Assembly: GCF_000376105.1 (NCBI RefSeq)
Contig: NZ_AQWM01000001.1
Coordinates: 186,001 to 250,000, forward strand
Direction of reading: 5' to 3'
Length of the DNA: 64,000 nt
Origin: Asticcacaulis benevestitus DSM 16100 = ATCC BAA-896
GTDB lineage: Bacteria; Pseudomonadota; Alphaproteobacteria; Caulobacterales; Caulobacteraceae
Part shown: positions 1-64,000 of the stretch, piece by piece
Position numbering within the stretch: the first letter of the stretch is position 1
How the letters are laid out: every line of letters begins with the position of its first letter
Notes under the pieces: model-generated
What the model was told of the DNA's origin: nothing
What the model saw: only the letters and a program-made list of their open reading frames with translations
Databases searched by the model: none
Position numbers and translations under genes: made by a program

Positions 1-44
1 TGCTTCGTCGATGTAATGATTTGCCTTCGGGCATTGATTTGAAG

Positions 45-76
45 AGAGGGTTGTCGCAAGACGGCCCTCTTTTTTT
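45..76 (+). terminator. Rho-independent terminator of an upstream gene
   Basis: An 11-bp stem (positions 45-55 with 60-70, including two G-T pairs) closes a GCAA tetraloop and is followed by seven T residues. It should end transcription of a gene lying left of the window. It sits only 16 bases before the mnmC start, so the mnmC promoter must overlap it or mnmC depends on readthrough. Confidence 0.85.
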
Positions 77-91
77 ATTTGCGTGAGACCG

Positions 92-1879
92 ATGTCCACT
101 AATGATCCCGAGCTTTATTTCGCCGAGGATGGCGCGCCGCGTTCCGGACTGTTCGGTGATATCTATTATTCCCTGCAAGACGGCCTGAGTGAATCGCGCG
201 CCGTTTTCCTGGGCGGTTGCCATATGCCCGATGTCTGGCAAGGCAAAAGCGACTTCTCACTGCTGGAACTTGGCTTTGGCACCGGTCTCAACATCGCTGC
301 GGTGATGCAGCTCTGGGCGCAGACACGCGCGCCGGGTGCGCATCTGCATATCTTCTCGGTCGAAGGCTTCCTGATGAGCGCCGAGGATGCCGGCAAGGCG
401 CTGGCGAACTGGCCGGAACTGGGGGATTTCACGCAAGGCTTATTGGCGCAATGGCCGAAACAACGGCGCGGTTTTCATTATATGGATTTCCCGCAGTGGG
501 GCGTCAGCCTGACGCTTGGCCTGATGGAGGTTCGCGACGCTCTGATGCAATGGCAAGGCGGCGCCGATGCGGCTTTTCTCGATGGCTTCTCGCCGGCGCT
601 CAATCCCGGCATGTGGGGCGAAGATGTGCTGGCTTTGATCGCCACGAAAGTGCGGCCGGGCGCGCGGCTGGCCACTTTTACCGTGGCGGGCTTTGTCAGG
701 CGCGGCTTGCAGGCGGCCGGCTTCGAGATTGAGAAGCATCCGGGCTTCGGACGCAAGCGCGAACGTCTGGAGGCGGTTTTCGCGGGGGAGGTGGTCACGA
801 GGCCTGAGCGCCCGCGTAAACTGGCGATTATCGGCGCAGGCATTGCTGGTTGTGCACTGGTGCATCAGGCGCGTGGACTGGGGCTGCAGATTGATTTTTA
901 TGACAGCGATGGAGTCGGCGCCGGGGCTTCGGGCAATACGGCGGCTTTGGTGACACCGCGCCTGGATGCCGGCGATAACGAGATCTCCGCCCTGTTCGCC
1001 GATGCCTTTGCCTATGCCGGTCAGCTTTACCGCCGCCTGTGCCCTGAGGCGATCATTGGCGAAGGCGTCCTGCAATGCGAAGCCACGCCACGCGATGCTT
1101 CACGCTTTGAACGTATTGCCGGGCAGGCGGCTTTCGCGCCGGAAGATATCGAGCTGTTTGACGCGGGGGAGGCGGCTGATGTGCCGCAGGCGAAGGGACT
1201 GACCCTCAACACCGCCCTTTGGCTGCGACCACAGCCGGTGCTGGAGGCCTTGCTGGGAGGCGAGGCGACCATCATCGCAAAGATTACGGGATTTCAGGCA
1301 AGGCCTGAAGGCGGCTACAGCCTGGTAAGCGACGAAGGCGCTAACCTCGGCCCTTATGATGCGGTCATCTTTGCCTGTGGCGAAGGTGTTTTCGATATGG
1401 ACTATGCCGCGCGTTACGATCTCAAGCCCGTGCGGGGACAGGTGGAGTGCGTCGCCGATATTGCGCCGCTGGAAAGCGCGCTGAGCTGGGGCGGTTACGC
1501 CATACCGCTCGACGGCGGCTTTCTCTTTGGTGCGACGCACGAACGCGACGATCGCGGCACAGAGGTGCGCGAAGCCGACCGCGCCCGCAATCTTGATAGC
1601 CTCGCCAAGGCCATGCCAGAGCGGGGCGCGAGAATCGCGTCTGGCCCGTTTCAATCGCGCGCTTCCATCCGCGTGATGACGCGCGATTACCTGCCGGTAG
1701 TGGGAACGGTTGGCGAGGGCGTGTATGTGATGACCGGACTGGCGGCGCGCGGTTTCTGTCTCGCACCCTTGCTGGCCAAGGCTTTGCTGGCCGGGATTAT
1801 CGATGTGCCATCCGTATTGCCCGTGGTCGCGGAAAGTTTACTCAGTCCGCAACGGCTGGAGCGTGTATCGAGCGTATAA
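92..1879 (+). CDS. mnmC: Bifunctional tRNA (mnm5s2U34) methyltransferase / FAD oxidoreductase MnmC
   Basis: MnmC carries out the last two steps of mnm5(s2)U formation at tRNA wobble position 34: the FAD domain removes the carboxymethyl group from cmnm5U, and the SAM domain methylates the resulting nm5U. The N-terminal half has the SAM-binding motif ELGFGTGLN (about residues 59-67). The C-terminal half opens with the FAD Rossmann motif IIGAGIAG (about 245) and ends with the family signature RDYLPVVG and GLAARGF (about 530-555). At 595 aa the length suits the fused two-domain family. ATG at 92 is preferred; an in-frame GTG at 83 would add three residues. No strong ribosome binding site is visible. 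The cytoplasmic modification role is inferred from the family. Confidence 0.93.
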   Translation: MSTNDPELYFAEDGAPRSGLFGDIYYSLQDGLSESRAVFLGGCHMPDVWQGKSDFSLLELGFGTGLNIAAVMQLWAQTRAPGAHLHIFSVEGFLMSAEDAGKALANWPELGDFTQGLLAQWPKQRRGFHYMDFPQWGVSLTLGLMEVRDALMQWQGGADAAFLDGFSPALNPGMWGEDVLALIATKVRPGARLATFTVAGFVRRGLQAAGFEIEKHPGFGRKRERLEAVFAGEVVTRPERPRKLAIIGAGIAGCALVHQARGLGLQIDFYDSDGVGAGASGNTAALVTPRLDAGDNEISALFADAFAYAGQLYRRLCPEAIIGEGVLQCEATPRDASRFERIAGQAAFAPEDIELFDAGEAADVPQAKGLTLNTALWLRPQPVLEALLGGEATIIAKITGFQARPEGGYSLVSDEGANLGPYDAVIFACGEGVFDMDYAARYDLKPVRGQVECVADIAPLESALSWGGYAIPLDGGFLFGATHERDDRGTEVREADRARNLDSLAKAMPERGARIASGPFQSRASIRVMTRDYLPVVGTVGEGVYVMTGLAARGFCLAPLLAKALLAGIIDVPSVLPVVAESLLSPQRLERVSSV

Positions 1880-1959
1880 GTCACAGCCACGATCTGACAA
1901 ATGCGTTCATCGGCCGTTCAGATTGCGGCGCGTACTTCTGTAAGTCTTGAGGTGCTGTC

Positions 1960-2406
1960 ATGAAAAAATTTACCACTATCGCCTGTTTGATCGCTGTCGG
2001 ATTGGGCATGGTTGCTGTGACCGGCGCCGCGCTCGCCATGTCGGCGGGGCGGCCCTCAAGTGATGTCCAGCTGGGCAAGGACCGCTATGCCTGCTTTGAT
2101 CCGGCACAGGTGCGCAGTTTCGATACAGTGAGCGATAATAAGATCATCATCACGTCGGACCGCAACGAGGCCTATGAACTGAGCCTGACGGGTATATGCT
2201 TCGGTTTGCAGAGCAGTTTCGGCATTGGCATCCAGTCGCGGATGGGCGGTATGTCCGATATCTGCGGGCCTTTTGATGGTGAGATTGTCTTCCGTGATCA
2301 TGGCAGCGATCGCATCGAACGGTGCACGATCAGTCAGGTGCGACACCTGACCGGCGAGGAAGCGGCGCCCTATGTGGTGAAGCGCAAATCCGAACGCTCG
2401 AAGTAA
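1960..2406 (+). CDS. Small secreted Cys-containing protein, DUF6491-like, copy 1
   Basis: A 148-residue protein with an N-terminal signal sequence (MKKF start, hydrophobic stretch, cleavage probably after ALA near residue 27). The mature part has paired cysteines in the pattern YACFDPAQVRSF, then a CFGL motif, SDICGPFDGEIV and IERCTISQVRHLT. This resembles periplasmic DUF6491-type proteins of Caulobacterales, whose function is unknown. GAGGTG lies six bases before ATG. The next two genes encode proteins with the same Cys spacing, so this is the first of three tandem paralogues, probably one transcript. The family name is from memory and is not certain; the paralogy is visible in the sequence. 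Confidence 0.8.
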   Translation: MKKFTTIACLIAVGLGMVAVTGAALAMSAGRPSSDVQLGKDRYACFDPAQVRSFDTVSDNKIIITSDRNEAYELSLTGICFGLQSSFGIGIQSRMGGMSDICGPFDGEIVFRDHGSDRIERCTISQVRHLTGEEAAPYVVKRKSERSK

Positions 2407-2423
2407 CGATAGAATTGGGAGAA

Positions 2424-2864
2424 ATGAAAATGACGAACAAGACATATCTGGCCGGCTTTGCCGCTGCAGGACTTCTGGCCGGCGCGTTGGCCATCACGGC
2501 GCTTTCCGGTGCGGCGTCGGTTTCGGCGCGTGAAGCGCGTGACGACGATCGCGCTTCCACGCCGCGTCAGGCGCCGAAGTGCCTCGATGGCCGCAATATC
2601 GGCCGCACCCACATGGTCGATGACCATACGCTGCTGGTCTATGATACCTGGGGTAATCCCTATAAGCTGGATGTCCGTGGTCCGTGCCGCAGCATGAACG
2701 ATTTCTCGACGGTCGGTTTTGAATTCAACGGTTCCGACCAGATATGCAAGGCGCATGACGCCAAGATATTGCGTTCGGAGAACGGTTCGCGTCCGGTGAA
2801 ATGCCTGATCAATGGCGTGGAATCGATCAGCCGCGAAGAAGCCGACGCACTGGATAAGGGGTAA
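2424..2864 (+). CDS. Small secreted Cys-containing protein, DUF6491-like, copy 2
   Basis: A 146-residue paralogue of the preceding gene. It has a signal sequence (MKMTNKTYL, then an Ala/Leu-rich core), then KCLDGRNIGRTHMVDDHTLL, the motif YKLDVRGPC, a segment with SDQICKAHDAKIL, and a final PVKCLINGVESIS. The four cysteine positions match those of copy 1. ATG at 2424 is chosen over the upstream in-frame codon at 2322 because GGGAGA precedes it and the signal peptide begins there. It starts 17 bases after copy 1 stops and ends 4 bases before copy 3 starts, so the three are probably co-transcribed. Function unknown. Confidence 0.8.
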   Translation: MKMTNKTYLAGFAAAGLLAGALAITALSGAASVSAREARDDDRASTPRQAPKCLDGRNIGRTHMVDDHTLLVYDTWGNPYKLDVRGPCRSMNDFSTVGFEFNGSDQICKAHDAKILRSENGSRPVKCLINGVESISREEADALDKG

Positions 2865-2868
2865 GATT

Positions 2869-3273
2869 ATGAAGCATCTGAAGCTTGTAACGGGCGGTGT
2901 TTGCGCCCTGGCAGCGGGCGTTGTGGTGGCGATGACCGCCAGCCGGTCGATGGCGGATGACGACAAGCGCAGCAACAGCGTATCGGGGCGTCAGTGCGTG
3001 TCGTCGCCGCTGGAGGATTCCAAGGTCATCGACCGCGAGACCCTGATGCTGACCGATCGCTCGGGCAATGCCGTTCTGCTGCATATGACGGGGCCTTGCC
3101 TGCAAAAGAATGAGCCGGTCGGGCTGGAGTTCTTTGGCTCGGCGCGCGTCTGTTCGCCTCTCGACGTTACCGTCACCGGCGACATCTCAAGCGCTGTGCC
3201 GTTGCGCTGCATGATCTCGTCGGTCGAGGCCCTGACGAAAGATCAGGTCAAAGAGTATAACAATATGCGCTGA
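2869..3273 (+). CDS. Small secreted Cys-containing protein, DUF6491-like, copy 3
   Basis: The third tandem copy, 134 residues, with a signal peptide (MKHLKLVTGG, core, MADDD near residue 26). It then has RQCVSSPLED, a beta-type segment ending LLHMTGPC, GSARVCSPLDVTV and PLRCMISSVEALT. Cys positions and the final SVEALT/SVESIS/QVRHLT helix match copies 1 and 2. An A/G-rich ribosome binding site (AAGGGGTAAG) overlaps the end of copy 2. The gene converges on lepA with only 12 bases between stops and no clear terminator. Function unknown; a periplasmic location is inferred. Confidence 0.8.
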   Translation: MKHLKLVTGGVCALAAGVVVAMTASRSMADDDKRSNSVSGRQCVSSPLEDSKVIDRETLMLTDRSGNAVLLHMTGPCLQKNEPVGLEFFGSARVCSPLDVTVTGDISSAVPLRCMISSVEALTKDQVKEYNNMR

Positions 3274-3285
3274 TCCCTAATGGGA

Positions 3286-5091
3286 TTAGTCATTGTCCAT
3301 CTTGAGCGCGGCGATGAAGGCTTCCTGCGGTATTTCGACCTTGCCGAACTGCCGCATCTTCTTCTTGCCCTCTTTCTGCTTTTCCAGCAGTTTCTTCTTG
3401 CGCGTGGCGTCGCCGCCGTAACACTTGGCCGTCACGTCCTTGCGCAGGGCGCGGACGGTTTCACGGGCAATGATACGACCACCGATAGCCGCCTGAATCG
3501 GGATCACGAACAGGTGCTGCGGGATCAGCTCGCGCATCTTCTCGCACATACCACGGCCACGCATTTCCGCCCGATCGCGGTGAACGAGCATCGACAAAGC
3601 GTCGACCGGCTCGGAATTGACGAGGATCGACATCTTGACCAGATCGCCTTCGCGATATTCCTCTATGGTGTAATCGAACGAGGCATAGCCCTTCGATACC
3701 GATTTCAGGCGATCATAGAAATCGAACACCACTTCATTGAGCGGCAGATTATAGACCACCATGGCGCGGGTGCCGACATAGGACAGGTCGATCTGGACGC
3801 CGCGGCGATCCTGACAGAGTTTGATGATGGCACCCAGGTAATCGTCCGGGCAGAAGATGGTCGCCTTGATCCACGGTTCCTCGATGCTGGCGATCTTGAC
3901 CGGATCGGGCATGTCGGCGGGATTGTGCAGGTCGATCACATCGCCGTTGTTCATGTTGATCTTGTAGACGACCGAAGGCGCCGTAGCGATCAGGTCGAGA
4001 TTGAACTCGCGGCTCAGGCGCTCCTGGATGATTTCGAGGTGCAGCAGCCCAAGGAAACCGCAACGGAAGCCGAAGCCCAGAGCGGCAGAGGTTTCCATCT
4101 CGTAGGAGAAACTGGCGTCGTTGAGGCGCAGGCGGCCCATGGCGGCGCGCAGGTCTTCAAAGTCAGCGGCGTCGACCGGGAAGATGCCGCAGAAGACGAC
4201 CGGCTGGACTTCCTTGAAGCCCGTCATGGCGGCAGCCGTCGGCTTGCGCTCGTCTGTGATGGTGTCACCCACGGCGGCGTCAGAGACTTCCTTGATCTGG
4301 GCGGTGAAGAAGCCGATCTCGCCAGGCCCCAAGCTCTCGACATCGACGGCCTTCGGCTGGAAGACGCCGAGCTTGTCGATCTTGTAGGACGCGCCGGCGT
4401 TCATCAGCTTGACCTGCTGACCCGGCTTCATGCGGCCGTTGAAGATACGCACCAGAACGATAACGCCGAGATAGGCGTCATACCACGCATCGACCAGCAA
4501 GGCCTTCAGCGGCTCATTTTCCTCACCCTTGGGGGCAGGCAGGCGCTTCACGACGGCTTCGAGCACATCCTCGATGCCGAGGCCGGACTTGGCAGAGCAG
4601 AGCACGGCTTCCGAAGCGTCGATACCGATGACATCCTCGATCTGGGCGCGGATACGCTCAGGTTCGGCGGCCGGCAGGTCGATCTTATTGAGAACCGGCA
4701 CGATCTCGTGGTTGTTGTCGATGGCCTGATAGACGTTGGCGAGCGTTTGCGCTTCGACGCCCTGCGAGGCGTCCACTACGAGGATCGAGCCTTCGCAGGC
4801 GGCAAGTGAGCGTGACACTTCGTAGGCGAAGTCGACGTGACCCGGCGTGTCCATTAGGTTGAGGATATAGGTCTTGCCGTCCTTGGCCGGGTAGGTGAGG
4901 CGGACGGTCTGGGCCTTGATGGTAATGCCGCGCTCGCGCTCGATATCCATATTGTCGAGCACCTGCTCCTTCATCTCACGCGCGGTGAGACCGCCGGTGA
5001 ATTGGATCAGGCGATCGGACAGGGTGGATTTACCGTGGTCGATATGGGCGACGATGGAGAAATTGCGGATCAGGGACAGGTCTGTGCTCAT
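3286..5091 (-). CDS. lepA: Elongation factor 4 (LepA), ribosome back-translocating GTPase
   Basis: A 601-residue translational GTPase, the normal LepA length. The G domain is intact: AHIDHGKST (G1, about residues 15-23), [10 protein letters not shown] (switch I), DTPGHVDF (G3) and NKIDLPAA (G4). The LepA-specific C-terminal domain ends [14 protein letters not shown]. LepA binds ribosomes and promotes recovery or biogenesis under ionic or other stress. It acts in the cytosol, often membrane-associated. ATG at 5091 is the only sensible start. It is a single gene here, convergent with the DUF6491-like triplet and divergent from the DUF695-type gene. Confidence 0.98.
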
Positions 5092-5204
5092 GCCGGTGGC
5101 GATAGCATGATGCGCCGCGAAAGGAAAGGCAGGGGGGCAGCCCCTGCACCCAATTGTTTTTAAGTTTGGACCGGCATATGGCTTTAGATAAAGGGGGGCG
5201 TTGC

Positions 5205-5984
5205 ATGTCGTGGTTTTTTGATAAGGCGGATCAGGTCAGTGAGCCGTCGAAAGAGTGGGATTTCTATTTTTGCCAGGTCGATCATAAGCCAGCGTCAATC
5301 TTTGTCGATATCGGGCGTATGAACGCCATTCCTGATAAAGGCTTCCAGCATATGGCCTATCTCAGGCTCTATATGAAGCAGCCAAGAGAAGACGGGTTAT
5401 CCAGCAACGAAGAATATCAAATCCTCTGTGATTTTGAAGATCACCTGAATACCAAGCTGATTGCCAAGGCCGGGATATTATACGTCGGGCGAAATACCAA
5501 CAATGGCGTTCGCGACTTCTATTTCTATGTCAAAGAACCAAATGCTTTCTCTAAAGCATTGGCCACTCTTATGGCGACACTATCAGAATATGAATATGAA
5601 ACCGGTGACCGGCTGGATGCCAATTGGTCTACTTACCGTGAATTTTTGTATCCAGATGCGAAGGCTTACAGAACGATTCTCAATCGCCGTGTGTTGGAAG
5701 CCTTGGATCAGCATGGGGACGATAAGGCGGTTCCTCACAAGTTAGATCATCGCGTATATTTGACTCAAAATAGTCAAGTCCAGCCTTTTATAGATAAAAT
5801 TCTGTCTATGGGGTTTCAAATAGAAGCTCAAAATTCTGAAGATATTAATATCTTTATTGTTGACTTTTTTAGAGCTTATTTACTTCAGAATATCGACAAT
5901 GTGACTGATATTATTGAAGGATTAGTCGAGGATTTTGGTGGCGACTATGATGGTTGGGGGATTGAAGTTATTTCTCCTTCATAG
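5205..5984 (+). CDS. DUF695 / RraB-like domain protein
   Basis: About 259 residues, without a signal peptide or membrane segment. The N-terminal part ([19 protein letters not shown], then a conserved DIG and aromatic residues) resembles DUF695. The C-terminal part (from [15 protein letters not shown]) looks like a regulator-of-RNase-E-B type domain, with [10 protein letters not shown] and the closing acidic [10 protein letters not shown] motif. The start at 5205 follows AAGGGGGG at ideal spacing; a start at 5178 is possible. The 3' half (about 5760-5970) is clearly AT-rich compared with its neighbours, suggesting acquisition or relaxed selection. A role in RNase E control is only a family-level guess. 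Confidence 0.75.
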
Positions 5985-6090
5985 GACCATTAGGCATAAC
6001 GATAAGACTGAGTTTGAATCTTACATATGGTCTACAGATGGCTGATAAAATTTAAAAAATGCGTGACTCATGGCGACGGTCTCAGAAGCG

Positions 6091-6125
6091 TCTCAGGGGG
6101 TCCCATTAACCCTGAGAGCAATTTT
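6091..6125 (+). terminator. Possible terminator after the DUF695-type gene
   Basis: The inverted repeat TCTCAGGG (6091-6098) / CCCTGAGA (6110-6117) encloses an 11-base loop and is followed by GCAATTTTAG. It lies about 105 bases beyond the stop at 5984. The rest of 5985-6202 is AT-rich with no coding signal. Confidence 0.45.
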
Positions 6126-6202
6126 AGTGATTGCCAGACTCTCCATATTGCCCCCTTATGCTGGTCAGTAGCTAACTGGCGAAAAGTTCTAAAGGTGGCC
6201 TG

Positions 6203-6694
6203 ATGAAAACGATCGCTCTTTCAGTCTCGGTAATATGCGGCCTTATGGCGACGCAAACCCTTGCCCAGGATGCAACAGCGAACGGTGGCGGCGTCAAGTG
6301 CGCGCCCGTTGCACAGCCTGATCTGGCCGGCGCGCGGGTCTTTACCCGTGACGGTAGCGACTTAAGCGACGCTGGTGAATATCCGCGTCTCGCCAAGACC
6401 AGCGCGGTCGAAGGGCCTGCGGCGGTCGATTGTGAAATTGGCGCCGATGGTTTCCTGACACGCTGCGTCGTCGCATCCGAAGGTGCAGCCGGCTACGACC
6501 TCGGGCAGGGTCTGGCAATTACGGTGCTGAAATGGGCCCAGACCGACACGTCGCGTCCTGATCACCAGCCGGGCGCCTGGCTGCGTTTCACCACCAACTG
6601 GAAGCTGGCGCCATCCCAAGTGGCCAGCACGCAAATCGCCAGTGCTCAAGTCCCCGGTGCTCAGGTTCCCAGCACGCAGATTGCCAGCAAATAG
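6203..6694 (+). CDS. Secreted protein with TonB-C-like domain and Gln-rich pentapeptide tail
   Basis: A 163-residue protein with a clear signal peptide (cleavage after LAQ near residue 21). The middle (AGEYPRLAKTSAVEGPAAVDCEIGADGFLTRC) resembles the TonB C-terminal / energy-transducer-like fold found in many alphaproteobacterial periplasmic proteins. The last 25 residues are five short repeats of the form Q-(V/I)-(A/P)-(S/G)-(T/A/K). Start supported by AAAGGTGG upstream. It converges on the SGNH hydrolase gene with 7 bases between stops. Exact function not recognised. Confidence 0.75.
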   Translation: MKTIALSVSVICGLMATQTLAQDATANGGGVKCAPVAQPDLAGARVFTRDGSDLSDAGEYPRLAKTSAVEGPAAVDCEIGADGFLTRCVVASEGAAGYDLGQGLAITVLKWAQTDTSRPDHQPGAWLRFTTNWKLAPSQVASTQIASAQVPGAQVPSTQIASK

Positions 6695-6701
6695 GCTGGC
6701 G

Positions 6702-7946
6702 CTACTTAATTCCAAACAATGTCAATGACACCGCGTCGGCCATGGCCTTGTAGCCTGCCTCGGACGGGTGAATATGATCGCCGCTGTCATACTCAGCCTT
6801 AAGATGGTCCAGCTTGGCCGGATCACGCAAGGCGGCATCAAAATCAATGACCGCATCGAAAGCGCCTGACGTTCTGATCCAGCTATTGATGGCCTGACGA
6901 TCGGCCTCGCTGACGGGTTCGGGGTGATAAAAATCCATCCCCATATAGGGTGTGATGGTGCCGCCGTAGATCTTTAGTCCGCGGCTGTGTGCCTTGGCGA
7001 TGATCTGAAGATAGGCCGCCTTTAGCTGACTCACCAGGGCTGCATGGGCGTCGGGTGTGGCCGGAGCCTCCTTGGTCAACATGCCGAGATCATTGACCCC
7101 TTCCAGCACGATGACATAGCCGATGCCGGACTGGCTCAGCACGTCACGCTCAAAGCGCGCCAGAGCGTTATGGCCGTTACCATCGAGCAGCAGACGGTTG
7201 CCGCCGATGCCAGCATTGATCACGGTCAGGGGATGCTCCTTAAGGCGTTCGGCCAGACGGTCCGGGAAGCGGCGGTTGCTGTTGGGTGTGATGCCGTAAC
7301 CATCGGTAATCGAATCGCCGAAGGTGACGATGGCGCGGGTGCCGACTGGCGCCATGACGTCCACTCCGGCGATATGGAACCAGTGATTGACGGCGGTGGC
7401 ACCCGGCAGATCGGCCTCGGCACTGTGACCGCCGGGTGCTAGATACGAGGTGGCGCGTGAGCCGGGATGGCCGGTTTGTTGCGCTGGCGGTTCTGCCATA
7501 TGGAAGCTGATGGCGAGATCGGCCTGATCGGGCAGGGCGATGGCGACGGGATCGGAGAGATAATCGGCGCCGGCGGGAATGACGATATCGCTCATGCCGC
7601 CGCAGGTGACGGCGCGGTCACTGGCCGGATCTATGCCGGCACCGGCTGAGGACAAGGCGCGGGCGACGTGCACGTTTTGCAGGCGCAGTGGCGCGTTGCT
7701 CATGACGTTCGACAGCTTGATGCGGATCGTGCCGCCGCCTTTTGTGATGCGCACGATCTGACGCAGGGTGACATCGGTAGCGTCGACCGGGGAGAGGGCG
7801 CTATCGGCGCCGGGTGTCATCTGCGCCGAGGCCCAGGTGCCGACCCACGCAGGCGGTGGCGCCAAAGAACGTGTCAGGGCGAAGGCCGGTGTGGCCAGCA
7901 GGCTAAGGCCAAGCAAAAGTGCGGCGCGACGTGTGCCTGACAGCAT
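6702..7946 (-). CDS. Secreted SGNH/GDSL-family hydrolase (carbohydrate-esterase type)
   Basis: A 414-residue exported hydrolase. It has a signal peptide (core LLLGLSLLATPAFA), an N-terminal beta domain beginning WVGTWASAQ, then the SGNH blocks: FGDSITDGYG (catalytic Ser, about residue 211), GIGGNRLL, LEGVNDLG, and the C-terminal Asp-His of DHIHPSEAG (about 390). This layout is typical of XynE-like acetyl-esterase/lipase relatives that act on plant polysaccharide side groups. The substrate cannot be told from sequence. The promoter region carries a perfect LacI-family palindrome at 7970-7983, suggesting induction by a sugar. Confidence 0.88.
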   Translation of the reverse strand: MLSGTRRAALLLGLSLLATPAFALTRSLAPPPAWVGTWASAQMTPGADSALSPVDATDVTLRQIVRITKGGGTIRIKLSNVMSNAPLRLQNVHVARALSSAGAGIDPASDRAVTCGGMSDIVIPAGADYLSDPVAIALPDQADLAISFHMAEPPAQQTGHPGSRATSYLAPGGHSAEADLPGATAVNHWFHIAGVDVMAPVGTRAIVTFGDSITDGYGITPNSNRRFPDRLAERLKEHPLTVINAGIGGNRLLLDGNGHNALARFERDVLSQSGIGYVIVLEGVNDLGMLTKEAPATPDAHAALVSQLKAAYLQIIAKAHSRGLKIYGGTITPYMGMDFYHPEPVSEADRQAINSWIRTSGAFDAVIDFDAALRDPAKLDHLKAEYDSGDHIHPSEAGYKAMADAVSLTLFGIK

Positions 7947-7969
7947 GTTTCTCTCCCGATAGTCTTATT

Positions 7970-7983
7970 TGTTAGCGCTAACA
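7970..7983. promoter_or_regulatory. LacI-family operator palindrome
   Basis: TGTTAGCGCTAACA is a perfect 14-bp palindrome 24 bases upstream of the SGNH hydrolase start. The AGCGCT centre with flanking TGTTA/TAACA is the usual operator form for LacI-family sugar regulators in Caulobacterales. The cognate regulator is not in the window. Repression of the hydrolase gene is inferred from position. Confidence 0.75.
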
Positions 7984-8031
7984 GCGGCGCCAAATTTATG
8001 CGCCGAATATCATGCTGAGGCAAGTCCCGAC

Positions 8032-8077
8032 AAAAAGGACCCCGGATGCCTTGGGTGAGAGGGCGGCATCCGGGGCC
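8032..8077 (-). terminator. Strong rho-independent terminator of the fasciclin gene
   Basis: Read on the minus strand, a 13-bp GC-rich stem (8065-8077 paired with 8038-8050, one G-T pair) is followed by CTTTTTG. It begins 30 bases after the fasciclin stop codon. It also separates that gene from the LacI operator of the next one. Confidence 0.88.
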
Positions 8078-8106
8078 AGTTGGTCGAAATCAATCGGGGA
8101 GAAAGC

Positions 8107-8760
8107 TTACATGGCAGGCAGGAGCACCTTGTTGACCACGTGGATTACGCCGTTTGACTGGTTGACGTCAGCGATGGTGACTTGCCCTGTGGCACCGGAG
8201 CCATCGGTCAGCCAGATCATGCCGGCGGCATCCTTTTTGGCGGTCAGCGAACAGCCGCCGACCGTGGTGATTTTGTAGCTGCCGCCGTTCTGGTCGATCG
8301 CGTTGGACAGGTCCATGGCCGACACCTTGCCGGCTACGACGTGACAGGTCAGGATCTTGGTCAGCGTGGCCTTGTTCTCAGGTTTGAGCAGATTATCGAC
8401 CGTGCCGGCGGGCAGGGCGTCAAAGGCGGCATTGGTTGGCGCGAAGACAGTGAAAGGGCCAGGGCCGGAGAGGGTATCGACCAGACCTGCGGCCTTGACG
8501 GCAGCGACCAGGGTGGTGTGGTCCTTCGAATTGACGGCGTTCTCAACGATGTTTTTCGTCGGGTACATTTCGGCGCCGCCGACCCAAGGGTTCTTCATCG
8601 CAGCGTTCGCCACAGGCTTGGCCGCAGCGTTTGTTCCTTCGGCATAGTGCATCTGGTGCGCGGGGTTCTGATCGGGTTGAGCCGGCTTGGTATCCTGCGC
8701 CATGGCGGAGGATAACGAGGCGCCGACGATAAGGGCGGTGATGGAAAGTGTGCGGTACAT
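8107..8760 (-). CDS. Secreted fasciclin (FAS1) domain protein
   Basis: A 217-residue protein: signal peptide (MYRTLSITAL, cleavage after AMAQ near residue 22), a low-complexity linker rich in Ala, Gln and Pro, then one FAS1 domain from about residue 70. The FAS1 hallmarks are GPFTVFAPTNAAFDALP (H1 box region), a second conserved stretch LTCHVVAGKVSA, and the closing NGVIHVVNKVLLP (H2). FAS1 proteins mediate adhesion or matrix contacts at the cell surface. The start at 8760 follows AAAGGAACG; an open frame continues upstream to 8835 without a ribosome binding site. It has its own terminator, so it is monocistronic. Confidence 0.92.
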   Translation of the reverse strand: MYRTLSITALIVGASLSSAMAQDTKPAQPDQNPAHQMHYAEGTNAAAKPVANAAMKNPWVGGAEMYPTKNIVENAVNSKDHTTLVAAVKAAGLVDTLSGPGPFTVFAPTNAAFDALPAGTVDNLLKPENKATLTKILTCHVVAGKVSAMDLSNAIDQNGGSYKITTVGGCSLTAKKDAAGMIWLTDGSGATGQVTIADVNQSNGVIHVVNKVLLPAM

Positions 8761-8950
8761 GGGCGTTCCTTTGTGAAGTCTGTGTGTCGTGGCTTGCAAA
8801 AGGATACGTCCCCGGATGGGGGTTGGATGGCCCACTTATCGCTTCTTTATATGTTTGCAGGCCTTACCACCTGCCTTTCTTATGAGGCGTTGCGCTTGAC
8901 TCTGGCGGGGTAAATTCTAGCATCACCCGAAACTTTTTTCGGAGAGACCC

Positions 8951-10615
<1,665 letters not shown>

Positions 10616-10689
10616 GCGTTGCCCCTCACGTGGCGTTAGAGACTATGGCTTGTCCTGCGCCGGATGGTCCGGCGTACGGAGGGAGACTG

Positions 10690-11460
10690 TTGACTCGCTA
10701 TACCGTCAAACAACTGGCTGATCTGGTTCGCATTTCGGTGCGAACCTTGCATCACTATGACGATATCGGCCTGCTGAAACCGGCCTACCTTGGCAATAAT
10801 GGCTACAGATATTACGAACGGACGCAGCTTCACAGGCTGCAGCAGGTGCTAATGTACCGCGACTTGGGCCTGGGACTAGATCAGATCGGTGACATCATGG
10901 ATGCGACCGATTTCGATGTTGCCAGCGCTTTGCGCGGCCATCGCCAGCGGCTGGTGGACCGTCTGAGAAGCCTTGGTGATCTGCTGAGTATTATCGAAAC
11001 CACGCTCAGGCGCATTGATGGAGATGACATGACAGATACATATCCCAACATCTGGAAATCGGATGCTCAGGCGGCCGAATACAAGCAATGGCTGATGGAG
11101 CGCTACAGTGAAAAAGTTGACAGCTCCGTTGCGGACACGCGCCGCCGTATCACCGCCATGACGCCGGAAGAACGGACTGGACTTTCAGCGCAGCGCAAAG
11201 CTTGGGAGGGTGATTTGGTGACAGCATTTAAAGCCGGTATGACGGTTGAAACGCTGGCGGTGTCCGAGCTGCTGGTCAGGCACCGTATTCTGACGGCTGC
11301 CATAATAGGCGGGCCATGTATGCCGGAAACCTATACAAGCGTGGCCGACGCTTTCGGCTATGCCGGGTATAAGGATCATTTCGAAAGCCTGGCGCCTGGA
11401 CTGACCGTATGGCTGACGTCCGGCATGAAAGCGTGGGTGGCGCTCGACGCGGCGGCATGA
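10690..11460 (+). CDS. MerR-family transcriptional regulator with TipAS ligand domain
   Basis: About 256 residues. The N-terminal winged HTH is typical of MerR (YTVKQLADLVRISVRTLHHYDDIGLLKPA), followed by the dimer helix. From about residue 115 a TipAS antibiotic-recognition domain follows, with MERYSEKVDSS and the closing YKDHFESLAPGLTVWL. TipAS proteins bind cyclic peptide drugs and activate resistance genes. A TTG start at 10690 is chosen because GGAGGGAG lies directly upstream at good spacing; the frame stays open back to 10630. The next gene could be a target, but nothing in the sequence proves it. Confidence 0.85.
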   Translation: MTRYTVKQLADLVRISVRTLHHYDDIGLLKPAYLGNNGYRYYERTQLHRLQQVLMYRDLGLGLDQIGDIMDATDFDVASALRGHRQRLVDRLRSLGDLLSIIETTLRRIDGDDMTDTYPNIWKSDAQAAEYKQWLMERYSEKVDSSVADTRRRITAMTPEERTGLSAQRKAWEGDLVTAFKAGMTVETLAVSELLVRHRILTAAIIGGPCMPETYTSVADAFGYAGYKDHFESLAPGLTVWLTSGMKAWVALDAAA

Positions 11461-11496
11461 ACGCGGTAGGTTCAGACTGCAAAACAGGAGGCTGGC

Positions 11497-12387
11497 ATGG
11501 ACTGGACACGGCGCAGCATGGTTATGGCGGGGGCGGCGACTCTGGCGGCTGGTCCTGTTCAGGCACAGCAACAGGTTAGTGATCCCGATTTCAAACCGAA
11601 AGTTGATATGCCGGCCATCGCAGGGAAGCACCTGACGATAGATCAAGCGCATAACAACTTCCATACGCGTGACGGTCGTTATGCGCCGTTTGCGCGGCTG
11701 ATGACCGCTGATGGTTGGACGGTTGGGACGAACGACGCGGCCTTTAGCGCCGCAACATTGGCCGAAAACGATGTGCTGGTTGTCGCTAATGCCCTGCCGC
11801 CGAAGGGCGGCGAAGAGGCTTTCACGACTGAGGAATGTACCAACGTTGAACAATGGGTTAAGGGCGGCGGATCGCTGTGGCTGATCGCCGATCATGCCCC
11901 CTTTGGCAAGGCGGCGCAGATCATGGCGAAGGCCTTTGGCTTCGACATGGGCACGGGCTATGTGTTCGAACCGGAAGCAAACAGTCAGCTTGTCTTTACC
12001 GGCGCCGCGCTGGGTGATCATCTCATCATGCATGGGCGCAATGACAAGGAGCGTATTCGCAAGATAAAGAGCTTCACCGGCCAGTCGTTGAGTGTGCCGA
12101 AAGGCGCTACGGCCTTGCTAAAGTTTGGTGACCGGGCGCGTGAGGCACCAACACCCCAGGATATGACCCGCGGACGCAAGATGCCTGCAGTCGCCGGGCG
12201 ATGCCAGAGCTTCGCGCTGGACTATGGCGCAGGGCGATTGGTGGTGATGGGGGAGGCAGCCATGCTGTCGGCCCAGGTGGTCATCCAACCAAATGGTGAG
12301 CGTATCTATGCCGGTATGAATGTCCCGGGATATGACGACCAGCAATTTGCGCTGAATGTAGGACGTTGGCTTGAGCGTGTCCTGTGA
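11497..12387 (+). CDS. Exported DUF4350-like (class I amidotransferase-fold) protein
   Basis: A 296-residue protein with a twin-arginine-like N-terminus (DWTRRSMVMAGAATLAAG) and probable cleavage after VQAQ. The mature part has NNFHTRDGRYAPFARLM, the motif VLVVANALP, WVKGGGSLWLIADHAPFG, and RLVVMGEAAML. This resembles DUF4350 / GATase1-like domains, which adopt a ThuA-like fold. No catalytic Cys is apparent at the usual nucleophile elbow, so it may bind rather than hydrolyse. AGGAGG precedes ATG. Its stop overlaps the GTG start of the next gene (GTGA), implying translational coupling. Confidence 0.7.
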   Translation: MDWTRRSMVMAGAATLAAGPVQAQQQVSDPDFKPKVDMPAIAGKHLTIDQAHNNFHTRDGRYAPFARLMTADGWTVGTNDAAFSAATLAENDVLVVANALPPKGGEEAFTTEECTNVEQWVKGGGSLWLIADHAPFGKAAQIMAKAFGFDMGTGYVFEPEANSQLVFTGAALGDHLIMHGRNDKERIRKIKSFTGQSLSVPKGATALLKFGDRAREAPTPQDMTRGRKMPAVAGRCQSFALDYGAGRLVVMGEAAMLSAQVVIQPNGERIYAGMNVPGYDDQQFALNVGRWLERVL

Positions 12388-12737
12388 GCCTGACCTTGCA
12401 ACACCTCTGTGAACTGGCTCTGGAACTGCCTGGTACCGAAGCCTCGGAATCGTGGGGTGCGCCGAACGTCAAGGTAGGCAAGAGGGCGATGTTCTACTGG
12501 AATTCGAAGTGGGATGCGCCGGTCTTCAAGATGGATTTTGAGACGCGCGACGTTTATCTGGAGGCTGATTCCGAGACCTTTTTTATCACAGATCATCATC
12601 GTAATTGGCCATGCATCTTGGCGCACAAGGACAAAATCGATGAGGACTGGATACGCGGAAATCTGCGTCAGGTGTGGCTGGCGCAGGCACCGAAAAAGCT
12701 TCTGAAGGCGCATGAAGCGGACGTCAGAACTTTGTAA
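12384..12737 (+). CDS. MmcQ/YjbR family protein
   Basis: A 117-residue cytosolic protein matching the CyaY-like MmcQ/YjbR fold: LALELPGTEASESWG near the N-terminus, GKRAMFYWN, VFKMDFETRDVYLEAD, and a closing WIRGNLRQVWLAQAPKKLL. Family members are often called DNA-binding, but the biochemical role is not established. The GTG start overlaps the preceding stop by four bases, so it is coupled to the DUF4350-like gene. Confidence 0.85.
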   Translation: MSLTLQHLCELALELPGTEASESWGAPNVKVGKRAMFYWNSKWDAPVFKMDFETRDVYLEADSETFFITDHHRNWPCILAHKDKIDEDWIRGNLRQVWLAQAPKKLLKAHEADVRTL

Positions 12738-12916
12738 TTGATATCCCGAAATTAAGAATTGCGGCCGGCTTGCGGCGGATCAAGCCCTATTGACGACACA
12801 TGACTCTGTCATCGTCAAATCAACCGGGGAATTTGCGCGCGTAAGGGGATGTTAGTAAATACGGCATTAACCTTCATGGCGATACACCCGATCTTTTGAG
12901 TTTGAGGAGTCGCCGC

Positions 12917-13540
12917 ATGGAGCGTCGTTCGTTTCTTCTGGCCGGTGTGGCCGCCGCCGCCACGCCCTTGATCGCTGGCCTCGCCCCGCGCTTGGCTATG
13001 GCGCAGGATTATCCTGTCGAGAAAGGCCAGCCTGCCGAAAAGCAGGAATATCGCTATTATACGCGTGATGAAATCCTGACCGCAGGTTCGGATTTCCTCG
13101 GCGTGACCGTCGAAGCGCTTGGCGGCGCGCTGGAAAAGATCTTCGCCGACTATGGCGATCACCCCACCGCCTATATCGCCGGCACCGAAGCCTCCGGCGC
13201 GGTCGGCATCGGCGTACGCTATGGCAAGGGTAACCTGTTCATGAAGGACGTGCCGGAGCCGACACAACTGTTCTGGCAGGGGCCATCGATCGGGTTTGAT
13301 ACCGGCGCCAACGCCTCGCGCTGCTTTACCCTGATCTATAACCTGCGCGAGCCGATCTTCATGTATCGCCGCTTCCCTGGTGTCGAGGGTTCGGCCTATT
13401 TCATCGGCGGCCTCAGCCTGACCTACCAGCGCGCCGAAGGTATCGTGCTGGCGCCCATCCGCGCCGGTGTCGGCTTCCGTCTCGGCGCCAATGTCGGCTA
13501 TATGAGCTTCTCGAAGAAGCGCCGTATTATTCCATTGTAA
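12917..13540 (+). CDS. eipA: EipA-type periplasmic envelope integrity protein (DUF1134)
   Basis: A 207-residue exported protein. The N-terminus MERRSFLLAG with a long hydrophobic core suggests Sec or Tat export, with cleavage after AMAQ. The DUF1134 domain is recognised by YYTRDEILTAGSDFLG, the glycine-rich TEASGAVGIGVRYGKG, WQGPSIGFDTGANASRCFTLIYNL, and RAGVGFRLGANVGYMSFS. In Brucella and Caulobacter this family (EipA) forms a small periplasmic beta-barrel needed for envelope integrity. ATG at 12917 follows GAGGAG; an upstream in-frame ATG at 12896 is less likely. Confidence 0.9.
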   Translation: MERRSFLLAGVAAAATPLIAGLAPRLAMAQDYPVEKGQPAEKQEYRYYTRDEILTAGSDFLGVTVEALGGALEKIFADYGDHPTAYIAGTEASGAVGIGVRYGKGNLFMKDVPEPTQLFWQGPSIGFDTGANASRCFTLIYNLREPIFMYRRFPGVEGSAYFIGGLSLTYQRAEGIVLAPIRAGVGFRLGANVGYMSFSKKRRIIPL

Positions 13541-13594
13541 GAGCTCAAACGCCGCATAGCTCGGCGCATCAGCGCCGGCGCGTGATCGCGCTTG

Positions 13595-13614
13595 CCGAAA
13601 CCTCACGGTTTCGG
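13595..13614. terminator. Hairpin between convergent genes
   Basis: CCGAAACC (13595-13602) and GGTTTCGG (13607-13614) form a perfect 8-bp stem with a TCAC loop, between the stops of eipA and the oxidoreductase gene. No T-tract follows on either strand, so a terminator role is tentative. Confidence 0.4.
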
Positions 13615-13616
13615 AA

Positions 13617-14648
13617 CTACACCGCTACTCTTCGACCTTCACGTGAGCTGATAAAGCCAAGCTCCAGTAATCGCATCACTTTCAGCGCGTCCTCTCCGCT
13701 CACCGGATTGGGCGCGTTGTCGGGTATGGCCTTCGCCATGGCCTCGTAATAGGCAAGGTAATTGCCGGTTGTGGCCACGATCTCCTCCGGCATGCCTGCG
13801 ACATCATCCGTGACCGGTGTGAAACGTCCGGTGACCGGATCGGCGCCCCAGCCAGGATCGCCCGGTGTGCGACCGGCTTTTAGCATCTCTTCCTGCGTAT
13901 CCATGCCATACTTGACGAAGGCGCCCTTTGAGCCCTGCACCTCAAGGCAGGGGCCGTTGATGGTGGTCATCATCGAACTGTGCAGGATGACGCGCAGCGG
14001 GCCGTAGCCGAGCGTGACGTGGAAATAGTCATCGGTCTGCGCAGCCGGACGCTGGCCCGTGATATCGGCCATGATCCATTCCGGCTGTCCGAAAAGGCTC
14101 AAGGCCTGATCGAGTAGGTGCGAGCCGAGGTCGAACCAGATGCCGGAGCCGGGACCCGCGCGTTCACGCCAGCGATCGCGCACCACGGGCCGCAGACGGT
14201 CATAGCGCAGGATAAACTGATAAAGGTCGCCGAGGCGCGGACGTAGGGCTTGGAAAGTCAGGTAGTTGCTGTCCCAGCGGCGGCAATGGAAGACCGATAC
14301 GAGTTTGCCGACCCGCTCGGCATGGGCCAGAACCGATTCGCCTTCCGCTACACTGAGCGCAAAAGGCTTGTCGATGACGACATGCTTGCCGGCTTCCAGC
14401 GCTTCGTGGGCCTGTGAGGCGTGAAGGTCGTTCGGTGTGGCGATCACCACCAGTTCGATAGCGGGATCATTGAGTGCGGTGGTGAGATCGGGCGCGACCG
14501 TGACACCAGAGATATCTGACAGCACATCGGCAGGGCGTGACGATACGATGGTCGTCAGCTCAAGCCCTTTGGCCGCGCGGATCAGCGGCGCGTGGATGGT
14601 CTTGCCGGCATAGCCGTAACCGACCAGCGCTGCCCTGACCCTAGGCAT
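13617..14648 (-). CDS. Gfo/Idh/MocA-family NAD(P)-dependent oxidoreductase
   Basis: A 343-residue cytosolic oxidoreductase of normal family length. The N-terminal Rossmann fold has VGYGYAGKT (about residues 9-17), the catalytic-site motif HVVIDKPFALSVAEG (about 88, the conserved EKP/DKP lysine) and VFHCRRWDSNY. The C-terminal alpha/beta domain has GSGIWFDLGSHLLDQAL, with the active-site Asp and His. The substrate is probably a sugar or inositol derivative, which the sequence does not settle. Its start overlaps the end of the upstream gene by 8 bases, so the two form an operon. Confidence 0.92.
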   Translation of the reverse strand: MPRVRAALVGYGYAGKTIHAPLIRAAKGLELTTIVSSRPADVLSDISGVTVAPDLTTALNDPAIELVVIATPNDLHASQAHEALEAGKHVVIDKPFALSVAEGESVLAHAERVGKLVSVFHCRRWDSNYLTFQALRPRLGDLYQFILRYDRLRPVVRDRWRERAGPGSGIWFDLGSHLLDQALSLFGQPEWIMADITGQRPAAQTDDYFHVTLGYGPLRVILHSSMMTTINGPCLEVQGSKGAFVKYGMDTQEEMLKAGRTPGDPGWGADPVTGRFTPVTDDVAGMPEEIVATTGNYLAYYEAMAKAIPDNAPNPVSGEDALKVMRLLELGFISSREGRRVAV

Positions 14649-15270
14649 AGTTGAAACTCACCGAAATGCGCACATCGTCGCTCAGATTGATCGGCACCTC
14701 ATGGCGCAACCAGCTTTCCCACAGCAAAACCGTTCCGGCCAGCGGCGTGGCGCAGACAAAGCTCTGGTGCTCCGGCTTGCCATTGGCCTTGCGCAGGGGG
14801 GCGTTCATCATAAAGCCGAGGCGCGGGTCTTCGAGGCGCAGGGCGCTTGAGCCTTCGGGGATGGAGACGTAAAACGTGCCGGAAATGACGCTGTGCGGAT
14901 GGATATGGCTAGAATGGTGGCCCATCGGCTCCAGAACATTGATCCACATCGAGTCAAGCTTGAGCTTGCGGCCGTTGAGATCGAAATCGAGCTTGTCGGC
15001 AAAGGCGGCGACGTGGCTGTCGAGTATGGCTTTCAGGTCGGCGAAGATGCTGGCGCGGGCCGGCAGGTCGTTCAGCGACGCATAGGAGGTATAGCCGAGG
15101 TAGCCCTTGGTCTGCGACCAGGTCTGCCCGGCCTCGTCCTCATCGGCGATGGCGCGGCAGGTGTCGTCGAGTTCGGCAAGGAAATCCTCGAACTTGGCAT
15201 CGCCGAGATCGGCGCGGTAAAGCTCGGTGACGAAAAGAGGGGTGACGGAGGCGGGGGCTGTTTTGCTCAT
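14641..15270 (-). CDS. TIGR02466-type putative 2-oxoglutarate/Fe(II) oxygenase
   Basis: A 209-residue protein of the TIGR02466 type. The likely metal site is seen as SSHIHPHSVISGTFYV (about residues 117-132) and, near the C-terminus, LLWESWLRHEVPIN, with an Arg for 2-oxoglutarate in DDVRISVSF. It is cytosolic with no signal sequence. The substrate is unknown. It is first in a two-gene operon with the Gfo/Idh/MocA oxidoreductase, suggesting successive oxidation steps on a small molecule, an inference from context only. Confidence 0.82.
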   Translation of the reverse strand: MSKTAPASVTPLFVTELYRADLGDAKFEDFLAELDDTCRAIADEDEAGQTWSQTKGYLGYTSYASLNDLPARASIFADLKAILDSHVAAFADKLDFDLNGRKLKLDSMWINVLEPMGHHSSHIHPHSVISGTFYVSIPEGSSALRLEDPRLGFMMNAPLRKANGKPEHQSFVCATPLAGTVLLWESWLRHEVPINLSDDVRISVSFNYA

Positions 15271-15314
15271 GGCGTTTCCCTAAGCTTATAGGGCGTTCAG
15301 GGCAAGACTCAAAA

Positions 15315-16217
15315 CTACTCCACCGTCGGGCAATCGCCGGCCAGCTTGCGCTGGTAGGCGTCGACCAGGGCCGTGTAGGGGGGCACAAAGGCGTTGGCGG
15401 TCAGTTGCGTGCCGTCGGCCAGTTGTTCGGCCTGCGCGATACGCACCTCGAAATGCAGGTGGATGGTGGTATATTGCTGCACGCCGTTGGAAACGCCGAG
15501 ATTGTTTGAAACGAGGCCGAGCTTTTGCCCGCGCTTCACCGCATCGCCAACCGTCACCTTGACCGAGCTTTTTTGCATATGCAGGTAACGGTAAATGCGG
15601 TGCGGCGCGCCGTTCCCGGTGACGGCTACGGTATAGGAACCGACCTGTGTGACAACGCCGTCCTCGGCCGCCACGGCCCAGTACATATTGGCCTTGCAGG
15701 TGGCTGGGCGAATGTCCTGGCCCTGGTGGCCCTGACCGCTGGCACAGACCGGATTGTTCCAGCCGCGCGCCTCGCAGAAATTGTCCTTCCACGGATAGGC
15801 GTAGTTGACCGGGTCGCACTGGACGCCGTGATTGCTGGCCGTGGTGGTGGGGTAATGGTCGCCGCCGGGGCTATAGACCTGTGAATTTGCGTAGACGGGC
15901 GTCTGGGCCATCGGGAAACAGATGCCCGGCGCCCAGTTGCTGACATCGGTGTAGCCGCTGCCGGAGCCGGCGACGAGGGCGGTCGCGGCGCCATGCGGGA
16001 AATCGACCATGGCGACTTCGGAAGCTGATTCGGATGCCACTTCTGATGCGGCATCGGACGCTTCCGCGCTTTCTAAGCTGTCCGCGCTTTCGGATTCGCT
16101 GGCTGAGGCGCTGGCGTCACCGCCATCGACCGGCGGCTTGCTGTCACAGGCGTTCATACCGAACAGCATGGCGGCGAGGAAGATGGCGACATTGATGGGA
16201 TGACGGCGCATGATCAA
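15315..16217 (-). CDS. M23-family metallopeptidase lipoprotein with Ser/Ala/Glu-rich linker
   Basis: A 300-residue predicted lipoprotein: hydrophobic N-terminus ending in FGMNAC (lipobox Cys about residue 24), a highly biased Ser-Ala-Glu-Asp spacer (about 30-70), then an LytM/M23 domain. Zinc-site motifs are present: GHQGQD (HxxxD, about 167), YRYLHM, and TIHLHFEVR (HxH, about 253). Extra cysteine pairs (VQCDP, NFCEARG, PVCASG) are unusual for M23 and probably form disulphides. It should cut peptidoglycan peptides in the periplasm. The start overlaps the upstream stop (ATGA), so the two genes are coupled. A start at 16211 is equally plausible. Confidence 0.88.
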   Translation of the reverse strand: MIMRRHPINVAIFLAAMLFGMNACDSKPPVDGGDASASASESESADSLESAEASDAASEVASESASEVAMVDFPHGAATALVAGSGSGYTDVSNWAPGICFPMAQTPVYANSQVYSPGGDHYPTTTASNHGVQCDPVNYAYPWKDNFCEARGWNNPVCASGQGHQGQDIRPATCKANMYWAVAAEDGVVTQVGSYTVAVTGNGAPHRIYRYLHMQKSSVKVTVGDAVKRGQKLGLVSNNLGVSNGVQQYTTIHLHFEVRIAQAEQLADGTQLTANAFVPPYTALVDAYQRKLAGDCPTVE

Positions 16218-16966
16218 CTCGCCTTCGTCAGCTTGCGCACCGACTGGACGGCGCCGTCCAGCCAGTTGGCGGGCTTTGCGACCGCCCTATTGGCTTCTGC
16301 CTGGGCTTCGGCGCCGAGGGTCACGTCATCGAACTGCGCGATGGCGTTGCGGATATAGCCGTCGCTCTGGCAATCGGGGCTTTTGATATCATCGCAACTG
16401 ACATCGAGGCTGTAGACCACGCCGTAGCGCGTGAAGGTGCCGGTCCAGCCGTCCTCCATCTGACTGATGCGGACGTCCTCGACCACATTGAGCAAGCGGG
16501 CGACCGGTCTTTTCGACACGGCGCCGGCCTCGGCCGGCACGAAGGAGCGGTTGCCGTACATGGTGATCTGCACGCCCTTGGCCTGCGGCATGTTGAGCGC
16601 GTAGGCATCACCAAAGCTCACCAGTTTGGCCTTGGCGGCATCAATCACGCCGGCGCGCGGCAGGATGACGGGGAGGCGGGTGCGGTCGAGTTCAGCCTTG
16701 GGCAGGCGCGCCAATATGCCATCCGACTTGCGCAAGGACTTTTGCTGGCTGGCGCGCTCAAGGGCTGACTGCCACTGCACCGGTGCGGGCGGCAGCGCCT
16801 TGCGTAAAAGAACAGGGCTGCCATTTCGGAGGTCGCCGCGGAAGGTGGAACTGGCCTGCCGATTGGTGGCCACCTGCCGCGCCTCAGCGCTGTAAAACAC
16901 GGCGCCGGCGCCCATCGTCAGCGCGACCACAGCGGCTGCTACGGCAGCAATCTGCTTTTTGGACAC
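16214..16966 (-). CDS. Membrane-anchored or secreted protein of unknown function
   Basis: About 250 residues. The start chosen is GTG at 16966 (VSKKQIAAVAAA...), preceded by GGGGAGG; the frame is open to 17032, but the extra residues do not look like protein. One N-terminal hydrophobic segment serves as signal or anchor. The mature region has no motif I recognise. It includes LPVILPRAGVIDAAKAKLVSFGDAYAL, a segment MYGNRSFVPA, and VSCDDIKSPDCQSDGYI with two Cys. It is coupled to the M23 lipoprotein gene by an ATGA overlap, suggesting a shared envelope function. It might handle or inhibit the hydrolase, which is speculation. Confidence 0.7.
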   Translation of the reverse strand: MSKKQIAAVAAAVVALTMGAGAVFYSAEARQVATNRQASSTFRGDLRNGSPVLLRKALPPAPVQWQSALERASQQKSLRKSDGILARLPKAELDRTRLPVILPRAGVIDAAKAKLVSFGDAYALNMPQAKGVQITMYGNRSFVPAEAGAVSKRPVARLLNVVEDVRISQMEDGWTGTFTRYGVVYSLDVSCDDIKSPDCQSDGYIRNAIAQFDDVTLGAEAQAEANRAVAKPANWLDGAVQSVRKLTKAS

Positions 16967-17105
16967 GTCAAAGCCTCCCCATCCATCCCACAGCGCCAAT
17001 CTGACGCCGTCACCCACGCGGCAAGTTAACAAAAAGTTAACACCCTGTCACGTGTGAAGAAGGAAATGGATGAAGAGGCTTTACCTTACTCGCCTTGGGA
17101 GAGGT

Positions 17106-17870
17106 TTATTTCTCCAGTTCGAAGGTCGCCGACACGTTGACGCTCAGTTGCAGTTCACCGGAAGAGACGGGCGTCGAGGAATCGGCCGACTTGGCGCGCA
17201 TCGACATCATCATCGGCTGCGGCTGGTTGTAGACCGGGCCGCCTTCATCGATTGTGATGATACGCTTAACCTTCATGCCGGTGGCAGCCGCATAGAGATT
17301 GGCGCGCTTGAGCAGGGTGGCGACGGCGGCCTGACGGGCCTGATCGAGCACGGCTTCATCATTCTTCAGGCCAAAGGTGATGGCATTGACCTGATTGATG
17401 CCGGCCTTAATCACAGCGTCGATGACCGGGCCGGTGCGGGTCAGATCGTTGACGCGCACGGTGATCTGGTTCTGGGCCTGATAGCCGGTCAGTTTCGGGG
17501 CCTGACCATCGGTGTAATCATACTGCGGGTTCAAGTTGAGGCTTGAGGTCTGGATGTCCTTGGCAGCGATCCCGGCGTCCTTGAGGGCGGCCATGACCGT
17601 ATTCATGCGGACATTATTGCCCTTCATGGCTTCGGAGGCGCTGGAACCTTGCGTCACCACGGCGAAATTGATCGTGGCCATGTCGGGTGTGGCGCTGACC
17701 TCACCGGAGGCGTTGAGGCTGAGCGTGCTGGGCGCCGGCATGATCATAACGGGCGTCTGGGTGGCGGCCTGAGCGCTTGCCATCAGAGGGGCGGCGGCCA
17801 TTCCGGCCACAAGGGCGCCTAAAGCGAAGGATTTCAGCAGGGCGGATTTGGCGTTACGGATGGCGGTCAT
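17106..17870 (-). CDS. Periplasmic SIMPL (DUF541) domain protein
   Basis: A 254-residue exported protein with a signal peptide ending near SAQA (about residue 34). The SIMPL domain covers most of the rest: LSLNASGEVSATPDMATINFAV, a conserved MNTVMAALKDAGIAAKDIQTSSLNLNPQYD, YQAQNQITV and the C-terminal VNVSATFELE. SIMPL/OMP_b-brl proteins are periplasmic and linked to oxidative stress or signalling, with no settled biochemical role. Monocistronic, with a short A/T-rich leader. Confidence 0.9.
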   Translation of the reverse strand: MTAIRNAKSALLKSFALGALVAGMAAAPLMASAQAATQTPVMIMPAPSTLSLNASGEVSATPDMATINFAVVTQGSSASEAMKGNNVRMNTVMAALKDAGIAAKDIQTSSLNLNPQYDYTDGQAPKLTGYQAQNQITVRVNDLTRTGPVIDAVIKAGINQVNAITFGLKNDEAVLDQARQAAVATLLKRANLYAAATGMKVKRIITIDEGGPVYNQPQPMMMSMRAKSADSSTPVSSGELQLSVNVSATFELEK

Positions 17871-18078
17871 GTGGATGGTCTTTCTCTATATTGGGTCGCA
17901 TGTCGATATGACAGTCCGCAGCTTGCATCGTTTGTATGACGCTTCTCTGCGGTAAGCTCATAATGGCGCAAGCTGCATGAATGTGGCCTGAACAGCGTGG
18001 ATAGCTAAAAAATGGGGTTTAAATCATGTGGCGTGCATGTTAGGCACGGCCTCCCTTCGGGCGCCTTTCGCGTTTTGG

Positions 18079-18154
18079 GGGCGAGTAGCTCAATGGTTAG
18101 AGCCGACCGCTCATAACGGTCTGGTTGGGGGTTCGAGTCCCTCCTCGCCTACCA
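18079..18154 (+). tRNA. tRNA with CAT anticodon (Ile2 or elongator Met)
   Basis: A complete 76-nt cloverleaf: acceptor GGGCGAG pairs with CTCGCCT (first pair G-T), D arm GCTC/GAGC, anticodon stem GACCG/CGGTC with loop CTCATAA (anticodon CAT), T arm GGGGG-TTCGAGT-CCCTC, discriminator A, and an encoded CCA. The initiator C1-A72 feature is absent, so it is elongator Met or the lysidine-modified Ile2; loop sequence alone does not decide. An integrase remnant begins 165 bases downstream, so the 3' end is a likely attachment site. Confidence 0.95.
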
Positions 18155-18285
18155 ACCTCCTTTCCCAATAGATCCCATATGTGTTCAAAACTCCTTATTT
18201 TAAAAGGGAATATTGAAAATTCTCGTCCCTTGAGGTACCGTTAAATGTCACCTGTTCTCATATATTTGTTGGGATGTTTAGGTCA

Positions 18286-18318
18286 GATACCAACACGGGT
18301 TGGCCGGGATACCAACAC
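18286..18318 (+). repeat. Two GATACCAACAC direct repeats before the integrase start
   Basis: GATACCAACAC occurs at 18286-18296 and again at 18308-18318, spaced 22 bp (about two helical turns). The second copy ends right at the integrase ATG (18319). Position and spacing fit integrase arm-type or autoregulatory sites. Function inferred. Confidence 0.6.
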
Positions 18319-19075
18319 ATGTCGCTCAGCGAATTAAGAATTAAGGCGTTAAAGCCTGCCGAAAAGGCTAAAAAATATTCTGACGGTGAGGGGCTTCATA
18401 TCCTTGTGACACCTTCTGGCGGAAAACTCTGGCGCTTGGCCTACCGTTTTGAGGGCAAACAGAAGTCACTAACGTTTGGAGCTTATCCGCATGTGAAGCT
18501 TCTTGACACTCGCCGCTTGAAGGATGATGCCAAGCGATTGTTGGCGAAGGGGGTTGATCCGTCTGCTAAGGTGCCCGCTAAAGAGAAGGCTAAATCGATT
18601 AGCTTCGAGGCGATGGGGCGCGAGTGGTTCAACTTAAAGCAAGGAGCATGGGTCGACCATCACAGCAGCCCGATTATCTCAGGCTTGGAGAGAGATGTAT
18701 TCCCGGTTCTAGGTGCGAATTGATAACCGAAATCGAGCCTCCCGAAGTCTTGGCTGCGATTCGAACGGTGGAGGATCGAGGCGCCATCGACACGGCCAAA
18801 CGCCTCCGACAGACCATCAGTTCAATCTTCAGGTACGCTATTGCCAACGGAAAGGCGAAGTACGATCCAGCAGCTTCGCTCCATAACGCGATGCGACCGG
18901 CACCGAAGGTCAAGCATCAACCGAGCATTCGGGAAAAGGAATTGCCCGAGTTTATCATTCGCGGCTGTCGATCCATGGTCTCCGCAGCACGGCATCAACC
19001 ATTCTAAACGAGAGTGGTCTATTCAATTCTGACTGGATTGAACGGCAATACATGGCGCCTAACACTCCTTATGAA
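18319..19075 (+). pseudogene. Tyrosine recombinase (P4-type integrase), three-frame remnant
   Basis: Three fragments of one integrase lie in three frames. Frame A (18319-18723) encodes the arm-binding N-terminal domain (DGEGLHILVTPSGGKLWRL). After a one-base shift near 18715, frame B continues with the core-binding domain (EIEPPEVLAAIRTVEDRGA ... FRYAIANGKAKYDPA) to about 18950. A deletion then removes most of the catalytic domain. Frame C from 18974 gives HGLRSTASTILNESGL and DWIERQ, the end of the catalytic domain with its H-x-x-R box. The catalytic Tyr region is lost. A normal protein is about 400 aa; this cannot be functional. Confidence 0.9.
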
Positions 19076-19078
19076 CAC

Positions 19079-20002
19079 TCACTGATCGAGGTGAGGCTCG
19101 TCGTCTCGCAGCCCATTCCTTGCTTGATGGGTGCTCGTCCAAGTTTCGCAATTTCGATTGTCCAGCATTCCATCTTCGAGGAAATCGATTTTACACCCTG
19201 CCAGGCCCGTCAGGTGGCTAAACCTGTTGAATGGAAGTTTAGCCACTTCTCTATACCACATTAACGCCTTATCGGTATCTTTTGCGAAACCGATTCCGTG
19301 CTCATACCGCTTGGCGATTGCAACCATTGCGTCCGGATCATGTTGCTCTGCTGCTGCCAGATAGAACTCGGTAGCTTTGGACTGGTCAAATCCAACACCC
19401 AGTTGATCAGCAAAGACAGGGTCGTCATAAATAAACGCTATGGTCGACTGGGCACCTGCCAATCCTTCCATTGCAGCTTTTTGAATTACAGCAAAAGCTT
19501 GCTTTCGGTCCTCTATGGAGGCGTCGAAGGCAGGGTCTTGAAATGGATTGAGTATTGTAAATGCCCTTTCGAGTTCACCAAGCCTTCGCTGCTCCAGTCG
19601 TCCCTCTACTGTGATATGCTCAAACAAATCCGCCGATTCAGCAGCAAAAGGTATTCCATGCTCGGCGGCCATTCGATACCATTTAGCCGCCAACTCGCTG
19701 TCTTGAGGGACGCCCAAACCTCGGCCGTACATCTCTCCAAGCATTTGGGCAGCCGAACTATTGCCATTGTTGACGGCTTTACGAAACCAGAACAAGGCCT
19801 TTGCGTAATCCTGTGGCGCGCCATTGCTTCCGTGAAAATAGTCTAAACCAGCACCTTCGTATGCCTGCACGTCACCTTTTTCCGCGCGGCTGATAGATTT
19901 CCCGAAGTCAGTGGCGGTTGTTTGCGCGATCACAGGAAATGGCTGAACTATCAGCAGGCATATATAAAAAATCCGGCAAATTGACGCAACTGATTGGCTC
20001 AT
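19079..20002 (-). CDS. Exported Sel1-repeat (TPR-like) protein
   Basis: About 307 residues. The start at 20002 (MSQSVASICRIFYICLLIVQ) has GGGGGGAGAAG directly upstream; the frame is open to 20209 but the extra part is not protein-like. A signal peptide is cleaved near VIAQ. Sel1 repeats follow: DYAKALFWFRKAVNNGNSSAAQMLGEMYGRGLG, then DSELAAKWYRMAAEHG, then later DQSKATEFYLAAAEQHDPDAM and DTDKALMWYREVA. Sel1 proteins are protein-protein interaction scaffolds, often in envelope stress or secretion. The 3' end abuts the integrase remnant. GC is lower than the core genes, consistent with transfer. Confidence 0.8.
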   Translation of the reverse strand: MSQSVASICRIFYICLLIVQPFPVIAQTTATDFGKSISRAEKGDVQAYEGAGLDYFHGSNGAPQDYAKALFWFRKAVNNGNSSAAQMLGEMYGRGLGVPQDSELAAKWYRMAAEHGIPFAAESADLFEHITVEGRLEQRRLGELERAFTILNPFQDPAFDASIEDRKQAFAVIQKAAMEGLAGAQSTIAFIYDDPVFADQLGVGFDQSKATEFYLAAAEQHDPDAMVAIAKRYEHGIGFAKDTDKALMWYREVAKLPFNRFSHLTGLAGCKIDFLEDGMLDNRNCETWTSTHQARNGLRDDEPHLDQ

Positions 20003-20338
20003 TCTTCTCCCCCCTATGGAATTGCAGACTTTAGACGGAAGGCCTAAAACTCTAAAGCACATATCATTCCGGATTAGATTTTTCCCTGTCGCCGCTGGGC
20101 CAGAAGCAAGTGTTATCCTATTATTGAAACAGTTGCTTAGGAGAGGAGCATAATGGCACCGGCATTTTACCACATTGATCTTCAGTTGCTGGGAAGTGTT
20201 CACCTCCAAAGTGTGGCCGTTCGGCCGTTGGGGGGCGTTTAGCGGGAGGGGCGGCTGACCGACACCAAATACGGATACCTATGCCCATATACGGGCTGAC
20301 TGGCTAAATGTTGAGGCTTGCGAATTGCAAGTTGTCAT
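20003..20338. other. Gene-free stretch
   Basis: No convincing ORF. It holds the promoter side of the Sel1-repeat gene, a short G+C inverted repeat (GGCCGTTCGGCC, near 20217), and a small hairpin CTTGC-GAATT-GCAAG (20317-20331) just past the stop of the 94-residue ORF. No T-tract follows it. Confidence 0.5.
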
Positions 20339-20596
20339 TTAAGCGGGGCACTCGTTCGGCTTCGCCATAAACATCGAACGGATCATTTGCATAGCCTCGC
20401 GCTGCTCAATCTTGTTTGTCGCCATGGCGATTCGGGTCATGGCTTGCGCCATGCCGCCCAAGATGATGTCGCCCGCCATTCCATTGACCTTGGGGCCAAT
20501 GGAATCCAACACAAGCCATTCGACCGCCTCGACTATTTGTTCATAGGTCAAGCCGCTCGCGGCTATTTCCTGGCCCGTTAGTCGTTGGTCTGACAC
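20339..20596 (-). CDS. Hypothetical small protein
   Basis: 85 residues from a GTG start at 20596 (VSDQRLTGQE), which has AGGGGAC upstream; an ATG at 20623 would add nine residues. It is mostly helical by composition (LTYEQIVEAVEWLVLDSIG, then MAQAMTRIAMATNKIEQREAMQMIRSMF), with no signal or membrane segment. I do not recognise a family. Position inside the island suggests cargo. The internal Met-rich amphipathic helix might mediate binding, an inference. Confidence 0.45.
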   Translation of the reverse strand: MSDQRLTGQEIAASGLTYEQIVEAVEWLVLDSIGPKVNGMAGDIILGGMAQAMTRIAMATNKIEQREAMQMIRSMFMAKPNECPA

Positions 20597-20815
20597 GTGT
20601 CCCCTGTAACAGGGTGGCATCATTTCACCATTTTGCGTGTCTGAACAGCGACTTTGCCGACAGTCTTAAAGGATGACCTCCGTCATCCACAGTTTCCGCT
20701 CACTGGTAGCTGTCAATTAAGGTGACCGTAGCTGAACGGCAGCCGAAGTGGCCTGCGTAACGGCAAGTGGAATGTGTTTTGCTGGTGGTCATCTGAATGC
20801 GAATGGAGTTTCGGA

Positions 20816-20959
20816 ATGAGACATATTAGGTACGCAGAGAAACCTAAAATTGCCGAAAAACAATCTGGCAAGGGCAATGTTGACCTCATCATGTACGTTG
20901 TCGCGTGGTGTGGCTTTACCCTTATCGGGGTGGCATTTGTTTTAATGTGGCACGTCTGA
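20816..20959 (+). CDS. Small single-pass membrane protein
   Basis: A 47-residue ORF: basic N-terminal half (MRHIRYAEKPKIAEK), then one transmembrane segment (about residues 25-45, MYVVAWCGFTLIGVAFVLM). GGAG lies 9 bases upstream. Size, basic head and single TM resemble small membrane or toxin-like peptides, but no family is recognised. Confidence 0.4.
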   Translation: MRHIRYAEKPKIAEKQSGKGNVDLIMYVVAWCGFTLIGVAFVLMWHV

Positions 20960-21172
20960 ACTCACCCAGTCTCGATGATTTATCTAGTGCTGTGAGGAGC
21001 TTGCCTTACAGCTTACATTTGGCGATTAAGAATACCTGGTTCGCATTGTAACATCGCAACGGTCACTGCAGGCTCAGACAAGCAATGAGGACTTCTATGA
21101 TGCCGCTTACGACGTGCAGTTGGGTGTGTTCGTCTGATTTAGAAGAACCATACGTCTCCGGACAAAAGCCAA
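20960..21172. other. Gene-free stretch
   Basis: No supported coding region; an 89-codon frame on the minus strand (21063-21332) overlaps the M14 peptidase end and the terminator and looks like a chance frame. Together with the terminator it separates the small membrane protein from the peptidase gene. Confidence 0.5.
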
Positions 21173-21202
21173 ACACCCGCCAGATAAGCCTCTGGCGGGT
21201 GT
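21173..21202 (-). terminator. Terminator of the M14 peptidase gene
   Basis: A perfect 12-bp stem (ACACCCGCCAGA / TCTGGCGGGTGT) with a 6-base loop. On the minus strand it is followed by TTGGCTTTTG. It lies about 66 bases after the peptidase stop. Confidence 0.7.
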
Positions 21203-21268
21203 AGTCATAAAAGCCTTCAAGATGCCCGAATTGACCGCATCGGCGACACAGGGGCCCCAAGCAAGCGG

Positions 21269-22189
21269 TCAAATCTGGGTCAGGACATAGTCTATAGCTG
21301 CGCAGACCGCGGCCACCTGGGCGTCGCTGCATTCCTTAGGGGAGGCGCGGGGACTGTCAGGATAAACCTCGGTCGTCGTCGTGTAAGGCGCGCCGGTGAT
21401 GCCCGTGCACATGGCGTATTTGGCTACCGGATATTCAATGACGCCATGCGCAACCAAGGGGGAGCCGATGATGTTGCCGTGCGCATCTGGCGGCGCGATG
21501 TGGGTGACGGCTTCCACCGCGGTGACAATCGCCTGTTGAAACTCCGGCTGCGGATTGTCACTGTCGTCCACCAGATAGAAGCCGTCAGGGATTTCACCCG
21601 GCTCATAATCCTTGCCGTCGCGTGCTGCGAGCGCCGGTCGGAACTCGCTTTCATCGCTATCGGTCGTCTCATGAAGGTCGATGTGCATGAGAACTTGTCC
21701 GTGCAGCGGCGACAATAGCTGGATCAGCGCGGCCGATTCCGGGGCCGGACCGTCCGCGCGGAAGTTGCGATTAGGGTCAAGAGCGTCATAGTTCCAGCGG
21801 TTGACACGTTCATAACCCCACGGGCTGACGCAGGGCGCCACGATAAGATTGACCCTGCCCGCATACTTGGCCGCCTGGGTTTCCAGAAAGGCCAGCGCAC
21901 CTGTCACGCCACTGGTCTCATAGCCGTGGACGCCGCCAGTCACCAGCGCCACCGGCAAGGTGGGGTTCCAGTCGCGCGAACGCAGCGCAAAAAGCCGGTA
22001 GCTGTCGTCAGAGTAGTTGAGCTCTCCATAGGTTACGACGTCGAACTGGGCCGATAGGGCGTCTATGCGAGGGACGACATCCTCGGCATAATTGCGCAAA
22101 CGAATGCGGTGTTGGCGCCAGGTGTCGAGCTCAGCTTCGCCCCAGGGCGTTCCTGGTAGTCCGATAGGGTAGGTGGCAGCAGTCATCAT
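21269..22189 (-). CDS. M14-family metallocarboxypeptidase (succinylglutamate-desuccinylase-like)
   Basis: About 306 residues from the ATG at 22189 (alternatively the next codon, 22186). Zinc-site motifs: VTGGVHGYETSGV (HxxE, about residue 83), DPNRNF (substrate-binding Arg), and HIDLHETTDSDESEF (third His, about 160). The conserved late region PDAHGNIIGS and the TTTTEVYPDSP glutamate region suggest an intact catalytic site. No signal peptide from this start. The open frame continues upstream to 22495 and beyond through sequence from a different protein, so the chromosomal ORF is chimeric. A strong terminator follows. Confidence 0.82.
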   Translation of the reverse strand: MMTAATYPIGLPGTPWGEAELDTWRQHRIRLRNYAEDVVPRIDALSAQFDVVTYGELNYSDDSYRLFALRSRDWNPTLPVALVTGGVHGYETSGVTGALAFLETQAAKYAGRVNLIVAPCVSPWGYERVNRWNYDALDPNRNFRADGPAPESAALIQLLSPLHGQVLMHIDLHETTDSDESEFRPALAARDGKDYEPGEIPDGFYLVDDSDNPQPEFQQAIVTAVEAVTHIAPPDAHGNIIGSPLVAHGVIEYPVAKYAMCTGITGAPYTTTTEVYPDSPRASPKECSDAQVAAVCAAIDYVLTQI

Positions 22190-22556
22190 GGGGCTCGCGG
22201 TCAGAGAAAACGTGCTCCAGATTAAGGACGCACGGGCGTGTGTGTCAAACCCGTCTTTAGGGTTGTTCGACGCGCTTAGTCGTCTCTCAGTTTTGGCTTG
22301 TTCGTATACAGCGCGCGGCACTTCGAGACTATTCTCAGCCTGACGAGGCCCCCAATCTCCAAGCGTCAATTCGTAGCGATCATCATATGCCTCAGCCTTC
22401 AGCACGTTAACTTGAAGGTGTTTCACTGGCTGATTGTCTAGGGCCAAATTCATGAAGCTTAGACTTCCCCATGCACAAGCGAAATAGATGACCACAGTCA
22501 GTGCGGCTATCGGTCCATCCCATGGCCGCCTGGATGACCATGTGAAGGCGGTGGAG
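22190..22556 (-). pseudogene. C-terminal remnant of an integral membrane protein, fused to the M14 gene
   Basis: Read on the minus strand, this stretch encodes a transmembrane helix (IAALTVVIYFACAWG) followed by a periplasmic-type beta segment (YELTLGDWGPRQAENSLEVP). It runs in frame into the peptidase without a stop. The head is cut off by a stop codon near 22560 with no start. The pattern of one TM helix plus a WGP-containing tail is typical of the end of polytopic membrane proteins, so it is probably a recombination scar. Identity of the parent is unknown. Confidence 0.5.
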
Positions 22557-22718
22557 CCTTATGGTGTAAGGAACGAGCACACGCCGATAGGCTCACTATG
22601 AGCAACCCCCGTTGTGCTTGACGCCTTAGTTGACACCTCGAGGCGGGCCAATTCAATTGGCTAATGCCTCACGGACATAATGGTCTAGTAGGTCCGGGCA
22701 TTCTCTCTGCTGGTCGTT

Positions 22719-23969
22719 CTAGCGGCTGTTGAGAACAGCATCCAGTTCCCTGGTACGGCGCCCCGAAAGCCCTGCGGCCTCGGCAAACTTTGGCCAGAGG
22801 TCGAGGGCGGCTTTCACACAATCATAGGCTTCTGCGGCATCAGCCACCCTAACACCAGAAGCCTTGGCCTCAGCCATAATGTGTGCGTTGTTGGGGTTTC
22901 GTCCCTCGCCAGCAATGGTCAGGTTATGTTCGCCCCCGGGGCCCGACGAAAAGGTGATGTCGTAGGCAGGTGTGGCGCTCCATATGCCATCAGCATCCAT
23001 CGCAAACCCATGGTTTTTCGCATGATCGTCCCTGTTCCGGGCCAAAACGTTGAAGACCATGCGGCGGAACATTTGCTTCACATGACGCTCATCGCGTGTC
23101 ACGATACGCGTAGCCTTTAATAGGCTGCCGTAGTCTACGGACGGGATTCGATGATCAGCATGCAGTAATCCACTCAGTGTGTGGATGTGACGGCTTCCCT
23201 CCGCTGTGCGGTCAAACCGTTCGACGGCAAAATAGCGAGCACCACTTTTACCACTTAGCAAAAGGGTCTTTGGCATGTCGACACCCGCTGCCTGCGCCAT
23301 CAAAGAATAAGCATATTCTTCCGCGCCAATCTCCTCGGAGTCGCTATCCGCTTTGAATTTCACGATGTATGGAGCGTATCCTTCAGGCAAGCCCGTATTC
23401 CGATCTGGAAACAAAAGACCGGTTTGAACATCGAGACCTACGACAATCTTGGGTCTGACGCCAGCGGAGCCTCCCTGTTCCGCCAGTAGTCGGTCAATGT
23501 CCGCCTCAGTGGCATCGCGTTGAGCGAGTTCGGCCTGCGATGCGAGCCAGTCAAGCTCTAACGCCGCCTTGTCTGGTACATCCAGATCACCCGTCGGCTT
23601 GTAGCGCAGGGCTCCCATGCCGCTCGTCCCTACAAAGGACAGCCGGTCCAACGGACTCAGACTCTGGTGATCGTAACCGAGGCGTTGGAGGTGGCGATCT
23701 AACAATTTTCGCCCCCAGCCATCCGGCAAACTATCGTTGAACAGGCCGTGGAGGCCCTCAAAGGGTACGTGAGGGGCTGCAACGGCACCGCGTTCGAGGC
23801 GCATAGCTATTGGGGAGAGGGAGAGCCGTGTCTCGATAAATTCGGCAGCGTATTCAAAATAGCTGCGACGCTCAGCCGTACTCCACGCGAGCGTTCCCAC
23901 AGCTTGGGTGCGCCCAGCTAGATCGAGCGAGACGTCGAGTCGGGTGACATGATCAACATTTTTGAGCAC
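22719..23969 (-). CDS. hipA: HipA-family serine/threonine kinase toxin
   Basis: A 416-residue HipA kinase. Features in order: N-terminal subdomain; PFEGLHGLFNDSLPDGWG (about residues 68-85); the Ser-containing P-loop motif GGSAGVRPK (equivalent to the Ser150 autophosphorylation loop of E. coli HipA); VERFDR; the catalytic loop NRDDHAKNHGF (about 312-322); and the metal-binding AYDITFS. HipA phosphorylates a tRNA synthetase (GltX in E. coli), stops translation and induces persistence. The GTG start directly follows the hipB stop, with GGAAGG upstream. All key residues are present. The target here is unknown. Confidence 0.93.
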   Translation of the reverse strand: MLKNVDHVTRLDVSLDLAGRTQAVGTLAWSTAERRSYFEYAAEFIETRLSLSPIAMRLERGAVAAPHVPFEGLHGLFNDSLPDGWGRKLLDRHLQRLGYDHQSLSPLDRLSFVGTSGMGALRYKPTGDLDVPDKAALELDWLASQAELAQRDATEADIDRLLAEQGGSAGVRPKIVVGLDVQTGLLFPDRNTGLPEGYAPYIVKFKADSDSEEIGAEEYAYSLMAQAAGVDMPKTLLLSGKSGARYFAVERFDRTAEGSRHIHTLSGLLHADHRIPSVDYGSLLKATRIVTRDERHVKQMFRRMVFNVLARNRDDHAKNHGFAMDADGIWSATPAYDITFSSGPGGEHNLTIAGEGRNPNNAHIMAEAKASGVRVADAAEAYDCVKAALDLWPKFAEAAGLSGRRTRELDAVLNSR

Positions 23970-24269
23970 CTATTTCCGCCTTCCACGTTGGCGGACGGAC
24001 GGGTTCGCTACGTCTTCAATGTGTATGTAAGTGAAAGGCGGGAACAGGCTTTCAAATTCACTGACCGCATCGAGCGCGAACGCGATGCGCACGATGGTGG
24101 CAAAGGAAGCCTTGCCCTCTTTTTCGAACAATTTCAGAGTCCCCAAGCTTACGTCGGCACGCGCCGCCAACCCTTCTTGCGTAAGGTTCTGAGAGAGCCG
24201 TCGCGCCTTGGCCCTATTGGCCACATCGCGCAAAAGTTCGTTTGGTGATTTCAGGGCAATGGATAACAT
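23970..24269 (-). CDS. hipB: HipB-like XRE-family antitoxin
   Basis: A 99-residue HTH protein: the XRE helix-turn-helix spans about residues 19-73 (AKARRLSQNLTQEGLAARADVS, then LGTLKLFEKEG). The C-terminal tail is basic (SVRQRGRRK). It should neutralise HipA and repress the operon. Its stop touches the hipA GTG start. A palindromic operator candidate lies at 24283-24295, just upstream of the ATG. Confidence 0.88.
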   Translation of the reverse strand: MLSIALKSPNELLRDVANRAKARRLSQNLTQEGLAARADVSLGTLKLFEKEGKASFATIVRIAFALDAVSEFESLFPPFTYIHIEDVANPSVRQRGRRK

Positions 24270-24282
24270 AATGCCTGTTAAA

Positions 24283-24295
24283 TGCCATGGTGGCA
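24283..24295. promoter_or_regulatory. Candidate HipB operator
   Basis: TGCCA-TGG-TGGCA is an inverted repeat starting 13 bases upstream of the hipB start, in the expected promoter region. CCTG (24274-24277) and CAGG (24294-24297) form an outer pair. HipB autoregulation through such palindromes is known for the family; this site is inferred. Confidence 0.5.
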
Positions 24296-24558
24296 GGTAA
24301 TAGTCAATATGTTGTCTCTAATATGACGCGCAATGTGGGCGCTGCGGTGTCCCCGGCATTAAGAGTGAGGCAGAGCCGGATGACTAATTCGCGGTGGCGA
24401 GCGCGTCAATTGCGACCTAAGTCCAGCGGGCGTCAGCCATTCTAAAAATGCCGGTTTAGTAATTTGCCCCGCCTGAGAGCAGACGAGGCAGGGCTATGAC
24501 CGTTCAGTATGTGAAAAAAAAGATATCGTCCTCATCTCCAGCCTGTCGATATGTTCTA
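24296..24558. other. Gene-free stretch upstream of hipBA
   Basis: No supported ORF. It contains the presumed hipBA promoter and low-complexity A-tracts near 24510. No hairpin terminator seen. Confidence 0.4.
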
Positions 24559-25073
24559 GGAGCCCGTCCGAGTAATCAGTTTTGGGGTTAGGCATTTTTT
24601 GACGCGGTTCGGCACTATCGGGCTCTGCCATTTTTTTGGTGCGGCCTGTCTCTTCAAAAGGTGTTTTGTCTTTAGGTTGCCTTGGCGAGCTTCGGGATGT
24701 TGTGGACGGTACAGATCATTGCCCATTCGGCGGATACGTTTTCTATTCCTCGCATTAGAAACTGACGAAAGCCTCTGGCGTGTTTGATCTGGCCAAACAC
24801 AGGCTCTACCGTCTGCTTGCGTAAACGGTATGGACTTTCAAAGCCGCCTTCGCGCAATCGTTTGCGCATCTCTTCCGTTTTGGGCGTTTTGGCCTGGCCG
24901 CCATCAGCGGCCGGGCCGTTATGCTTTTGGCGTCCGGTTGCAATAAAGGCGTCTATTTTCCGATTTTCCATAGCCGCTATATTGGCTTCGGAGCAATAGC
25001 CTGCATCAGCCGATAATTCGTCTGGAGCCTTGCCAGTATTGGCAATAACGGCGTCAACCATAGAGATTTCCAC
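24559..25073 (-). mobile_element. IS1182-type insertion sequence remnant
   Basis: This contains the C-terminal third of a transposase (24672-25073) and what looks like one IS end, GGAGCCCGTCCGAGTAATC (from 24559), preceded by CTAG. The other end is missing: the transposase begins abruptly at 25073, where the chemoreceptor sequence stops. It is therefore a deletion derivative, not mobile by itself. Confidence 0.7.
24672..25073 (-). pseudogene. IS1182-type transposase, C-terminal fragment
   Basis: 133 codons remain of a protein of about 450. Recognisable parts are MVDAVIANTGKAPDELSADAGYCSE (the second catalytic Asp region) and VEPVFGQIKHARGFRQFLMRG, with the conserved catalytic Glu and the Y/R-E signature area, then NVSAEWAMICTVHNI. 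The N-terminal DNA-binding and first Asp regions are absent. It lies in the disrupted chemoreceptor gene. Confidence 0.85.
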
Positions 25074-25234
25074 AGCGGGCGGATGTAGGCGACCCCTTCG
25101 CGTTCGGCCTGACTGAAGGTTATCATTGAACGCTCACTCATAATGAACAGGCCTGTCATTAAAGCGAGCGGGACGGCCATTGCTGCCACGATAATTGAAA
25201 GCTTGCCGGCCAATGGCACATTACTAAGGTGCAT
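25074..25234 (-). pseudogene. Methyl-accepting chemotaxis protein, N-terminal fragment
   Basis: The first 54 codons of a chemoreceptor: basic start, one TM helix (LSIIVAAMAVPLALMTGLFI) and the start of the sensor region (FSQAEREGVAYIRPLW). At about 25074 the frame passes into the transposase remnant. GGGAGGGG precedes ATG, showing a once functional gene. The remaining sensor and signalling domains are gone. Confidence 0.75.
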
Positions 25235-25421
25235 AAACCGCCCCTCCCATCTTTTACGCATCACTCAAAAATTGAATAACAGCGTTTTCCGAATCCGGAT
25301 GATAAAGCCATAAGTAAACGGCAATTTCGGGAGTTCCCTCAGAAATTCTCGGTATGGGCAAGTGTTGTGCGGGCAAAAATAAGCGCCGCATAAATTCTCG
25401 TCGAATGGAAGTCTGGTTGAG

Positions 25422-25682
25422 CTAAAGCTTGCGGTGCCGGCGCATCCAGGCCGCGGCGTAACCGCAGATGGGCACAACCGAATAGCCCTTTTCGGCGGCG
25501 GAGGTCATAATGCCCTCCATCAGGCGGCCCGCCGCCCCGGTGCCACGCAGGGCAGGTGGGGCCTCGACATAGTCAATATAGAGCTCGTCGCCCGATAAGC
25601 GGTAATCGGCGTGGGCGATCTCGCCGTCGATAACCAGTACGAACCGGCTTTCTTTGGTATTGTCGATGACCTGTGCGTTCAT
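25422..25682 (-). CDS. GNAT-family (YjdJ-type) N-acetyltransferase
   Basis: An 86-residue compact acetyltransferase: SRFVLVIDGEIAHADYRLSG, YIDYVEAPPALRGTGAAGRLMEGIM (acetyl-CoA pyrophosphate loop, R-G-x-G-x-A/G), and the closing VVPICGYAAAWMRRH, with the Cys conserved in the YidJ/YjdJ subgroup. AAAGGAGCC precedes the ATG at 25682; the upstream open frame to 25805 lacks such a site. Substrate unknown. It probably marks the return to core chromosome. Confidence 0.88.
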   Translation of the reverse strand: MNAQVIDNTKESRFVLVIDGEIAHADYRLSGDELYIDYVEAPPALRGTGAAGRLMEGIMTSAAEKGYSVVPICGYAAAWMRRHRKL

Positions 25683-25909
25683 GATGGGCTCCTTTGTGAT
25701 AAAGGTAAGTGCTTCGGGGCGGGAGTTCAATTCTGCGCGCTTCACATAGCAGTGAGCCATGCAAAACAGGTCGCTGTGGACATTTTTGGACACAGGGGTG
25801 TCCAAATCGTGCGCTACCCTCTATTCTCATCGCCGATTCCCCACCCATAGTGGGGAAACGACACTTAACTTTGTTGCCGGCGGACGCGCCGGGCGTTTGG
25901 GGATACACC

Positions 25910-26695
25910 ATGACAGACAACGATCACGGATCAGGCGACAGGGATCGCGGAACCTATTCGCCGCCGACCGAAGATCACTTGAGCTATGAACGTCGTGTCC
26001 CCACATCGCGCGATCAGGCGCCGGTGACCCTGATCGTCAGCGGCATCTGCCTGGTGGTTCTGCTGCTGGCGGTGGTGATCCTGTACAATTTCGCTCTCAA
26101 CAAGCAAGGCAAGATCGCGCCGGAAGTTGGCGATCCCCTGGGCGATGTCAAGGAAGGCCAGGTTCAGGAAGCCAAGCCGCTTAGCGATCAGGATATGAGC
26201 GTCGAAGGCGGCGTAGCCTTCGCGCCAGGTTCGGAAGTGCCGGGCGCGCGTCCAGCCGCCAGCGCGGGCGTCGTTGATGTCGCCCCCCTGCCGGCTGCGC
26301 CGATTACCGGGCCGCTGCCGTCGCAACTAGGCGCAAGCGCGGCTGCGACCTCCAGCGCTGTGGCTTCGTCCGCCGCTGCGCCGGCTGTGACACCTGCCAA
26401 GCCGGTTGTGACGCCCGCCAAGCCGGCTGTGACACCCGCCAAGCCGGTCGCTGCTTCGGGTTCGTCGGCTGTGCAGATCGGCGCCTTCACCTCGACCGAG
26501 ATCGCCAACAGTGAATACGCCAAGGTGGCGTCGTCCTACGGTCTCTTTGTGGGTGGCGCCGGCAAGCGTGTCGAGAAGGTCACCACGCCAAACGGCACCT
26601 TCTATCGCACGGCCTTCACCGGCCTGAGCGCGGAAAAGGCCAAGTCCTTCTGCGCCGCGCTCAAATCTGCCGGGCACGACTGTATCGTAAAATAA
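25910..26695 (+). CDS. SPOR-domain membrane protein
   Basis: A 261-residue inner-membrane protein. The cytoplasmic N-terminus (about 40 residues) is hydrophilic. One TM helix follows (about residues 42-63, VTLIVSGICLVVLLLAVVIL), then an Ala/Pro/Ser-rich periplasmic linker with three VTPAKP repeats, and a C-terminal SPOR domain (about 186-261: VQIGAFTSTEIANSEYAKV ... FYRTAFTGLSAEKAKSFC). SPOR domains bind denuded septal peptidoglycan, so it probably localises to the division site. It is first in an operon with nagZ. In related genomes argS usually precedes it; here that side is the GNAT gene and the island. Confidence 0.88.
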   Translation: MTDNDHGSGDRDRGTYSPPTEDHLSYERRVPTSRDQAPVTLIVSGICLVVLLLAVVILYNFALNKQGKIAPEVGDPLGDVKEGQVQEAKPLSDQDMSVEGGVAFAPGSEVPGARPAASAGVVDVAPLPAAPITGPLPSQLGASAAATSSAVASSAAAPAVTPAKPVVTPAKPAVTPAKPVAASGSSAVQIGAFTSTEIANSEYAKVASSYGLFVGGAGKRVEKVTTPNGTFYRTAFTGLSAEKAKSFCAALKSAGHDCIVK

Positions 26696-26705
26696 GGCAT
26701 CCCCT

Positions 26706-27764
26706 GTGGCCAAGGCGATCGCGGCATGTATCCTGGGGCTTGAAGGCCTCGAACTGACGCCTGAGGAGCGCAAGTTTTTCAGCGATACCCAGCCGGTGGG
26801 CTTTATTCTGTTCCGTCGCAATATCGAGACGCCGGAACAGGTTAAGTCACTGGTGGCGTCGCTGAAAGCTTTGGTGGATCATGAAGCCCTTATCCTGATC
26901 GATCAGGAAGGGGGCAGGGTGCGCCGCCTGCGTCCGCCACACTGGCCGGACTATCCAGCGGCCGGTCGCTATGCCGAGGTCACCAATGATCCCAATGAGG
27001 AACGTGAGCTGGTGCGACTGGGCGCGCGCCTGATGGCGCACGATCTGGCTGAGTTGGGTATCAATGTCGATTGCGCCCCGGTGCTCGATGTGCCGCAGCC
27101 GGATGCTCACGAGATTGTCGGTGACCGGGCCTATGGTCACACGCCGCAGGATGTCGCCATCATGGGCCGCGCCGCCTGCGAAGGCTTCCTGGCGGGCGGT
27201 GTCCTGCCGGTCATCAAGCACATACCCGGTCATGGCCGCGCCGGCGCCGATTCGCACATGGATCTGCCGCGCGTCGATGCCAAGCTCGATGACCTGATGC
27301 GCGTTGATTTTTATCCGTTTCAGGTCAATGCCGATATGCCGATCGCCATGACGGCGCATGTGCTCTATAACGCCATCGACAACCGGAATCCGGCCACCAC
27401 CTCGAAGAAATGTCTCAAGATCGTCCGCGATGTCATCGGTTTTGAGGGCCTTCTGGTCACCGACGACCTCTCGATGAATGCTCTGTCGGGCACGCTCGGC
27501 AAGCGCGTGAAAGCGGCTCTGCGTGCCGGTGTTGACGTGGTCCTGCATTGCAGTGGTCAGATGGCCGAGATGGAGCAGGTTGTGCATGAAACGCCGAAGC
27601 TGAAAGGCAAATCACTGCGCCGCGCCCGTGCGGCTATCAAGCGCATCTTGCGCGTCCCCGAACCGCTCGATGTCATCGACGCCCGCGCACGTTTTGATAT
27701 GGTGCTGGCGCGCGGTCAGGAAGCCGTGACAAAGGTTGATCCTACTGAAAGTCAGGCGTCGTGA
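26706..27764 (+). CDS. nagZ: Beta-N-acetylhexosaminidase NagZ (GH3)
   Basis: A 352-residue cytosolic glycosidase that removes GlcNAc from anhydromuropeptides in peptidoglycan recycling. GH3 motifs: LILIDQEGGRVRRLRPPHWP, the signature VIKHIPGHGRAGADSHMDLP (about residues 172-191, with the His-Asp catalytic dyad), and LVTDDLSMNALSG (nucleophile Asp, about 253). The GTG start lies 10 bases past the SPOR-gene stop; its stop overlaps the scpA GTG (GTGA). NagZ products induce AmpC in bacteria that have the pathway. Confidence 0.96.
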   Translation: MAKAIAACILGLEGLELTPEERKFFSDTQPVGFILFRRNIETPEQVKSLVASLKALVDHEALILIDQEGGRVRRLRPPHWPDYPAAGRYAEVTNDPNEERELVRLGARLMAHDLAELGINVDCAPVLDVPQPDAHEIVGDRAYGHTPQDVAIMGRAACEGFLAGGVLPVIKHIPGHGRAGADSHMDLPRVDAKLDDLMRVDFYPFQVNADMPIAMTAHVLYNAIDNRNPATTSKKCLKIVRDVIGFEGLLVTDDLSMNALSGTLGKRVKAALRAGVDVVLHCSGQMAEMEQVVHETPKLKGKSLRRARAAIKRILRVPEPLDVIDARARFDMVLARGQEAVTKVDPTESQAS

Positions 27765-28621
27765 ACCGCGATACCAGCCCCAGAGGCTTTGAAAACGACG
27801 TCCTGCAAAGGCGGCTCGATTTCGACGGACCGGGGCCTGAGGTCGCTGAAGAAATTGCGGCTGACGATACCCTCGTGCTCGATCTCGATGGCTATGAAGG
27901 GCCGCTGCACGTCCTGCTGGCGCTGGCCCGTCAGCAAAAGGTCGATCTGCTCAAGATATCGATCACCCGTCTGGCTGAGCAGTATCTCACCTTTATCCAG
28001 GAAGCGCGCCGATTGCGCTTTTCTCTGGCGGCCGATTACCTCGTCATGGCGTCGTGGCTGGCCTATCTGAAATCACGCCTGCTGCTGCCGCAGGCCGAGC
28101 GCAAGCAGACCAACGAGCCCCAGCCCGAAGAACTGGCCGCGGCGCTGGCCTTCCGCCTGAAAAAACTGGAAGCCATGCGAAAGTCGGTCGAGGCACTGAC
28201 CTCGCGGCCCCAGCTCAAGCGCGATGTGTTTGCGCGCGGCGATCCGGAGGCGCGGTTGATCATTCCGTCGTCACGCATCGAGGCCAATGTGTTCGACCTG
28301 ATGAGCGCCTATGTGACGCAGCGCCGTCGCGAAATTGAGCGCCATTACGACCCCACGCGCCGCATCGAGGCCTATTCGCTAGAAGACGCGCGCGACAATC
28401 TGCGGGCGCAATTGCCAAAGCTGAGCAACTGGACGGCGCTCGAAGACGTGGCGCCGCAGCCCTATGGCGCGGGCGGTCCACGGCGCGTCTCCTATGTCGC
28501 CTCCACCTTGAGTGCCTCGCTCGAACTGGCCAAGGAAGGCCATTTACAGCTTCAGCAACTGGCGACTTTCGAGACGCTCTATATGCGTAAAAGGCAACCT
28601 ATCTCCGGAGACAGGACATGA
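27761..28621 (+). CDS. scpA: Segregation and condensation protein ScpA
   Basis: A 286-residue kleisin, bridging the SMC heads in the bacterial condensin. It has the typical N-terminal DGYEGPLHVLLALARQQKVDLLKISITRLAEQYL (about residues 44-78) and ADYLVMASWLAYLKSRLLLP, with the winged-helix C-terminus (LQQLATFETLYMRKRQ). The GTG start overlaps the nagZ stop by four bases. Its stop overlaps the scpB ATG (ATGA), so the three genes are translationally coupled. Confidence 0.96.
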   Translation: MNRDTSPRGFENDVLQRRLDFDGPGPEVAEEIAADDTLVLDLDGYEGPLHVLLALARQQKVDLLKISITRLAEQYLTFIQEARRLRFSLAADYLVMASWLAYLKSRLLLPQAERKQTNEPQPEELAAALAFRLKKLEAMRKSVEALTSRPQLKRDVFARGDPEARLIIPSSRIEANVFDLMSAYVTQRRREIERHYDPTRRIEAYSLEDARDNLRAQLPKLSNWTALEDVAPQPYGAGGPRRVSYVASTLSASLELAKEGHLQLQQLATFETLYMRKRQPISGDRT

Positions 28622-29259
28622 CGCCGGAAACCGTGGAACGCGCCATCGAGGCGCTTTTGTTCGCGGCCGATGGACCGCTGTCGGCGTCGGAAATCGCGTA
28701 TCGTCTGCCGGAAGGCGCTGAGGTCGGCAAGGCGCTGGCGGCCTTGCGGGCGCGCTATGCCGGCCGTGGCGTGGCGCTGGAAATCATCAACGACCGCTGG
28801 CAGTTCCGCACCGCCTCCGATCTGGGCTACCTGATGGTCGAGGAGCGCGAGGAGCCGCGAAGGCTTTCCAAGGCCGCGCTGGAAACCCTGGCCATCATCG
28901 CCTACCACCAGCCGGTGACGCGCGCCGAGATCGAGGCCGTGCGCGGGGTTGGCCTCTCACGCGGCACACTTGACGTGCTGCATGAAATGAACCTGATCAA
29001 GCTGCGCGGTCGCAGACGTAGCCCCGGCCGTCCGGTCACATACGGCACGACCGACGCCTTCTTGGAGCAGTTCTCTTTGCCCTCGCTGGCCGATCTGCCG
29101 GGCGCGGCCGAAATGCGCGCGGCGGGGCTGCTCGATATCAACGTGCCGGCCGATTTCATGGTGCCCGATCCCTCCAGTGGACAGACCACCGAAGATCCCC
29201 TTCTGCTTGAAGAAATGGAAGAGACCGAATTTGCCCAAGACTTTTTCGAGAAGGACTGA
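28618..29259 (+). CDS. scpB: Segregation and condensation protein ScpB
   Basis: A 213-residue ScpB with two winged-helix domains: VERAIEALLFAADGPLSASEIAYRL at the start, then ALETLAIIAYHQPVTRAEIEAVRGV and the GRPVTYGTTDAFLEQFSL motif. It partners ScpA and SMC in chromosome compaction and segregation. It begins at an ATGA overlap with scpA. The last codons encode DFFEKD-stop and are immediately followed by a second, out-of-frame copy of the same peptide and stop (29258-29278) with synonymous changes only. Confidence 0.96.
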   Translation: MTPETVERAIEALLFAADGPLSASEIAYRLPEGAEVGKALAALRARYAGRGVALEIINDRWQFRTASDLGYLMVEEREEPRRLSKAALETLAIIAYHQPVTRAEIEAVRGVGLSRGTLDVLHEMNLIKLRGRRRSPGRPVTYGTTDAFLEQFSLPSLADLPGAAEMRAAGLLDINVPADFMVPDPSSGQTTEDPLLLEEMEETEFAQDFFEKD

Positions 29260-29278
29260 CTTCTTTGAGAAAGACTGA
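29258..29278 (+). repeat. Synonymous out-of-frame copy of the scpB C-terminus
   Basis: GAC TTC TTT GAG AAA GAC TGA reads DFFEKD-stop. It follows directly, one frame off, after the scpB end GAC TTT TTC GAG AAG GAC TGA (29239-29259). Three base differences, all synonymous. The copies overlap by two bases. Origin unknown. Confidence 0.8.
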
Positions 29279-29400
29279 GTTTTCACTTCCAACAAGCATA
29301 AACTTGCGCCTATAAGGACGTAAATCTGTCCGTACGGGCTGACATATAAAAGCCGCGCCACCATGTATGAGGTGTAGGCTGCGGGTTTAAGGAGATTAAG

Positions 29401-29586
29401 ATGGGTAGTTTTAGCATCTGGCACTGGTTGATCATCGGTGTGGTAGTTCTGGTTCTCTTCGGCGGCGGCAAGCTGTCCGGCCTCATGGGAGATGCCGCCA
29501 AGGGCATTAAGGCATTCAAGAACGGCCTGAAGGACGACGAAGACGATGTGAAGGTCAAGAAGGCTGACGAAGAGCCTAAGGCTTAA
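29401..29586 (+). CDS. tatA: Twin-arginine translocase subunit TatA
   Basis: A 61-residue TatA: the N-terminal TM helix ([17 protein letters not shown]), hinge GGGKL, amphipathic helix ([19 protein letters not shown]) and acidic tail. The Phe-Gly pair before the hinge is the family signature. TatA oligomers form the pore for folded Tat substrates. Probable promoter in 29279-29400; a good AAGGAG lies ten bases upstream of the ATG. Confidence 0.95.
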
Positions 29587-29638
29587 TCCTCAACCTTGAA
29601 CTTCTAAGAGCCAGAAATACTAAGAGAAAGTCTGTCAC

Positions 29639-30208
29639 ATGGTGCCCGGTATCGGGGGCGGTGAGCTCATCCTTATTGCTGTCGTGGCGCTGGTTGTCGT
29701 CGGGCCGAAAGACCTGCCGAAGCTGTTGCGTCAACTTGGCCGCTTTGTCGGCAAGATGCGCCGCATGGCGGATGAATTCCGCACCTCCTTCGAGGATATG
29801 GCGCGACAGAGCGAACTGGACGATCTGCGTAAAGAAGTCGATGCGCTCAGATCGGGCAAGCTGAACGGGCTTGAAGATATGTCGCACCAGATGAAATCCA
29901 TCGAGAGCGATATCAATTCGAGCCTGCAGACCAAGACGCAGGTCTATAATGGTGGCGCCAATATCCCCGCGCCGGTCGAACACACCGAGATGGATATCAA
30001 CCAGATCGACGCCGACCGCGAAGCCATGCTGGAAGCCCAGATGGAAGGCTTGCCACCACAAGGCAAGCCGGAAAAAACCAAGCGCGTCCGCAAGGCGCCT
30101 GTAAAGGCCGCGCCGGTCGAGGTTGTCAATATCGAGCCCACCGTGACGCCGGTCAAACGCACACGCACCAAGAAGACTGTAGCTAAACCGAACGAGACTG
30201 AAGCATGA
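29639..30208 (+). CDS. tatB: Twin-arginine translocase subunit TatB
   Basis: A 189-residue TatB: VPGIGGGELILIAVVALVVVGPKDLPKLLRQLG (TM with the conserved Glu and the Gly-Pro hinge), a long amphipathic helix ending about residue 60, then a coiled and basic variable tail ending KKTVAKPNETEA. TatB with TatC recognises twin-arginine signals. Its stop overlaps the tatC start (ATGA). Confidence 0.93.
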   Translation: MVPGIGGGELILIAVVALVVVGPKDLPKLLRQLGRFVGKMRRMADEFRTSFEDMARQSELDDLRKEVDALRSGKLNGLEDMSHQMKSIESDINSSLQTKTQVYNGGANIPAPVEHTEMDINQIDADREAMLEAQMEGLPPQGKPEKTKRVRKAPVKAAPVEVVNIEPTVTPVKRTRTKKTVAKPNETEA

Positions 30209-31128
30209 GCGAGAACCTGCCGGCTCAGATTATCGAGGACAAGTCCAAGCGCAGCATCGTGACACCGATGGAGCACGACGAGGCCGATATCGAATCCTCG
30301 CGCGCCCCCCTGATGGATCACCTGATCGAGTTGCGCACCCGCATCATCATCATGGTTGTGGCCTTCTTCGTCTGCGTGATCGGCTGCTATGCCTTCCACA
30401 CCCATATCCTGAACCTGCTCGTGCACCCCTTGGCGGTTGCGTCGTCTCTTTACGAAGCAGAACAGCGCAATGCCGGTCATGGAGGCCCGTTCGACCTGAT
30501 CATGGTTCTGACCGGCCTGAAAACCATCGCCAACGTCAAGAACATCCCGCTCATTGCCACGGCGCCGATGGAGGTCTTCTTCACCAATCTGCGCCTGGCC
30601 ATGTTTGGCGGCGTGATCGTCAGCTTCCCGGTTCTGGCCTTCCAGCTTTACCGCTTCGTCGCCCCCGGCCTTTACAAGCGCGAGCGCATGGCCTTCTTGC
30701 CGTTCCTGATCGCCGCGCCCGTGCTTTTCATCATGGGCATGGCGCTGGTCTATTTTCTGATCCTGCCGATGGTGCTGTGGTTCTCGCTGAACCAGCAGAT
30801 CGTCGGCAATGCCGGCGTCGCCGTCCAGTTCATGCCGAAGGTGTCGGAATATCTGCAACTGATCGAAACCCTGATGATCGCCTTTGGTCTGTGCTTCCAG
30901 TTGCCGGTGATCATCACTTTGCTCGGCCTGACGGGCATGGTGACCTCGAAGATGCTGGCCGGTTTCCGCCGTTACGCCATTCTGGGCATAGTGGTTGTCG
31001 CCGCCGTGGTCACGCCGCCGGACCCGATCTCGCAGATCATGCTCTCGGTGCCGATCTGGCTGCTCTATGAAGTCTCGATCCTGTGCGTGAAGATCATCGA
31101 ACTCCGTAAGGGACGTAACGTCCCTTAA
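30205..31128 (+). CDS. tatC: Sec-independent translocase TatC
   Basis: A 307-residue polytopic protein with six TM segments. The N-terminal receptor motif is MDHLIELRTRI (about residues 33-43), which carries the conserved Glu-Leu-Arg. Further signatures are TAPMEVFFTNLRL and FEXFLPFLIAAPVLF-type FLPFLIAAPVLF, and late VVVAAVVTPPDPISQIML. It is the core receptor for Tat signals. The end overlaps an almost perfect palindrome (31107-31127). Confidence 0.95.
   Translation: MSENLPAQIIEDKSKRSIVTPMEHDEADIESSRAPLMDHLIELRTRIIIMVVAFFVCVIGCYAFHTHILNLLVHPLAVASSLYEAEQRNAGHGGPFDLIMVLTGLKTIANVKNIPLIATAPMEVFFTNLRLAMFGGVIVSFPVLAFQLYRFVAPGLYKRERMAFLPFLIAAPVLFIMGMALVYFLILPMVLWFSLNQQIVGNAGVAVQFMPKVSEYLQLIETLMIAFGLCFQLPVIITLLGLTGMVTSKMLAGFRRYAILGIVVVAAVVTPPDPISQIMLSVPIWLLYEVSILCVKIIELRKGRNVP
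31107..31127 (+). terminator. Perfect 21-bp palindrome at the tatC stop
   Basis: TAAGGGACGT-A-ACGTCCCTTA: 10-bp arms around one base, ending inside the tatC stop codon. A second hairpin, CGACGA/TCGTCG, follows at 31138-31157. No T-tract is present, so it may be an mRNA-protecting 3' hairpin, a Rho-dependent site or a protein-binding palindrome. Confidence 0.5.
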
Positions 31129-31217
31129 CCCGTAACGCGACGATGCTTGTGTCGTCGTCTATGGGCTTGCCTGAGCCGCAAACCATTGTATAGACACATA
31201 TACCCTTATCCTACCCT

Positions 31218-31290
31218 GTGAAACGGGGGAGGTGGCACGGCGCTCGCCTCGGCAGAGGCGACGTCCGTGACGGAGGGGGCAGACCCCGCA
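31218..31290 (+). repeat. Intergenic repeat upstream of serS
   Basis: A G-rich unit (ACGGGGGAGGTGG ... GACGGAGGGGGC) encloses a nested hairpin: ACGG (31237-31240) pairs with CCGT (31265-31268), and CGCCTC (31245-31250) with GAGGCG (31255-31260) around a GGCA loop. It looks like a REP-type intergenic repeat. It directly precedes serS (start 31310). Confidence 0.55.
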
Positions 31291-31309
31291 TTCAGTCAAG
31301 GCTTCTCAC

Positions 31310-32761
31310 ATGCACGATATCAAGGCGATCCGCGAAAATCCTCAGAGCTATGTTCAGGGCTGGTCGCGTCGCGGCCGCGAAACTGCGCAATCGGATGTCG
31401 ATGCCCTGCTGTCGCTGGATGCCGATCTGCGTGCCGCAAAAACCGCCTTCGAGACCAATCAGGCGCAACTGAAAAAGCTGTCCGGCGAAATCGGCAAGGC
31501 CAAGGGCCAGAAGGATGAGGCGCGCGCTGCCGAACTGATGACCGAGGTCGAGGGCCTGAAAGGCGCGATCAGTACGGCGCAGGAAACCGAACGTCTCAAG
31601 ACCGAAGACCTGAAAGATCTGCTGTCCAGCTTGCCGAATATCCCGTTCGAGGATGTGCCGGAAGGCGCCGACGAGCACGGCAATGTTGAAGTTCGCAAAC
31701 ATGGCGCACCGAACATCCTGAGCTTCCCCGCCAAGGATCACGCCGATCTGGGCGAAGCGTTGAAAGGGCCAATCGGCCCACTGATGGATTTTGAAGCGGC
31801 GGCCAAGATGTCTGGTTCGCGCTTCGTGGTGCTAAAAGGCCAACTGGCGCGTTTGGAGCGCGCGGTTGGCCAATTCATGCTTGATGTTCAGACGAGCGAG
31901 CACGGTTATACCGAGATCAACCCACCGGTTCTGGTCCGCGAGCAAGCTCTGTTTGGAACTGGGCAATTGCCGAAATTTGAAGAGGACCTATTCAAAACGG
32001 GAGAGCAACCAGTATCGAGCGAGGAAAGCTGGATTTCCTTCGGACAACGCTTGAAGTCTATATTAGCTTCTAAAGGTAAAATTGACAGTTTTGTGGACGT
32101 CGATAGCTACATCCGGGAGGCTCAAAGTAGTTTGGAGGCACCTCCAGCAAAGAATCAACCGTATTACCTCATCCCAACGGCCGAAGTGACCCTGACCAAT
32201 CTCGTCCGTGAAGCCATCACCGCCGAGGAAGAGTTGCCGCTGCGCCTGACCGCCCTGACCAACTGCTTCCGCGCCGAGGCCGGTTCGGCGGGCCGCGACA
32301 CCAAGGGCATGATCCGCCAGCACCAGTTCCAGAAGGTCGAACTGGTCTCGATCACCACGCCGGAGCAATCCGAGGCCGAACACGACCGCATGACCACCTG
32401 CGCCGAAACCATCCTGAAAAAGCTCGACCTGTCGTTCCGCACGATGCTGCTGTGCACCGGCGATATGGGCTTTGGTGCGAAGAAGACCTACGATCTCGAA
32501 GTCTGGCTGCCGTCGCAAAATACCTACCGCGAAATCTCCTCCTGCTCGAACTGCGGGGATTTCCAGGCGCGCCGCATGGACGCCCGCACCCGCAAGGCCG
32601 GCGAAAAAGGCACGCGCTTTGTCCATACCCTTAATGGTTCCGGCCTGGCGGTTGGTCGTACCCTGGTCGCCATCATGGAAAACTATCAGGACGAGGGGGG
32701 CCGCATCGCCATTCCCTCGGTGCTCCAGCCCTATATGGGCGGGCTGACGCATATTGGGTAG
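31310..32761 (+). CDS. serS: Seryl-tRNA synthetase with an atypical insertion
   Basis: 483 residues, about 50 longer than usual bacterial SerRS. The N-terminal coiled-coil arm (about 30-110) is normal. The catalytic domain has motif 1 ([13 protein letters not shown]), motif 2 ([24 protein letters not shown], about 320-343) and motif 3 ([19 protein letters not shown]). Between FEEDLFKT (about 230) and YYLIPTAEV (about 285) lies an extra segment of about 54 residues ([16 protein letters not shown] ... PPAKNQP). The DNA there and just upstream is AT-richer, with rare codons (TTA, ATA, CTA, GTA, GGA). Catalytic residues flank it intact, so the enzyme is probably active. It charges tRNA-Ser. Confidence 0.93.
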
Positions 32762-32763
32762 TT

Positions 32764-32934
32764 AAAGCAAGAAACCCCACCACCACATCTCGCCTGCTTC
32801 GCTGGCTCGTGCGGTCCCCCTCCCCGACAAGCGGGGAGGTGCAAGAAATAGCGGCCTCCTGTTCCTCCCCGCTTGTCGGGGAGGGGGACCGCGCCATTCT
32901 TTATGGCGTGGTGGTGGTGTATCTTTCTTGCTTT
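32764..32934. repeat. 171-bp nested palindromic element
   Basis: Three nested arms are seen: AAAGCAAGAAA (32764-32774) with TTTCTTGCTTT (32924-32934); CACCACCAC (32778-32786) with GTGGTGGTG (32908-32916); and a perfect 29-bp arm at 32811-32839 with 32864-32892. The loop is 24 bases. The element fills nearly the whole serS-surE gap. It resembles a REP/MITE-like intergenic repeat and could fold in the serS transcript 3' end. Confidence 0.85.
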
Positions 32935-32987
32935 GAGTGCTGCTTTCATCGTTGCGTGATCTGTTCAAATCGCCGTACAAACGCCCC

Positions 32988-33785
32988 ATGCGTATTCTGC
33001 TCACCAATGATGACGGTATCGATGCCTTCGGGCTGAAGGTGCTTTACGATATTGCCAGCGCCCTGAGCGATGATGTCTGGGTTTGCGCCCCGCTCACCGA
33101 ACAATCCGGCAAGGGTAGGGGCATCACCCTGCATGATCCGCTGCGCGCCCGCCGTATCGGTGAGAAGCGCTTCGCCGTTTCCGGCACCCCCACCGATTGC
33201 GTGCAAATCGCCGTGAACGACCTGATGGACAGTCCGCCCGATCTTTTGCTCTCCGGCGTCAATCGCGGCTTCAATCTGGCGCAGGACGTCACGCTTTCGG
33301 GCACCGTCGCCGGCGCCCTACAAGGTATGACGCTCGGCATTCCCTCCATTTCCCTGTCGCAATGCCTTGATTTCGAGCTCGATATCGAAGCGCAATGGCT
33401 GGCAGCGCAGGTCTATGGCGCGCCGGTGATCAGCAATCTGATCAAGCAGGGCTGGCCGGCCGATGTCATCATGAACATCAATTTCCCCGATTGCGACGCC
33501 GACAGCGTCACCGGCGTCGAGGTCACCAAGCAGGGTTTGCGCGATCAGCATGAGATGCACGCCGTCAAGCGCGTCGATACGCGCGGCCGTGATTATTACT
33601 GGATGGATTTCCACGCCCTCGAACAGACCCTGCTCGATGGCACCGACCTCAAGGCCGTGCGTGAAAAACGCATTTCGGTGACGCCGCTGCACCTCGACCT
33701 GACGCACTATGAGACGATGCACCGCCTCAAAAAGACTCTGGGCGGCGTGGCGCCGAAAGTCATCAAGGACGAGGTGGCGTCATGA
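32988..33785 (+). CDS. surE: 5'/3'-nucleotidase SurE
   Basis: A 265-residue nucleotide phosphatase. The start [15 protein letters not shown] carries the metal-binding NDD. Other motifs are [26 protein letters not shown] and [23 protein letters not shown] (the conserved Asn and Ser-Gly-Thr). SurE removes phosphate from nucleoside monophosphates in stationary phase. It is in an operon with pcm: the ATGA overlap at 33782 couples them, as in many proteobacteria. Confidence 0.95.
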
Positions 33786-34441
33786 GCGAAACACGCAAGG
33801 ACAGTCCCGAAGAAACGCGCCTGGAAAGGCTGCTGCGTGGGCTGAAAAGCCAGGGCATCGACGACAAGAAGCTGCTGCACGCCATGGAATACACGCCGCG
33901 CGACCTGTTCGTGCCGGAGCTTTTTCTCGATCGCTCGTGGGAAGATTCCGCCATTCCGATCAATTGCGGCCAGACGATCTCCCAGCCCTATATCGTGGCG
34001 CTGATGACCCAGGCGCTGAAGATCGAAGGCCGCCACCGCGTGTTAGAGATCGGCACCGGCAGCGGTTACCAGACCGCCGTGCTCAGCCGGCTTGCGCGCT
34101 ATGTCTATACGATCGAGCGTTACCGTTCACTGATGGTCGAGGCCGAGATCCGCCATAAGCGGCTGATGCTGGAAAATATCATCTATCGCTTCGGCGATGG
34201 CTGGGAAGGCTGGCCGGAGCAGGCGCCGTTTGATCGCATTCTGGTCACAGCTGCCCTGCCGGAAGCGCCGACGCACCTGCTGGCGCAACTTAAAGTCAAG
34301 GGCATCATGGTGGGGCCGCAAGGGCGGGGCTCGACCCAGCGCCTGCTGCGCTATACCCGCACGTCGGATGGCTATGAGACCGAGGATCTTGGTGAGGTGC
34401 GCTTTGTGCCGCTGATCGCCGGCGTCGCCAAGGAAACCTAA
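33782..34441 (+). CDS. pcm: Protein-L-isoaspartate O-methyltransferase
   Basis: 219 residues. The family signature is [21 protein letters not shown] (about residues 59-79), followed by SAM motif [20 protein letters not shown] (about 87) and the post-motif YTIERYRSL. It repairs damaged Asp/Asn residues in proteins by methylating isoaspartate. It is coupled to surE. Its stop overlaps by 4 bases the convergent stop of the minus-strand membrane gene. Confidence 0.95.
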
Positions 34442-34755
34442 AAACGCCAACCTAACTGGTTGAACACGCGGCGGGTCTGCTCAAAGCCGACCAGCGAAAA
34501 GCCGGCTATGCCTATAGCAATGACCAGCGGCCACATGGCTTGACCCAGTCCGGTGAGGGCAGGCGTAATGACCGGCATGGTGATGAAGAGCAGGGCGGTG
34601 ACGGTGGTAAAAATCAGGGTGAGCCATGCCAGGCCCTCATAAAGCCGGCGGAGCTCGACACGCTTCATCACCTCGACGACAAAGCCGATATCCCGCGCAG
34701 GCGGGGCGGCAGGTGCGTCGTTCGTCAACATTGATTTCAAAGCGTCATTGGTCAT
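34438..34755 (-). CDS. Small two-TM membrane protein of the ECF sigma operon
   Basis: 105 residues: a hydrophilic, Pro-rich N-terminus of about 45, then two TM helices (LTLIFTTVTALLFITMPVI; MWPLVIAIGIAGFSLVGFE) and a basic tail. The ATG at 34755 overlaps the end of the sigma gene (stop 34745-34747) by 11 bases, so translation is coupled. The cytoplasmic head plus membrane anchor resembles a minimal anti-sigma factor, but there is no zinc or ASD motif. Function inferred only from the operon. Confidence 0.72.
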   Translation of the reverse strand: MTNDALKSMLTNDAPAAPPARDIGFVVEVMKRVELRRLYEGLAWLTLIFTTVTALLFITMPVITPALTGLGQAMWPLVIAIGIAGFSLVGFEQTRRVFNQLGWRF

Positions 34756-35266
34756 CGGGTACACCCAGAAGGGCATTCAATCTGGCCCTTCCCTTGAGAA
34801 TATGGGACTTAATCGTGCCGAGCGGAAGCCCCAAAATGTCAGCTGCCTCGGCATGGCTGTAATCGCCGGCGACGCACAGCGATATGGCGGCGCGCTGATC
34901 AATCGGCAGGGTTTGCAGGGCGGCCTGCACCGTTAGTCGGGCATCAACCGTTGATGAACGGGATTGGTCCTGCATCCCCGACCATTCGGTGTCGCGTGCG
35001 CCCGAGCGGTTAAAGCGCTTGCGATCATTGAGCGCCTTGCGGTAGGCGATGCCGCAGACGAAGGTTTTGAAGGCGACACCCTCGCGCAGTTTGTGCAGGT
35101 TGGTCCAGGCGGTCACGAAGGCCTCCTGCGCCAGATCGTCCGCATCGTCAGGCAGGGCGCACAGGCGGCGCACGAAGGCGCGCACCGCCTGTTGATGATC
35201 TGCCACCAGCCTTGAGAAGGCGTCGCCAGAGCCTTCCCTGGCCCGCTTAATGAGCGGGTCGGACAT
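34745..35266 (-). CDS. RNA polymerase ECF-type sigma factor
   Basis: 173 residues with region 2 (FVRRLCALPDDADDLAQEAFVTAW, about residues 30-53, recognising the -10) and region 4 (QRAAISLCVAGDYSHAEAADILGLPLGTIKSHILKGRARL, about 120-160, recognising the -35). The target regulon is not shown. It starts five bases after a two-domain membrane gene and overlaps the next gene, so the four minus-strand genes 35908-34438 are one operon. Confidence 0.93.
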   Translation of the reverse strand: MSDPLIKRAREGSGDAFSRLVADHQQAVRAFVRRLCALPDDADDLAQEAFVTAWTNLHKLREGVAFKTFVCGIAYRKALNDRKRFNRSGARDTEWSGMQDQSRSSTVDARLTVQAALQTLPIDQRAAISLCVAGDYSHAEAADILGLPLGTIKSHILKGRARLNALLGVPDDQ

Positions 35267-35271
35267 GAAGA

Positions 35272-35697
35272 TTAGTCCTTCGTGTCAAGGTCAGCCGGGC
35301 GCGAAGCGGCGGCGCGAATAATCGAGATGACCAAAAGGCTGACCGCGGCGACCCCGAAACCGAGCGCCAAAGCGATGAAAACCTGTCCGCCGCCGCCATA
35401 ATAGCCAAAATATCCAAAGGCGGCAGACAGGGCGCCGAAGACGACAACCTGCGTCCACGCACCGCCGCGCCGGCGGCCGTGGCGGGCGCTGTAGTCAAAG
35501 CCATGAGGTTCGTTGCTGCGCAGGGCGTCGAGCAGGGCAGGCGGTGGTTCCTTGCCCTGATCGGCATAATATTTGATCAGTTTCAGGGTTTCGCTGCGGT
35601 GGCGGAAGGTGCCGAGCATCCCGATCAGGCCCATGCTCATGCCGAAGATCGGAAAGATCAGCCACCAGTAGCTGGCAAAAAGTTGACTTGCGGTCAT
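35272..35697 (-). CDS. Membrane protein with YWWLIFP motif
   Basis: 141 residues. The N-terminal TM contains YWWLIFPIFGMSMG (about 10-23), followed by a cytoplasmic RHRSETLKLIKYYADQGKEPPPALLDALR, a basic stretch (SARHGRRRGG) and two C-terminal TM helices (VVVFGALSAAFGYFGYY; VFIALALGFGVAAVSLLVISII). The first half is related to the next small protein in the operon. Downstream it is 5 bases from the sigma gene. Unrecognised family; probably part of the sigma regulation or its response. Confidence 0.72.
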   Translation of the reverse strand: MTASQLFASYWWLIFPIFGMSMGLIGMLGTFRHRSETLKLIKYYADQGKEPPPALLDALRSNEPHGFDYSARHGRRRGGAWTQVVVFGALSAAFGYFGYYGGGGQVFIALALGFGVAAVSLLVISIIRAAASRPADLDTKD

Positions 35698-35725
35698 GAT
35701 AAGACTCCGGATGAAAGACGAGCGC

Positions 35726-35908
35726 TTAGCGCTTCAAAAGATTAAAAAGTTCGGGCGGAACGTCCTTGCCCTGGTCGGTGTAGGTGCGGATCAGAGCCAT
35801 GGTGCGGCGCTTTTCCTCGTCCCTCAGTACCATGCGGACCACGCCCGCGACCATGAAGCCCAGCGGGAATACCAGCCACCAGTATTGATTAAAAAGCGTC
35901 ATGAACAT
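35726..35908 (-). CDS. Small membrane protein with YWWLVFP motif
   Basis: 60 residues from ATG 35908, which has GGAGAG at proper spacing; the ATG at 35914 is too close to it. It has one TM (YWWLVFPLGFMVAGVVRMVL) followed by RRTMALIRTYTDQGKDVPPELFNLL. This matches the first half of the adjacent 141-residue protein (YWWL[IV]FP, then L[IK]..Y.DQGK..P..L...L). First gene of the ECF operon. Function unknown. Confidence 0.7.
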   Translation of the reverse strand: MFMTLFNQYWWLVFPLGFMVAGVVRMVLRDEEKRRTMALIRTYTDQGKDVPPELFNLLKR

Positions 35909-36009
35909 TTTCATCTCTCCGTAAGCGCGGATCAGCCCGCCTTCTGAGACTTAATGTCCGCCGCGAGCCGGTTTGGATGTGGCCGCCAGAATTATTTTTG
36001 CGTTTTTTG

Positions 36010-36048
36010 AACTGTCCCCCGTTTCAAAGCTCCGCTTGCCGGACAGTT
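36010..36048. promoter_or_regulatory. Inverted repeat in the ECF operon / lipoprotein divergent region
   Basis: AACTGTCC (36010-36017) and GGACAGTT (36041-36048) form perfect 8-bp arms 23 bases apart, midway between the divergent starts at 35908 and 36127. It could be a regulator site or a hairpin. No assignment can be made. Confidence 0.4.
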
Positions 36049-36126
36049 TAACGATTCGTTATCCATAAGTTCGCATAGAGTGGTTTTGACCTACGCTTTT
36101 TCTGCTTGCTACCGATGGAGCCTGCC

Positions 36127-37329
36127 ATGTTCCCGCATCCTTTCAAGACGGATCACCTAAATCGTCTGTCCGTCAAACTTGCGCTGACGGCGGTGACTGT
36201 GATGGCCTTGCAGGCCTGTACGGCTACGCCCCTAAAGCCGAAATATCCCATCTATATGCAGGACAAGCCGGCCGAAGCGGTCGTGCCAGTGAGCCGCGTG
36301 GAGGAAGAGGCGCCACCGCCGCCGGTGACATCGCCCAATGGCAGCGTGCAGGTGACCGAACTGGCCGCCCCGCCACCACCGCCTCCGCCACCCGCTGAGA
36401 TGACAACAGCGGCCAAGGCAGCGACCAGGCCTGTGGCTACCGCGCCGGTACGCGATACACCGGCGGCCTATGTCTATGTGCTCCAGCCGCACGACACCCT
36501 CTACGGCGTGTCGCGCCGCTTCGGCGTGCCGATCAAGGCGATCTATGAGCTTAACGATCTGGCGCCGGATGCCTCTTTGCGCATCGGCCAGAAGGTTCTG
36601 CTGCCCTCCTCGGCGGTCGATAAGGGCGTTGAGGATCACGCCAACGGAACCGGACTGGTCAAGCTCGAAAAGGCTCTGGCAGTTCCAGCGGCAAAGCCGG
36701 CTGTTGCGCCTGTTAAGCCCGCTGTCGTCGCGCCGGCGAAAACGACGACCGCCCCGACCACGACGACACCAGCGACCAAGCCGGTGATTGCACCGCCTTC
36801 CACCGCAAAGCCGACCGTGACCGCGCCAGCGGTAACGACCACGACCACAACAACGACGCCGGTGAAGCCGGTTGTCAAGCCGGCCGTTACGCCGACTGTG
36901 GCAGGTTTCCCCGGCAGCGCGCAGCTTACGCAGATGGGCAAGGGCAGGTTCGTATGGCCGGTCAAGGGCAAGCTTCTGGTGCCGTTTGGCCAGTTGGCGC
37001 CCAATGTGCGCAATGACGGAATCAACATTGCCGCTTCCGTAGGCACCGAAATCCGCGCGGCGTCCGATGGCGTGGTGGTCTATGAAGGCGACCAGGTCAA
37101 GGAACTGGGCAACACCATCTATATCAAGCATCCCAACGGCTGGTATACGGGCTATTCACACCTGCAAAACATGTTGGTGAAGAACAATGAAACCGTCACC
37201 AAGGGGCAGGTGATTGGCACGGTTGGCAAGACCGGCACCATTGATCAGCCGCAACTGCACTTTGAAATTCGCTACACGCCGTCGACCGATATCGCCCGTC
37301 CGATCGATCCGACGCTCGTTCTGCCTTAG
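36127..37329 (+). CDS. LysM-LytM lipoprotein, DipM/NlpD-like
   Basis: A 400-residue predicted lipoprotein (lipobox VMALQAC, Cys about residue 31). Pro-rich segments follow, then one LysM (YVYVLQPHDTLYGVSRRFG ... IGQKVLLP, about 117-160), a long Thr/Pro/Ala/Lys linker, and an M23/LytM domain. In the LytM domain the usual HxGxD is changed to NDGIN, while YSHLQ and QLHFEIR remain. It is probably a non-catalytic amidase activator, as in NlpD/EnvC. The position after pcm matches Caulobacter dipM, which coordinates envelope constriction at division. ATG 36127 follows GGAG; upstream TTG 36106 and ATG 36115 are alternatives. Confidence 0.87.
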   Translation: MFPHPFKTDHLNRLSVKLALTAVTVMALQACTATPLKPKYPIYMQDKPAEAVVPVSRVEEEAPPPPVTSPNGSVQVTELAAPPPPPPPPAEMTTAAKAATRPVATAPVRDTPAAYVYVLQPHDTLYGVSRRFGVPIKAIYELNDLAPDASLRIGQKVLLPSSAVDKGVEDHANGTGLVKLEKALAVPAAKPAVAPVKPAVVAPAKTTTAPTTTTPATKPVIAPPSTAKPTVTAPAVTTTTTTTTPVKPVVKPAVTPTVAGFPGSAQLTQMGKGRFVWPVKGKLLVPFGQLAPNVRNDGINIAASVGTEIRAASDGVVVYEGDQVKELGNTIYIKHPNGWYTGYSHLQNMLVKNNETVTKGQVIGTVGKTGTIDQPQLHFEIRYTPSTDIARPIDPTLVLP

Positions 37330-37356
37330 AATTCAGAAGCGAATTCCACGATTTAC

Positions 37357-37387
37357 AAAGCCGGACCGCTTTTGGTGGTTCGGCTTT
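37357..37387 (+). terminator. Terminator after the LysM-LytM gene
   Basis: AAAGCCGGACC and GGTTCGGCTTT pair over 11 bp (one G-T) around a 9-base loop, followed by GTCT. It is 28 bases after the stop. Confidence 0.65.
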
Positions 37388-37392
37388 GTCTA

Positions 37393-37423
37393 TTGACGGT
37401 TGGTGGTGGCAAACCGTGCTAAT
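37393..37423 (+). promoter_or_regulatory. Candidate promoter for yajC-secDF
   Basis: TTGACG (37393-37398) and GCTAAT (37418-37423), 19 bases apart, fit a housekeeping promoter of the Caulobacter type (TTGAC ... GCTA). They lie directly after the terminator and about 100 bases before yajC. Confidence 0.4.
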
Positions 37424-37524
37424 AATGTCATTGACCTTTTTTTGGTTGTGCCTATGTATGGCGAACAAATTTTAACCCGCCACCGAACCGGCGGTTAAAA
37501 GTCAATGATATTCAGGAGACATAC

Positions 37525-37875
37525 GTGTTCGCAACACCTGCCTTTGCCCAGGCCGCTGGCGCTGCTGCCCCCGCCGCTGGTGGTGACCTTTTGACCATGC
37601 TGCCGATGATGATCGTGCTTTTCGGCGCGATGTACTTCTTCATGATCCGTCCGCAAAGCCAGCGCGCCAAGCAACACAAGACCATGATTACGGCGCTGAA
37701 GCGCAACGATACGGTGGTTCTGTCCTCCGGCCTGATCGGCAAGGTCACGCGCGTTGAAGACGCCGAGGTCATGATTGAAGTGGCGACCGGCGTCAATGTA
37801 CGCGTTGTCAAGGCCCTCATCGCTGAAGTGCGCGTTAAGGGCGAGCCTGCGCCCGCCAACGACGCCAAGAGCTAA
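37525..37875 (+). CDS. yajC: Preprotein translocase subunit YajC
   Basis: 116 residues: short periplasmic N-terminus, one TM (MLPMMIVLFGAMYFFMIRPQ, about 21-40), the signature RPQSQRAKQHKTMI, then the basic cytoplasmic domain with VVLSSGLIGKVTRVED. YajC joins SecD-SecF in the accessory Sec complex. GTG start follows AGGAGA. The secD ATG is 48 bases after the stop, consistent with an operon. Confidence 0.95.
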   Translation: MFATPAFAQAAGAAAPAAGGDLLTMLPMMIVLFGAMYFFMIRPQSQRAKQHKTMITALKRNDTVVLSSGLIGKVTRVEDAEVMIEVATGVNVRVVKALIAEVRVKGEPAPANDAKS

Positions 37876-37923
37876 GCTCACCCTTTCCTGATTTTGCAGA
37901 TTTAACGACCGAGCATCCCGATC

Positions 37924-39519
37924 ATGATGAATTTATCGCGCTGGAAGGTAGGGCTGGTTATTGTAGCCGTCCTTCTGGGCATCCTTTTTGCCGTGCCCAA
38001 CTTCCTTCCGGCCAGTGTGCGGGATCAGGTCAAAGGCTTTATGCCGACTCAGACTCTGAACCTCGGTCTCGATCTGCAAGGTGGTTCCTACCTCCTGATG
38101 GAGGTCGATACCAACGACCTGATCAAGACCAAGATCGCCGCTGTCAGCGATGATGTGCGGGCCCGTCTTGATGAAAAGGGCATCGCCTACACCGGCGTCG
38201 CCGCCACCGGCACCTCTGTTAGCGTTCGCATCACAGATGCGTCGCGCCTGCAGGAAGCGCAAGCCACGCTCGTCAAGCTCGGCACGCCCCTGCCGAAGAA
38301 CCCCGGCGTGATGGATCTCGCGGTTCAGCAGAATAGTGATCAAACCCTGCTCGTGATCTTCACGCAGGAAGGTATCCGCTCCACCTCCGCCGGTGCGGTC
38401 GAAACCTCGATCGAAGTCATCCGAAAGCGTATCGATGCGCTCGGCACCAAGGAGCCCTCGATCAGCCGTCAGGGCGTCAACCGGATCGTTATTGAAGCAC
38501 CGGGCGAAAGCGACCCTGAGCAACTGAAGCGTCTGATTGGCCGCACAGCCAAGCTGACCTTCCAGATGGTCGATGAAACCGTAAGCCCGTCCGATCTCGC
38601 CGCTGGCCGCGTGCCGCCGGGCTCGGAAGTCCTGCCGGATGACAGCCGTGGTGGTACGCCTCTGGTGGTGCGCAAGGCTATTCTGGTATCGGGTAACAAC
38701 CTGACCAAGGCCAATGTCGGTGTCGATGAGTATCAGCGTCCGGCCATCGATTTCGCCTTCAACAGTGAAGGCGCCAAGAAATTCGGTGACGCCACGTTGC
38801 GCAATGTGGGCAAACGTTTCGCCATTGTTCTGGATGGCCACATCGTTTCGGCGCCGGTTATCCATGGCGCCATCACCACGGGCAGCGGGCAGATCACCGG
38901 CGGCTTCACCCATGAAGAGGCCTCGGAAATCGTCAACATCCTCAAGAGCGGCGCCCTGCCGGCCAAGCTCAACTTCGAAAGTCAGCGCACTGTTGGCGCC
39001 GAACTGGGGGCAGATGCGGTTCACGCCGGTGTCGTGTCGACCATTATCGGTTTCCTGACCATCGTCGTCTTCATGTTCCTGGCCTATGGTTTCATCTTCG
39101 GCGGCGTGTCGATTGCGGCCCTGCTGGTCAACCTGCTGCTGATCGTGGCCTCGATGACGGCCTTCCAGGCCACCCTGACCTTGCCGGGTATCGCCGGTTT
39201 GATCCTCAGTCTGGCCGTGGCCGTTGACGCTAACGTGCTGATCTATGAGCGTATCCGCGACGAAGAACGATCCGGCCACCGGCCCATCGCGGCCATGGAT
39301 GTCGGCTTCGCCCGCGCGCTGGTGTCGATCATGGACGCCAACATCACCAACCTGATCGCGGCGCTTATCATGTTCGTCTTCGGCGCCGGCCCGGTGCGTG
39401 GCTTCGCTTGGACGCTGATGATCGGTGTGTTCACGTCGGTCTTCTCGGCCATTCTGGTCAGCCAGATCCTGCTCGGCTGGTGGTATAAGGCCGCCAAGCC
39501 CAAGAAACTCCCGATTTAA
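37924..39519 (+). CDS. secD: Protein translocase subunit SecD
   Basis: 531 residues. TM1 at the N-terminus, then LGLDLQGGSYLLMEVD (the SecD signature, about residues 48-63), a large periplasmic P1 domain, IDFAFNSEGAKKF, and five C-terminal TM helices with GIAGLILSLAVAVDANVLIYERIRDE (the conserved D1 motif with Asp and Arg for proton coupling). SecDF uses the proton gradient to pull exported proteins. It is followed by secF after 12 bases. Confidence 0.97.
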   Translation: MMNLSRWKVGLVIVAVLLGILFAVPNFLPASVRDQVKGFMPTQTLNLGLDLQGGSYLLMEVDTNDLIKTKIAAVSDDVRARLDEKGIAYTGVAATGTSVSVRITDASRLQEAQATLVKLGTPLPKNPGVMDLAVQQNSDQTLLVIFTQEGIRSTSAGAVETSIEVIRKRIDALGTKEPSISRQGVNRIVIEAPGESDPEQLKRLIGRTAKLTFQMVDETVSPSDLAAGRVPPGSEVLPDDSRGGTPLVVRKAILVSGNNLTKANVGVDEYQRPAIDFAFNSEGAKKFGDATLRNVGKRFAIVLDGHIVSAPVIHGAITTGSGQITGGFTHEEASEIVNILKSGALPAKLNFESQRTVGAELGADAVHAGVVSTIIGFLTIVVFMFLAYGFIFGGVSIAALLVNLLLIVASMTAFQATLTLPGIAGLILSLAVAVDANVLIYERIRDEERSGHRPIAAMDVGFARALVSIMDANITNLIAALIMFVFGAGPVRGFAWTLMIGVFTSVFSAILVSQILLGWWYKAAKPKKLPI

Positions 39520-39531
39520 GGTATCCGCGTC

Positions 39532-40506
39532 ATGCAATGGCCTCTGATTAAAAACCTGCCGAACGAGTTCCACTTTCGCTTTACGAAGTATGCACCTGTG
39601 GCGGCCGTCATTTCCGGACTGGCGATCATCGCCACCATCGCTGTGCTCTTTCTGCAAGGCCTGAACCTCGGCACCGATTTCGCCGGCGGTAATGTGCTTG
39701 AAGTCGAGACGCCGACGGCGGCCAATCTGGATACCCTGCGCGCGCAAATGAATCAGTTCGGCGCGGAAGATACGGGCGTCCAGACCTTCGGCAGCCCGCG
39801 CGACGTCATCATCAAGTTCAAGCTCGACGAGAGCCACCAGACCAATGACGGCGTCGAAGCCATCAAGACCAAGCTGTCGGCGGCCATTCCGGGCATCGCC
39901 TTCAAGCGCACCGAAGTGGTCGGCCCCAAGGTTTCGGCTGAACTGTTGCGTTCGGGCTTCCTGGCCCTGGGGGCGGCGCTTGTGCTGATGCTGATCTACA
40001 TCTGGATCCGCTTCCCGTCCGGCCTGCAATTCGGTTCGGGTGCGGTTATCGCCGTGCTGCACGACGTGGCTCTGACGGTCGGCATGATGGCCTTCCTGCA
40101 GATCGAATTCACCATGACCTCGATCGCGGCACTGCTTACCGTCATCGGTTATTCGATGAACGAAAAGGTGATCACCTTCGACCGACTGCGTGAAAATTTG
40201 CGTAAGTTCCGCAAGACGCCGCTGGCCGATATCATCAACCTGTCGGAAAACGAGCGTCTGTCGCGCACCATCATCACCGGTTCGACCGCTGTTCTGGCAC
40301 TGGCCGGCATGTTGTTCCTGGGTGGTCCGGCGTTGTTCCCGCTCGTCTTTGCCATGGTCTTCGGCATCCTGATCGGCACCTATTCGTCAATCTACGTCGC
40401 CTTGCCGATCATCCTGATCTGGGGCGTCAACCGCAACGACCCGGACGCCGAGGTGGTCGATCTGGGTGGCTTCAAGGGCGGTAAGAAGCCCAAAGACATG
40501 CCTTAA
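39532..40506 (+). CDS. secF: Protein translocase subunit SecF
   Basis: 324 residues, six TM. Motifs: LNLGTDFAGGNVLEV (about 45-59), LRSGFLALGAALVLMLIYIW, and IGYSMNEKVITFDRLRENL (the SecF motif with Asp/Arg). Partner of SecD in the same membrane complex. The C-terminus is basic (FKGGKKPKDMP). A good terminator follows. Confidence 0.97.
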   Translation: MQWPLIKNLPNEFHFRFTKYAPVAAVISGLAIIATIAVLFLQGLNLGTDFAGGNVLEVETPTAANLDTLRAQMNQFGAEDTGVQTFGSPRDVIIKFKLDESHQTNDGVEAIKTKLSAAIPGIAFKRTEVVGPKVSAELLRSGFLALGAALVLMLIYIWIRFPSGLQFGSGAVIAVLHDVALTVGMMAFLQIEFTMTSIAALLTVIGYSMNEKVITFDRLRENLRKFRKTPLADIINLSENERLSRTIITGSTAVLALAGMLFLGGPALFPLVFAMVFGILIGTYSSIYVALPIILIWGVNRNDPDAEVVDLGGFKGGKKPKDMP

Positions 40507-40515
40507 ACACTGTTG

Positions 40516-40542
40516 AAACGGCCTCCCAGCGGAGGCCGTTTT
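40516..40542 (+). terminator. Terminator of the yajC-secDF operon
   Basis: AAACGGCCTCC (40516-40526) and GGAGGCCGTTT (40531-40541) form a perfect 11-bp stem with a CAGC loop and a run of T residues. Confidence 0.92.
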
Positions 40543-40600
40543 GCTTTGATGGCGCGTCTGACGTAGGATACGAATCGGATTTCAGGATAAGGGGCAGGCT

Positions 40601-41239
40601 ATGGCTGGTTTTCTCGGTAATTTTCGCAATGTGATGCTGGCCAGTTTTCTGCTGGCGGCCTTGGTGATCTTTGGCTTCGGCAAGCACGGCGCGGGCTTCA
40701 ATGAGGTCTTTCTGATCGCCGTCATCCGCTGGGCGCACGTCCTGTGCGGCGTACTGTGGGTCGGTCTGCTCTACTATTTCAACTTCGTGCAGATCCGGGT
40801 CATGCCGGATATCCCCGCCGATCTTAAACCAGCTATCAGCAAGTATATCGCACCCGAAGCCCTGTTCTGGTTCCGCTATTCGGCACTATTTACCGTCGTC
40901 TTCGGCCTGATCTTGGCCTGGTTGCGCGGCTACATCGTCGAGGCCATGAGCTTTGGTTTCGTCAGCCTGACCGCCAAGGGCTATGCCTTCGGTTTTGACA
41001 GCGCTAATTCCCAGTTCATCTTTATTGGCGTCGGCATGTGGCTGGCCCTGATCATGTTTATGAACGTCTGGCACGCCATCTGGCCGGCGCAGAAGATCGC
41101 GCTTGGCATCCGCGAAGGCTTCACGCCGGAGCAGAAGGCCGCCGCGGCAAAAAAGGCCATGATGTTCAGCCGCATCAATACGCTGCTGTCTCTGCCCATG
41201 CTGGCGAGCATGGCCATGTACCAGACCATTTTCGGCTAG
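40601..41239 (+). CDS. PuuD-like (urate hydroxylase N-domain) membrane protein
   Basis: 212 residues with about five TM helices. The signature is VIRWAHVLCGVLWVGLLYYFNFVQ (about residues 44-67), followed by a conserved MPDIPADLKP and FRYSALFTVVFGLILAW, and later MWLALIMFMNVWHAIWPAQK. Full PuuD enzymes oxidise urate and carry an extra cytochrome c domain, absent here. So it is a membrane-domain-only homologue with unclear substrate. The stop is followed by a synonymous copy of its last six codons (41269-41289), and a short TTTTCGG-CTAGT-CCGAAAA hairpin spans the stop. Confidence 0.85.
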   Translation: MAGFLGNFRNVMLASFLLAALVIFGFGKHGAGFNEVFLIAVIRWAHVLCGVLWVGLLYYFNFVQIRVMPDIPADLKPAISKYIAPEALFWFRYSALFTVVFGLILAWLRGYIVEAMSFGFVSLTAKGYAFGFDSANSQFIFIGVGMWLALIMFMNVWHAIWPAQKIALGIREGFTPEQKAAAAKKAMMFSRINTLLSLPMLASMAMYQTIFG

Positions 41240-41268
41240 TCCGAAAACGGCTGGATCAACAAAAACTG

Positions 41269-41289
41269 TATCAGACTATTTTTGGATAA
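41269..41289 (+). repeat. Synonymous out-of-frame copy of the PuuD-like C-terminus
   Basis: TAT CAG ACT ATT TTT GGA TAA reads YQTIFG-stop, repeating the true gene end TAC CAG ACC ATT TTC GGC TAG (41219-41239) 29 bases downstream and in another frame. Five base differences, all in third positions. Confidence 0.8.
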
Positions 41290-41295
41290 ATTTGC

Positions 41296-41964
41296 GTGAC
41301 GTCCTCTGAATTGGTACCGAAGTCCGAGGACATTCGCCTGGCCTGCGCCTTCATCCCTGAAGCGAATAAGCGGGCCGACATACTGGTGCTGTTTGCTTTT
41401 CTGGAAACCCTGCGCGATATCCCCGAACGCGTCACCGATCCGTTGATGGGCGAAATTCGTCTGCGCTGGTGGTTTGAGGCGATTGAGGAAATCGACCAGG
41501 GTCGGGCGGTGCGTTACCATCCGCTGACCGAAGCGCTGAAGGCGATCATTGAGCGCTATAAGCAGGCGCCGAAGGACTTTTTCAACCTGATCGAAGGCCA
41601 GATGCCGCTGCTCGATAAAGGGCCGCTGACCATCAAGGACGCGCTTAGCGTCGTGGATCGCGGGGAGGGCGTTGTTTGCCGTCTGGCCGCTCATATACTG
41701 GGCGAGAGCGCCGACCTGACCGATATTGCCCGGCTCATCGGCATGTCGCATATCAAGGCCGCGCGCGGCTTGAGCGACGCCGGCGATATGGAATTTGCGC
41801 ACCTGAAACGCGAAGCCGTGAAGGCTGCCAAGGGAATGCCGGTGGCTGTCATGCCGCTGGCCTTGCCGGCCACTCTGGCAGGTGATTTATGGCATGGCCG
41901 GATGCCTGGACCACTTTCCAAGCGTTTGAGGCTGTTCTGGGCCTTTATCAGCGCCAAAATCTAG
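41296..41964 (+). CDS. Squalene/phytoene synthase family protein
   Basis: 222 residues, shorter than active synthases (about 280-300). Motifs: LVLFAFLETLRDIPERVTDPLMGEIRLRWWFEAIEEI (about 30-66, resembling the first Asp-rich helix, with only one Asp-type position), and VVCRLAAHILGES. The second metal-binding DxxED is absent, so catalysis is doubtful. In Caulobacterales a short homologue commonly follows secDF, and mitochondrial NDUFAF6 is a relative with complex I assembly function. GTG start six bases after the duplicated PuuD end. Confidence 0.8.
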   Translation: MTSSELVPKSEDIRLACAFIPEANKRADILVLFAFLETLRDIPERVTDPLMGEIRLRWWFEAIEEIDQGRAVRYHPLTEALKAIIERYKQAPKDFFNLIEGQMPLLDKGPLTIKDALSVVDRGEGVVCRLAAHILGESADLTDIARLIGMSHIKAARGLSDAGDMEFAHLKREAVKAAKGMPVAVMPLALPATLAGDLWHGRMPGPLSKRLRLFWAFISAKI

Positions 41965-41972
41965 AAACTTAT

Positions 41973-42734
41973 CTAGTATTTCTTCTTTTTGCCCCATGGC
42001 ATGCGTTCCATCACGCCATCCAGCGGCTTTTCCGTCACCACGACCGGCGGCGGCACATTGATGATGATTGGCTTTTCCGGATAGGCGCGCCAGCCGCTCT
42101 GAATGAGTTCGTTGAAACCCTGGCATTTCGGCAGGATGCGTACGGCGCCGGTCCGAGGCTTGATGAAGGGCGCCGCCTGTTTGACGCTCTGCCGCGTCGG
42201 GTCGACGAATTGCCAGTCACCCGCCAGGCCATACCCGCCCTGACCGCCGACATGGACGGCATTATAGGCGATGCGGGCCTGATATTCCGGCACGCCGTAC
42301 TTGATCATGGCGCGGTAGAAAATGCCATCGGCGACATCGCGCTTGCCCGGCTCGCCGATGGTGTAGAGCCAGTCGTGGATGATGGCCGCGCGCGCCGTCG
42401 GCCCTTGCGGATCGATAAAGCTCTGGCCGTACCATGGCACCGAGGCGAAGTCGGTGACGTACCATTTCGGCACCACGATCACCATGCCGGTGGCGCCGTC
42501 GCAATAGGGAAATTCGGCGTTGAGGGTGAAAAGCTTGCGGCCCTGTTTGGTCTGGTTGAACAGCATGATCGGCAGCGGCGTCAGCGAACTGGGCGGCGTC
42601 GGTGCCACCACTGGCACATAGACGGTCTCCGTCGTCTTCGTTGTGGCGCATCCGGCGACAAAGAGCAGGGCGGCTAAGGCGGCAATTTTCAACGAACGCA
42701 AGGGAACCCATCCGATAAGCATGTACCGGGCCAT
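41973..42734 (-). CDS. DUF1353 lipoprotein
   Basis: 253 residues from 42734 (42722 also possible). Lipobox LLFVAGC (Cys about residue 29). The DUF1353 domain shows VVPKWYVTDFASVPWYGQSFIDP, ARAAIIHDWLYTIGE (conserved His-Asp) and YGVPEYQARIAYNAVHVGG. The Asp/His residues suggest a metal or hydrolase-like site, seen also in phage proteins. Its function is unknown. The C-terminus is Pro-rich and ends with a run of Lys. It is convergent with the squalene-synthase-like gene. Confidence 0.85.
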   Translation of the reverse strand: MARYMLIGWVPLRSLKIAALAALLFVAGCATTKTTETVYVPVVAPTPPSSLTPLPIMLFNQTKQGRKLFTLNAEFPYCDGATGMVIVVPKWYVTDFASVPWYGQSFIDPQGPTARAAIIHDWLYTIGEPGKRDVADGIFYRAMIKYGVPEYQARIAYNAVHVGGQGGYGLAGDWQFVDPTRQSVKQAAPFIKPRTGAVRILPKCQGFNELIQSGWRAYPEKPIIINVPPPVVVTEKPLDGVMERMPWGKKKKY

Positions 42735-42745
42735 TAGCCCGAAAT

Positions 42746-44164
42746 TCAGGCGATATTTAGCCAGTCCTGCAAATCCTGCAAGGCGCGTAACGACATAAGG
42801 CGTTTTTTGGCGCGGCCACGCTCCTTGAGCGGGATTTTCTTGCCGTCCTCATCGACCTTCGGCGCGTCCAGCGGCGGGAGCAAGCCATAGTTGATGTTCA
42901 TGGGCTGGAAGGAGCCGCCTTCGAGGTGGCCGATGGTGATATGGTTGAGCAGGGCGCCCAGAGCGGTCGTTTCGGGCGGGGCGGGGAGGTCGCGGCCCAG
43001 AGCCTGCGCGGCGGCGAAACGGCCGGCCAAAAGGCCGATGGCGGCGCTTTCGACATAGCCTTCCACGCCCGTGATCTGACCTGCAAACCGCACATGTTTT
43101 TGCCCTATTGCTTCGCTGCTTGAGGGCGCGAAAAACGCTTTCATGCGCAATTCTCGGTCGAGAAGCTTGGGGGACTGGATAAAGGTGTTGCGGTGCAGGC
43201 CACCCAGACGCGCGAACTGCGCGTTCTCCAGGCCCGGGATCATGCGGAAGACCTCAGCCTGAGCGCCATGCTTCAGCTTGGTCTGGAAGCCGACCATATT
43301 ATACAGCGTTCCCAAGGCGTTATCCTGCCGAAGCTGAATGATCGCATGAGCTTTCACCGTCGGGTTATGCGGATTGGTCAGGCCCACAGGCTTCATGGGA
43401 CCGTAGCGCAGGGTTTCGCGGCCGCGCTCGGCCATGACCTCGATTGGCAGGCAGCCATCGAAATAGGGGACGTGCTCCCAGTCCTTGAATTCGGCCTTGG
43501 GGCCATCTAGCAGGGCGTCGATAAATGCCTCGTACTGCTGCTTGTCCATCGGGCAGTTGATATAGGCCGCCGCGTCGCCGCCGGGGCCTTCCTTATCGTA
43601 GCGCGATTGCTTCCACGCCTTCGACATGTCGATGCTCTCGGCATGGATGATCGGCGCGATGGCATCGAAGAAACTGAGTTGGCCTTCGCCGGAGACATCG
43701 AGCACGAAGCGCGACAGCGCCTCGGAAGTGAGGGGGCCGGTGGCCACCACCACATTGTCCCAGCCCTTATCGGCCAGGGTGGTGATTTCCTCGCGCACGA
43801 TGGTCATGAGCGGATGGTTGGCAAGCGTCTCGGTGACGGCGGCGCTGAAATTCTCGCGGTCCATGGCAAGCGCACCGCCGGCCGGCACCTGGTGCTTGTC
43901 AGCGCAGGCGAGGATCAGAGACTTCGAGCGGCGCATTTCTTCATGCAGCAGGCCCACGGCATTGAACTGCCAGTCATCCGAGCGGAAAGAGTTGGAGCAG
44001 ACCAGTTCGGCCAGGCCATCGGTCTGGTGGGCATCGGTCGTGATCGGCGCGCCATCGCGCGTGCCGCCGCGCATTTCGTGCAGCACCACCGGAATGCCCG
44101 CCTGAACCAGTTGCCAGCAGGCTTCTGAACCGGCGAGACCGCCGCCAATAACATGAACTGTCAA
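42746..44164 (-). CDS. trmFO: Methylenetetrahydrofolate-tRNA (uracil-5-)-methyltransferase TrmFO
   Basis: 472 residues. FAD-binding start [18 protein letters not shown] (about 2-19), then [25 protein letters not shown] (the family signature with the active-site Cys) and [26 protein letters not shown] near the C-terminus. It makes T54 in the T loop of tRNA with folate as carbon donor, replacing TrmA. TTG is the start codon, after GGAGATCAGG; no closer ATG exists. Single gene. Confidence 0.97.
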
Positions 44165-44236
44165 CCTGATCTCCTGCCGTAGAGCCTAAACGGAAAGACG
44201 ATGCCTCTATAGCAAGGCGACGCCTGTGGGAAGAGA

Positions 44237-44686
44237 TTACAGGCGGCCGGCCAGAAAGGCGTCGATCTGTGTGTGATGCGACTTGTAAAAGTCTATATTG
44301 GCCGCATTGGTGTAGGACAGGATGACATCGCCGGCGCCCGGTTGCGCAGCCGCCACGGCATCGGCAATGGCTAGCATGCCATAGAGAAAATCATGCGGCG
44401 TCAGACCGTTTCTGACGATGATGTCGCGTGCTTTCGGCGAGGCCTCGATCTGGCCGACCAGTTGCGCCAGGGTTTCCATCTTCGACATATCGGCGCCACC
44501 GCCGAGATCGATCTTCTGGGTGTTGATCTCCTTCGCGGCGGCAATCAGCTTGGCCAGCAGAGGTTCGGTCAGTGGAAACTGCGCCAGTTCGGCCGATTCC
44601 TCATCGGTCATGGATTGTGCCATGGCGGGTGATAGGGGCAGCATCGCCATCACGAAAGCGGCCATGGCCAACCAGAACTTTTTCAT
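44237..44686 (-). CDS. Secreted protein of unknown function
   Basis: 149 residues from ATG 44686 (44698 also in frame). The signal peptide (MKKFWLAMAAFVMAMLPLSPAMAQ) is clear. The mature part is helical, with SAELAQFPLTEPLLAKLIAAAKEIN, LVGQIEASPKARDIIVRNGLTPHDFLYGMLAI, and a final YTNAANIDFYKSHHTQIDAFL. No metal or disulphide motif. Periplasmic. Relatives appear to exist in Caulobacterales and sphingomonads, but I do not recognise a family name. Confidence 0.72.
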   Translation of the reverse strand: MKKFWLAMAAFVMAMLPLSPAMAQSMTDEESAELAQFPLTEPLLAKLIAAAKEINTQKIDLGGGADMSKMETLAQLVGQIEASPKARDIIVRNGLTPHDFLYGMLAIADAVAAAQPGAGDVILSYTNAANIDFYKSHHTQIDAFLAGRL

Positions 44687-44842
44687 CTTGATCCTCATAT
44701 CACGGTCATATCTGTGTGGCTCTATAGCAAGCTTGGATCGGAAATGTGACGCGGTTAACGAAATAAGCTTTAAAAGCGAATGGATTTGTTTCTAAATTGC
44801 TATTGGCCTGAAATAGATCGACAGGCCATGGTTGGGGGTATT

Positions 44843-45652
44843 ATGAGGGATACATCGGCATTTTCGGTGACGAAAGCCTTGAAGACGGCTACAGGCTTTC
44901 TGCCGCAGGCGTGGGCTGGCGGGTGGCTTTCGCTGCTCGTGATACTGGCGCTTGTGATCGGTGGGCCGATGGCAGCGATAGCGTTCACAACGCCGTTGGC
45001 CGGTCTGGCGCTGGTTGTGTTGCTGGTCATCGCCAAGCTCATGACGCAAGGGGGGCTCTATCGCGTCGCCTTGTTCGGCAAGTCAGCGTGCGAAGAAGGG
45101 CTTGGTCTTGGCGGTCTGCAATTTGGCCCGCCGGAATGGCGTCTGTTTGTGGCCTCGCTGGTCGTGACGGCCTTTTTCGCCTTGATGGCGGCCACTTTGT
45201 TTATCGTTTTCGCCATCGCTCTCAGCTTTTCCGGTCTGACGCATGGCTATGACACCACGATGCAGGCGGTTCAGGCGCTGATCGCGCGGCATGACGGCAT
45301 AGACTATCTGTTTATCGCCTATATCATCGGCAGCTTTCTCTTCCTCGTTTTTGTGGGGCTGAAATTCGCCCTGTTGGCCGCCGCCAATATCGCCGAGCGC
45401 CGGCTGGTGACGCTCAATGCCTTGGGGCTGACCTCCGGTCATGTCGGGCGGATATGTCTTGGGCTGTTGGTCATCCTGTTACCATTCGGGCTGATCTGTG
45501 GTTTAGTTAGCCAAGGGCTGGGACATGCCGGGCAGGCGCGTCTTGTGGTCCATGCCGCGCTGATGAGCCTGTATATTTTCCTGTTTTTGCCATTGACCGT
45601 CGGATTTTTGGCCGCCAGCTATAGGCAGATTGTCACGATCAGGTCTAAATAG
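44843..45652 (+). CDS. Polytopic membrane protein of unknown function, 1
   Basis: 269 residues from ATG 44843 (GGGGG upstream; an open frame extends to 44780). There are about six TM helices: LSLLVILALVIGGPMAAIAF, LAGLALVVLLVIAKLM, LFVASLVVTAFFALMAATLFIVFAIAL, IAYIIGSFLFLVFVGLKFAL, and two near the C-terminus. No catalytic motif. It is followed 38 bases later by another multi-TM protein, with which it probably forms a complex. The LKTATGFLPQAWAGG amphipathic N-terminus also resembles that of its neighbour. Confidence 0.7.
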   Translation: MRDTSAFSVTKALKTATGFLPQAWAGGWLSLLVILALVIGGPMAAIAFTTPLAGLALVVLLVIAKLMTQGGLYRVALFGKSACEEGLGLGGLQFGPPEWRLFVASLVVTAFFALMAATLFIVFAIALSFSGLTHGYDTTMQAVQALIARHDGIDYLFIAYIIGSFLFLVFVGLKFALLAAANIAERRLVTLNALGLTSGHVGRICLGLLVILLPFGLICGLVSQGLGHAGQARLVVHAALMSLYIFLFLPLTVGFLAASYRQIVTIRSK

Positions 45653-45690
45653 CCGAGTCCGTGCCTGATGCGGACGGACGAGACCTGCGC

Positions 45691-46596
45691 ATGAACCTCA
45701 CCTTTGACTTCGCTTTTGAAGGCTTCCGCCTGATCCGCGAGCGACCCAAGCTGATCGCTTTCTGGGGGGCGCTGACGCTTCTGTGGTGGGGGGCGATGTG
45801 GGGCATCATGGTCGCTATGGCCGGACCGGCTCTGGCTACGCTGATGAAGATGACCAGCTATGATCCGCAGGTGATCCAGACCCTGACCGAGCAGCTTTTA
45901 CCGGCTTTAGGCGTATGCGCGCCCATCTATGTTGTCATGTCGTCGATTCTGGTCTGCGCCATCTGCCGCGCCTCTATGGGACAAAGAGATGATCGTTTTG
46001 GCTTTCTGAAGCTGGGTATGGATGAGATCCGCATGATGGGCGTGCGGGGCGGGACCTTGCTGACCCTTGCCGGTGTTTTTATCGGTTTTGGCACGGTTGG
46101 CAGCCTTTTTGCAGCTTTGGTCAATGCCAGCAGCCCGCAAGCCGCGGCGGCGGCGCAGTCCTTGAGCAGTATTCTGGCGCTCGGCACCTTTGTCTGGCTA
46201 TCCTTGCGCCTGTCGCTTAACAATCCGCAAAGCTTCGAAAGCCAGCGTATCAACCTGTTCGGTAGTTTTAGCATGACGCAGGACCGCTTCTGGTCATTGT
46301 TCACTGGCTATGCGGCCGCCATGGCCCTGGCGCTGGTGGTGCAGTTTCTGTGTGACAAGATCATCGAGGCGGTGCAGGTCTTGAGCCTCGGCCTCAAGGT
46401 TACCGGCGATATGGTGCCGCCCGACCCGACCACCCTGACCAGTTTCCTGTCACCGGCCTCTCTGATCTACTTTGTCCTGAGCTATGCGATTGTCGCGCCG
46501 CTGACCTCGGCCATACAGTTTGGCGCGCCGGTGGCGGCCTACAAGATCCTGCGCGGCAAGGTGGCGCTTCTACCGGATCAGGAAGCGGCGCGTTAA
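45691..46596 (+). CDS. Polytopic membrane protein of unknown function, 2
   Basis: 301 residues from ATG 45691 (GTG 45661 is a possible earlier start). An N-terminal amphipathic FAFEGFRLIRERPKLI precedes about six TM helices (FWGALTLLWWGAMWGIMVAMAG; ALGVCAPIYVVMSSILVCAICRA; TLAGVFIGFGTVGSLFAALV; later AAMALALVVQFLCDKIIEA). No recognised motif. The architecture is similar to gene 1, suggesting paralogy. Its stop shares four bases with the convergent carbonic anhydrase stop. Confidence 0.7.
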   Translation: MNLTFDFAFEGFRLIRERPKLIAFWGALTLLWWGAMWGIMVAMAGPALATLMKMTSYDPQVIQTLTEQLLPALGVCAPIYVVMSSILVCAICRASMGQRDDRFGFLKLGMDEIRMMGVRGGTLLTLAGVFIGFGTVGSLFAALVNASSPQAAAAAQSLSSILALGTFVWLSLRLSLNNPQSFESQRINLFGSFSMTQDRFWSLFTGYAAAMALALVVQFLCDKIIEAVQVLSLGLKVTGDMVPPDPTTLTSFLSPASLIYFVLSYAIVAPLTSAIQFGAPVAAYKILRGKVALLPDQEAAR

Positions 46597-47441
46597 CTGC
46601 CCGCCATATGCAGGAAGTCGCGTCCATGCGCCGGCTGCAAGGGGCGGGCGTTCGGGCCGATAAGGCGTTGAAAGGCGTCGGCCTGTTCAGCGCTGACGGT
46701 CAATGGCGAAGAAAAGACCATCCACGTCACCTCTTCCGTGCAGGGCGGCGTCGTCAGTGAGCCTGAATAGACATAGAAGTCCTCGGTCCCCGGCATCAGA
46801 TCCTGCGCGTTGATCAGAAGATCCGGCAAGGGAACTGGCTGGCCCGGATCGGACGGCAGGTAGGTCCACAAGGAGGCCAGCATGGGGTCTGCAGCACCAA
46901 TGTCCGACATGACGGAGATCACGAGGTAATGGCCCTTGGCATCTTGGTGGACAAAGTGGGCTTCCAGCGCGGTGGCGTGGCCATTGATGGCGTGTTCGCT
47001 CGGCGAATGGAAGTGGAATTGCTTGAGCGTAAAAAGATTGCCATCAATCTCAACGCCGCCGCCGTCTTTCGGCGTTACGACGATTGTATGGCCGTTGTTT
47101 TGTATCGTGGCGGTCGAGGCGTGATAGGCCATGACCATGTGCGATGACATATTGCGCGTGTTGCCAGAGATATCGACAGGGGACTGGCGCTGACCGGCGC
47201 TACACACCGCATTAGGGCCGCCCATCTGAGCCCAGTGGGCCGGCCCTTCGTTGCCACTGTAGGTCCAGTGCTGCACGGCGCCCGTTTCGGAGCCGTGACC
47301 GGCCGCAGCCGCGCCGTGCTCAGCAGAGCCATGCTCCGTTGCGTCAGGCGCGTGTTCATCCGCCTTTTTGCCCGAGCAGGCGACAAGGGATAGGGCCAGC
47401 AGGCTGACCGCAACGATTCTATGGGCGCGACTCATCTTCAT
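46593..47441 (-). CDS. Alpha-type carbonic anhydrase lipoprotein
   Basis: 282 residues. A lipobox (LLALSLVAC, Cys about 22) is followed by a His/Ala/Glu-rich linker and an alpha-CA domain: HWTYSGNEGPAHWAQMG, QRQSPVDIS, FTLKQFHFHSPSEHAINGHATALEAHFVHQ. The three zinc His (the HFH pair and AHFVH) are present, as is the Thr of PCTEEVTWMV. It should hydrate CO2 at the envelope. Alternative start 47435 is possible. Complete active site; lipid anchor inferred. Confidence 0.93.
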   Translation of the reverse strand: MKMSRAHRIVAVSLLALSLVACSGKKADEHAPDATEHGSAEHGAAAAGHGSETGAVQHWTYSGNEGPAHWAQMGGPNAVCSAGQRQSPVDISGNTRNMSSHMVMAYHASTATIQNNGHTIVVTPKDGGGVEIDGNLFTLKQFHFHSPSEHAINGHATALEAHFVHQDAKGHYLVISVMSDIGAADPMLASLWTYLPSDPGQPVPLPDLLINAQDLMPGTEDFYVYSGSLTTPPCTEEVTWMVFSSPLTVSAEQADAFQRLIGPNARPLQPAHGRDFLHMAGS

Positions 47442-47508
47442 GTCGCGATCCTGACGAAAATTGGTTAACGGAGGTTAAGCGCGCTTCGCTTGTAAGGCGA
47501 AAAAACAG

Positions 47509-50418
47509 TTATTGCACCGGTTCGAGATGCCGCTGTTTGTGTTTGGCCAGCATCTCCTTGAGATACTTGCCAGTCCAGCTCTTACTGTTTTTCGCCACGT
47601 CTTCCGGCGTACCGAAGGCCACGATCTCACCGCCGCCATCGCCGCCTTCCGGGCCGAAATCGAGCAGCCAGTCAGCCGTCTTGATGACGTCGAGATTGTG
47701 CTCGATGACCACGACTGTGTTGCCGTGATCGGTCAGTTCATGCAGCACTTCCAGCAGTTTGCGCGTATCCTCGAAGTGCAGGCCGGTGGTAGGTTCATCA
47801 AGAATATACAACGTCTTGCCGGTGGCGCGCTTGGAAAGCTCTTTCGATAACTTGACGCGCTGGGCCTCGCCGCCGGACAGCGTGGTCGCCTGCTGGCCGA
47901 TCTTGATATAACCGAGACCAACGCGCTTGAGGGTTTCCAGCTTGTCGCGGATGGTGGGCACGGCCTTGAAGACCTCGGCGCCTTCCTCGACCGTCATGTC
48001 CAGCACGTCGGCGATGGAGTGGCCTTTGAACGAAATATCGAGGGTTTCGCGGTTGTAACGCTTGCCCTTGCAGACATCACAGGTGACGTAGACATCGGGC
48101 AGGAAGTGCATTTCGATCTTGATCAGGCCATCGCCCGAACAGGCTTCGCAGCGCCCGCCCTTGACGTTGAAGGAGAAGCGGCCAGGGCCATAGCCGCGCG
48201 CCTTCGATTCCGGCAGACCGCAATACCAGTCGCGGATAGGACCAAAGGCACCGGTATAGGTGGCCGGATTGGAGCGCGGGGTGCGCCCGATCGGCGACTG
48301 GTCGATCTCAACGATCTTGTCGAAAAACTCCAGACCTTCAATCTTGTCATGCGGGGCCGGATGGGCAGACGCATTGTTGAGCCGGCGGGCGGCGGCTTTG
48401 TAGAGCGTTTCCAGCGTGAAGGTCGACTTGCCGCCACCTGAGACACCGGTGATGCAGGTCATGACTCCGACCGGGATCTCGCCGGTGACGTTTTTCAGGT
48501 TGTTGCCGCGGGCGCCGATCACCTTCAGCATCTTCTTCTTGTTGATTGGGCGGCGCTGATCGTTATGACCTTCGCCATAGAAAAGCGGGATTTCCTTCTT
48601 GCCGGTCAGGTACTGGCCGGTTAGGGAGTTCGGATTGGCCTTGATCTCTTCGGGCAGGCCCTGTGCGATGATCTGGCCGCCATGCACGCCGGCGGCTGGG
48701 CCCATGTCGATGACATAATCGGCTTGCAGGATCGCGTCTTCGTCGTGCTCGACCACCAGCACCGAATTGCCGAGATCGCGAAGGCCCTTGAGGCTGACGA
48801 GCAGACGGTCATTGTCGCGCTGGTGCAGGCCGATCGACGGCTCATCGAGCACATAGAGCACGCCCGTCAGACCAGAACCGATCTGTGAGGCCAGGCGGAT
48901 GCGCTGGCTTTCGCCGCCGGACAGCGTGCCGGAATTGCGCGACAGGTTGAGGTAGTCCAGACCTACATCATTAAGAAAACGCAGCCGGTCTTTGATTTCT
49001 TTCAGGATTCTGCGAGCGATCTCCTGTGATTGGGGCGTCAGCTTGTCTTCGACGGTGGAGAACCATTCGTGTGCCTTGCGGATCGACAAACCGGAAATCT
49101 GCGAAATGTTTTTGGCGTCAATCTTGACGGCCAGGGCTTCCGGCTTGAGGCGTGCGCCACCGCAGGCCTCGCACGGCGTTTCCGATTGATAGCGCGCCAG
49201 GTCTTCCCGCACCCACGACGAATCGGTTTCACGCCAACGCCGGTCCATATTGGGAATGACGCCTTCAAAGACCTTGGTGACGTCGTAGCGCCGATTGCCG
49301 TCTTCGTAGGTGAACTTGATCTTCTGGCCGCCTGAGCCTTGCAGGACGACGTTCTGCACCTCTTCGCTCAGCTTGTTCCACGGTGTATCCATCTTGAAGC
49401 CATAGTGCAGGCTGAGCGCCTGCAGGGTCTGGGCATAGAGCGGCGACGGGCCCTTCGACCAGGGGGCTATGGCGCCGCCGGTCAGGGAGAGCTTAGGATC
49501 GGCGACGATCATCTCCTTGTCGAAGGCGAGCTTGACGCCCAAGCCATCGCAGGTCGGGCAGGCGCCGTAGGGGTTGTTGAAGGAGAACAGGCGCGGTTCG
49601 ATCTCGGTGATGGTAAAGCCGGAGACAGGACAGGCGAATTTTTCCGAGAAAATAATACGCTTCGGTTCGGTTTCACCGTCTTCCAGATCGGCATATTCAG
49701 CGATCGCTAGGCCATCCGCCAGTTTCAGAGCGGTTTCCAGCGAGTCGGCGAGGCGCGCCATGATGCCGGATTTGACGATGACGCGGTCGATAACGACGTC
49801 GATGTCATGCTTGAACTTTTTGTCTAATTTTGGTGCATCTTCAATGGGATAATATTCACCGTTAATCTTAAGTCTCTGGAAACCCTGACGCTGAAGGTCG
49901 GCGATTTCCTTTTTATACTCACCCTTACGGCCGCGCACGAACGGCGCCAGCAGCAGCAGGCGCGTACCTTCCGGCAGGGCCATGATCTTGTCGACCATCT
50001 GCGAAATCGTCTGGCTCTCGATCGGCAAACCGGTGGCTGGCGAATAGGGGATACCGACGCGCGCCCACAACAAGCGCATATAGTCATGGATTTCGGTGAC
50101 GGTGCCGACGGTCGAGCGCGGGTTCTTCGAGGTCGTTTTTTGTTCTATCGAAATGGCCGGCGACAGCCCTTCGATCAGGTCGACATCGGGCTTCGACATG
50201 AGTTCGAGGAACTGACGGGCATAGGCCGACAGCGATTCGACGTAACGCCTCTGGCCTTCGGCGTAGATGGTATCAAACGCAAGTGACGATTTGCCTGAAC
50301 CGGAAAGGCCGGTGAGCACCACCAGTTGACCGCGGGGGATATCAACGTCCACGCCCTTGAGATTATGCTCTCTGGCACCGCGAACCTTGATGAAATCCTG
50401 ATCGAAGTGCTTCGCCAT
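47509..50418 (-). CDS. uvrA: Excinuclease ABC subunit A
   Basis: 969 residues, the normal length. Two ABC modules: first Walker [21 protein letters not shown] (about residue 36), a zinc finger with CPVSGF and CPTCDGLG, signature [19 protein letters not shown]; second Walker [16 protein letters not shown], zinc finger CEACSGDG and [10 protein letters not shown], and the final [15 protein letters not shown]. It detects DNA damage with UvrB in nucleotide excision repair. An SOS-like box lies 72 bases upstream (50490-50504). Confidence 0.98.
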
Positions 50419-50489
50419 ACGCGCATATCCCGAAATTTGAACAAGAGGACTATATAGAAGTTTTGCCGTGATTTGCCAGAGGGCTTCAA

Positions 50490-50504
50490 GAACATTTTAG
50501 CAAC
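50490..50504 (-). promoter_or_regulatory. Candidate LexA (SOS) box upstream of uvrA
   Basis: On the minus strand the sequence is GTTG-CTAAAAT-GTTC, which matches the alphaproteobacterial LexA site GTTC-N7-GTTC with one mismatch. uvrA is a known LexA target in Caulobacter. Position 72 bases before the start fits a promoter site. Confidence 0.6.
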
Positions 50505-50657
50505 ATTTAGTTTTTGCGCCGCAATACATATCGGTTCTTTAGCTATGACGATAAGCTGTCAGGATGTGTCAGCAGATGTTTTTGATGTATTTTCAACCAT
50601 AAGAACACAGTAAGGCCTGATTTATTGATCAGGGTCAGGATGAAGGGGGCTGTTATC

Positions 50658-51695
50658 ATGTCGGTCATCGTTACCCGTTTAAGGCATCGTATAAGCGACG
50701 GCCTTGAGTTATCGCTGGCGATATTGGCGGCCCGCACCAGCCGACGCACGCGCTTAACGGGCGCCGTTGTCGTGGCGCTTGGTCTTCATGCTCTTTTTTT
50801 ATGGGCCCTGCTCAGTTCGCGTCTCGGTGTCTGGGACACGGATCTGGCGGTGATCGATGAGGCGCCTGTACTGATCGAGCTTTGGGATGTGCCGCCTCTG
50901 CCGAAACCCGAACCGGTTCCGGTTATCGAGCCGGTCGTGACGCCGCGCGAGGTCGAGCCGCAGGATACGCCGCAACAGGTCGATGAAACGCCGCAAAAGT
51001 CAGAGTCGGCGCCGGCTGTTGTCGCGCCACAGCCCGTGGTTCAGCCCCAGGTCGTCAAGCCGATTACCATCCAGATACCCAAGGAGAAGCCGCTCGACAT
51101 GACCGCACCGAAAACGGTTGCGGATGTGCCCGCTCGTCCGAACATCGGCGCGACGGTGAAAAAGAAAACGCAGGAGGAGATCGAGGCGGCCAAAAAGGAC
51201 ACGGCGACTCAAGTGACTGATCTCAATCTGCACGCCGTCGATTCTATCAATATGCCGGCCTTGCAGAAGGTTCAGCCTTCCGGCTTGGCCCCGACAGGTC
51301 AGGCTGCGGCACCCGAGGGCGGCCGAATCGGGACCGTGCAATTGCCGCTGGGCAGTATAAACGGCACAGGCCTCAAGGGCGGTCGTGGTCAGGTGACGCA
51401 ATCCCTGCAAAACCATGACTGGTGCGTTGCAACGCAAAAGGCTGGCGAGCCCATACCTGCTGATTGCAAGATGACGGATCTCGCCAGCCAGCCCCCGCTG
51501 GGGCCCAGGCCGGATAAAGATTTCCAGGCGGCTGTGGCGAAGAAGGACTTCGACCTGCGGTATAAGACAACACCAGGCAATGATGAGTATTGGAAGCGCG
51601 TCAATCACGCACCGACCTCAAGCGACCGTAAGGATGACCTGCCTAAAAAGGGAGCCTATTCAAATCCCAAAGACCAGCGCCTGAATGGCAACTAA
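50658..51695 (+). CDS. TonB-like N-anchored proline-rich protein
   Basis: 345 residues from ATG 50658 (GGGGG ten bases upstream; ATG 50640 also possible). An N-terminal basic stretch and one TM helix (LTGAVVVALGLHALFLWALL, about 33-52) precede a long Pro/Glu/Val-rich spacer (PLPKPEPVPVIEPVV and onward, about 80-170). That layout is typical of TonB or TolA. The C-terminal part (QNHDWCVATQKAGEPIPADCKMTDLASQP) has a Cys pair and does not match the TonB C-domain. It is probably an energy-transducer-related or outer-envelope-spanning protein of unknown partner. Confidence 0.75.
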   Translation: MSVIVTRLRHRISDGLELSLAILAARTSRRTRLTGAVVVALGLHALFLWALLSSRLGVWDTDLAVIDEAPVLIELWDVPPLPKPEPVPVIEPVVTPREVEPQDTPQQVDETPQKSESAPAVVAPQPVVQPQVVKPITIQIPKEKPLDMTAPKTVADVPARPNIGATVKKKTQEEIEAAKKDTATQVTDLNLHAVDSINMPALQKVQPSGLAPTGQAAAPEGGRIGTVQLPLGSINGTGLKGGRGQVTQSLQNHDWCVATQKAGEPIPADCKMTDLASQPPLGPRPDKDFQAAVAKKDFDLRYKTTPGNDEYWKRVNHAPTSSDRKDDLPKKGAYSNPKDQRLNGN

Positions 51696-51719
51696 GGCCT
51701 GTAATTTTCAGGCCTTTTT
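51694..51719. terminator. Bidirectional terminator between TonB-like and flagellar genes
   Basis: AAGGCCTG (51694-51701) and CAGGCCTT (51709-51716) with a 7-base loop and a T-tract on the plus strand. It overlaps the FlbY stop, and A-rich sequence on the other side allows use in both directions. Confidence 0.75.
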
Positions 51720-52148
51720 GCCGAAGTTAAACGATTGCGGGCCGCTGACGACCGTGCGGCCGCGTGCGCCATAGGGCGAGTTTTGCGTGCGGCGGGCGCT
51801 CAGGTCTTCGGCTACGGCGCTGATGATGCCCTCGGTCACCGTCTTGGCGGCGGTCACCGCCAGTTCATAGCGATGCAGGCGTTCCTGAAACAGTTCGGTG
51901 GCCTCGCGCAGCGCCTTCTTCTCATTGGCGGTCAGGCCATTCAGCAGGCTCGGGTCTGACTTGATGCGCATCGATTCGTGACGATAGAGGTTCGACAGGT
52001 TGCGCGTTTCCTCAATGCCTTCGTAGATATCCTGCGGGCGGTGCGCTTCAAGACAGGCGGTTTCACCCACCAGGCGTTCACCAAGACGGATGGTCAGGGC
52101 GATCAGTTGCGCGGCGCGATCAGAAGGGCTTGCGGCGGAAAGAGCCAT
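51708..52148 (-). CDS. flbY: Flagellar protein FlbY
   Basis: 146 residues, highly helical: LIALTIRLGERLVGETACLEAHRPQDIYEGIEETRNLSNLYRHESMRIKSDPSLL, then TANEKKALREATELFQERLHRYELAVTAAKTVTEGI. This is the FlgN-like four-helix pattern expected for FlbY, a flagellar gene product of Caulobacter that follows the rod-binding protein. The exact chaperone role is inferred. It overlaps the upstream stop by one base. Symbol given from context plus sequence. Confidence 0.75.
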   Translation of the reverse strand: MALSAASPSDRAAQLIALTIRLGERLVGETACLEAHRPQDIYEGIEETRNLSNLYRHESMRIKSDPSLLNGLTANEKKALREATELFQERLHRYELAVTAAKTVTEGIISAVAEDLSARRTQNSPYGARGRTVVSGPQSFNFGKKA

Positions 52149-52510
52149 CAGGCGGACACTCCCATTTTTTGGCTCATTTCCTGGCCCATTTCCTGGGTTT
52201 TAAGCAGTTGCTTCTGCATCATGTCGGATATGCCGACGCCGCCGCGCAGCGCCATTTCCTTGGCGATGGCGCCGATATAGAAGGATTTCATCGCTTCCTC
52301 GCCTTCGCCGCCGCCGAACGGGCCGTCAGATTTCAGGCCTTCAAACATCGGCGTCATCAAATTGGTCAGGCACATGGTCTCAAAATCGAGGCCGAGCTTG
52401 GCGTTACTCTTTCCGCCCGTGGCAGCCATGGCGCTGCTGATGCGGTTCTGCTGGGCCGATTGCGTTTGGGTTTGGGCGGCTTGCAGGGTGAGGAGGGCGG
52501 CGGTGTCCAT
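52148..52510 (-). CDS. FlgJ-type rod-binding protein (no muramidase domain)
   Basis: 120 residues matching only the N-terminal rod-binding domain of FlgJ: LGLDFETMCLTNLMTPMFEGL (about residues 40-60), and EAMKSFYIGAIAKEMALRGGVGISDMMQKQLL (about 72-103). The peptidoglycan hydrolase half found in enteric FlgJ is missing, as usual in alphaproteobacteria. It serves in rod assembly. It starts immediately after flgI stops (no gap). Confidence 0.9.
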   Translation of the reverse strand: MDTAALLTLQAAQTQTQSAQQNRISSAMAATGGKSNAKLGLDFETMCLTNLMTPMFEGLKSDGPFGGGEGEEAMKSFYIGAIAKEMALRGGVGISDMMQKQLLKTQEMGQEMSQKMGVSA

Positions 52511-53623
52511 TTACATAACCTCAATATCGGCTTGTAGGGCGCCGGATGCCTTGATCGATTGCAGGATGGCGATCATATCGCGCGGCGTGACGCCCAGGGC
52601 ATTCAGGCCGGCGACCAGATCGGCAAGTGATGATCCGCCGCCGAGCTGGAGCAGTTGTTTGCCCTTTTCCTCATCGATGCTGACATTGCTGTTGGGGATC
52701 GCGGCCGTCTGGCCCTGGCTGAACGGCGCCGGCTGGCTGATATCCGGGCGCTCATCGACGCGGATGGTTAGGTTACCCTGAGCGATGGCGACGCGCGAGA
52801 TGCGGACGTTCTCACCCATGACGATGACGCCGTTGACTTCATCAATGATAACCTTGGCCGGGGTATCGACCTCGACGTTCATTGGCTCGACCATGGTGAT
52901 GAAGTCCATCATCGAGGTGCCGGCGGGCGGCTTGATGGCGACGATCGAAGGATTCTGGGCGATGGCCGTGCCGGGATAGCGTGACACGATGGTGTCGGCG
53001 ATGCGCTTGGCGGTGGCGAAATCAGGATTGTGCAGGGTCAGGCGCAGGAAAGGCATGGAGTTGAAGTCAAAGGCCGTTTCGCGCTCAATTGTGCCGCCCG
53101 AAGCGATGCGCCCGGCGGTCGGTACGCCCTTGGTGACCGAAGAGCCTGACGCGCCGCCGGCCGAGACCGAACCGGTCTGGACGGTGCCTTGCGCCACGGC
53201 ATAGGCTTCGCCGTCGGCGCCGAGCAGGGGCGTGACCAGCAGGGTGCCGCCCAGCAGGCTCTTGGCGTCGCCCATGGCCGATACGGTGACATCAATGCGT
53301 GAGCCAGCGGCGCCAAACGGCGTCAGTTCGGCGGTGACCATGACGGCGGCGGCGTTCTTGGTGTTAAGGCTGGCGTCACGGACATTGACGCCCATGCGCT
53401 CCATCATGCTTTCCATGGATTGCTTCAGCATGGGCGAGTTACGAACCGTATCGCCGGTGCCGCTTAAGCCCACCACGATGCCATAGCCGACGAGTTGGTT
53501 GGTGCGGACACCCTCGACATCGACGATGTCCTTGATGCGGGAGCCGGCCTCGGCATGGCCGCACAGCATCGCGGCGGCGAGGGCCGTGGCGCAAAAAGCA
53601 GCTTTCAAATTCCTGATCAGCAT
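52511..53623 (-). CDS. flgI: Flagellar P-ring protein FlgI
   Basis: 370 residues with a signal peptide (core LAAAMLCGHAEA, cleavage near residue 26). Signature SRIKDIVDVEGVRTNQLVGYGIVVGLSGTGD (about 27-57), and later ATVMVTAEL-type AAAVMVTAELTPFGAAGSRIDVTVSAMGDAKSLLGG, TRVD-like IRVDERPDI and the C-terminal DLVAGLNALGVTPRDMIAILQSIKASGALQA. It forms the periplasmic P ring. A sigma54-type promoter lies upstream (53659-53674), in line with class III flagellar expression. Confidence 0.97.
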   Translation of the reverse strand: MLIRNLKAAFCATALAAAMLCGHAEAGSRIKDIVDVEGVRTNQLVGYGIVVGLSGTGDTVRNSPMLKQSMESMMERMGVNVRDASLNTKNAAAVMVTAELTPFGAAGSRIDVTVSAMGDAKSLLGGTLLVTPLLGADGEAYAVAQGTVQTGSVSAGGASGSSVTKGVPTAGRIASGGTIERETAFDFNSMPFLRLTLHNPDFATAKRIADTIVSRYPGTAIAQNPSIVAIKPPAGTSMMDFITMVEPMNVEVDTPAKVIIDEVNGVIVMGENVRISRVAIAQGNLTIRVDERPDISQPAPFSQGQTAAIPNSNVSIDEEKGKQLLQLGGGSSLADLVAGLNALGVTPRDMIAILQSIKASGALQADIEVM

Positions 53624-53931
53624 AAAATTACCCGTTAACCATAACTGCCGGATAGGTCTGCGAATATCGTGCCACGCTTTGTGGATTAAATTCGCCTTGA
53701 GAGTCAGTTACTTGTGAGGCGCATTTTGCGAACTTGAAGCGAGGCGGAAAATTATGCCGGGGCGTTAAGGCTTCGCTTACCCGTAGGCGGCAATAATGAC
53801 CGTGTCGTTACAACTGGCAAAAGCCGGTTTCCGCTATCGGTCATTCTGATCGGCGCGGATGAAGAGAAGCTAGACGGCATTTCTTACAAAATGCATAAGG
53901 GTGAGGGGCATTTCGTCCCCGTAGGTCTATC
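53624..53931. other. Divergent flgI-fliX control region
   Basis: About 308 bases without an ORF. It contains the flgI sigma54 promoter, and between 53700 and 53931 probably a fliX promoter. Poor partial matches to a CtrA site (TTAA-N7-TTAAC) occur near 53765. No terminator. Confidence 0.6.
53659..53674 (-). promoter_or_regulatory. Sigma54-type promoter of flgI
   Basis: On the minus strand TGGCACGATATTCGCA fits the -24/-12 consensus TGGCACG-N4-TTGCW with one mismatch (C for T). GG and GC are at the required 10-bp spacing. It lies about 36 bases before the flgI start. The FlbD activator and enhancer site were not located. Confidence 0.7.
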
Positions 53932-54357
53932 ATGACGTTCAGAATTAATCCGACGACCGGCGCTTCCGTCAGCGTACCAGCCAGCGGCGCCAAAAAGCCC
54001 GGTTCTGGCTTCTCGCTTTCCGGTAGCACGGGCGCGCAAAAATCGGCGGCGACGGCGCAAACCTCTGCGACCTTCGGCATGATGGGCATGGATGCGCTTC
54101 TGGCGCTCCAGGGCGAGGAGGACGTGCTGACTGGCCGCCGCCGCCGCCAGATGAAGCGTTCTCACGATATTCTCGATGCGCTTGATGATATCAAGGTCAG
54201 CGTGCTCTCCGGCGATCTCGATGACGAAGCCTTGCTGCGCTTGCAGTCACGCATCGCCGAGCATCGGGAGGACATCGAAGATGACAGGCTGCAAGGTGTG
54301 CTCAACGAGATCGAAACCCGCGCCTGCGTCGAGCTGGCCAAGCGCCGTTTGATGTAA
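53932..54357 (+). CDS. fliX: Flagellar regulator FliX
   Basis: 141 residues. The N-terminus (about 55) is Ser/Ala-rich and disordered; the C-terminal part is helical: FGMMGMDALLALQGEEDVLTGRRRRQMKRSHDILDALDDIKVSVLSGDLDDEALLRL. FliX is a Caulobacter-group protein that binds and controls FlbD, linking basal-body assembly with class III/IV gene expression. Adjacent and divergent flgI is a normal partner. It begins after GGTCT-type sequence with a weak ribosome site. Confidence 0.93.
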   Translation: MTFRINPTTGASVSVPASGAKKPGSGFSLSGSTGAQKSAATAQTSATFGMMGMDALLALQGEEDVLTGRRRRQMKRSHDILDALDDIKVSVLSGDLDDEALLRLQSRIAEHREDIEDDRLQGVLNEIETRACVELAKRRLM

Positions 54358-54570
54358 CGCTGCACCGCTTCCGGCGATTTACGAACCATTCACTTAAAAC
54401 CGCTTCACAGGTTTAGATTCCCGCATTATAAGCCCGCCATCGCACAATCGCGCCCGGCGGGGATGAGCGACTGTCGACTGGTATCGTTTTTGCTGTCTAG
54501 GGTTCTTATGTCCGGCTGTGTTCAGCGTCAGGACATATTGACCAGCGTCGTTCATCAGGGGTGTAATCTT

Positions 54571-54990
54571 ATGTCTGCCATCCAAGTAACAGAGCCCTAT
54601 CGCCCGACCGATGGCGAAGAGTATATGAATTCCCGCCAACTGACCTATTTCCGCGGCAAGCTGAACGCCTGGAAAGAAGAAATTCTGAAAGGCGCCAAGG
54701 AAACCGTCAACATCATGCAGAAAGAGACGGAAAACCATCCGGATCTGGTCGATCGCGCCTCGTCGGAATCCGACCGCGCCCTCGAACTGCGCACGCGCGA
54801 TCGTCAGCGCAAGCTGATCAGCAAGATCGACGAGGCGATTTCGCGCATCGACGATGGTTCCTACGGCTTCTGCGAAGAGACCGGAGAGCCGATCGGACTC
54901 GGCCGCCTTGAGGCCCGCCCGACGGCGACACTCTCGATTGAAGCTCAGGAACGCCACGAACGTTCCGAGCGGGTCCACCGGGACGACTAA
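54571..54990 (+). CDS. dksA: RNA polymerase-binding transcription factor DksA
   Basis: 139 residues: long coiled coil (YFRGKLNAWKEEILKGAKETVN, and DRASSESDRALELRTRDRQRKLISKIDEAI) with the DxxDxA-type tip as DLVDRASSESD, then the globular domain DDGSYGFCEETGEPIGLGRLEARPTATLSIEAQERHE. Only one of the usual four zinc Cys remains (GFC), typical of alphaproteobacterial DksA forms. It works with ppGpp in the secondary channel of RNA polymerase. AGGGG precedes ATG; the open frame starts at 54463. Confidence 0.93.
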   Translation: MSAIQVTEPYRPTDGEEYMNSRQLTYFRGKLNAWKEEILKGAKETVNIMQKETENHPDLVDRASSESDRALELRTRDRQRKLISKIDEAISRIDDGSYGFCEETGEPIGLGRLEARPTATLSIEAQERHERSERVHRDD

Positions 54991-55008
54991 GCCAGAAAAT
55001 GGAAAATG

Positions 55009-55039
55009 AAAAAGCGCCGGCGTGATCCAGCGCTTTTTT
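55009..55039. terminator. Terminator after dksA
   Basis: AAAAAGCGC (55009-55017) pairs with GCGCTTTTT (55030-55038) around a 12-base loop and ends in T residues. It overlaps the stop of the convergent GGDEF-EAL gene, so it may serve both directions. Confidence 0.8.
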
Positions 55040-57179
55040 ATGTGCCGTAGCAGACAGCGAGCGGCTGTACATAGGCACTGATATCCGGCGCCGGCCGACC
55101 GATCAGGTAGCCTTGGGCTTCGCCGCAATTGAGCGCTTTCAGGGCTTCCATTTGTGCTTCCGTCTCTACACCTTCGGCGGTGATCAGAACGCCGAGCGAC
55201 TGCGCCATGTCGGTGATGGCGCGAACAATCGACAGGGCGTTTTTGTCGTGTGGCAGGTCGCGCACGAAGGACTGATCAATCTTGATCTTGTCGAACGGGA
55301 AGGTGCGCAGGTAACTCAAGGATGAGTAGCCGGTGCCGAAGTCATCCATGGCGATGCGAACGCCCAGGGCCCGGATGGCGTTCAGGATGGCGAGATTGTG
55401 CGTCTCGTCTTCCAGAATAACGCTTTCGGTGATTTCCAGTTCCAGGCGCGCGGGCGACAGACCCGAAACCTTGAGCGCCCTGTTTACCAGACCCACCAAG
55501 GATTTGTGCCGGAATTGAAGCGGCGAGATATTGACAGCCACGCGCCAGGCTTCTGGCCACAAAGCGGCGGTGCGGGTAGCTTGATTGAGGACCCATTCAC
55601 CCAGTTGCCCGATCAGGCCGCAGTCTTCGGCCACCGGGATAAATTCGGCCGGCGATACCATGCCCCGTAACGGATGGTGCCAGCGCAACAGTGCCTCGAA
55701 GGAGACGATGCGATGGGTGTCAAGATTGAGCAGAGGCTGGTAAAACAGCTGGAACTGATTATCAGCCAAGGCTTGCCTGAGGTCATGTTCCATCTCGATG
55801 CGGCTTTGTAACTGCGCATCCATTTCCGGACGATAGAAGCGCCAGCCGTTACGGCCTTCCGCCTTGACGCGGTACATGGCCAGATCGGCGCGCGACAACA
55901 GATTGTTGGCGTCCATGCCATCCGTCGGCGCCATGGCAATGCCGATGCTGGCCCCCACTTCGAGCGCCGTATCATTGATTACGATCGGCAGTTTCATCGC
56001 CTCGACGATGCGGGCCGCCAGATGCTGGGCATCTTGGGGCACCTCAATATCCTGAATAATGGCGAATTCATCGCCGCCCATGCGCGCGATGACATCGCCT
56101 TTGCGTACGCATCCGCGCAGGCGTTCGGCGACCTCGGTCAGCAACTGATCACCCGTGAGATGGCCGTAGGAATCGTTGATCGCCTTGAAACGATCGAGGT
56201 CAAGGCAGAGAAGGGCGGTTTTACGATCAAGGCGCTGCACGCGACTGAGCGCGGCCTCCATTTCGCGGCTGAACAGCGCCCGATTGGCCAGGCCTGTGAG
56301 GGGGTCGTAGTGCGCCAGATGGGCGATGCGCGCTTCGGCTTGCTTTTGTTCGGTCAGGTCGGTGCCAAGAGTCAGGATGCAGTCGGGCTCGCCGGACGGC
56401 GTGCGCAGGACGGTCTTCTTGAGCTGGATAATACGTTGCCGGCCATGGGCGTCAGTGACATGCTCTTCCTTGAGCATGATGGCCTCATCGCTATTGAGCG
56501 CCATCTGATCATAGGTGTTGTAAAGCGCGGCGCGTTCGGCGGTCATGAAGTCGCCGCTGGCCTGGCCAACGACGGTCTCGTGTGAGACACCGAGCATGTC
56601 CTCGCCGACGCTATTGAGCAGGACGATCTTTTGGTCAGAGGCGTTTTTAACCAGCACCATGGCCGGGATATTCTGGATAACCATGTTGAGGAAGGTCTGG
56701 TGGCGCTGGGATTCACCACCCAGCCTGATCAGGTCGTTGGTCATTTCCTGCTGACGCCCCAGCGATTGCTGGAGATCGCCGCTGATCGCCCTGAGCACGG
56801 ATAGCGAGGTGCCGACGCCGGCATAACGGCCATCCGAGGTGGCGATAAAGCCGCGCATCAGTTCGGACGGGCGTTCGGTCAGGGTCTTGCTGGTGAAATC
56901 GCGCAAAGGCGTGGTGATATCGACGAGCAGCGGGCACTTGTCCATCACCGTGGTGACCGGCTTGTTGCCATAGAGGGCGCGGCCATATTCGGAAGCCATG
57001 GTCAGGTTGAAGGCATGGCGTTCGATCAAGCCAAGGACCTGGCCGGCAGTATCGACCACAGCCACCACCATCAGGTCATGATCGTCACGGAAGGCTTCGT
57101 AGAGGGTGGAGTTATTGCAATGAACGGGCACCGGATCGATCCGGTCGGTGATATCGGAAATGCACAAGGACGTCTGCAT
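55038..57179 (-). CDS. CBS-like/PAS/GGDEF/EAL cyclic-di-GMP protein
   Basis: About 713 residues from ATG 57179 (GTG 57209 is a weaker start). In order: CBS-like pair (about 10-125; VVAVVDTAGQVLGLIERHAF), short linker, PAS (about 158-280; FLNMVIQNIPAMVLVKNASDQKIVLLN), GGDEF (about 295-460; RKGDVIARMGGDEFAI, with the RxxD inhibitory site five residues before GGDEF), and EAL (about 475-705; FEALLRWHHPLRG, ELEITESVI, IAMDDFGTGYSSLSYL, GVETEAQ). Both catalytic motifs are intact, so synthesis and hydrolysis of c-di-GMP are both possible, with ligand control by the CBS-like region. Cytosolic, with no TM. Confidence 0.92.
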   Translation of the reverse strand: MQTSLCISDITDRIDPVPVHCNNSTLYEAFRDDHDLMVVAVVDTAGQVLGLIERHAFNLTMASEYGRALYGNKPVTTVMDKCPLLVDITTPLRDFTSKTLTERPSELMRGFIATSDGRYAGVGTSLSVLRAISGDLQQSLGRQQEMTNDLIRLGGESQRHQTFLNMVIQNIPAMVLVKNASDQKIVLLNSVGEDMLGVSHETVVGQASGDFMTAERAALYNTYDQMALNSDEAIMLKEEHVTDAHGRQRIIQLKKTVLRTPSGEPDCILTLGTDLTEQKQAEARIAHLAHYDPLTGLANRALFSREMEAALSRVQRLDRKTALLCLDLDRFKAINDSYGHLTGDQLLTEVAERLRGCVRKGDVIARMGGDEFAIIQDIEVPQDAQHLAARIVEAMKLPIVINDTALEVGASIGIAMAPTDGMDANNLLSRADLAMYRVKAEGRNGWRFYRPEMDAQLQSRIEMEHDLRQALADNQFQLFYQPLLNLDTHRIVSFEALLRWHHPLRGMVSPAEFIPVAEDCGLIGQLGEWVLNQATRTAALWPEAWRVAVNISPLQFRHKSLVGLVNRALKVSGLSPARLELEITESVILEDETHNLAILNAIRALGVRIAMDDFGTGYSSLSYLRTFPFDKIKIDQSFVRDLPHDKNALSIVRAITDMAQSLGVLITAEGVETEAQMEALKALNCGEAQGYLIGRPAPDISAYVQPLAVCYGT

Positions 57180-57334
57180 AGAGTTAAGCCTGACTTCTTC
57201 ACTAGACACGCAATGGACGCGATTTTGGCGTCTTGTGGTCAGTCCTAAAGGTAAGTGCTTAATTGTCGCTTGATGTCACAAAAGATTATTATTCTTATTC
57301 AGAGCGTTAAAGCGTTTCCCTAAGAAACCAAGTC

Positions 57335-57375
57335 AAGGCGCAGGCGGTATTTTCATATCTGGGCCTTGGCGCCTT
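57335..57375 (+). promoter_or_regulatory. Hairpin in the gltX leader
   Basis: AAGGCGC (57335-57341) pairs with GCGCCTT (57369-57375) over a 27-base loop, followed by TTCC. It lies about 83 bases upstream of gltX. It may be an attenuator or a minor hairpin. Confidence 0.3.
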
Positions 57376-57457
57376 TTCCATTCGGCCCCTTCCCAAAGCG
57401 GATCGGGCGGCGTATGGGAGGGGCTTGAATTTCAGGCTTTTATCAGAGACCGTATCC

Positions 57458-58798
57458 ATGACCGTCAAGGTTCGCTTCGCTCCTTCGCCCACCGGCCGCA
57501 TCCACGCCGGCAATGTTCGCGCCGCGCTCGTTAACTGGCTGTTCGCACAGAAGAATCAGGGCGTCTTTGTCCTGCGTATCGACGACACCGATCTGGAACG
57601 CTCGACCAAGGAAAATGAAGACCTGATTGAGACCGACCTGACCTGGCTGGGTCTGGTCTGGGATGAGCGCTATAACCAGTCCAAGCGCTTCGACATCTAC
57701 CAAAAGTGCGCTGACCAGCTAAAGGCCGATGGCCGGCTCTATCCGTGCTATGAAACCGCTGACGAACTGGATCGTCGCCGTAAGGTGCAATTGTCGCGCG
57801 GCCTGCCGCCGATTTATGACCGCGCGGCGCTCACCCTGACCGCCGAAGAGATCGCCGCCTTTGAAGCCGAGGGGCGCAAGCCGCACTGGCGCTTCAAGCT
57901 GGAAGGCAAACGCGTCGCCTGGGAAGATCTGGTGCGCGGGCATTGCGAAGTCGACACCACCTCGATGTCCGACCCTGTGCTGATCCGCGAAGACGGTGCC
58001 TTCCTCTACACCCTGCCATCGGTGGTGGATGATATCGACATGAAGATCAGCCACGTCATTCGCGGCGAGGATCACGTCGCCAATACCGGCACGCAGATCG
58101 AAATTTTTGAAGCGCTTTCCGCCTTCTTCGGCAACGCGCCGCTGCCTATTTTCGCCCACATGCCGCTGCTGGTCGGTGCCGATGGCGAGGGGCTTTCCAA
58201 GCGCCTGGGCTCCATGTCGATTTCGCAAATGCGCGAAGACGGCATCGAACCTCTGGCCATCACCTCACACCTCGCCAAGATCGGCACCTCCGATGCACTG
58301 GAAGCCGCGCCGTCTCTGGCCGCGCTGGCCGAAGGTCAGGATTTCGGCAAGATGGGGCGTGCGCCGGCGCGTTATGATTTTGATGACCTGATGCGCCTCA
58401 ATGCTGGCGTGTTGCAGGCCATGAGCTATGCCGAGGCCAAGCCGCGTCTCGAAGCCCTCAACGCCGATCTCGGAGAACTCTTCTGGGACACCATCCGCAT
58501 GAACCTGCACAAGTTCAACGAGGTGACCGAGTGGGCCCAGATCGTCGGTGGGGACATCACGCCGAAGATCGAAGACGCTGCCTTTGCCGCCAAGGCGCTG
58601 GACCTTCTGCCGGCCGATTATGGCCGCGAGAGCTGGTCCGCCTGGTCGGGCGCCATCAAGGAAGCCACCGGCGCCAAGGGCAAGGCCCTGTTCATGCCGC
58701 TGCGCCAGGCCCTGACCGGGATGGACCACGGTCCGGATATGGGGGCGCTGAGCTTCCTGATCGGCCGTGACAAGATCGCGCAACGCTTGAAGGGCTAG
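57458..58798 (+). CDS. gltX: Glutamyl-tRNA synthetase
   Basis: 446 residues from ATG 57458. Class I synthetase: RFAPSPTGRIHAGNVRAAL (HIGH box as RIHAGN, about residues 10-15), PVLIREDGAFLYTLPSVVDDIDMKISHVIRGEDHV, and the KMSKS-type GLSKRLG (about 249). It charges tRNA-Glu and, in many alphaproteobacteria with two copies, one may act on tRNA-Gln. Which copy this is cannot be told. TTG 57425 is an alternative start. Its stop overlaps the next gene's stop by four bases. Confidence 0.96.
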   Translation: MTVKVRFAPSPTGRIHAGNVRAALVNWLFAQKNQGVFVLRIDDTDLERSTKENEDLIETDLTWLGLVWDERYNQSKRFDIYQKCADQLKADGRLYPCYETADELDRRRKVQLSRGLPPIYDRAALTLTAEEIAAFEAEGRKPHWRFKLEGKRVAWEDLVRGHCEVDTTSMSDPVLIREDGAFLYTLPSVVDDIDMKISHVIRGEDHVANTGTQIEIFEALSAFFGNAPLPIFAHMPLLVGADGEGLSKRLGSMSISQMREDGIEPLAITSHLAKIGTSDALEAAPSLAALAEGQDFGKMGRAPARYDFDDLMRLNAGVLQAMSYAEAKPRLEALNADLGELFWDTIRMNLHKFNEVTEWAQIVGGDITPKIEDAAFAAKALDLLPADYGRESWSAWSGAIKEATGAKGKALFMPLRQALTGMDHGPDMGALSFLIGRDKIAQRLKG

Positions 58799-59496
58799 AT
58801 CACGGCACCGAACAGTTTGCCGATACCGGCGGTCACACCCAAAGCGATCGCGCCCCAGAAGGTAACGCGGAAAACAGCCTTACCCATGTTCGACCCGCCA
58901 GCCACAGCGCCCAAAGCGCCCAAAAGGCCGAGGAAGACAATGGCGCAGGCCGCGACGATCCCCACGATGAGCGGGCGTGGGCTAAGCCACATGGCCAGCA
59001 GCGGCAGGATGGCGCCCGAGGCGAAGGTGATGGCCGAAGTCAGGGCCGCCTGAATGGGCTTGGCCTCGGTGTGTTCGGAGAAGCCCAGTTCGTCGCGGGC
59101 GTGGGCTTTCAGGGCGTCTGTCTTCATCAACTGCTCAGCCACCTGACGGGCGAGCTGCGCTTCGAGACCCCGGCCAACATAGATCTGCGTCAATTCCTCG
59201 ATCTCGGCTTCTGGGAAGTCTTGCAATTCCTGAGTTTCGCGGGCGATATCGGCAGCTTCGGTATCGGCCTGCGAGCTGACGGAGACATATTCGCCCGCCG
59301 CCATCGACAGCGAGCCCGCCACAAGAGCCGCTACGCCTGTCAACAGGATGGCGCTCTTGTCCGCGGGGCTGGCGGCGATCCCGACAATCAGGCTGGCGGT
59401 CGAGATAATCCCGTCATTGGCGCCGAGAACTGCGGCTCTTAGCCAGCCGATGCGTGAGATATAGTGCCGTTCCGAAGCCTTGTGAGATCGTGTCAT
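58795..59496 (-). CDS. VIT1/CCC1-family Fe(II)/Mn(II) transporter
   Basis: 233 residues with five TM helices. Signature LRAAVLGANDGIISTASLIVGIA (about 19-41), GSLSMAAGEYVSVSSQADTEAADI, the cytoplasmic metal-binding helices (EAEIEELTQIYVGRGL), and C-terminal AITFASGAILPLLAMWL and VFLGLLGALGAVAGG. It exports or sequesters iron or manganese. The stop shares four bases (CTAG) with gltX. Likely co-transcribed with the upstream LOG gene (1 base apart). Confidence 0.92.
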   Translation of the reverse strand: MTRSHKASERHYISRIGWLRAAVLGANDGIISTASLIVGIAASPADKSAILLTGVAALVAGSLSMAAGEYVSVSSQADTEAADIARETQELQDFPEAEIEELTQIYVGRGLEAQLARQVAEQLMKTDALKAHARDELGFSEHTEAKPIQAALTSAITFASGAILPLLAMWLSPRPLIVGIVAACAIVFLGLLGALGAVAGGSNMGKAVFRVTFWGAIALGVTAGIGKLFGAVI

Positions 59497-59497
59497 G

Positions 59498-60094
59498 TCA
59501 GACCCTACGCCGGGTATCGATATCCACCGTGTGCAGGCCAGCGCGGGCTATGGCAGGCAGAACCTCTTCGACCGTATCCACGCTGAAAAAGGTGTCGAGG
59601 AAAACAGCAGGGGTGAAGGCCTCCGCTTCGGTATGACGTATCAGCGCAAAGAAAGGCTCCCAATAGTGATTGATATTGAGAAAGATGACCGGCTTCTTAT
59701 GTAAATCGAGACGACGCCATGACATCAGTTCGATGACCTCTTCAAGCGTGCCGACGCCGCCGGGCATGACGACGAAAGCATCCGATTCCTCGAACATCAT
59801 CATCTTGCGTTCGTGCATATTCGACACGATGCGCGTGTCGACTCCATCGACAATGGCTTCACGGTTCTGCAGGAATTTGGGCATGATACCCAGCACCTTG
59901 CCGCCTGACTCGTGCACGCTGCGGGCGGTTTCGCCCATAAGCCCCACGCCGCCGCCGCCATAAACCAGGCGCATGGCGGCGCCTGCCAGAATTTGCCCAA
60001 GATCGTGGGCCGCCTGTTTATAGGCCGGGTCTTTGCCGAAGGCCGATCCGCAAAACACACAGACGGAACGGATTTCGTTTTTGGTCAGGGGCAT
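59498..60094 (-). CDS. LOG family protein (TIGR00730)
   Basis: 198 residues: SVCVFCGSAFGKDPAYKQ (about residues 10-27), LVYGGGGVGLMGETARSV, the nucleotide-phosphoribohydrolase motif PGGVGTLEEVIELMSWRRLDLH (about 110-131). Such enzymes cleave cytokinin-type or other nucleoside 5'-monophosphates to ribose phosphate and base. It belongs to the same minus-strand transcript as the VIT gene. Confidence 0.93.
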   Translation of the reverse strand: MPLTKNEIRSVCVFCGSAFGKDPAYKQAAHDLGQILAGAAMRLVYGGGGVGLMGETARSVHESGGKVLGIMPKFLQNREAIVDGVDTRIVSNMHERKMMMFEESDAFVVMPGGVGTLEEVIELMSWRRLDLHKKPVIFLNINHYWEPFFALIRHTEAEAFTPAVFLDTFFSVDTVEEVLPAIARAGLHTVDIDTRRRV

Positions 60095-60204
60095 GTTGGC
60101 TTCAATCTCGGTTAGGGAGCGCGACTCACTTTAATCTTATAAACCTGCGTCATGACATATCTAACCCTCTATTCGCGCTCGTGAAAAGCGGTTAGGTCTA
60201 GGGC

Positions 60205-61005
60205 GTGAAAAAGATATCGACCATGAGACACGTAACTGATTTGCGCCGCCTTTTGTCGCTGACCGCTATGGTGGCGTTGACGACGCTTGGGGGCTGCAAC
60301 GGCAAGCCGGCCTTGCCCGAAGCGCCCGACGCCATGCGCGCCGCCGGCTATTCGCGCGCCCCGCAGATCATTGAGGTGGCTCAGGCCGGTTCCAACGTGT
60401 TCGTGGTCACCGGTCAGACGATTCCCGATGCCCGCGTGCGCTTCGGCTATGGCGGCAATCGCGCCATTGGTGTCACTTCGGACTCCAAGGGGCGGTTCCG
60501 CGCCGAACTGCCGGCCGGACCGCAAGGCGGCCTTTACGACCTCTCGACCGAAGATGGTGGCCGGCTGATGTACGCCGAAGGACGCCTGTTCATTCCGCCG
60601 CTGGCGCCGCATAAGGCCGTATTGATGCGGGCGGGTTCTCCAAGCCTGGCCCTGTTCAACGATGATACAGAGGTGGCGGTGCTGGATTATGATGCGGCAG
60701 GCGCCCTTGCAATCAGCGGACGTGTAGCGCCTTCTGCCGCGGTCGAGGTGATTCTGAACGGCGACATCTGGCGCACCACCAGCGATGATCGGGGATATTA
60801 CAACGCGACAACGCAAATCGAGCCTCCATTGAAAACCGAGACGCCCAACAGCCTGACATTGGTGGTCGGTGAAAAACAGATAAAACGCGATTTCACCGAC
60901 GTTCTGCCGGCAGATAATGAGGACGCCATAAGCCGGGTGGGAGAGGGGTGGCGCGTCGCGTGGAAACTGCCTGGCGGCGGTATGCAGACAACCCTGGTTT
61001 TTTAG
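60205..61005 (+). CDS. Lipoprotein with carboxypeptidase-regulatory-like repeats
   Basis: 266 residues from GTG 60205 (ATG 60223 possible). Lipobox ALTTLGGC (Cys about residue 31). Two beta-sandwich-like repeats are seen: PDARVRFGYGGNRAIGVTSDSKGRFRAELP and PSAAVEVILNGDIWRTTSDDRGYYNAT. No catalytic site. A periplasmic or outer-membrane scaffold is likely. Start uncertain because the ribosome site is poor. Confidence 0.75.
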   Translation: MKKISTMRHVTDLRRLLSLTAMVALTTLGGCNGKPALPEAPDAMRAAGYSRAPQIIEVAQAGSNVFVVTGQTIPDARVRFGYGGNRAIGVTSDSKGRFRAELPAGPQGGLYDLSTEDGGRLMYAEGRLFIPPLAPHKAVLMRAGSPSLALFNDDTEVAVLDYDAAGALAISGRVAPSAAVEVILNGDIWRTTSDDRGYYNATTQIEPPLKTETPNSLTLVVGEKQIKRDFTDVLPADNEDAISRVGEGWRVAWKLPGGGMQTTLVF

Positions 61006-61033
61006 TCCGTCTGCCTTGCTTGAACGCGAACTG

Positions 61034-61249
61034 TCAAATCTTGGTTTGCGTTTCCACCACCGCGTCTGTGACAGGTACATCTTCATCCACCGGTACATAG
61101 CGATCAGCGGCTTCTGCCTGTAGCGCCTCGGCGGCTTTCAGCTGCACCATGGCTGTCGCAGCCAGGATCGCCACGATGACAATTGCAAAGAAGGCCATCA
61201 AAGCATAGGGCGTGGAAGAGCTTGTGCGTATGGCATAGGCGGAGGACAT
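61034..61249 (-). CDS. Small single-TM membrane protein A
   Basis: 71 residues from ATG 61249, four bases past the upstream gene's stop. N-terminal cytoplasmic stretch, one TM (YALMAFFAIVIVAILAATAMV), then an acidic tail with VPVDEDVPVTDAVVE. No family recognised. The coupling to the next small protein suggests a two-protein membrane unit. Confidence 0.55.
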   Translation of the reverse strand: MSSAYAIRTSSSTPYALMAFFAIVIVAILAATAMVQLKAAEALQAEAADRYVPVDEDVPVTDAVVETQTKI

Positions 61250-61253
61250 GATC

Positions 61254-61481
61254 TTAGGTCTCTGCAAGGCTGAAAGGTCTAGCGGTTATGGGCGCGGGTG
61301 TCTCGGTCCGGATCGTATGGGCCTGTGTGTCTCCGGGTGCTGCAAAAGCCCTGCCAACATAGAGGGAAAAGCCGGAAATGATCATGATGAGGGCCAAAAC
61401 AATGACGATGGTCTCGAAGACGACGGGCTCGCGTCGATCGCTGCGATAGTCTGTATTCCGTAAGGTAGTTGCGCGGGGCAT
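61254..61481 (-). CDS. Small single-TM membrane protein B
   Basis: 75 residues: basic N-terminus (MPRATTLRNTDYRSDRR), one TM (VVFETIVIVLALIMIISGFSLYV) and a Pro/Thr/Ala tail. No good ribosome site. Another frame (61279-61581) also encodes a hydrophobic N-terminus, so the true gene here may be different or shifted. Confidence 0.45.
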   Translation of the reverse strand: MPRATTLRNTDYRSDRREPVVFETIVIVLALIMIISGFSLYVGRAFAAPGDTQAHTIRTETPAPITARPFSLAET

Positions 61482-61798
61482 GGCAGGACTCGCATTGAAA
61501 TAACGCGTTCAACATGCGCTCGTGGGCGGTAAGGAAAATATAGGCCAGTCCCTGGGCGATTATAAAAAGGGCGAGGGTCATCTGCTGTGTGATTTTTATG
61601 GAGGCTTTAATTCGCCTAAGGTTTCAGCCCGACGGATGAGATGGACATACAAGCTCAGGGTGTTTGAGAAGACCCAGTTCAGTATGGCAATGCCAGGTGG
61701 ATCTCTTAAACGCGACAGCGGTGAAAATTAGTTCTGTTTATGGTTGTGGAAATGTCCTACAATTGAGCCTAAGCAGGGCATTATAAGGCGCAAAGTCA
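61482..61798. other. Gene-free stretch upstream of the GH97 gene
   Basis: No convincing ORF on the plus strand; the 69-codon frame 61522-61731 looks random. The beginning may encode the head of a small membrane peptide on the minus strand. It presumably holds the GH97 promoter. No LacI-type palindrome was found. Confidence 0.45.
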
Positions 61799-63649
61799 GT
61801 GATCAGGATTCAAATAAAAGATGTAGCCTCCGTGATAGGGGGACTTGTAATCTTGCTCCTTGCGGTTTCGGCCGTGCAGGCCCGACCCGTCGGCGTTCTG
61901 AGTCCGGATGGAAAAGTCACAGCGGTTATTAGCGACGAAGGCGGGGTCTTGGCCTATCGTGTGTCGATGGACGGCAAGTCCGTCCTCAATCCATCCCCAC
62001 TGGGTATGCGTACGAACGGGATTGATCTTGGGGCTGGCGTATCCATCAAGAAAACGCAACGCGGGAAGGTGGCGGAGCGTTACCCCTTCCATGGCGGCAA
62101 GGCCTGGGCCGATAACCATGCCAATACGGCGAAGCTTTTTCTGTCGTCCAACGGAGTGGCGTTTGAGGCGGATGTCCATGTCGCTAACGATGGCGTGGCC
62201 GTGCGGCTGAGATTGCCGGCCCTTGCCGGTCGAAAGGTTGAAGCCAATGGATCCGGCTGGAACCTGGCTGAACCTGATCCCAAGATCTGGGCAACAGAAT
62301 TTGGACCCGAATATGAAAATACCTATGCAGAAACGACCTTAACCAAGCTTGGCGACAAAGCCTACGGTCTGCCATTAACGGCCAAGGTCAGCGGATTATG
62401 GGTAACCTTGAGCGAAGCGGCGGTGGTCGACTATGGCGACAGTTCTATCCATTTGACCAAAGAGGGTACGCTGGCGACGCGCCTCTATGCTGATCCCAAT
62501 GGCTGGTCAACAGACCAGGCGGTGATCCAGCCCTGGCGCGTGACGATTATTGCCCGCGACCTGACAGGGCTGGTCAATTCAACTCTTGTGCAAAACCTCA
62601 ATCCTCCCCCGTCGGCGGAGTTGGCGGAGGCCAAATGGATTCGTCCGGGGCGTTCATCGTGGCAATGGCTGGCGATTGGTGATCCTCTCGAAACGGATCA
62701 GCATCAATGGGTCGACTGGACGCACAAGCTTGGTTTTGATTACTACCTGATCGATGACGGCTGGGCCAAATGGGCCGCGCCGTGGCCATCCCTGACCGAT
62801 ACGGTCCAGTATGCCCGTCAGCAGGGCGTTGGCATCTGGGTTTGGGTTCATAGTCATGACGTATCGACCCCGGCGACCCGGCAAGCCTTGTTCAAGCGCT
62901 TTGCCGACATTGGCGTGGTGGGGGTCAAGGTTGATTTTCCGGCACCTGCCAGTCGTGAATGGTCCAACTGGTATAGAGACACGGCAAAGGATGCCGCGGC
63001 CGAGCATTTGATGGTTGATTTTCATGGAGCCTCCAAGCCGACAGGCACGGAGCGGACATGGCCGAATGTTCTGACACGCGAGGGGGTGCGCGGCCATGAG
63101 TGGCATATTACGCGCTATCAGCGCAAACTTACGGCCGACCACGACACGATCCTGCCGTTCACCCGCTATGTGGTAGGCCCCGGGGATTACACGCCGACCG
63201 TTTTTGAAACCAAGGAACTGCAGGGCAATAGCTGGGGCCACGAACTGGCCCAGATGGTCATGTTTACATCGCCTTATCTGTCAATGGGCGGGCACCCGCA
63301 GGCCTATCTGTCAAACCCTGGGCTTGACCTGTTAAAGGCTGTGCCCGCCACGTGGGATGAGACGATCGTCCTGCCTGGCAGCGAACCGGGTAAGGTCGCT
63401 ATCATGGCCAGACGCAGTGGTAGCGACTGGTTCATCGCGGCCATCAATAATGGCGAGGCGCGTGACATGGAGCTAAGCCTGGCTTTCCTGAAAAAGGGGA
63501 CGTGGCATATGGTTGAACTTGCCGATGATCCGGATAAGCCAGATTCTTATAAGCCTTTGGAGGGACCGGTCGCATCTGATCAGCTTATCAGGCTGACCAT
63601 GCGCGCACGCGGCGGCTTCGTTGCGCATATACGCAAAGCAGCGAACTAG
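61799..63649 (+). CDS. GH97-family glycoside hydrolase (retaining type)
   Basis: 616 residues from a GTG start, with a signal peptide (VILLLAVSAVQA, cleavage about 28). Domains: N-terminal beta-sandwich, central TIM barrel from about residue 280 (SSWQWLAIGDPLETDQHQWVDW, YYLIDDGWAKWAAPW, VWVHSHDV, VVGVKVDFPAP), and C-terminal beta domain. Asp in GVKVDF (about 379) fits the nucleophile of retaining GH97 alpha-galactosidases, where inverting SusB-type enzymes have Gly. Glu in REGVRGHEW (about 427) is the acid/base candidate. It probably removes alpha-linked galactose in the periplasm. The next gene is a secreted esterase. Confidence 0.92.
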   Translation: MIRIQIKDVASVIGGLVILLLAVSAVQARPVGVLSPDGKVTAVISDEGGVLAYRVSMDGKSVLNPSPLGMRTNGIDLGAGVSIKKTQRGKVAERYPFHGGKAWADNHANTAKLFLSSNGVAFEADVHVANDGVAVRLRLPALAGRKVEANGSGWNLAEPDPKIWATEFGPEYENTYAETTLTKLGDKAYGLPLTAKVSGLWVTLSEAAVVDYGDSSIHLTKEGTLATRLYADPNGWSTDQAVIQPWRVTIIARDLTGLVNSTLVQNLNPPPSAELAEAKWIRPGRSSWQWLAIGDPLETDQHQWVDWTHKLGFDYYLIDDGWAKWAAPWPSLTDTVQYARQQGVGIWVWVHSHDVSTPATRQALFKRFADIGVVGVKVDFPAPASREWSNWYRDTAKDAAAEHLMVDFHGASKPTGTERTWPNVLTREGVRGHEWHITRYQRKLTADHDTILPFTRYVVGPGDYTPTVFETKELQGNSWGHELAQMVMFTSPYLSMGGHPQAYLSNPGLDLLKAVPATWDETIVLPGSEPGKVAIMARRSGSDWFIAAINNGEARDMELSLAFLKKGTWHMVELADDPDKPDSYKPLEGPVASDQLIRLTMRARGGFVAHIRKAAN

Positions 63650-63783
63650 GAGCGCCTGTAGCCGGTTCCCTTGTCCTTGCTGACACATCAGCGCTATTGC
63701 AGAGATCGCGGATCTTTGTAATAGTCTGAGTAATATAAACGCCGAGAGAAAACAAACGGCGATATAACTTAGGGAGATGTCAA

Positions 63784-64000
63784 ATGAACCGGTCTATAGC
63801 CACAGCCTTGATGGCTGTCTTCATCGTTGGCCCCGTGTCCGCGCAGACAGCTACGCCGCCACAAACCGGACCTGCGGCGATAACGGAGGACTTTAAGCCG
63901 TCTTCTGTGAATCAGCCGGGTCAGCAATACCCTCAGGTCAATTCGCAGGGATATGCCCGTTTTCACATCGTCGCGCCGGACGCTCAAAATGTTAAGGTGA
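63784..64000 (+). CDS. Secreted esterase with CBM48/E-set N-domain, truncated by window end
   Basis: The first 72 codons are present. A signal peptide (VFIVGPVSAQ, cleavage about 21) is followed by ITEDFKPSSVNQPGQQYPQVNSQGYARFHIVAPDAQNVKV. That is the usual start of alpha/beta-hydrolase esterases carrying an E-set domain (acetylxylan/feruloyl esterase type). GGGAGATGTCAA precedes ATG. The catalytic domain lies beyond the window. With the GH97 gene it suggests a polysaccharide-degradation locus. Confidence 0.7.
   Translation, partial: MNRSIATALMAVFIVGPVSAQTATPPQTGPAAITEDFKPSSVNQPGQQYPQVNSQGYARFHIVAPDAQNVKV

Follow-up and report, generated by a model that had tools for sequence, protein, structure and literature searches.

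Duplicated 3' end of a PuuD-like gene in Asticcacaulis benevestitus and short insertions at gene ends in its genus

Integrative elements, such as prophages, ICEs and islands, insert at the 3' ends of genes and provide the gene with a new end in place of the old one. In integrons, attC sites and cassettes without an ORF are hairpins defined by their structure and occur in head-to-tail arrays, and quasipalindrome or template-switch mutations leave inverted copies beside their template. RAYT transposases mobilise REP and REPIN palindromes; for REPs tagged by CGTC, no transposase is known (PMC3733652). We analyzed a window of 64,000 nucleotides from Asticcacaulis benevestitus in which the end of a PuuD-like gene is present twice, and found that this duplication is one case of a recurrent pattern of short insertions at gene ends in the genus. 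The insertions are similar in anatomy: the gene tail now read, with its stop (T1), is followed by a stretch reverse-complementary to some of that tail, which allows a hairpin, by a mostly A-rich linker and then by a second tail farther downstream (T2).

Like integrative elements, these units target gene 3' ends, supply a new end, displace the old one and keep the gene intact. Unlike them, they come without visible element DNA, an integrase gene or long attachment arms, measure only 50-86 bp as a whole, use the gene's own tail as a hairpin arm and struck several genes in one genus. The structure-defined hairpins and head-to-tail arrays resemble those of attC sites and ORF-less cassettes; the units, however, target gene tails, and the attC core motif is not evident in them by eye. 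An inverted copy beside its template is also what quasipalindrome and template-switch mutations produce, but these mutations alone would give no synonymously diverged tail. As in the REP and REPIN systems (PMC3733652), the units are short ORF-less hairpins located at or downstream of coding ends and possibly moved in trans; REPs, however, are one sequence repeated in many places, while the unit hairpins take in coding sequence and differ from gene to gene and from strain to strain. Such a repeated palindrome was not found for the units, as their arms differ by gene and the puuD stretch is present once in its own genome: a query of positions 41180-41300, addressing the suggestion that the spacer might recur elsewhere, matched only itself. 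No published description of such units was found in the literature with narrow search terms, which test absence weakly.

The PuuD-like gene (40601..41239, plus strand) encodes a membrane protein of 212 aa with a Urate_ox_N domain and ends in T1, TACCAGACCATTTTCGGCTAG (41219..41239, plus strand), with the codons TAC CAG ACC ATT TTC GGC TAG. The displaced, out-of-frame T2, TATCAGACTATTTTTGGATAA (41269..41289, plus strand), reads TAT CAG ACT ATT TTT GGA TAA from 41269. A first-pass annotation of the window had reported this duplication of the YQTIFG-stop tail in another frame, and direct reading confirmed it, with 29 nt between the copies. The five differences (TAC/TAT, ACC/ACT, TTC/TTT, GGC/GGA and TAG/TAA) all fall at third positions, as had been noted, and any identical runs shared by the two tails are short. 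The accompanying contrast of C/G-ending codons in the gene and A/T-ending codons in the copy also holds, although it is not general, clpS pairs being mixed. The inserted unit would consist of T1 and the spacer, 50 bp in total (41219..41268, plus strand). A hairpin is predicted at 41217..41258 (plus strand), with the core arms CCATTTTCGG at 41226-41235 and CCGAAAACGG at 41241-41250, both on the plus strand. The A-rich linker, ACAAAAACTG (41259..41268, plus strand), is unpaired in the predicted fold. T2 directly adjoins the downstream flank, where a squalene/phytoene-synthase-like gene (41296..41964, plus strand) borders the unit on the right.

To place this site among relatives, 61 genomes, 25 of them from the genus, were searched for the PuuD-like gene, which is present in 35 genomes overall and in 14 of the genus (the other 11 genus genomes gave no match); 30 loci were cut out and read. 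The tail copy is found in two of these loci only, those of the window's genome (G000) and of G022. In G022, T1 is identical, the spacer is one base longer and T2 has decayed to YQTICG, by a change of F to C. In G024, G021 and G018, with proteins about 83% identical, the unit is absent and the stop is followed almost directly by the downstream gene. As none of the 30 loci contains a longer protein through both copies, the copy is not a simple frameshift, and the reading of a frameshifted longer protein was rejected. Going by these loci, including the changed T2 of G022, it is the first copy that is used, and the second decays.

Similar duplications elsewhere, the absence of which was to weaken a common mechanism, were found at clpS, pepF, purC, ppdK and a DUF805 gene, as named with Pfam. 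Extra clpS tails are present in 11 of the 24 genus genomes in which this locus is readable (the 25th, G010, stops at a contig edge), pepF units in 4 of 24 genus loci, purC units in two of 25 genomes (G020 and G022) and a ppdK unit in one of 25 (G020). The DUF805 gene of G014 carries two units ahead of its last tail, and none was found in the four relatives read (one of five overall). In the loci sampled, no unit was found outside the genus: none of 79 clpS loci with sufficient downstream sequence had a tail copy. The closest named clpS loci were from Caulobacter and other Caulobacteraceae, in a set that may omit records near the window's genome. Within the genus, clpS spacers vary by lineage, and an identical unit in two distant hosts was not seen. 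The puuD copy had also been described as a second case of a pattern seen after scpB. A duplication indeed exists there, with the tail DFFEKD* at 29239-29259 and its copy at 29258-29278 (29239..29278 together, plus strand), but the anatomy differs, as the copy lies in a 19-bp register without spacer or hairpin; this spacer-less form is found in 3 of 25 genus genomes. An ORF of G022 (L134, 11022), which we take to be BamB-like, ends in VAIH* and is repeated in a 19-bp register without a spacer, similarly to scpB.

Which of the two tails is new can be read from comparisons with uninserted relatives. At clpS, G006 differs from G023 by a single clean 71-bp insertion at the tail, in flanks that are 98-99% identical (297 of 300 bases upstream and 295 of 300 downstream). 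T2 of G006 matches the uninserted G023 tail in 41 of 42 bases, with the lone difference at the junction, while T1 differs from T2 at six positions and from the G023 tail at seven, all synonymous. T1 therefore arrived with the insertion and T2 is native. For purC, G022 differs from G000 by a 53-bp insertion with 292 of 300 upstream bases identical; apart from the junction base, the first mismatch is 109 bases away, and the differences between T1 and T2 are confined to the stop and one further base. In the DUF805 gene of G014, the inserted tails end in RIAEEATV while the last tail ends in RVVVEEPAT and resembles the ends of four relatives. Taken together, these three comparisons indicate that a discrete insertion brings the new tail along and that the old one is left behind. 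The earlier proposal of a supplied replacement end, with the displaced end downstream, thus stands at clpS, where the insertion is discrete, T1 was supplied and T2 is native and displaced, and extends to puuD by analogy. As the sample lacks a close uninserted relative for puuD, and as the G024 tail has three differences from T1 and two from T2 (the aligner set it on T1), we infer from the other genes that T2 is probably the native end of puuD and T1 the inserted one.

The differences between T1 and T2 were counted in 15 of the 19 units extracted, yielding 57 synonymous and 7 nonsynonymous changes, where random change is expected to give 9.9 and 54.1; this count is biased towards intact copies, as some units were found through peptide identity. 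The omitted units were clpS G009a (an internal array copy), DUF805 (a different end) and the second member of each of two shared events: puuD G022, where one change is nonsynonymous, and pepF G013. Three arrays were represented by their last tail. Against the trend, purC of G020 shows four nonsynonymous and no synonymous changes, and in ppdK of G020, T1 and T2 are the same. Some copies, such as these two, may be self-duplications.

All 19 units are 50-86 bp long and contain no ORF. Within the spacer lies a stretch reverse-complementary to a portion of the tail or to its start, and this inverted repeat is better than in shuffled spacers in 17 units (p <= 0.035, uncorrected), the exceptions being purC G022 (p 0.43) and DUF805 (p 0.345). 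In 11 of the 19, the arm starts 2 nt before T1 as cut; that of puuD lies nearer the stop rather than at the tail start (p 0.035 against shuffled spacers, uncorrected). The linker is 13-18 nt long in 17 units and 22 and 29 nt in the remaining two. Its first base is A in 15 units, and an NTG triplet is found within the final six spacer bases in 15 as well. In the predicted folds of most units, the tail lies inside one long hairpin and the linker is mostly unpaired, with DUF805 deviating. The spacer arm fits the T1 of its own unit better on average than the T1 of other strains (10.1 vs 8.2 for clpS; 10.8 vs 7.3 for pepF), and its mean fit to T2 (6.8 and 8.3, respectively) is below that to its own T1, although another strain's T1 fits better in 3 of 13 clpS and pepF units (clpS G000, clpS G020 and pepF G021). 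A search of Rfam with 10 loci carrying clpS, pepF, ppdK and purC units gave eight matches up to an E-value of 5, none of which reached the gathering score. The linkers of the clpS and ppdK units of G020 (L142 and L333) both begin with ATCTTAAG, which hints at a linker sequence tied to the lineage and not to the gene.

Could these tails resemble each other by chance, or stem from assembly? The control relied upon counted exact copies of the final six residues and the stop lying no more than 130 nt from the end of an ORF, with tails permuted among ORFs. The window contains two such copies as compared to none in 50 permutations, which excludes chance, and 850 kb of the window's own genome (4.99 Mb) contain three as compared to none in 20 permutations. 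G020 contains four, a number that includes a 113-bp repeat as well as ppdK, counted in two frames, and an outgroup of 1.33 Mb from 80 named alphaproteobacterial loci contains six, all in one tandem array (L219). With looser score thresholds, the excess over controls is little or none (e.g., 11 in G000 vs 2-11). As for assembly, the window's genome is in 100 contigs with an estimated contamination of 3.07%, which would speak for an artefact; however, the puuD copy is also found, with changes of its own, in G022, a separate assembly in about three contigs. We thus regard chance resemblance or artefact as refuted, with next to no probability left to it.

The first-pass annotation had taken the 29 nt to be what may remain of an integrative element. 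A large element with a conventional integrase that supplied T1 and was later deleted to about 30 nt would explain the foreign T1 and displaced T2, and in G018 the 3' end of a tRNA-Thr gene likewise recurs as a displaced copy. Neither a long form nor a donor supports this suggestion, all 19 units being only 50-86 bp. Integrase-carrying DNA was not found between the tails, which are separated by 29 nt at puuD, nor in the gap between clpS and clpA, of 92-363 nt in 24 measurable genomes. When 1.25 Mb were scanned for copies of tails at distances of up to 100 kb, the matches beyond clpS were flagellin paralogues, a single repeated pair and sequences of low complexity. Moreover, several genes share this short anatomy, each with an inverted repeat specific to the gene, which would hardly result from independent deletions. 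Searches for a phage or other source of the tail revealed no convincing donor: two exact degenerate patterns had no match in viral contigs, phage sequences gave two records at chance level, and plasmids gave one record for the clpS array and, for the puuD stretch, 24 records with short matches, the best of the 10 listed among these 24 (E 2e-3) lying within the gene and off the junction. We therefore consider a deleted large element unlikely. Fold-back template switching, in which the tail is copied twice with an opposite-strand piece between and the tails diverge later, seems to us slightly less likely again. It explains why the spacer arm has a sequence taken from the tail and is in line with the identical tails of ppdK G020 and the nearly identical ones of purC G022. 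However, relative to a sister with nearly identical flanks, clpS of G006 carries six changes in T1 and a single one in T2, T1/T2 changes are overwhelmingly synonymous, T1 of DUF805 codes for another C-terminus and the linker is not, by eye, a reverse complement of the upstream gene.

The resemblance of T1 to the tail of another species would also be expected if ordinary homologous recombination had brought in DNA from a related species and happened to stop at the gene tail. At clpS, G000 and G022 agree in 94 of the last 100 bases upstream of T1 and in 297 of 300 downstream, and this upstream agreement means that some recombination within the gene is possible. Yet recombination leaves the hairpin and linker unexplained, and T1 begins abruptly at the insertion, as shown by the nearly unchanged upstream flank of G006 and G023; we find this explanation improbable. 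The unit may also derive from a reverse-transcribed, tailed mRNA, which the A-rich linker behind the hairpin fits, but the tail is foreign. Programmed bypassing was rejected, as T1 has its own full end and stop.

We thus consider it probable that the puuD copy is a native 3' end displaced by insertion of a short unit into the last codons. Such a unit, ORF-less and 50 bp long at puuD, would enter the last codons of a gene and bring its own synonymous tail and stop, together with a mostly A-rich linker; its tail would pair with the sequence just past the stop to form a hairpin. The gene would then read the tail of the unit, while the old tail would leave the reading frame and decay. The unit may travel from one related species to another as a circle or as a single strand folded into a hairpin, recognized by its structure by a putative enzyme acting in trans; such hairpin-mediated mobility is a guess. 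Slippage between tails could later produce arrays or remove the unit. Besides puuD of G022, T2 carries nonsynonymous changes in clpS of G011 and G019 and in pepF of G002 and G021. Arrays of units with identical or near-identical spacers are found in G005, G007, G020 and G014 and look like products of slippage between tail repeats. In G000, clpS T2 differs from the G022 tail in 7 of 39 bases, all synonymous, despite the conserved downstream flanks, as might be seen if a previous unit had been inserted there and then lost.

Several other repeats were met. On the minus strand of L277 (18123-18198, G018), the last ~26 bases of the tRNA-Thr gene are found again some 95 nt downstream, and a GAACCCG inverted repeat separates the two copies. 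The serS 3' end of G020 (L300, near 19458) lies in 236-bp repeat units with a GC-rich palindromic stretch. In G014, G002 and G013 (L170, L171 and L173, near 2830), a 116-codon ORF ending in ALKGEQ* has a tail copy 34 bp on with a short spacer, possibly another, shorter unit. Scans for hairpins and repeats away from gene ends returned mainly the known units, the DUF805 unit, the tRNA-Thr end and unrelated repeats. An imperfect palindrome with 31-bp arms and an A-containing flank, MITE-like in look, is found in G000 (C1:368438) and G022 (stretch 388537). A 468-codon candidate ORF at C1:574731 was rejected, as its frame is unlike that of a real gene.

More tentatively, and with somewhat less than even confidence, the units might represent a new class of mobile DNA, namely gene-less hairpin cassettes of about 50-86 nt, each carrying one conserved gene end and moved between species of the genus by a recombinase or reverse transcriptase in trans. 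Their insertion would be harmless, as the C-terminus of the gene is carried within the element. If this reading of the insertions is right, the trick by which large integrative elements resupply a gene end would work at 50-86 bases that code only for a gene tail, and the minimal requirements of a mobile unit targeting gene ends would become testable, with the clpS end as a hot spot where the process could be caught. Local bursts of synonymous change at the ends of genes, by which phylogeny and annotation can be misled, would then find an explanation as well.
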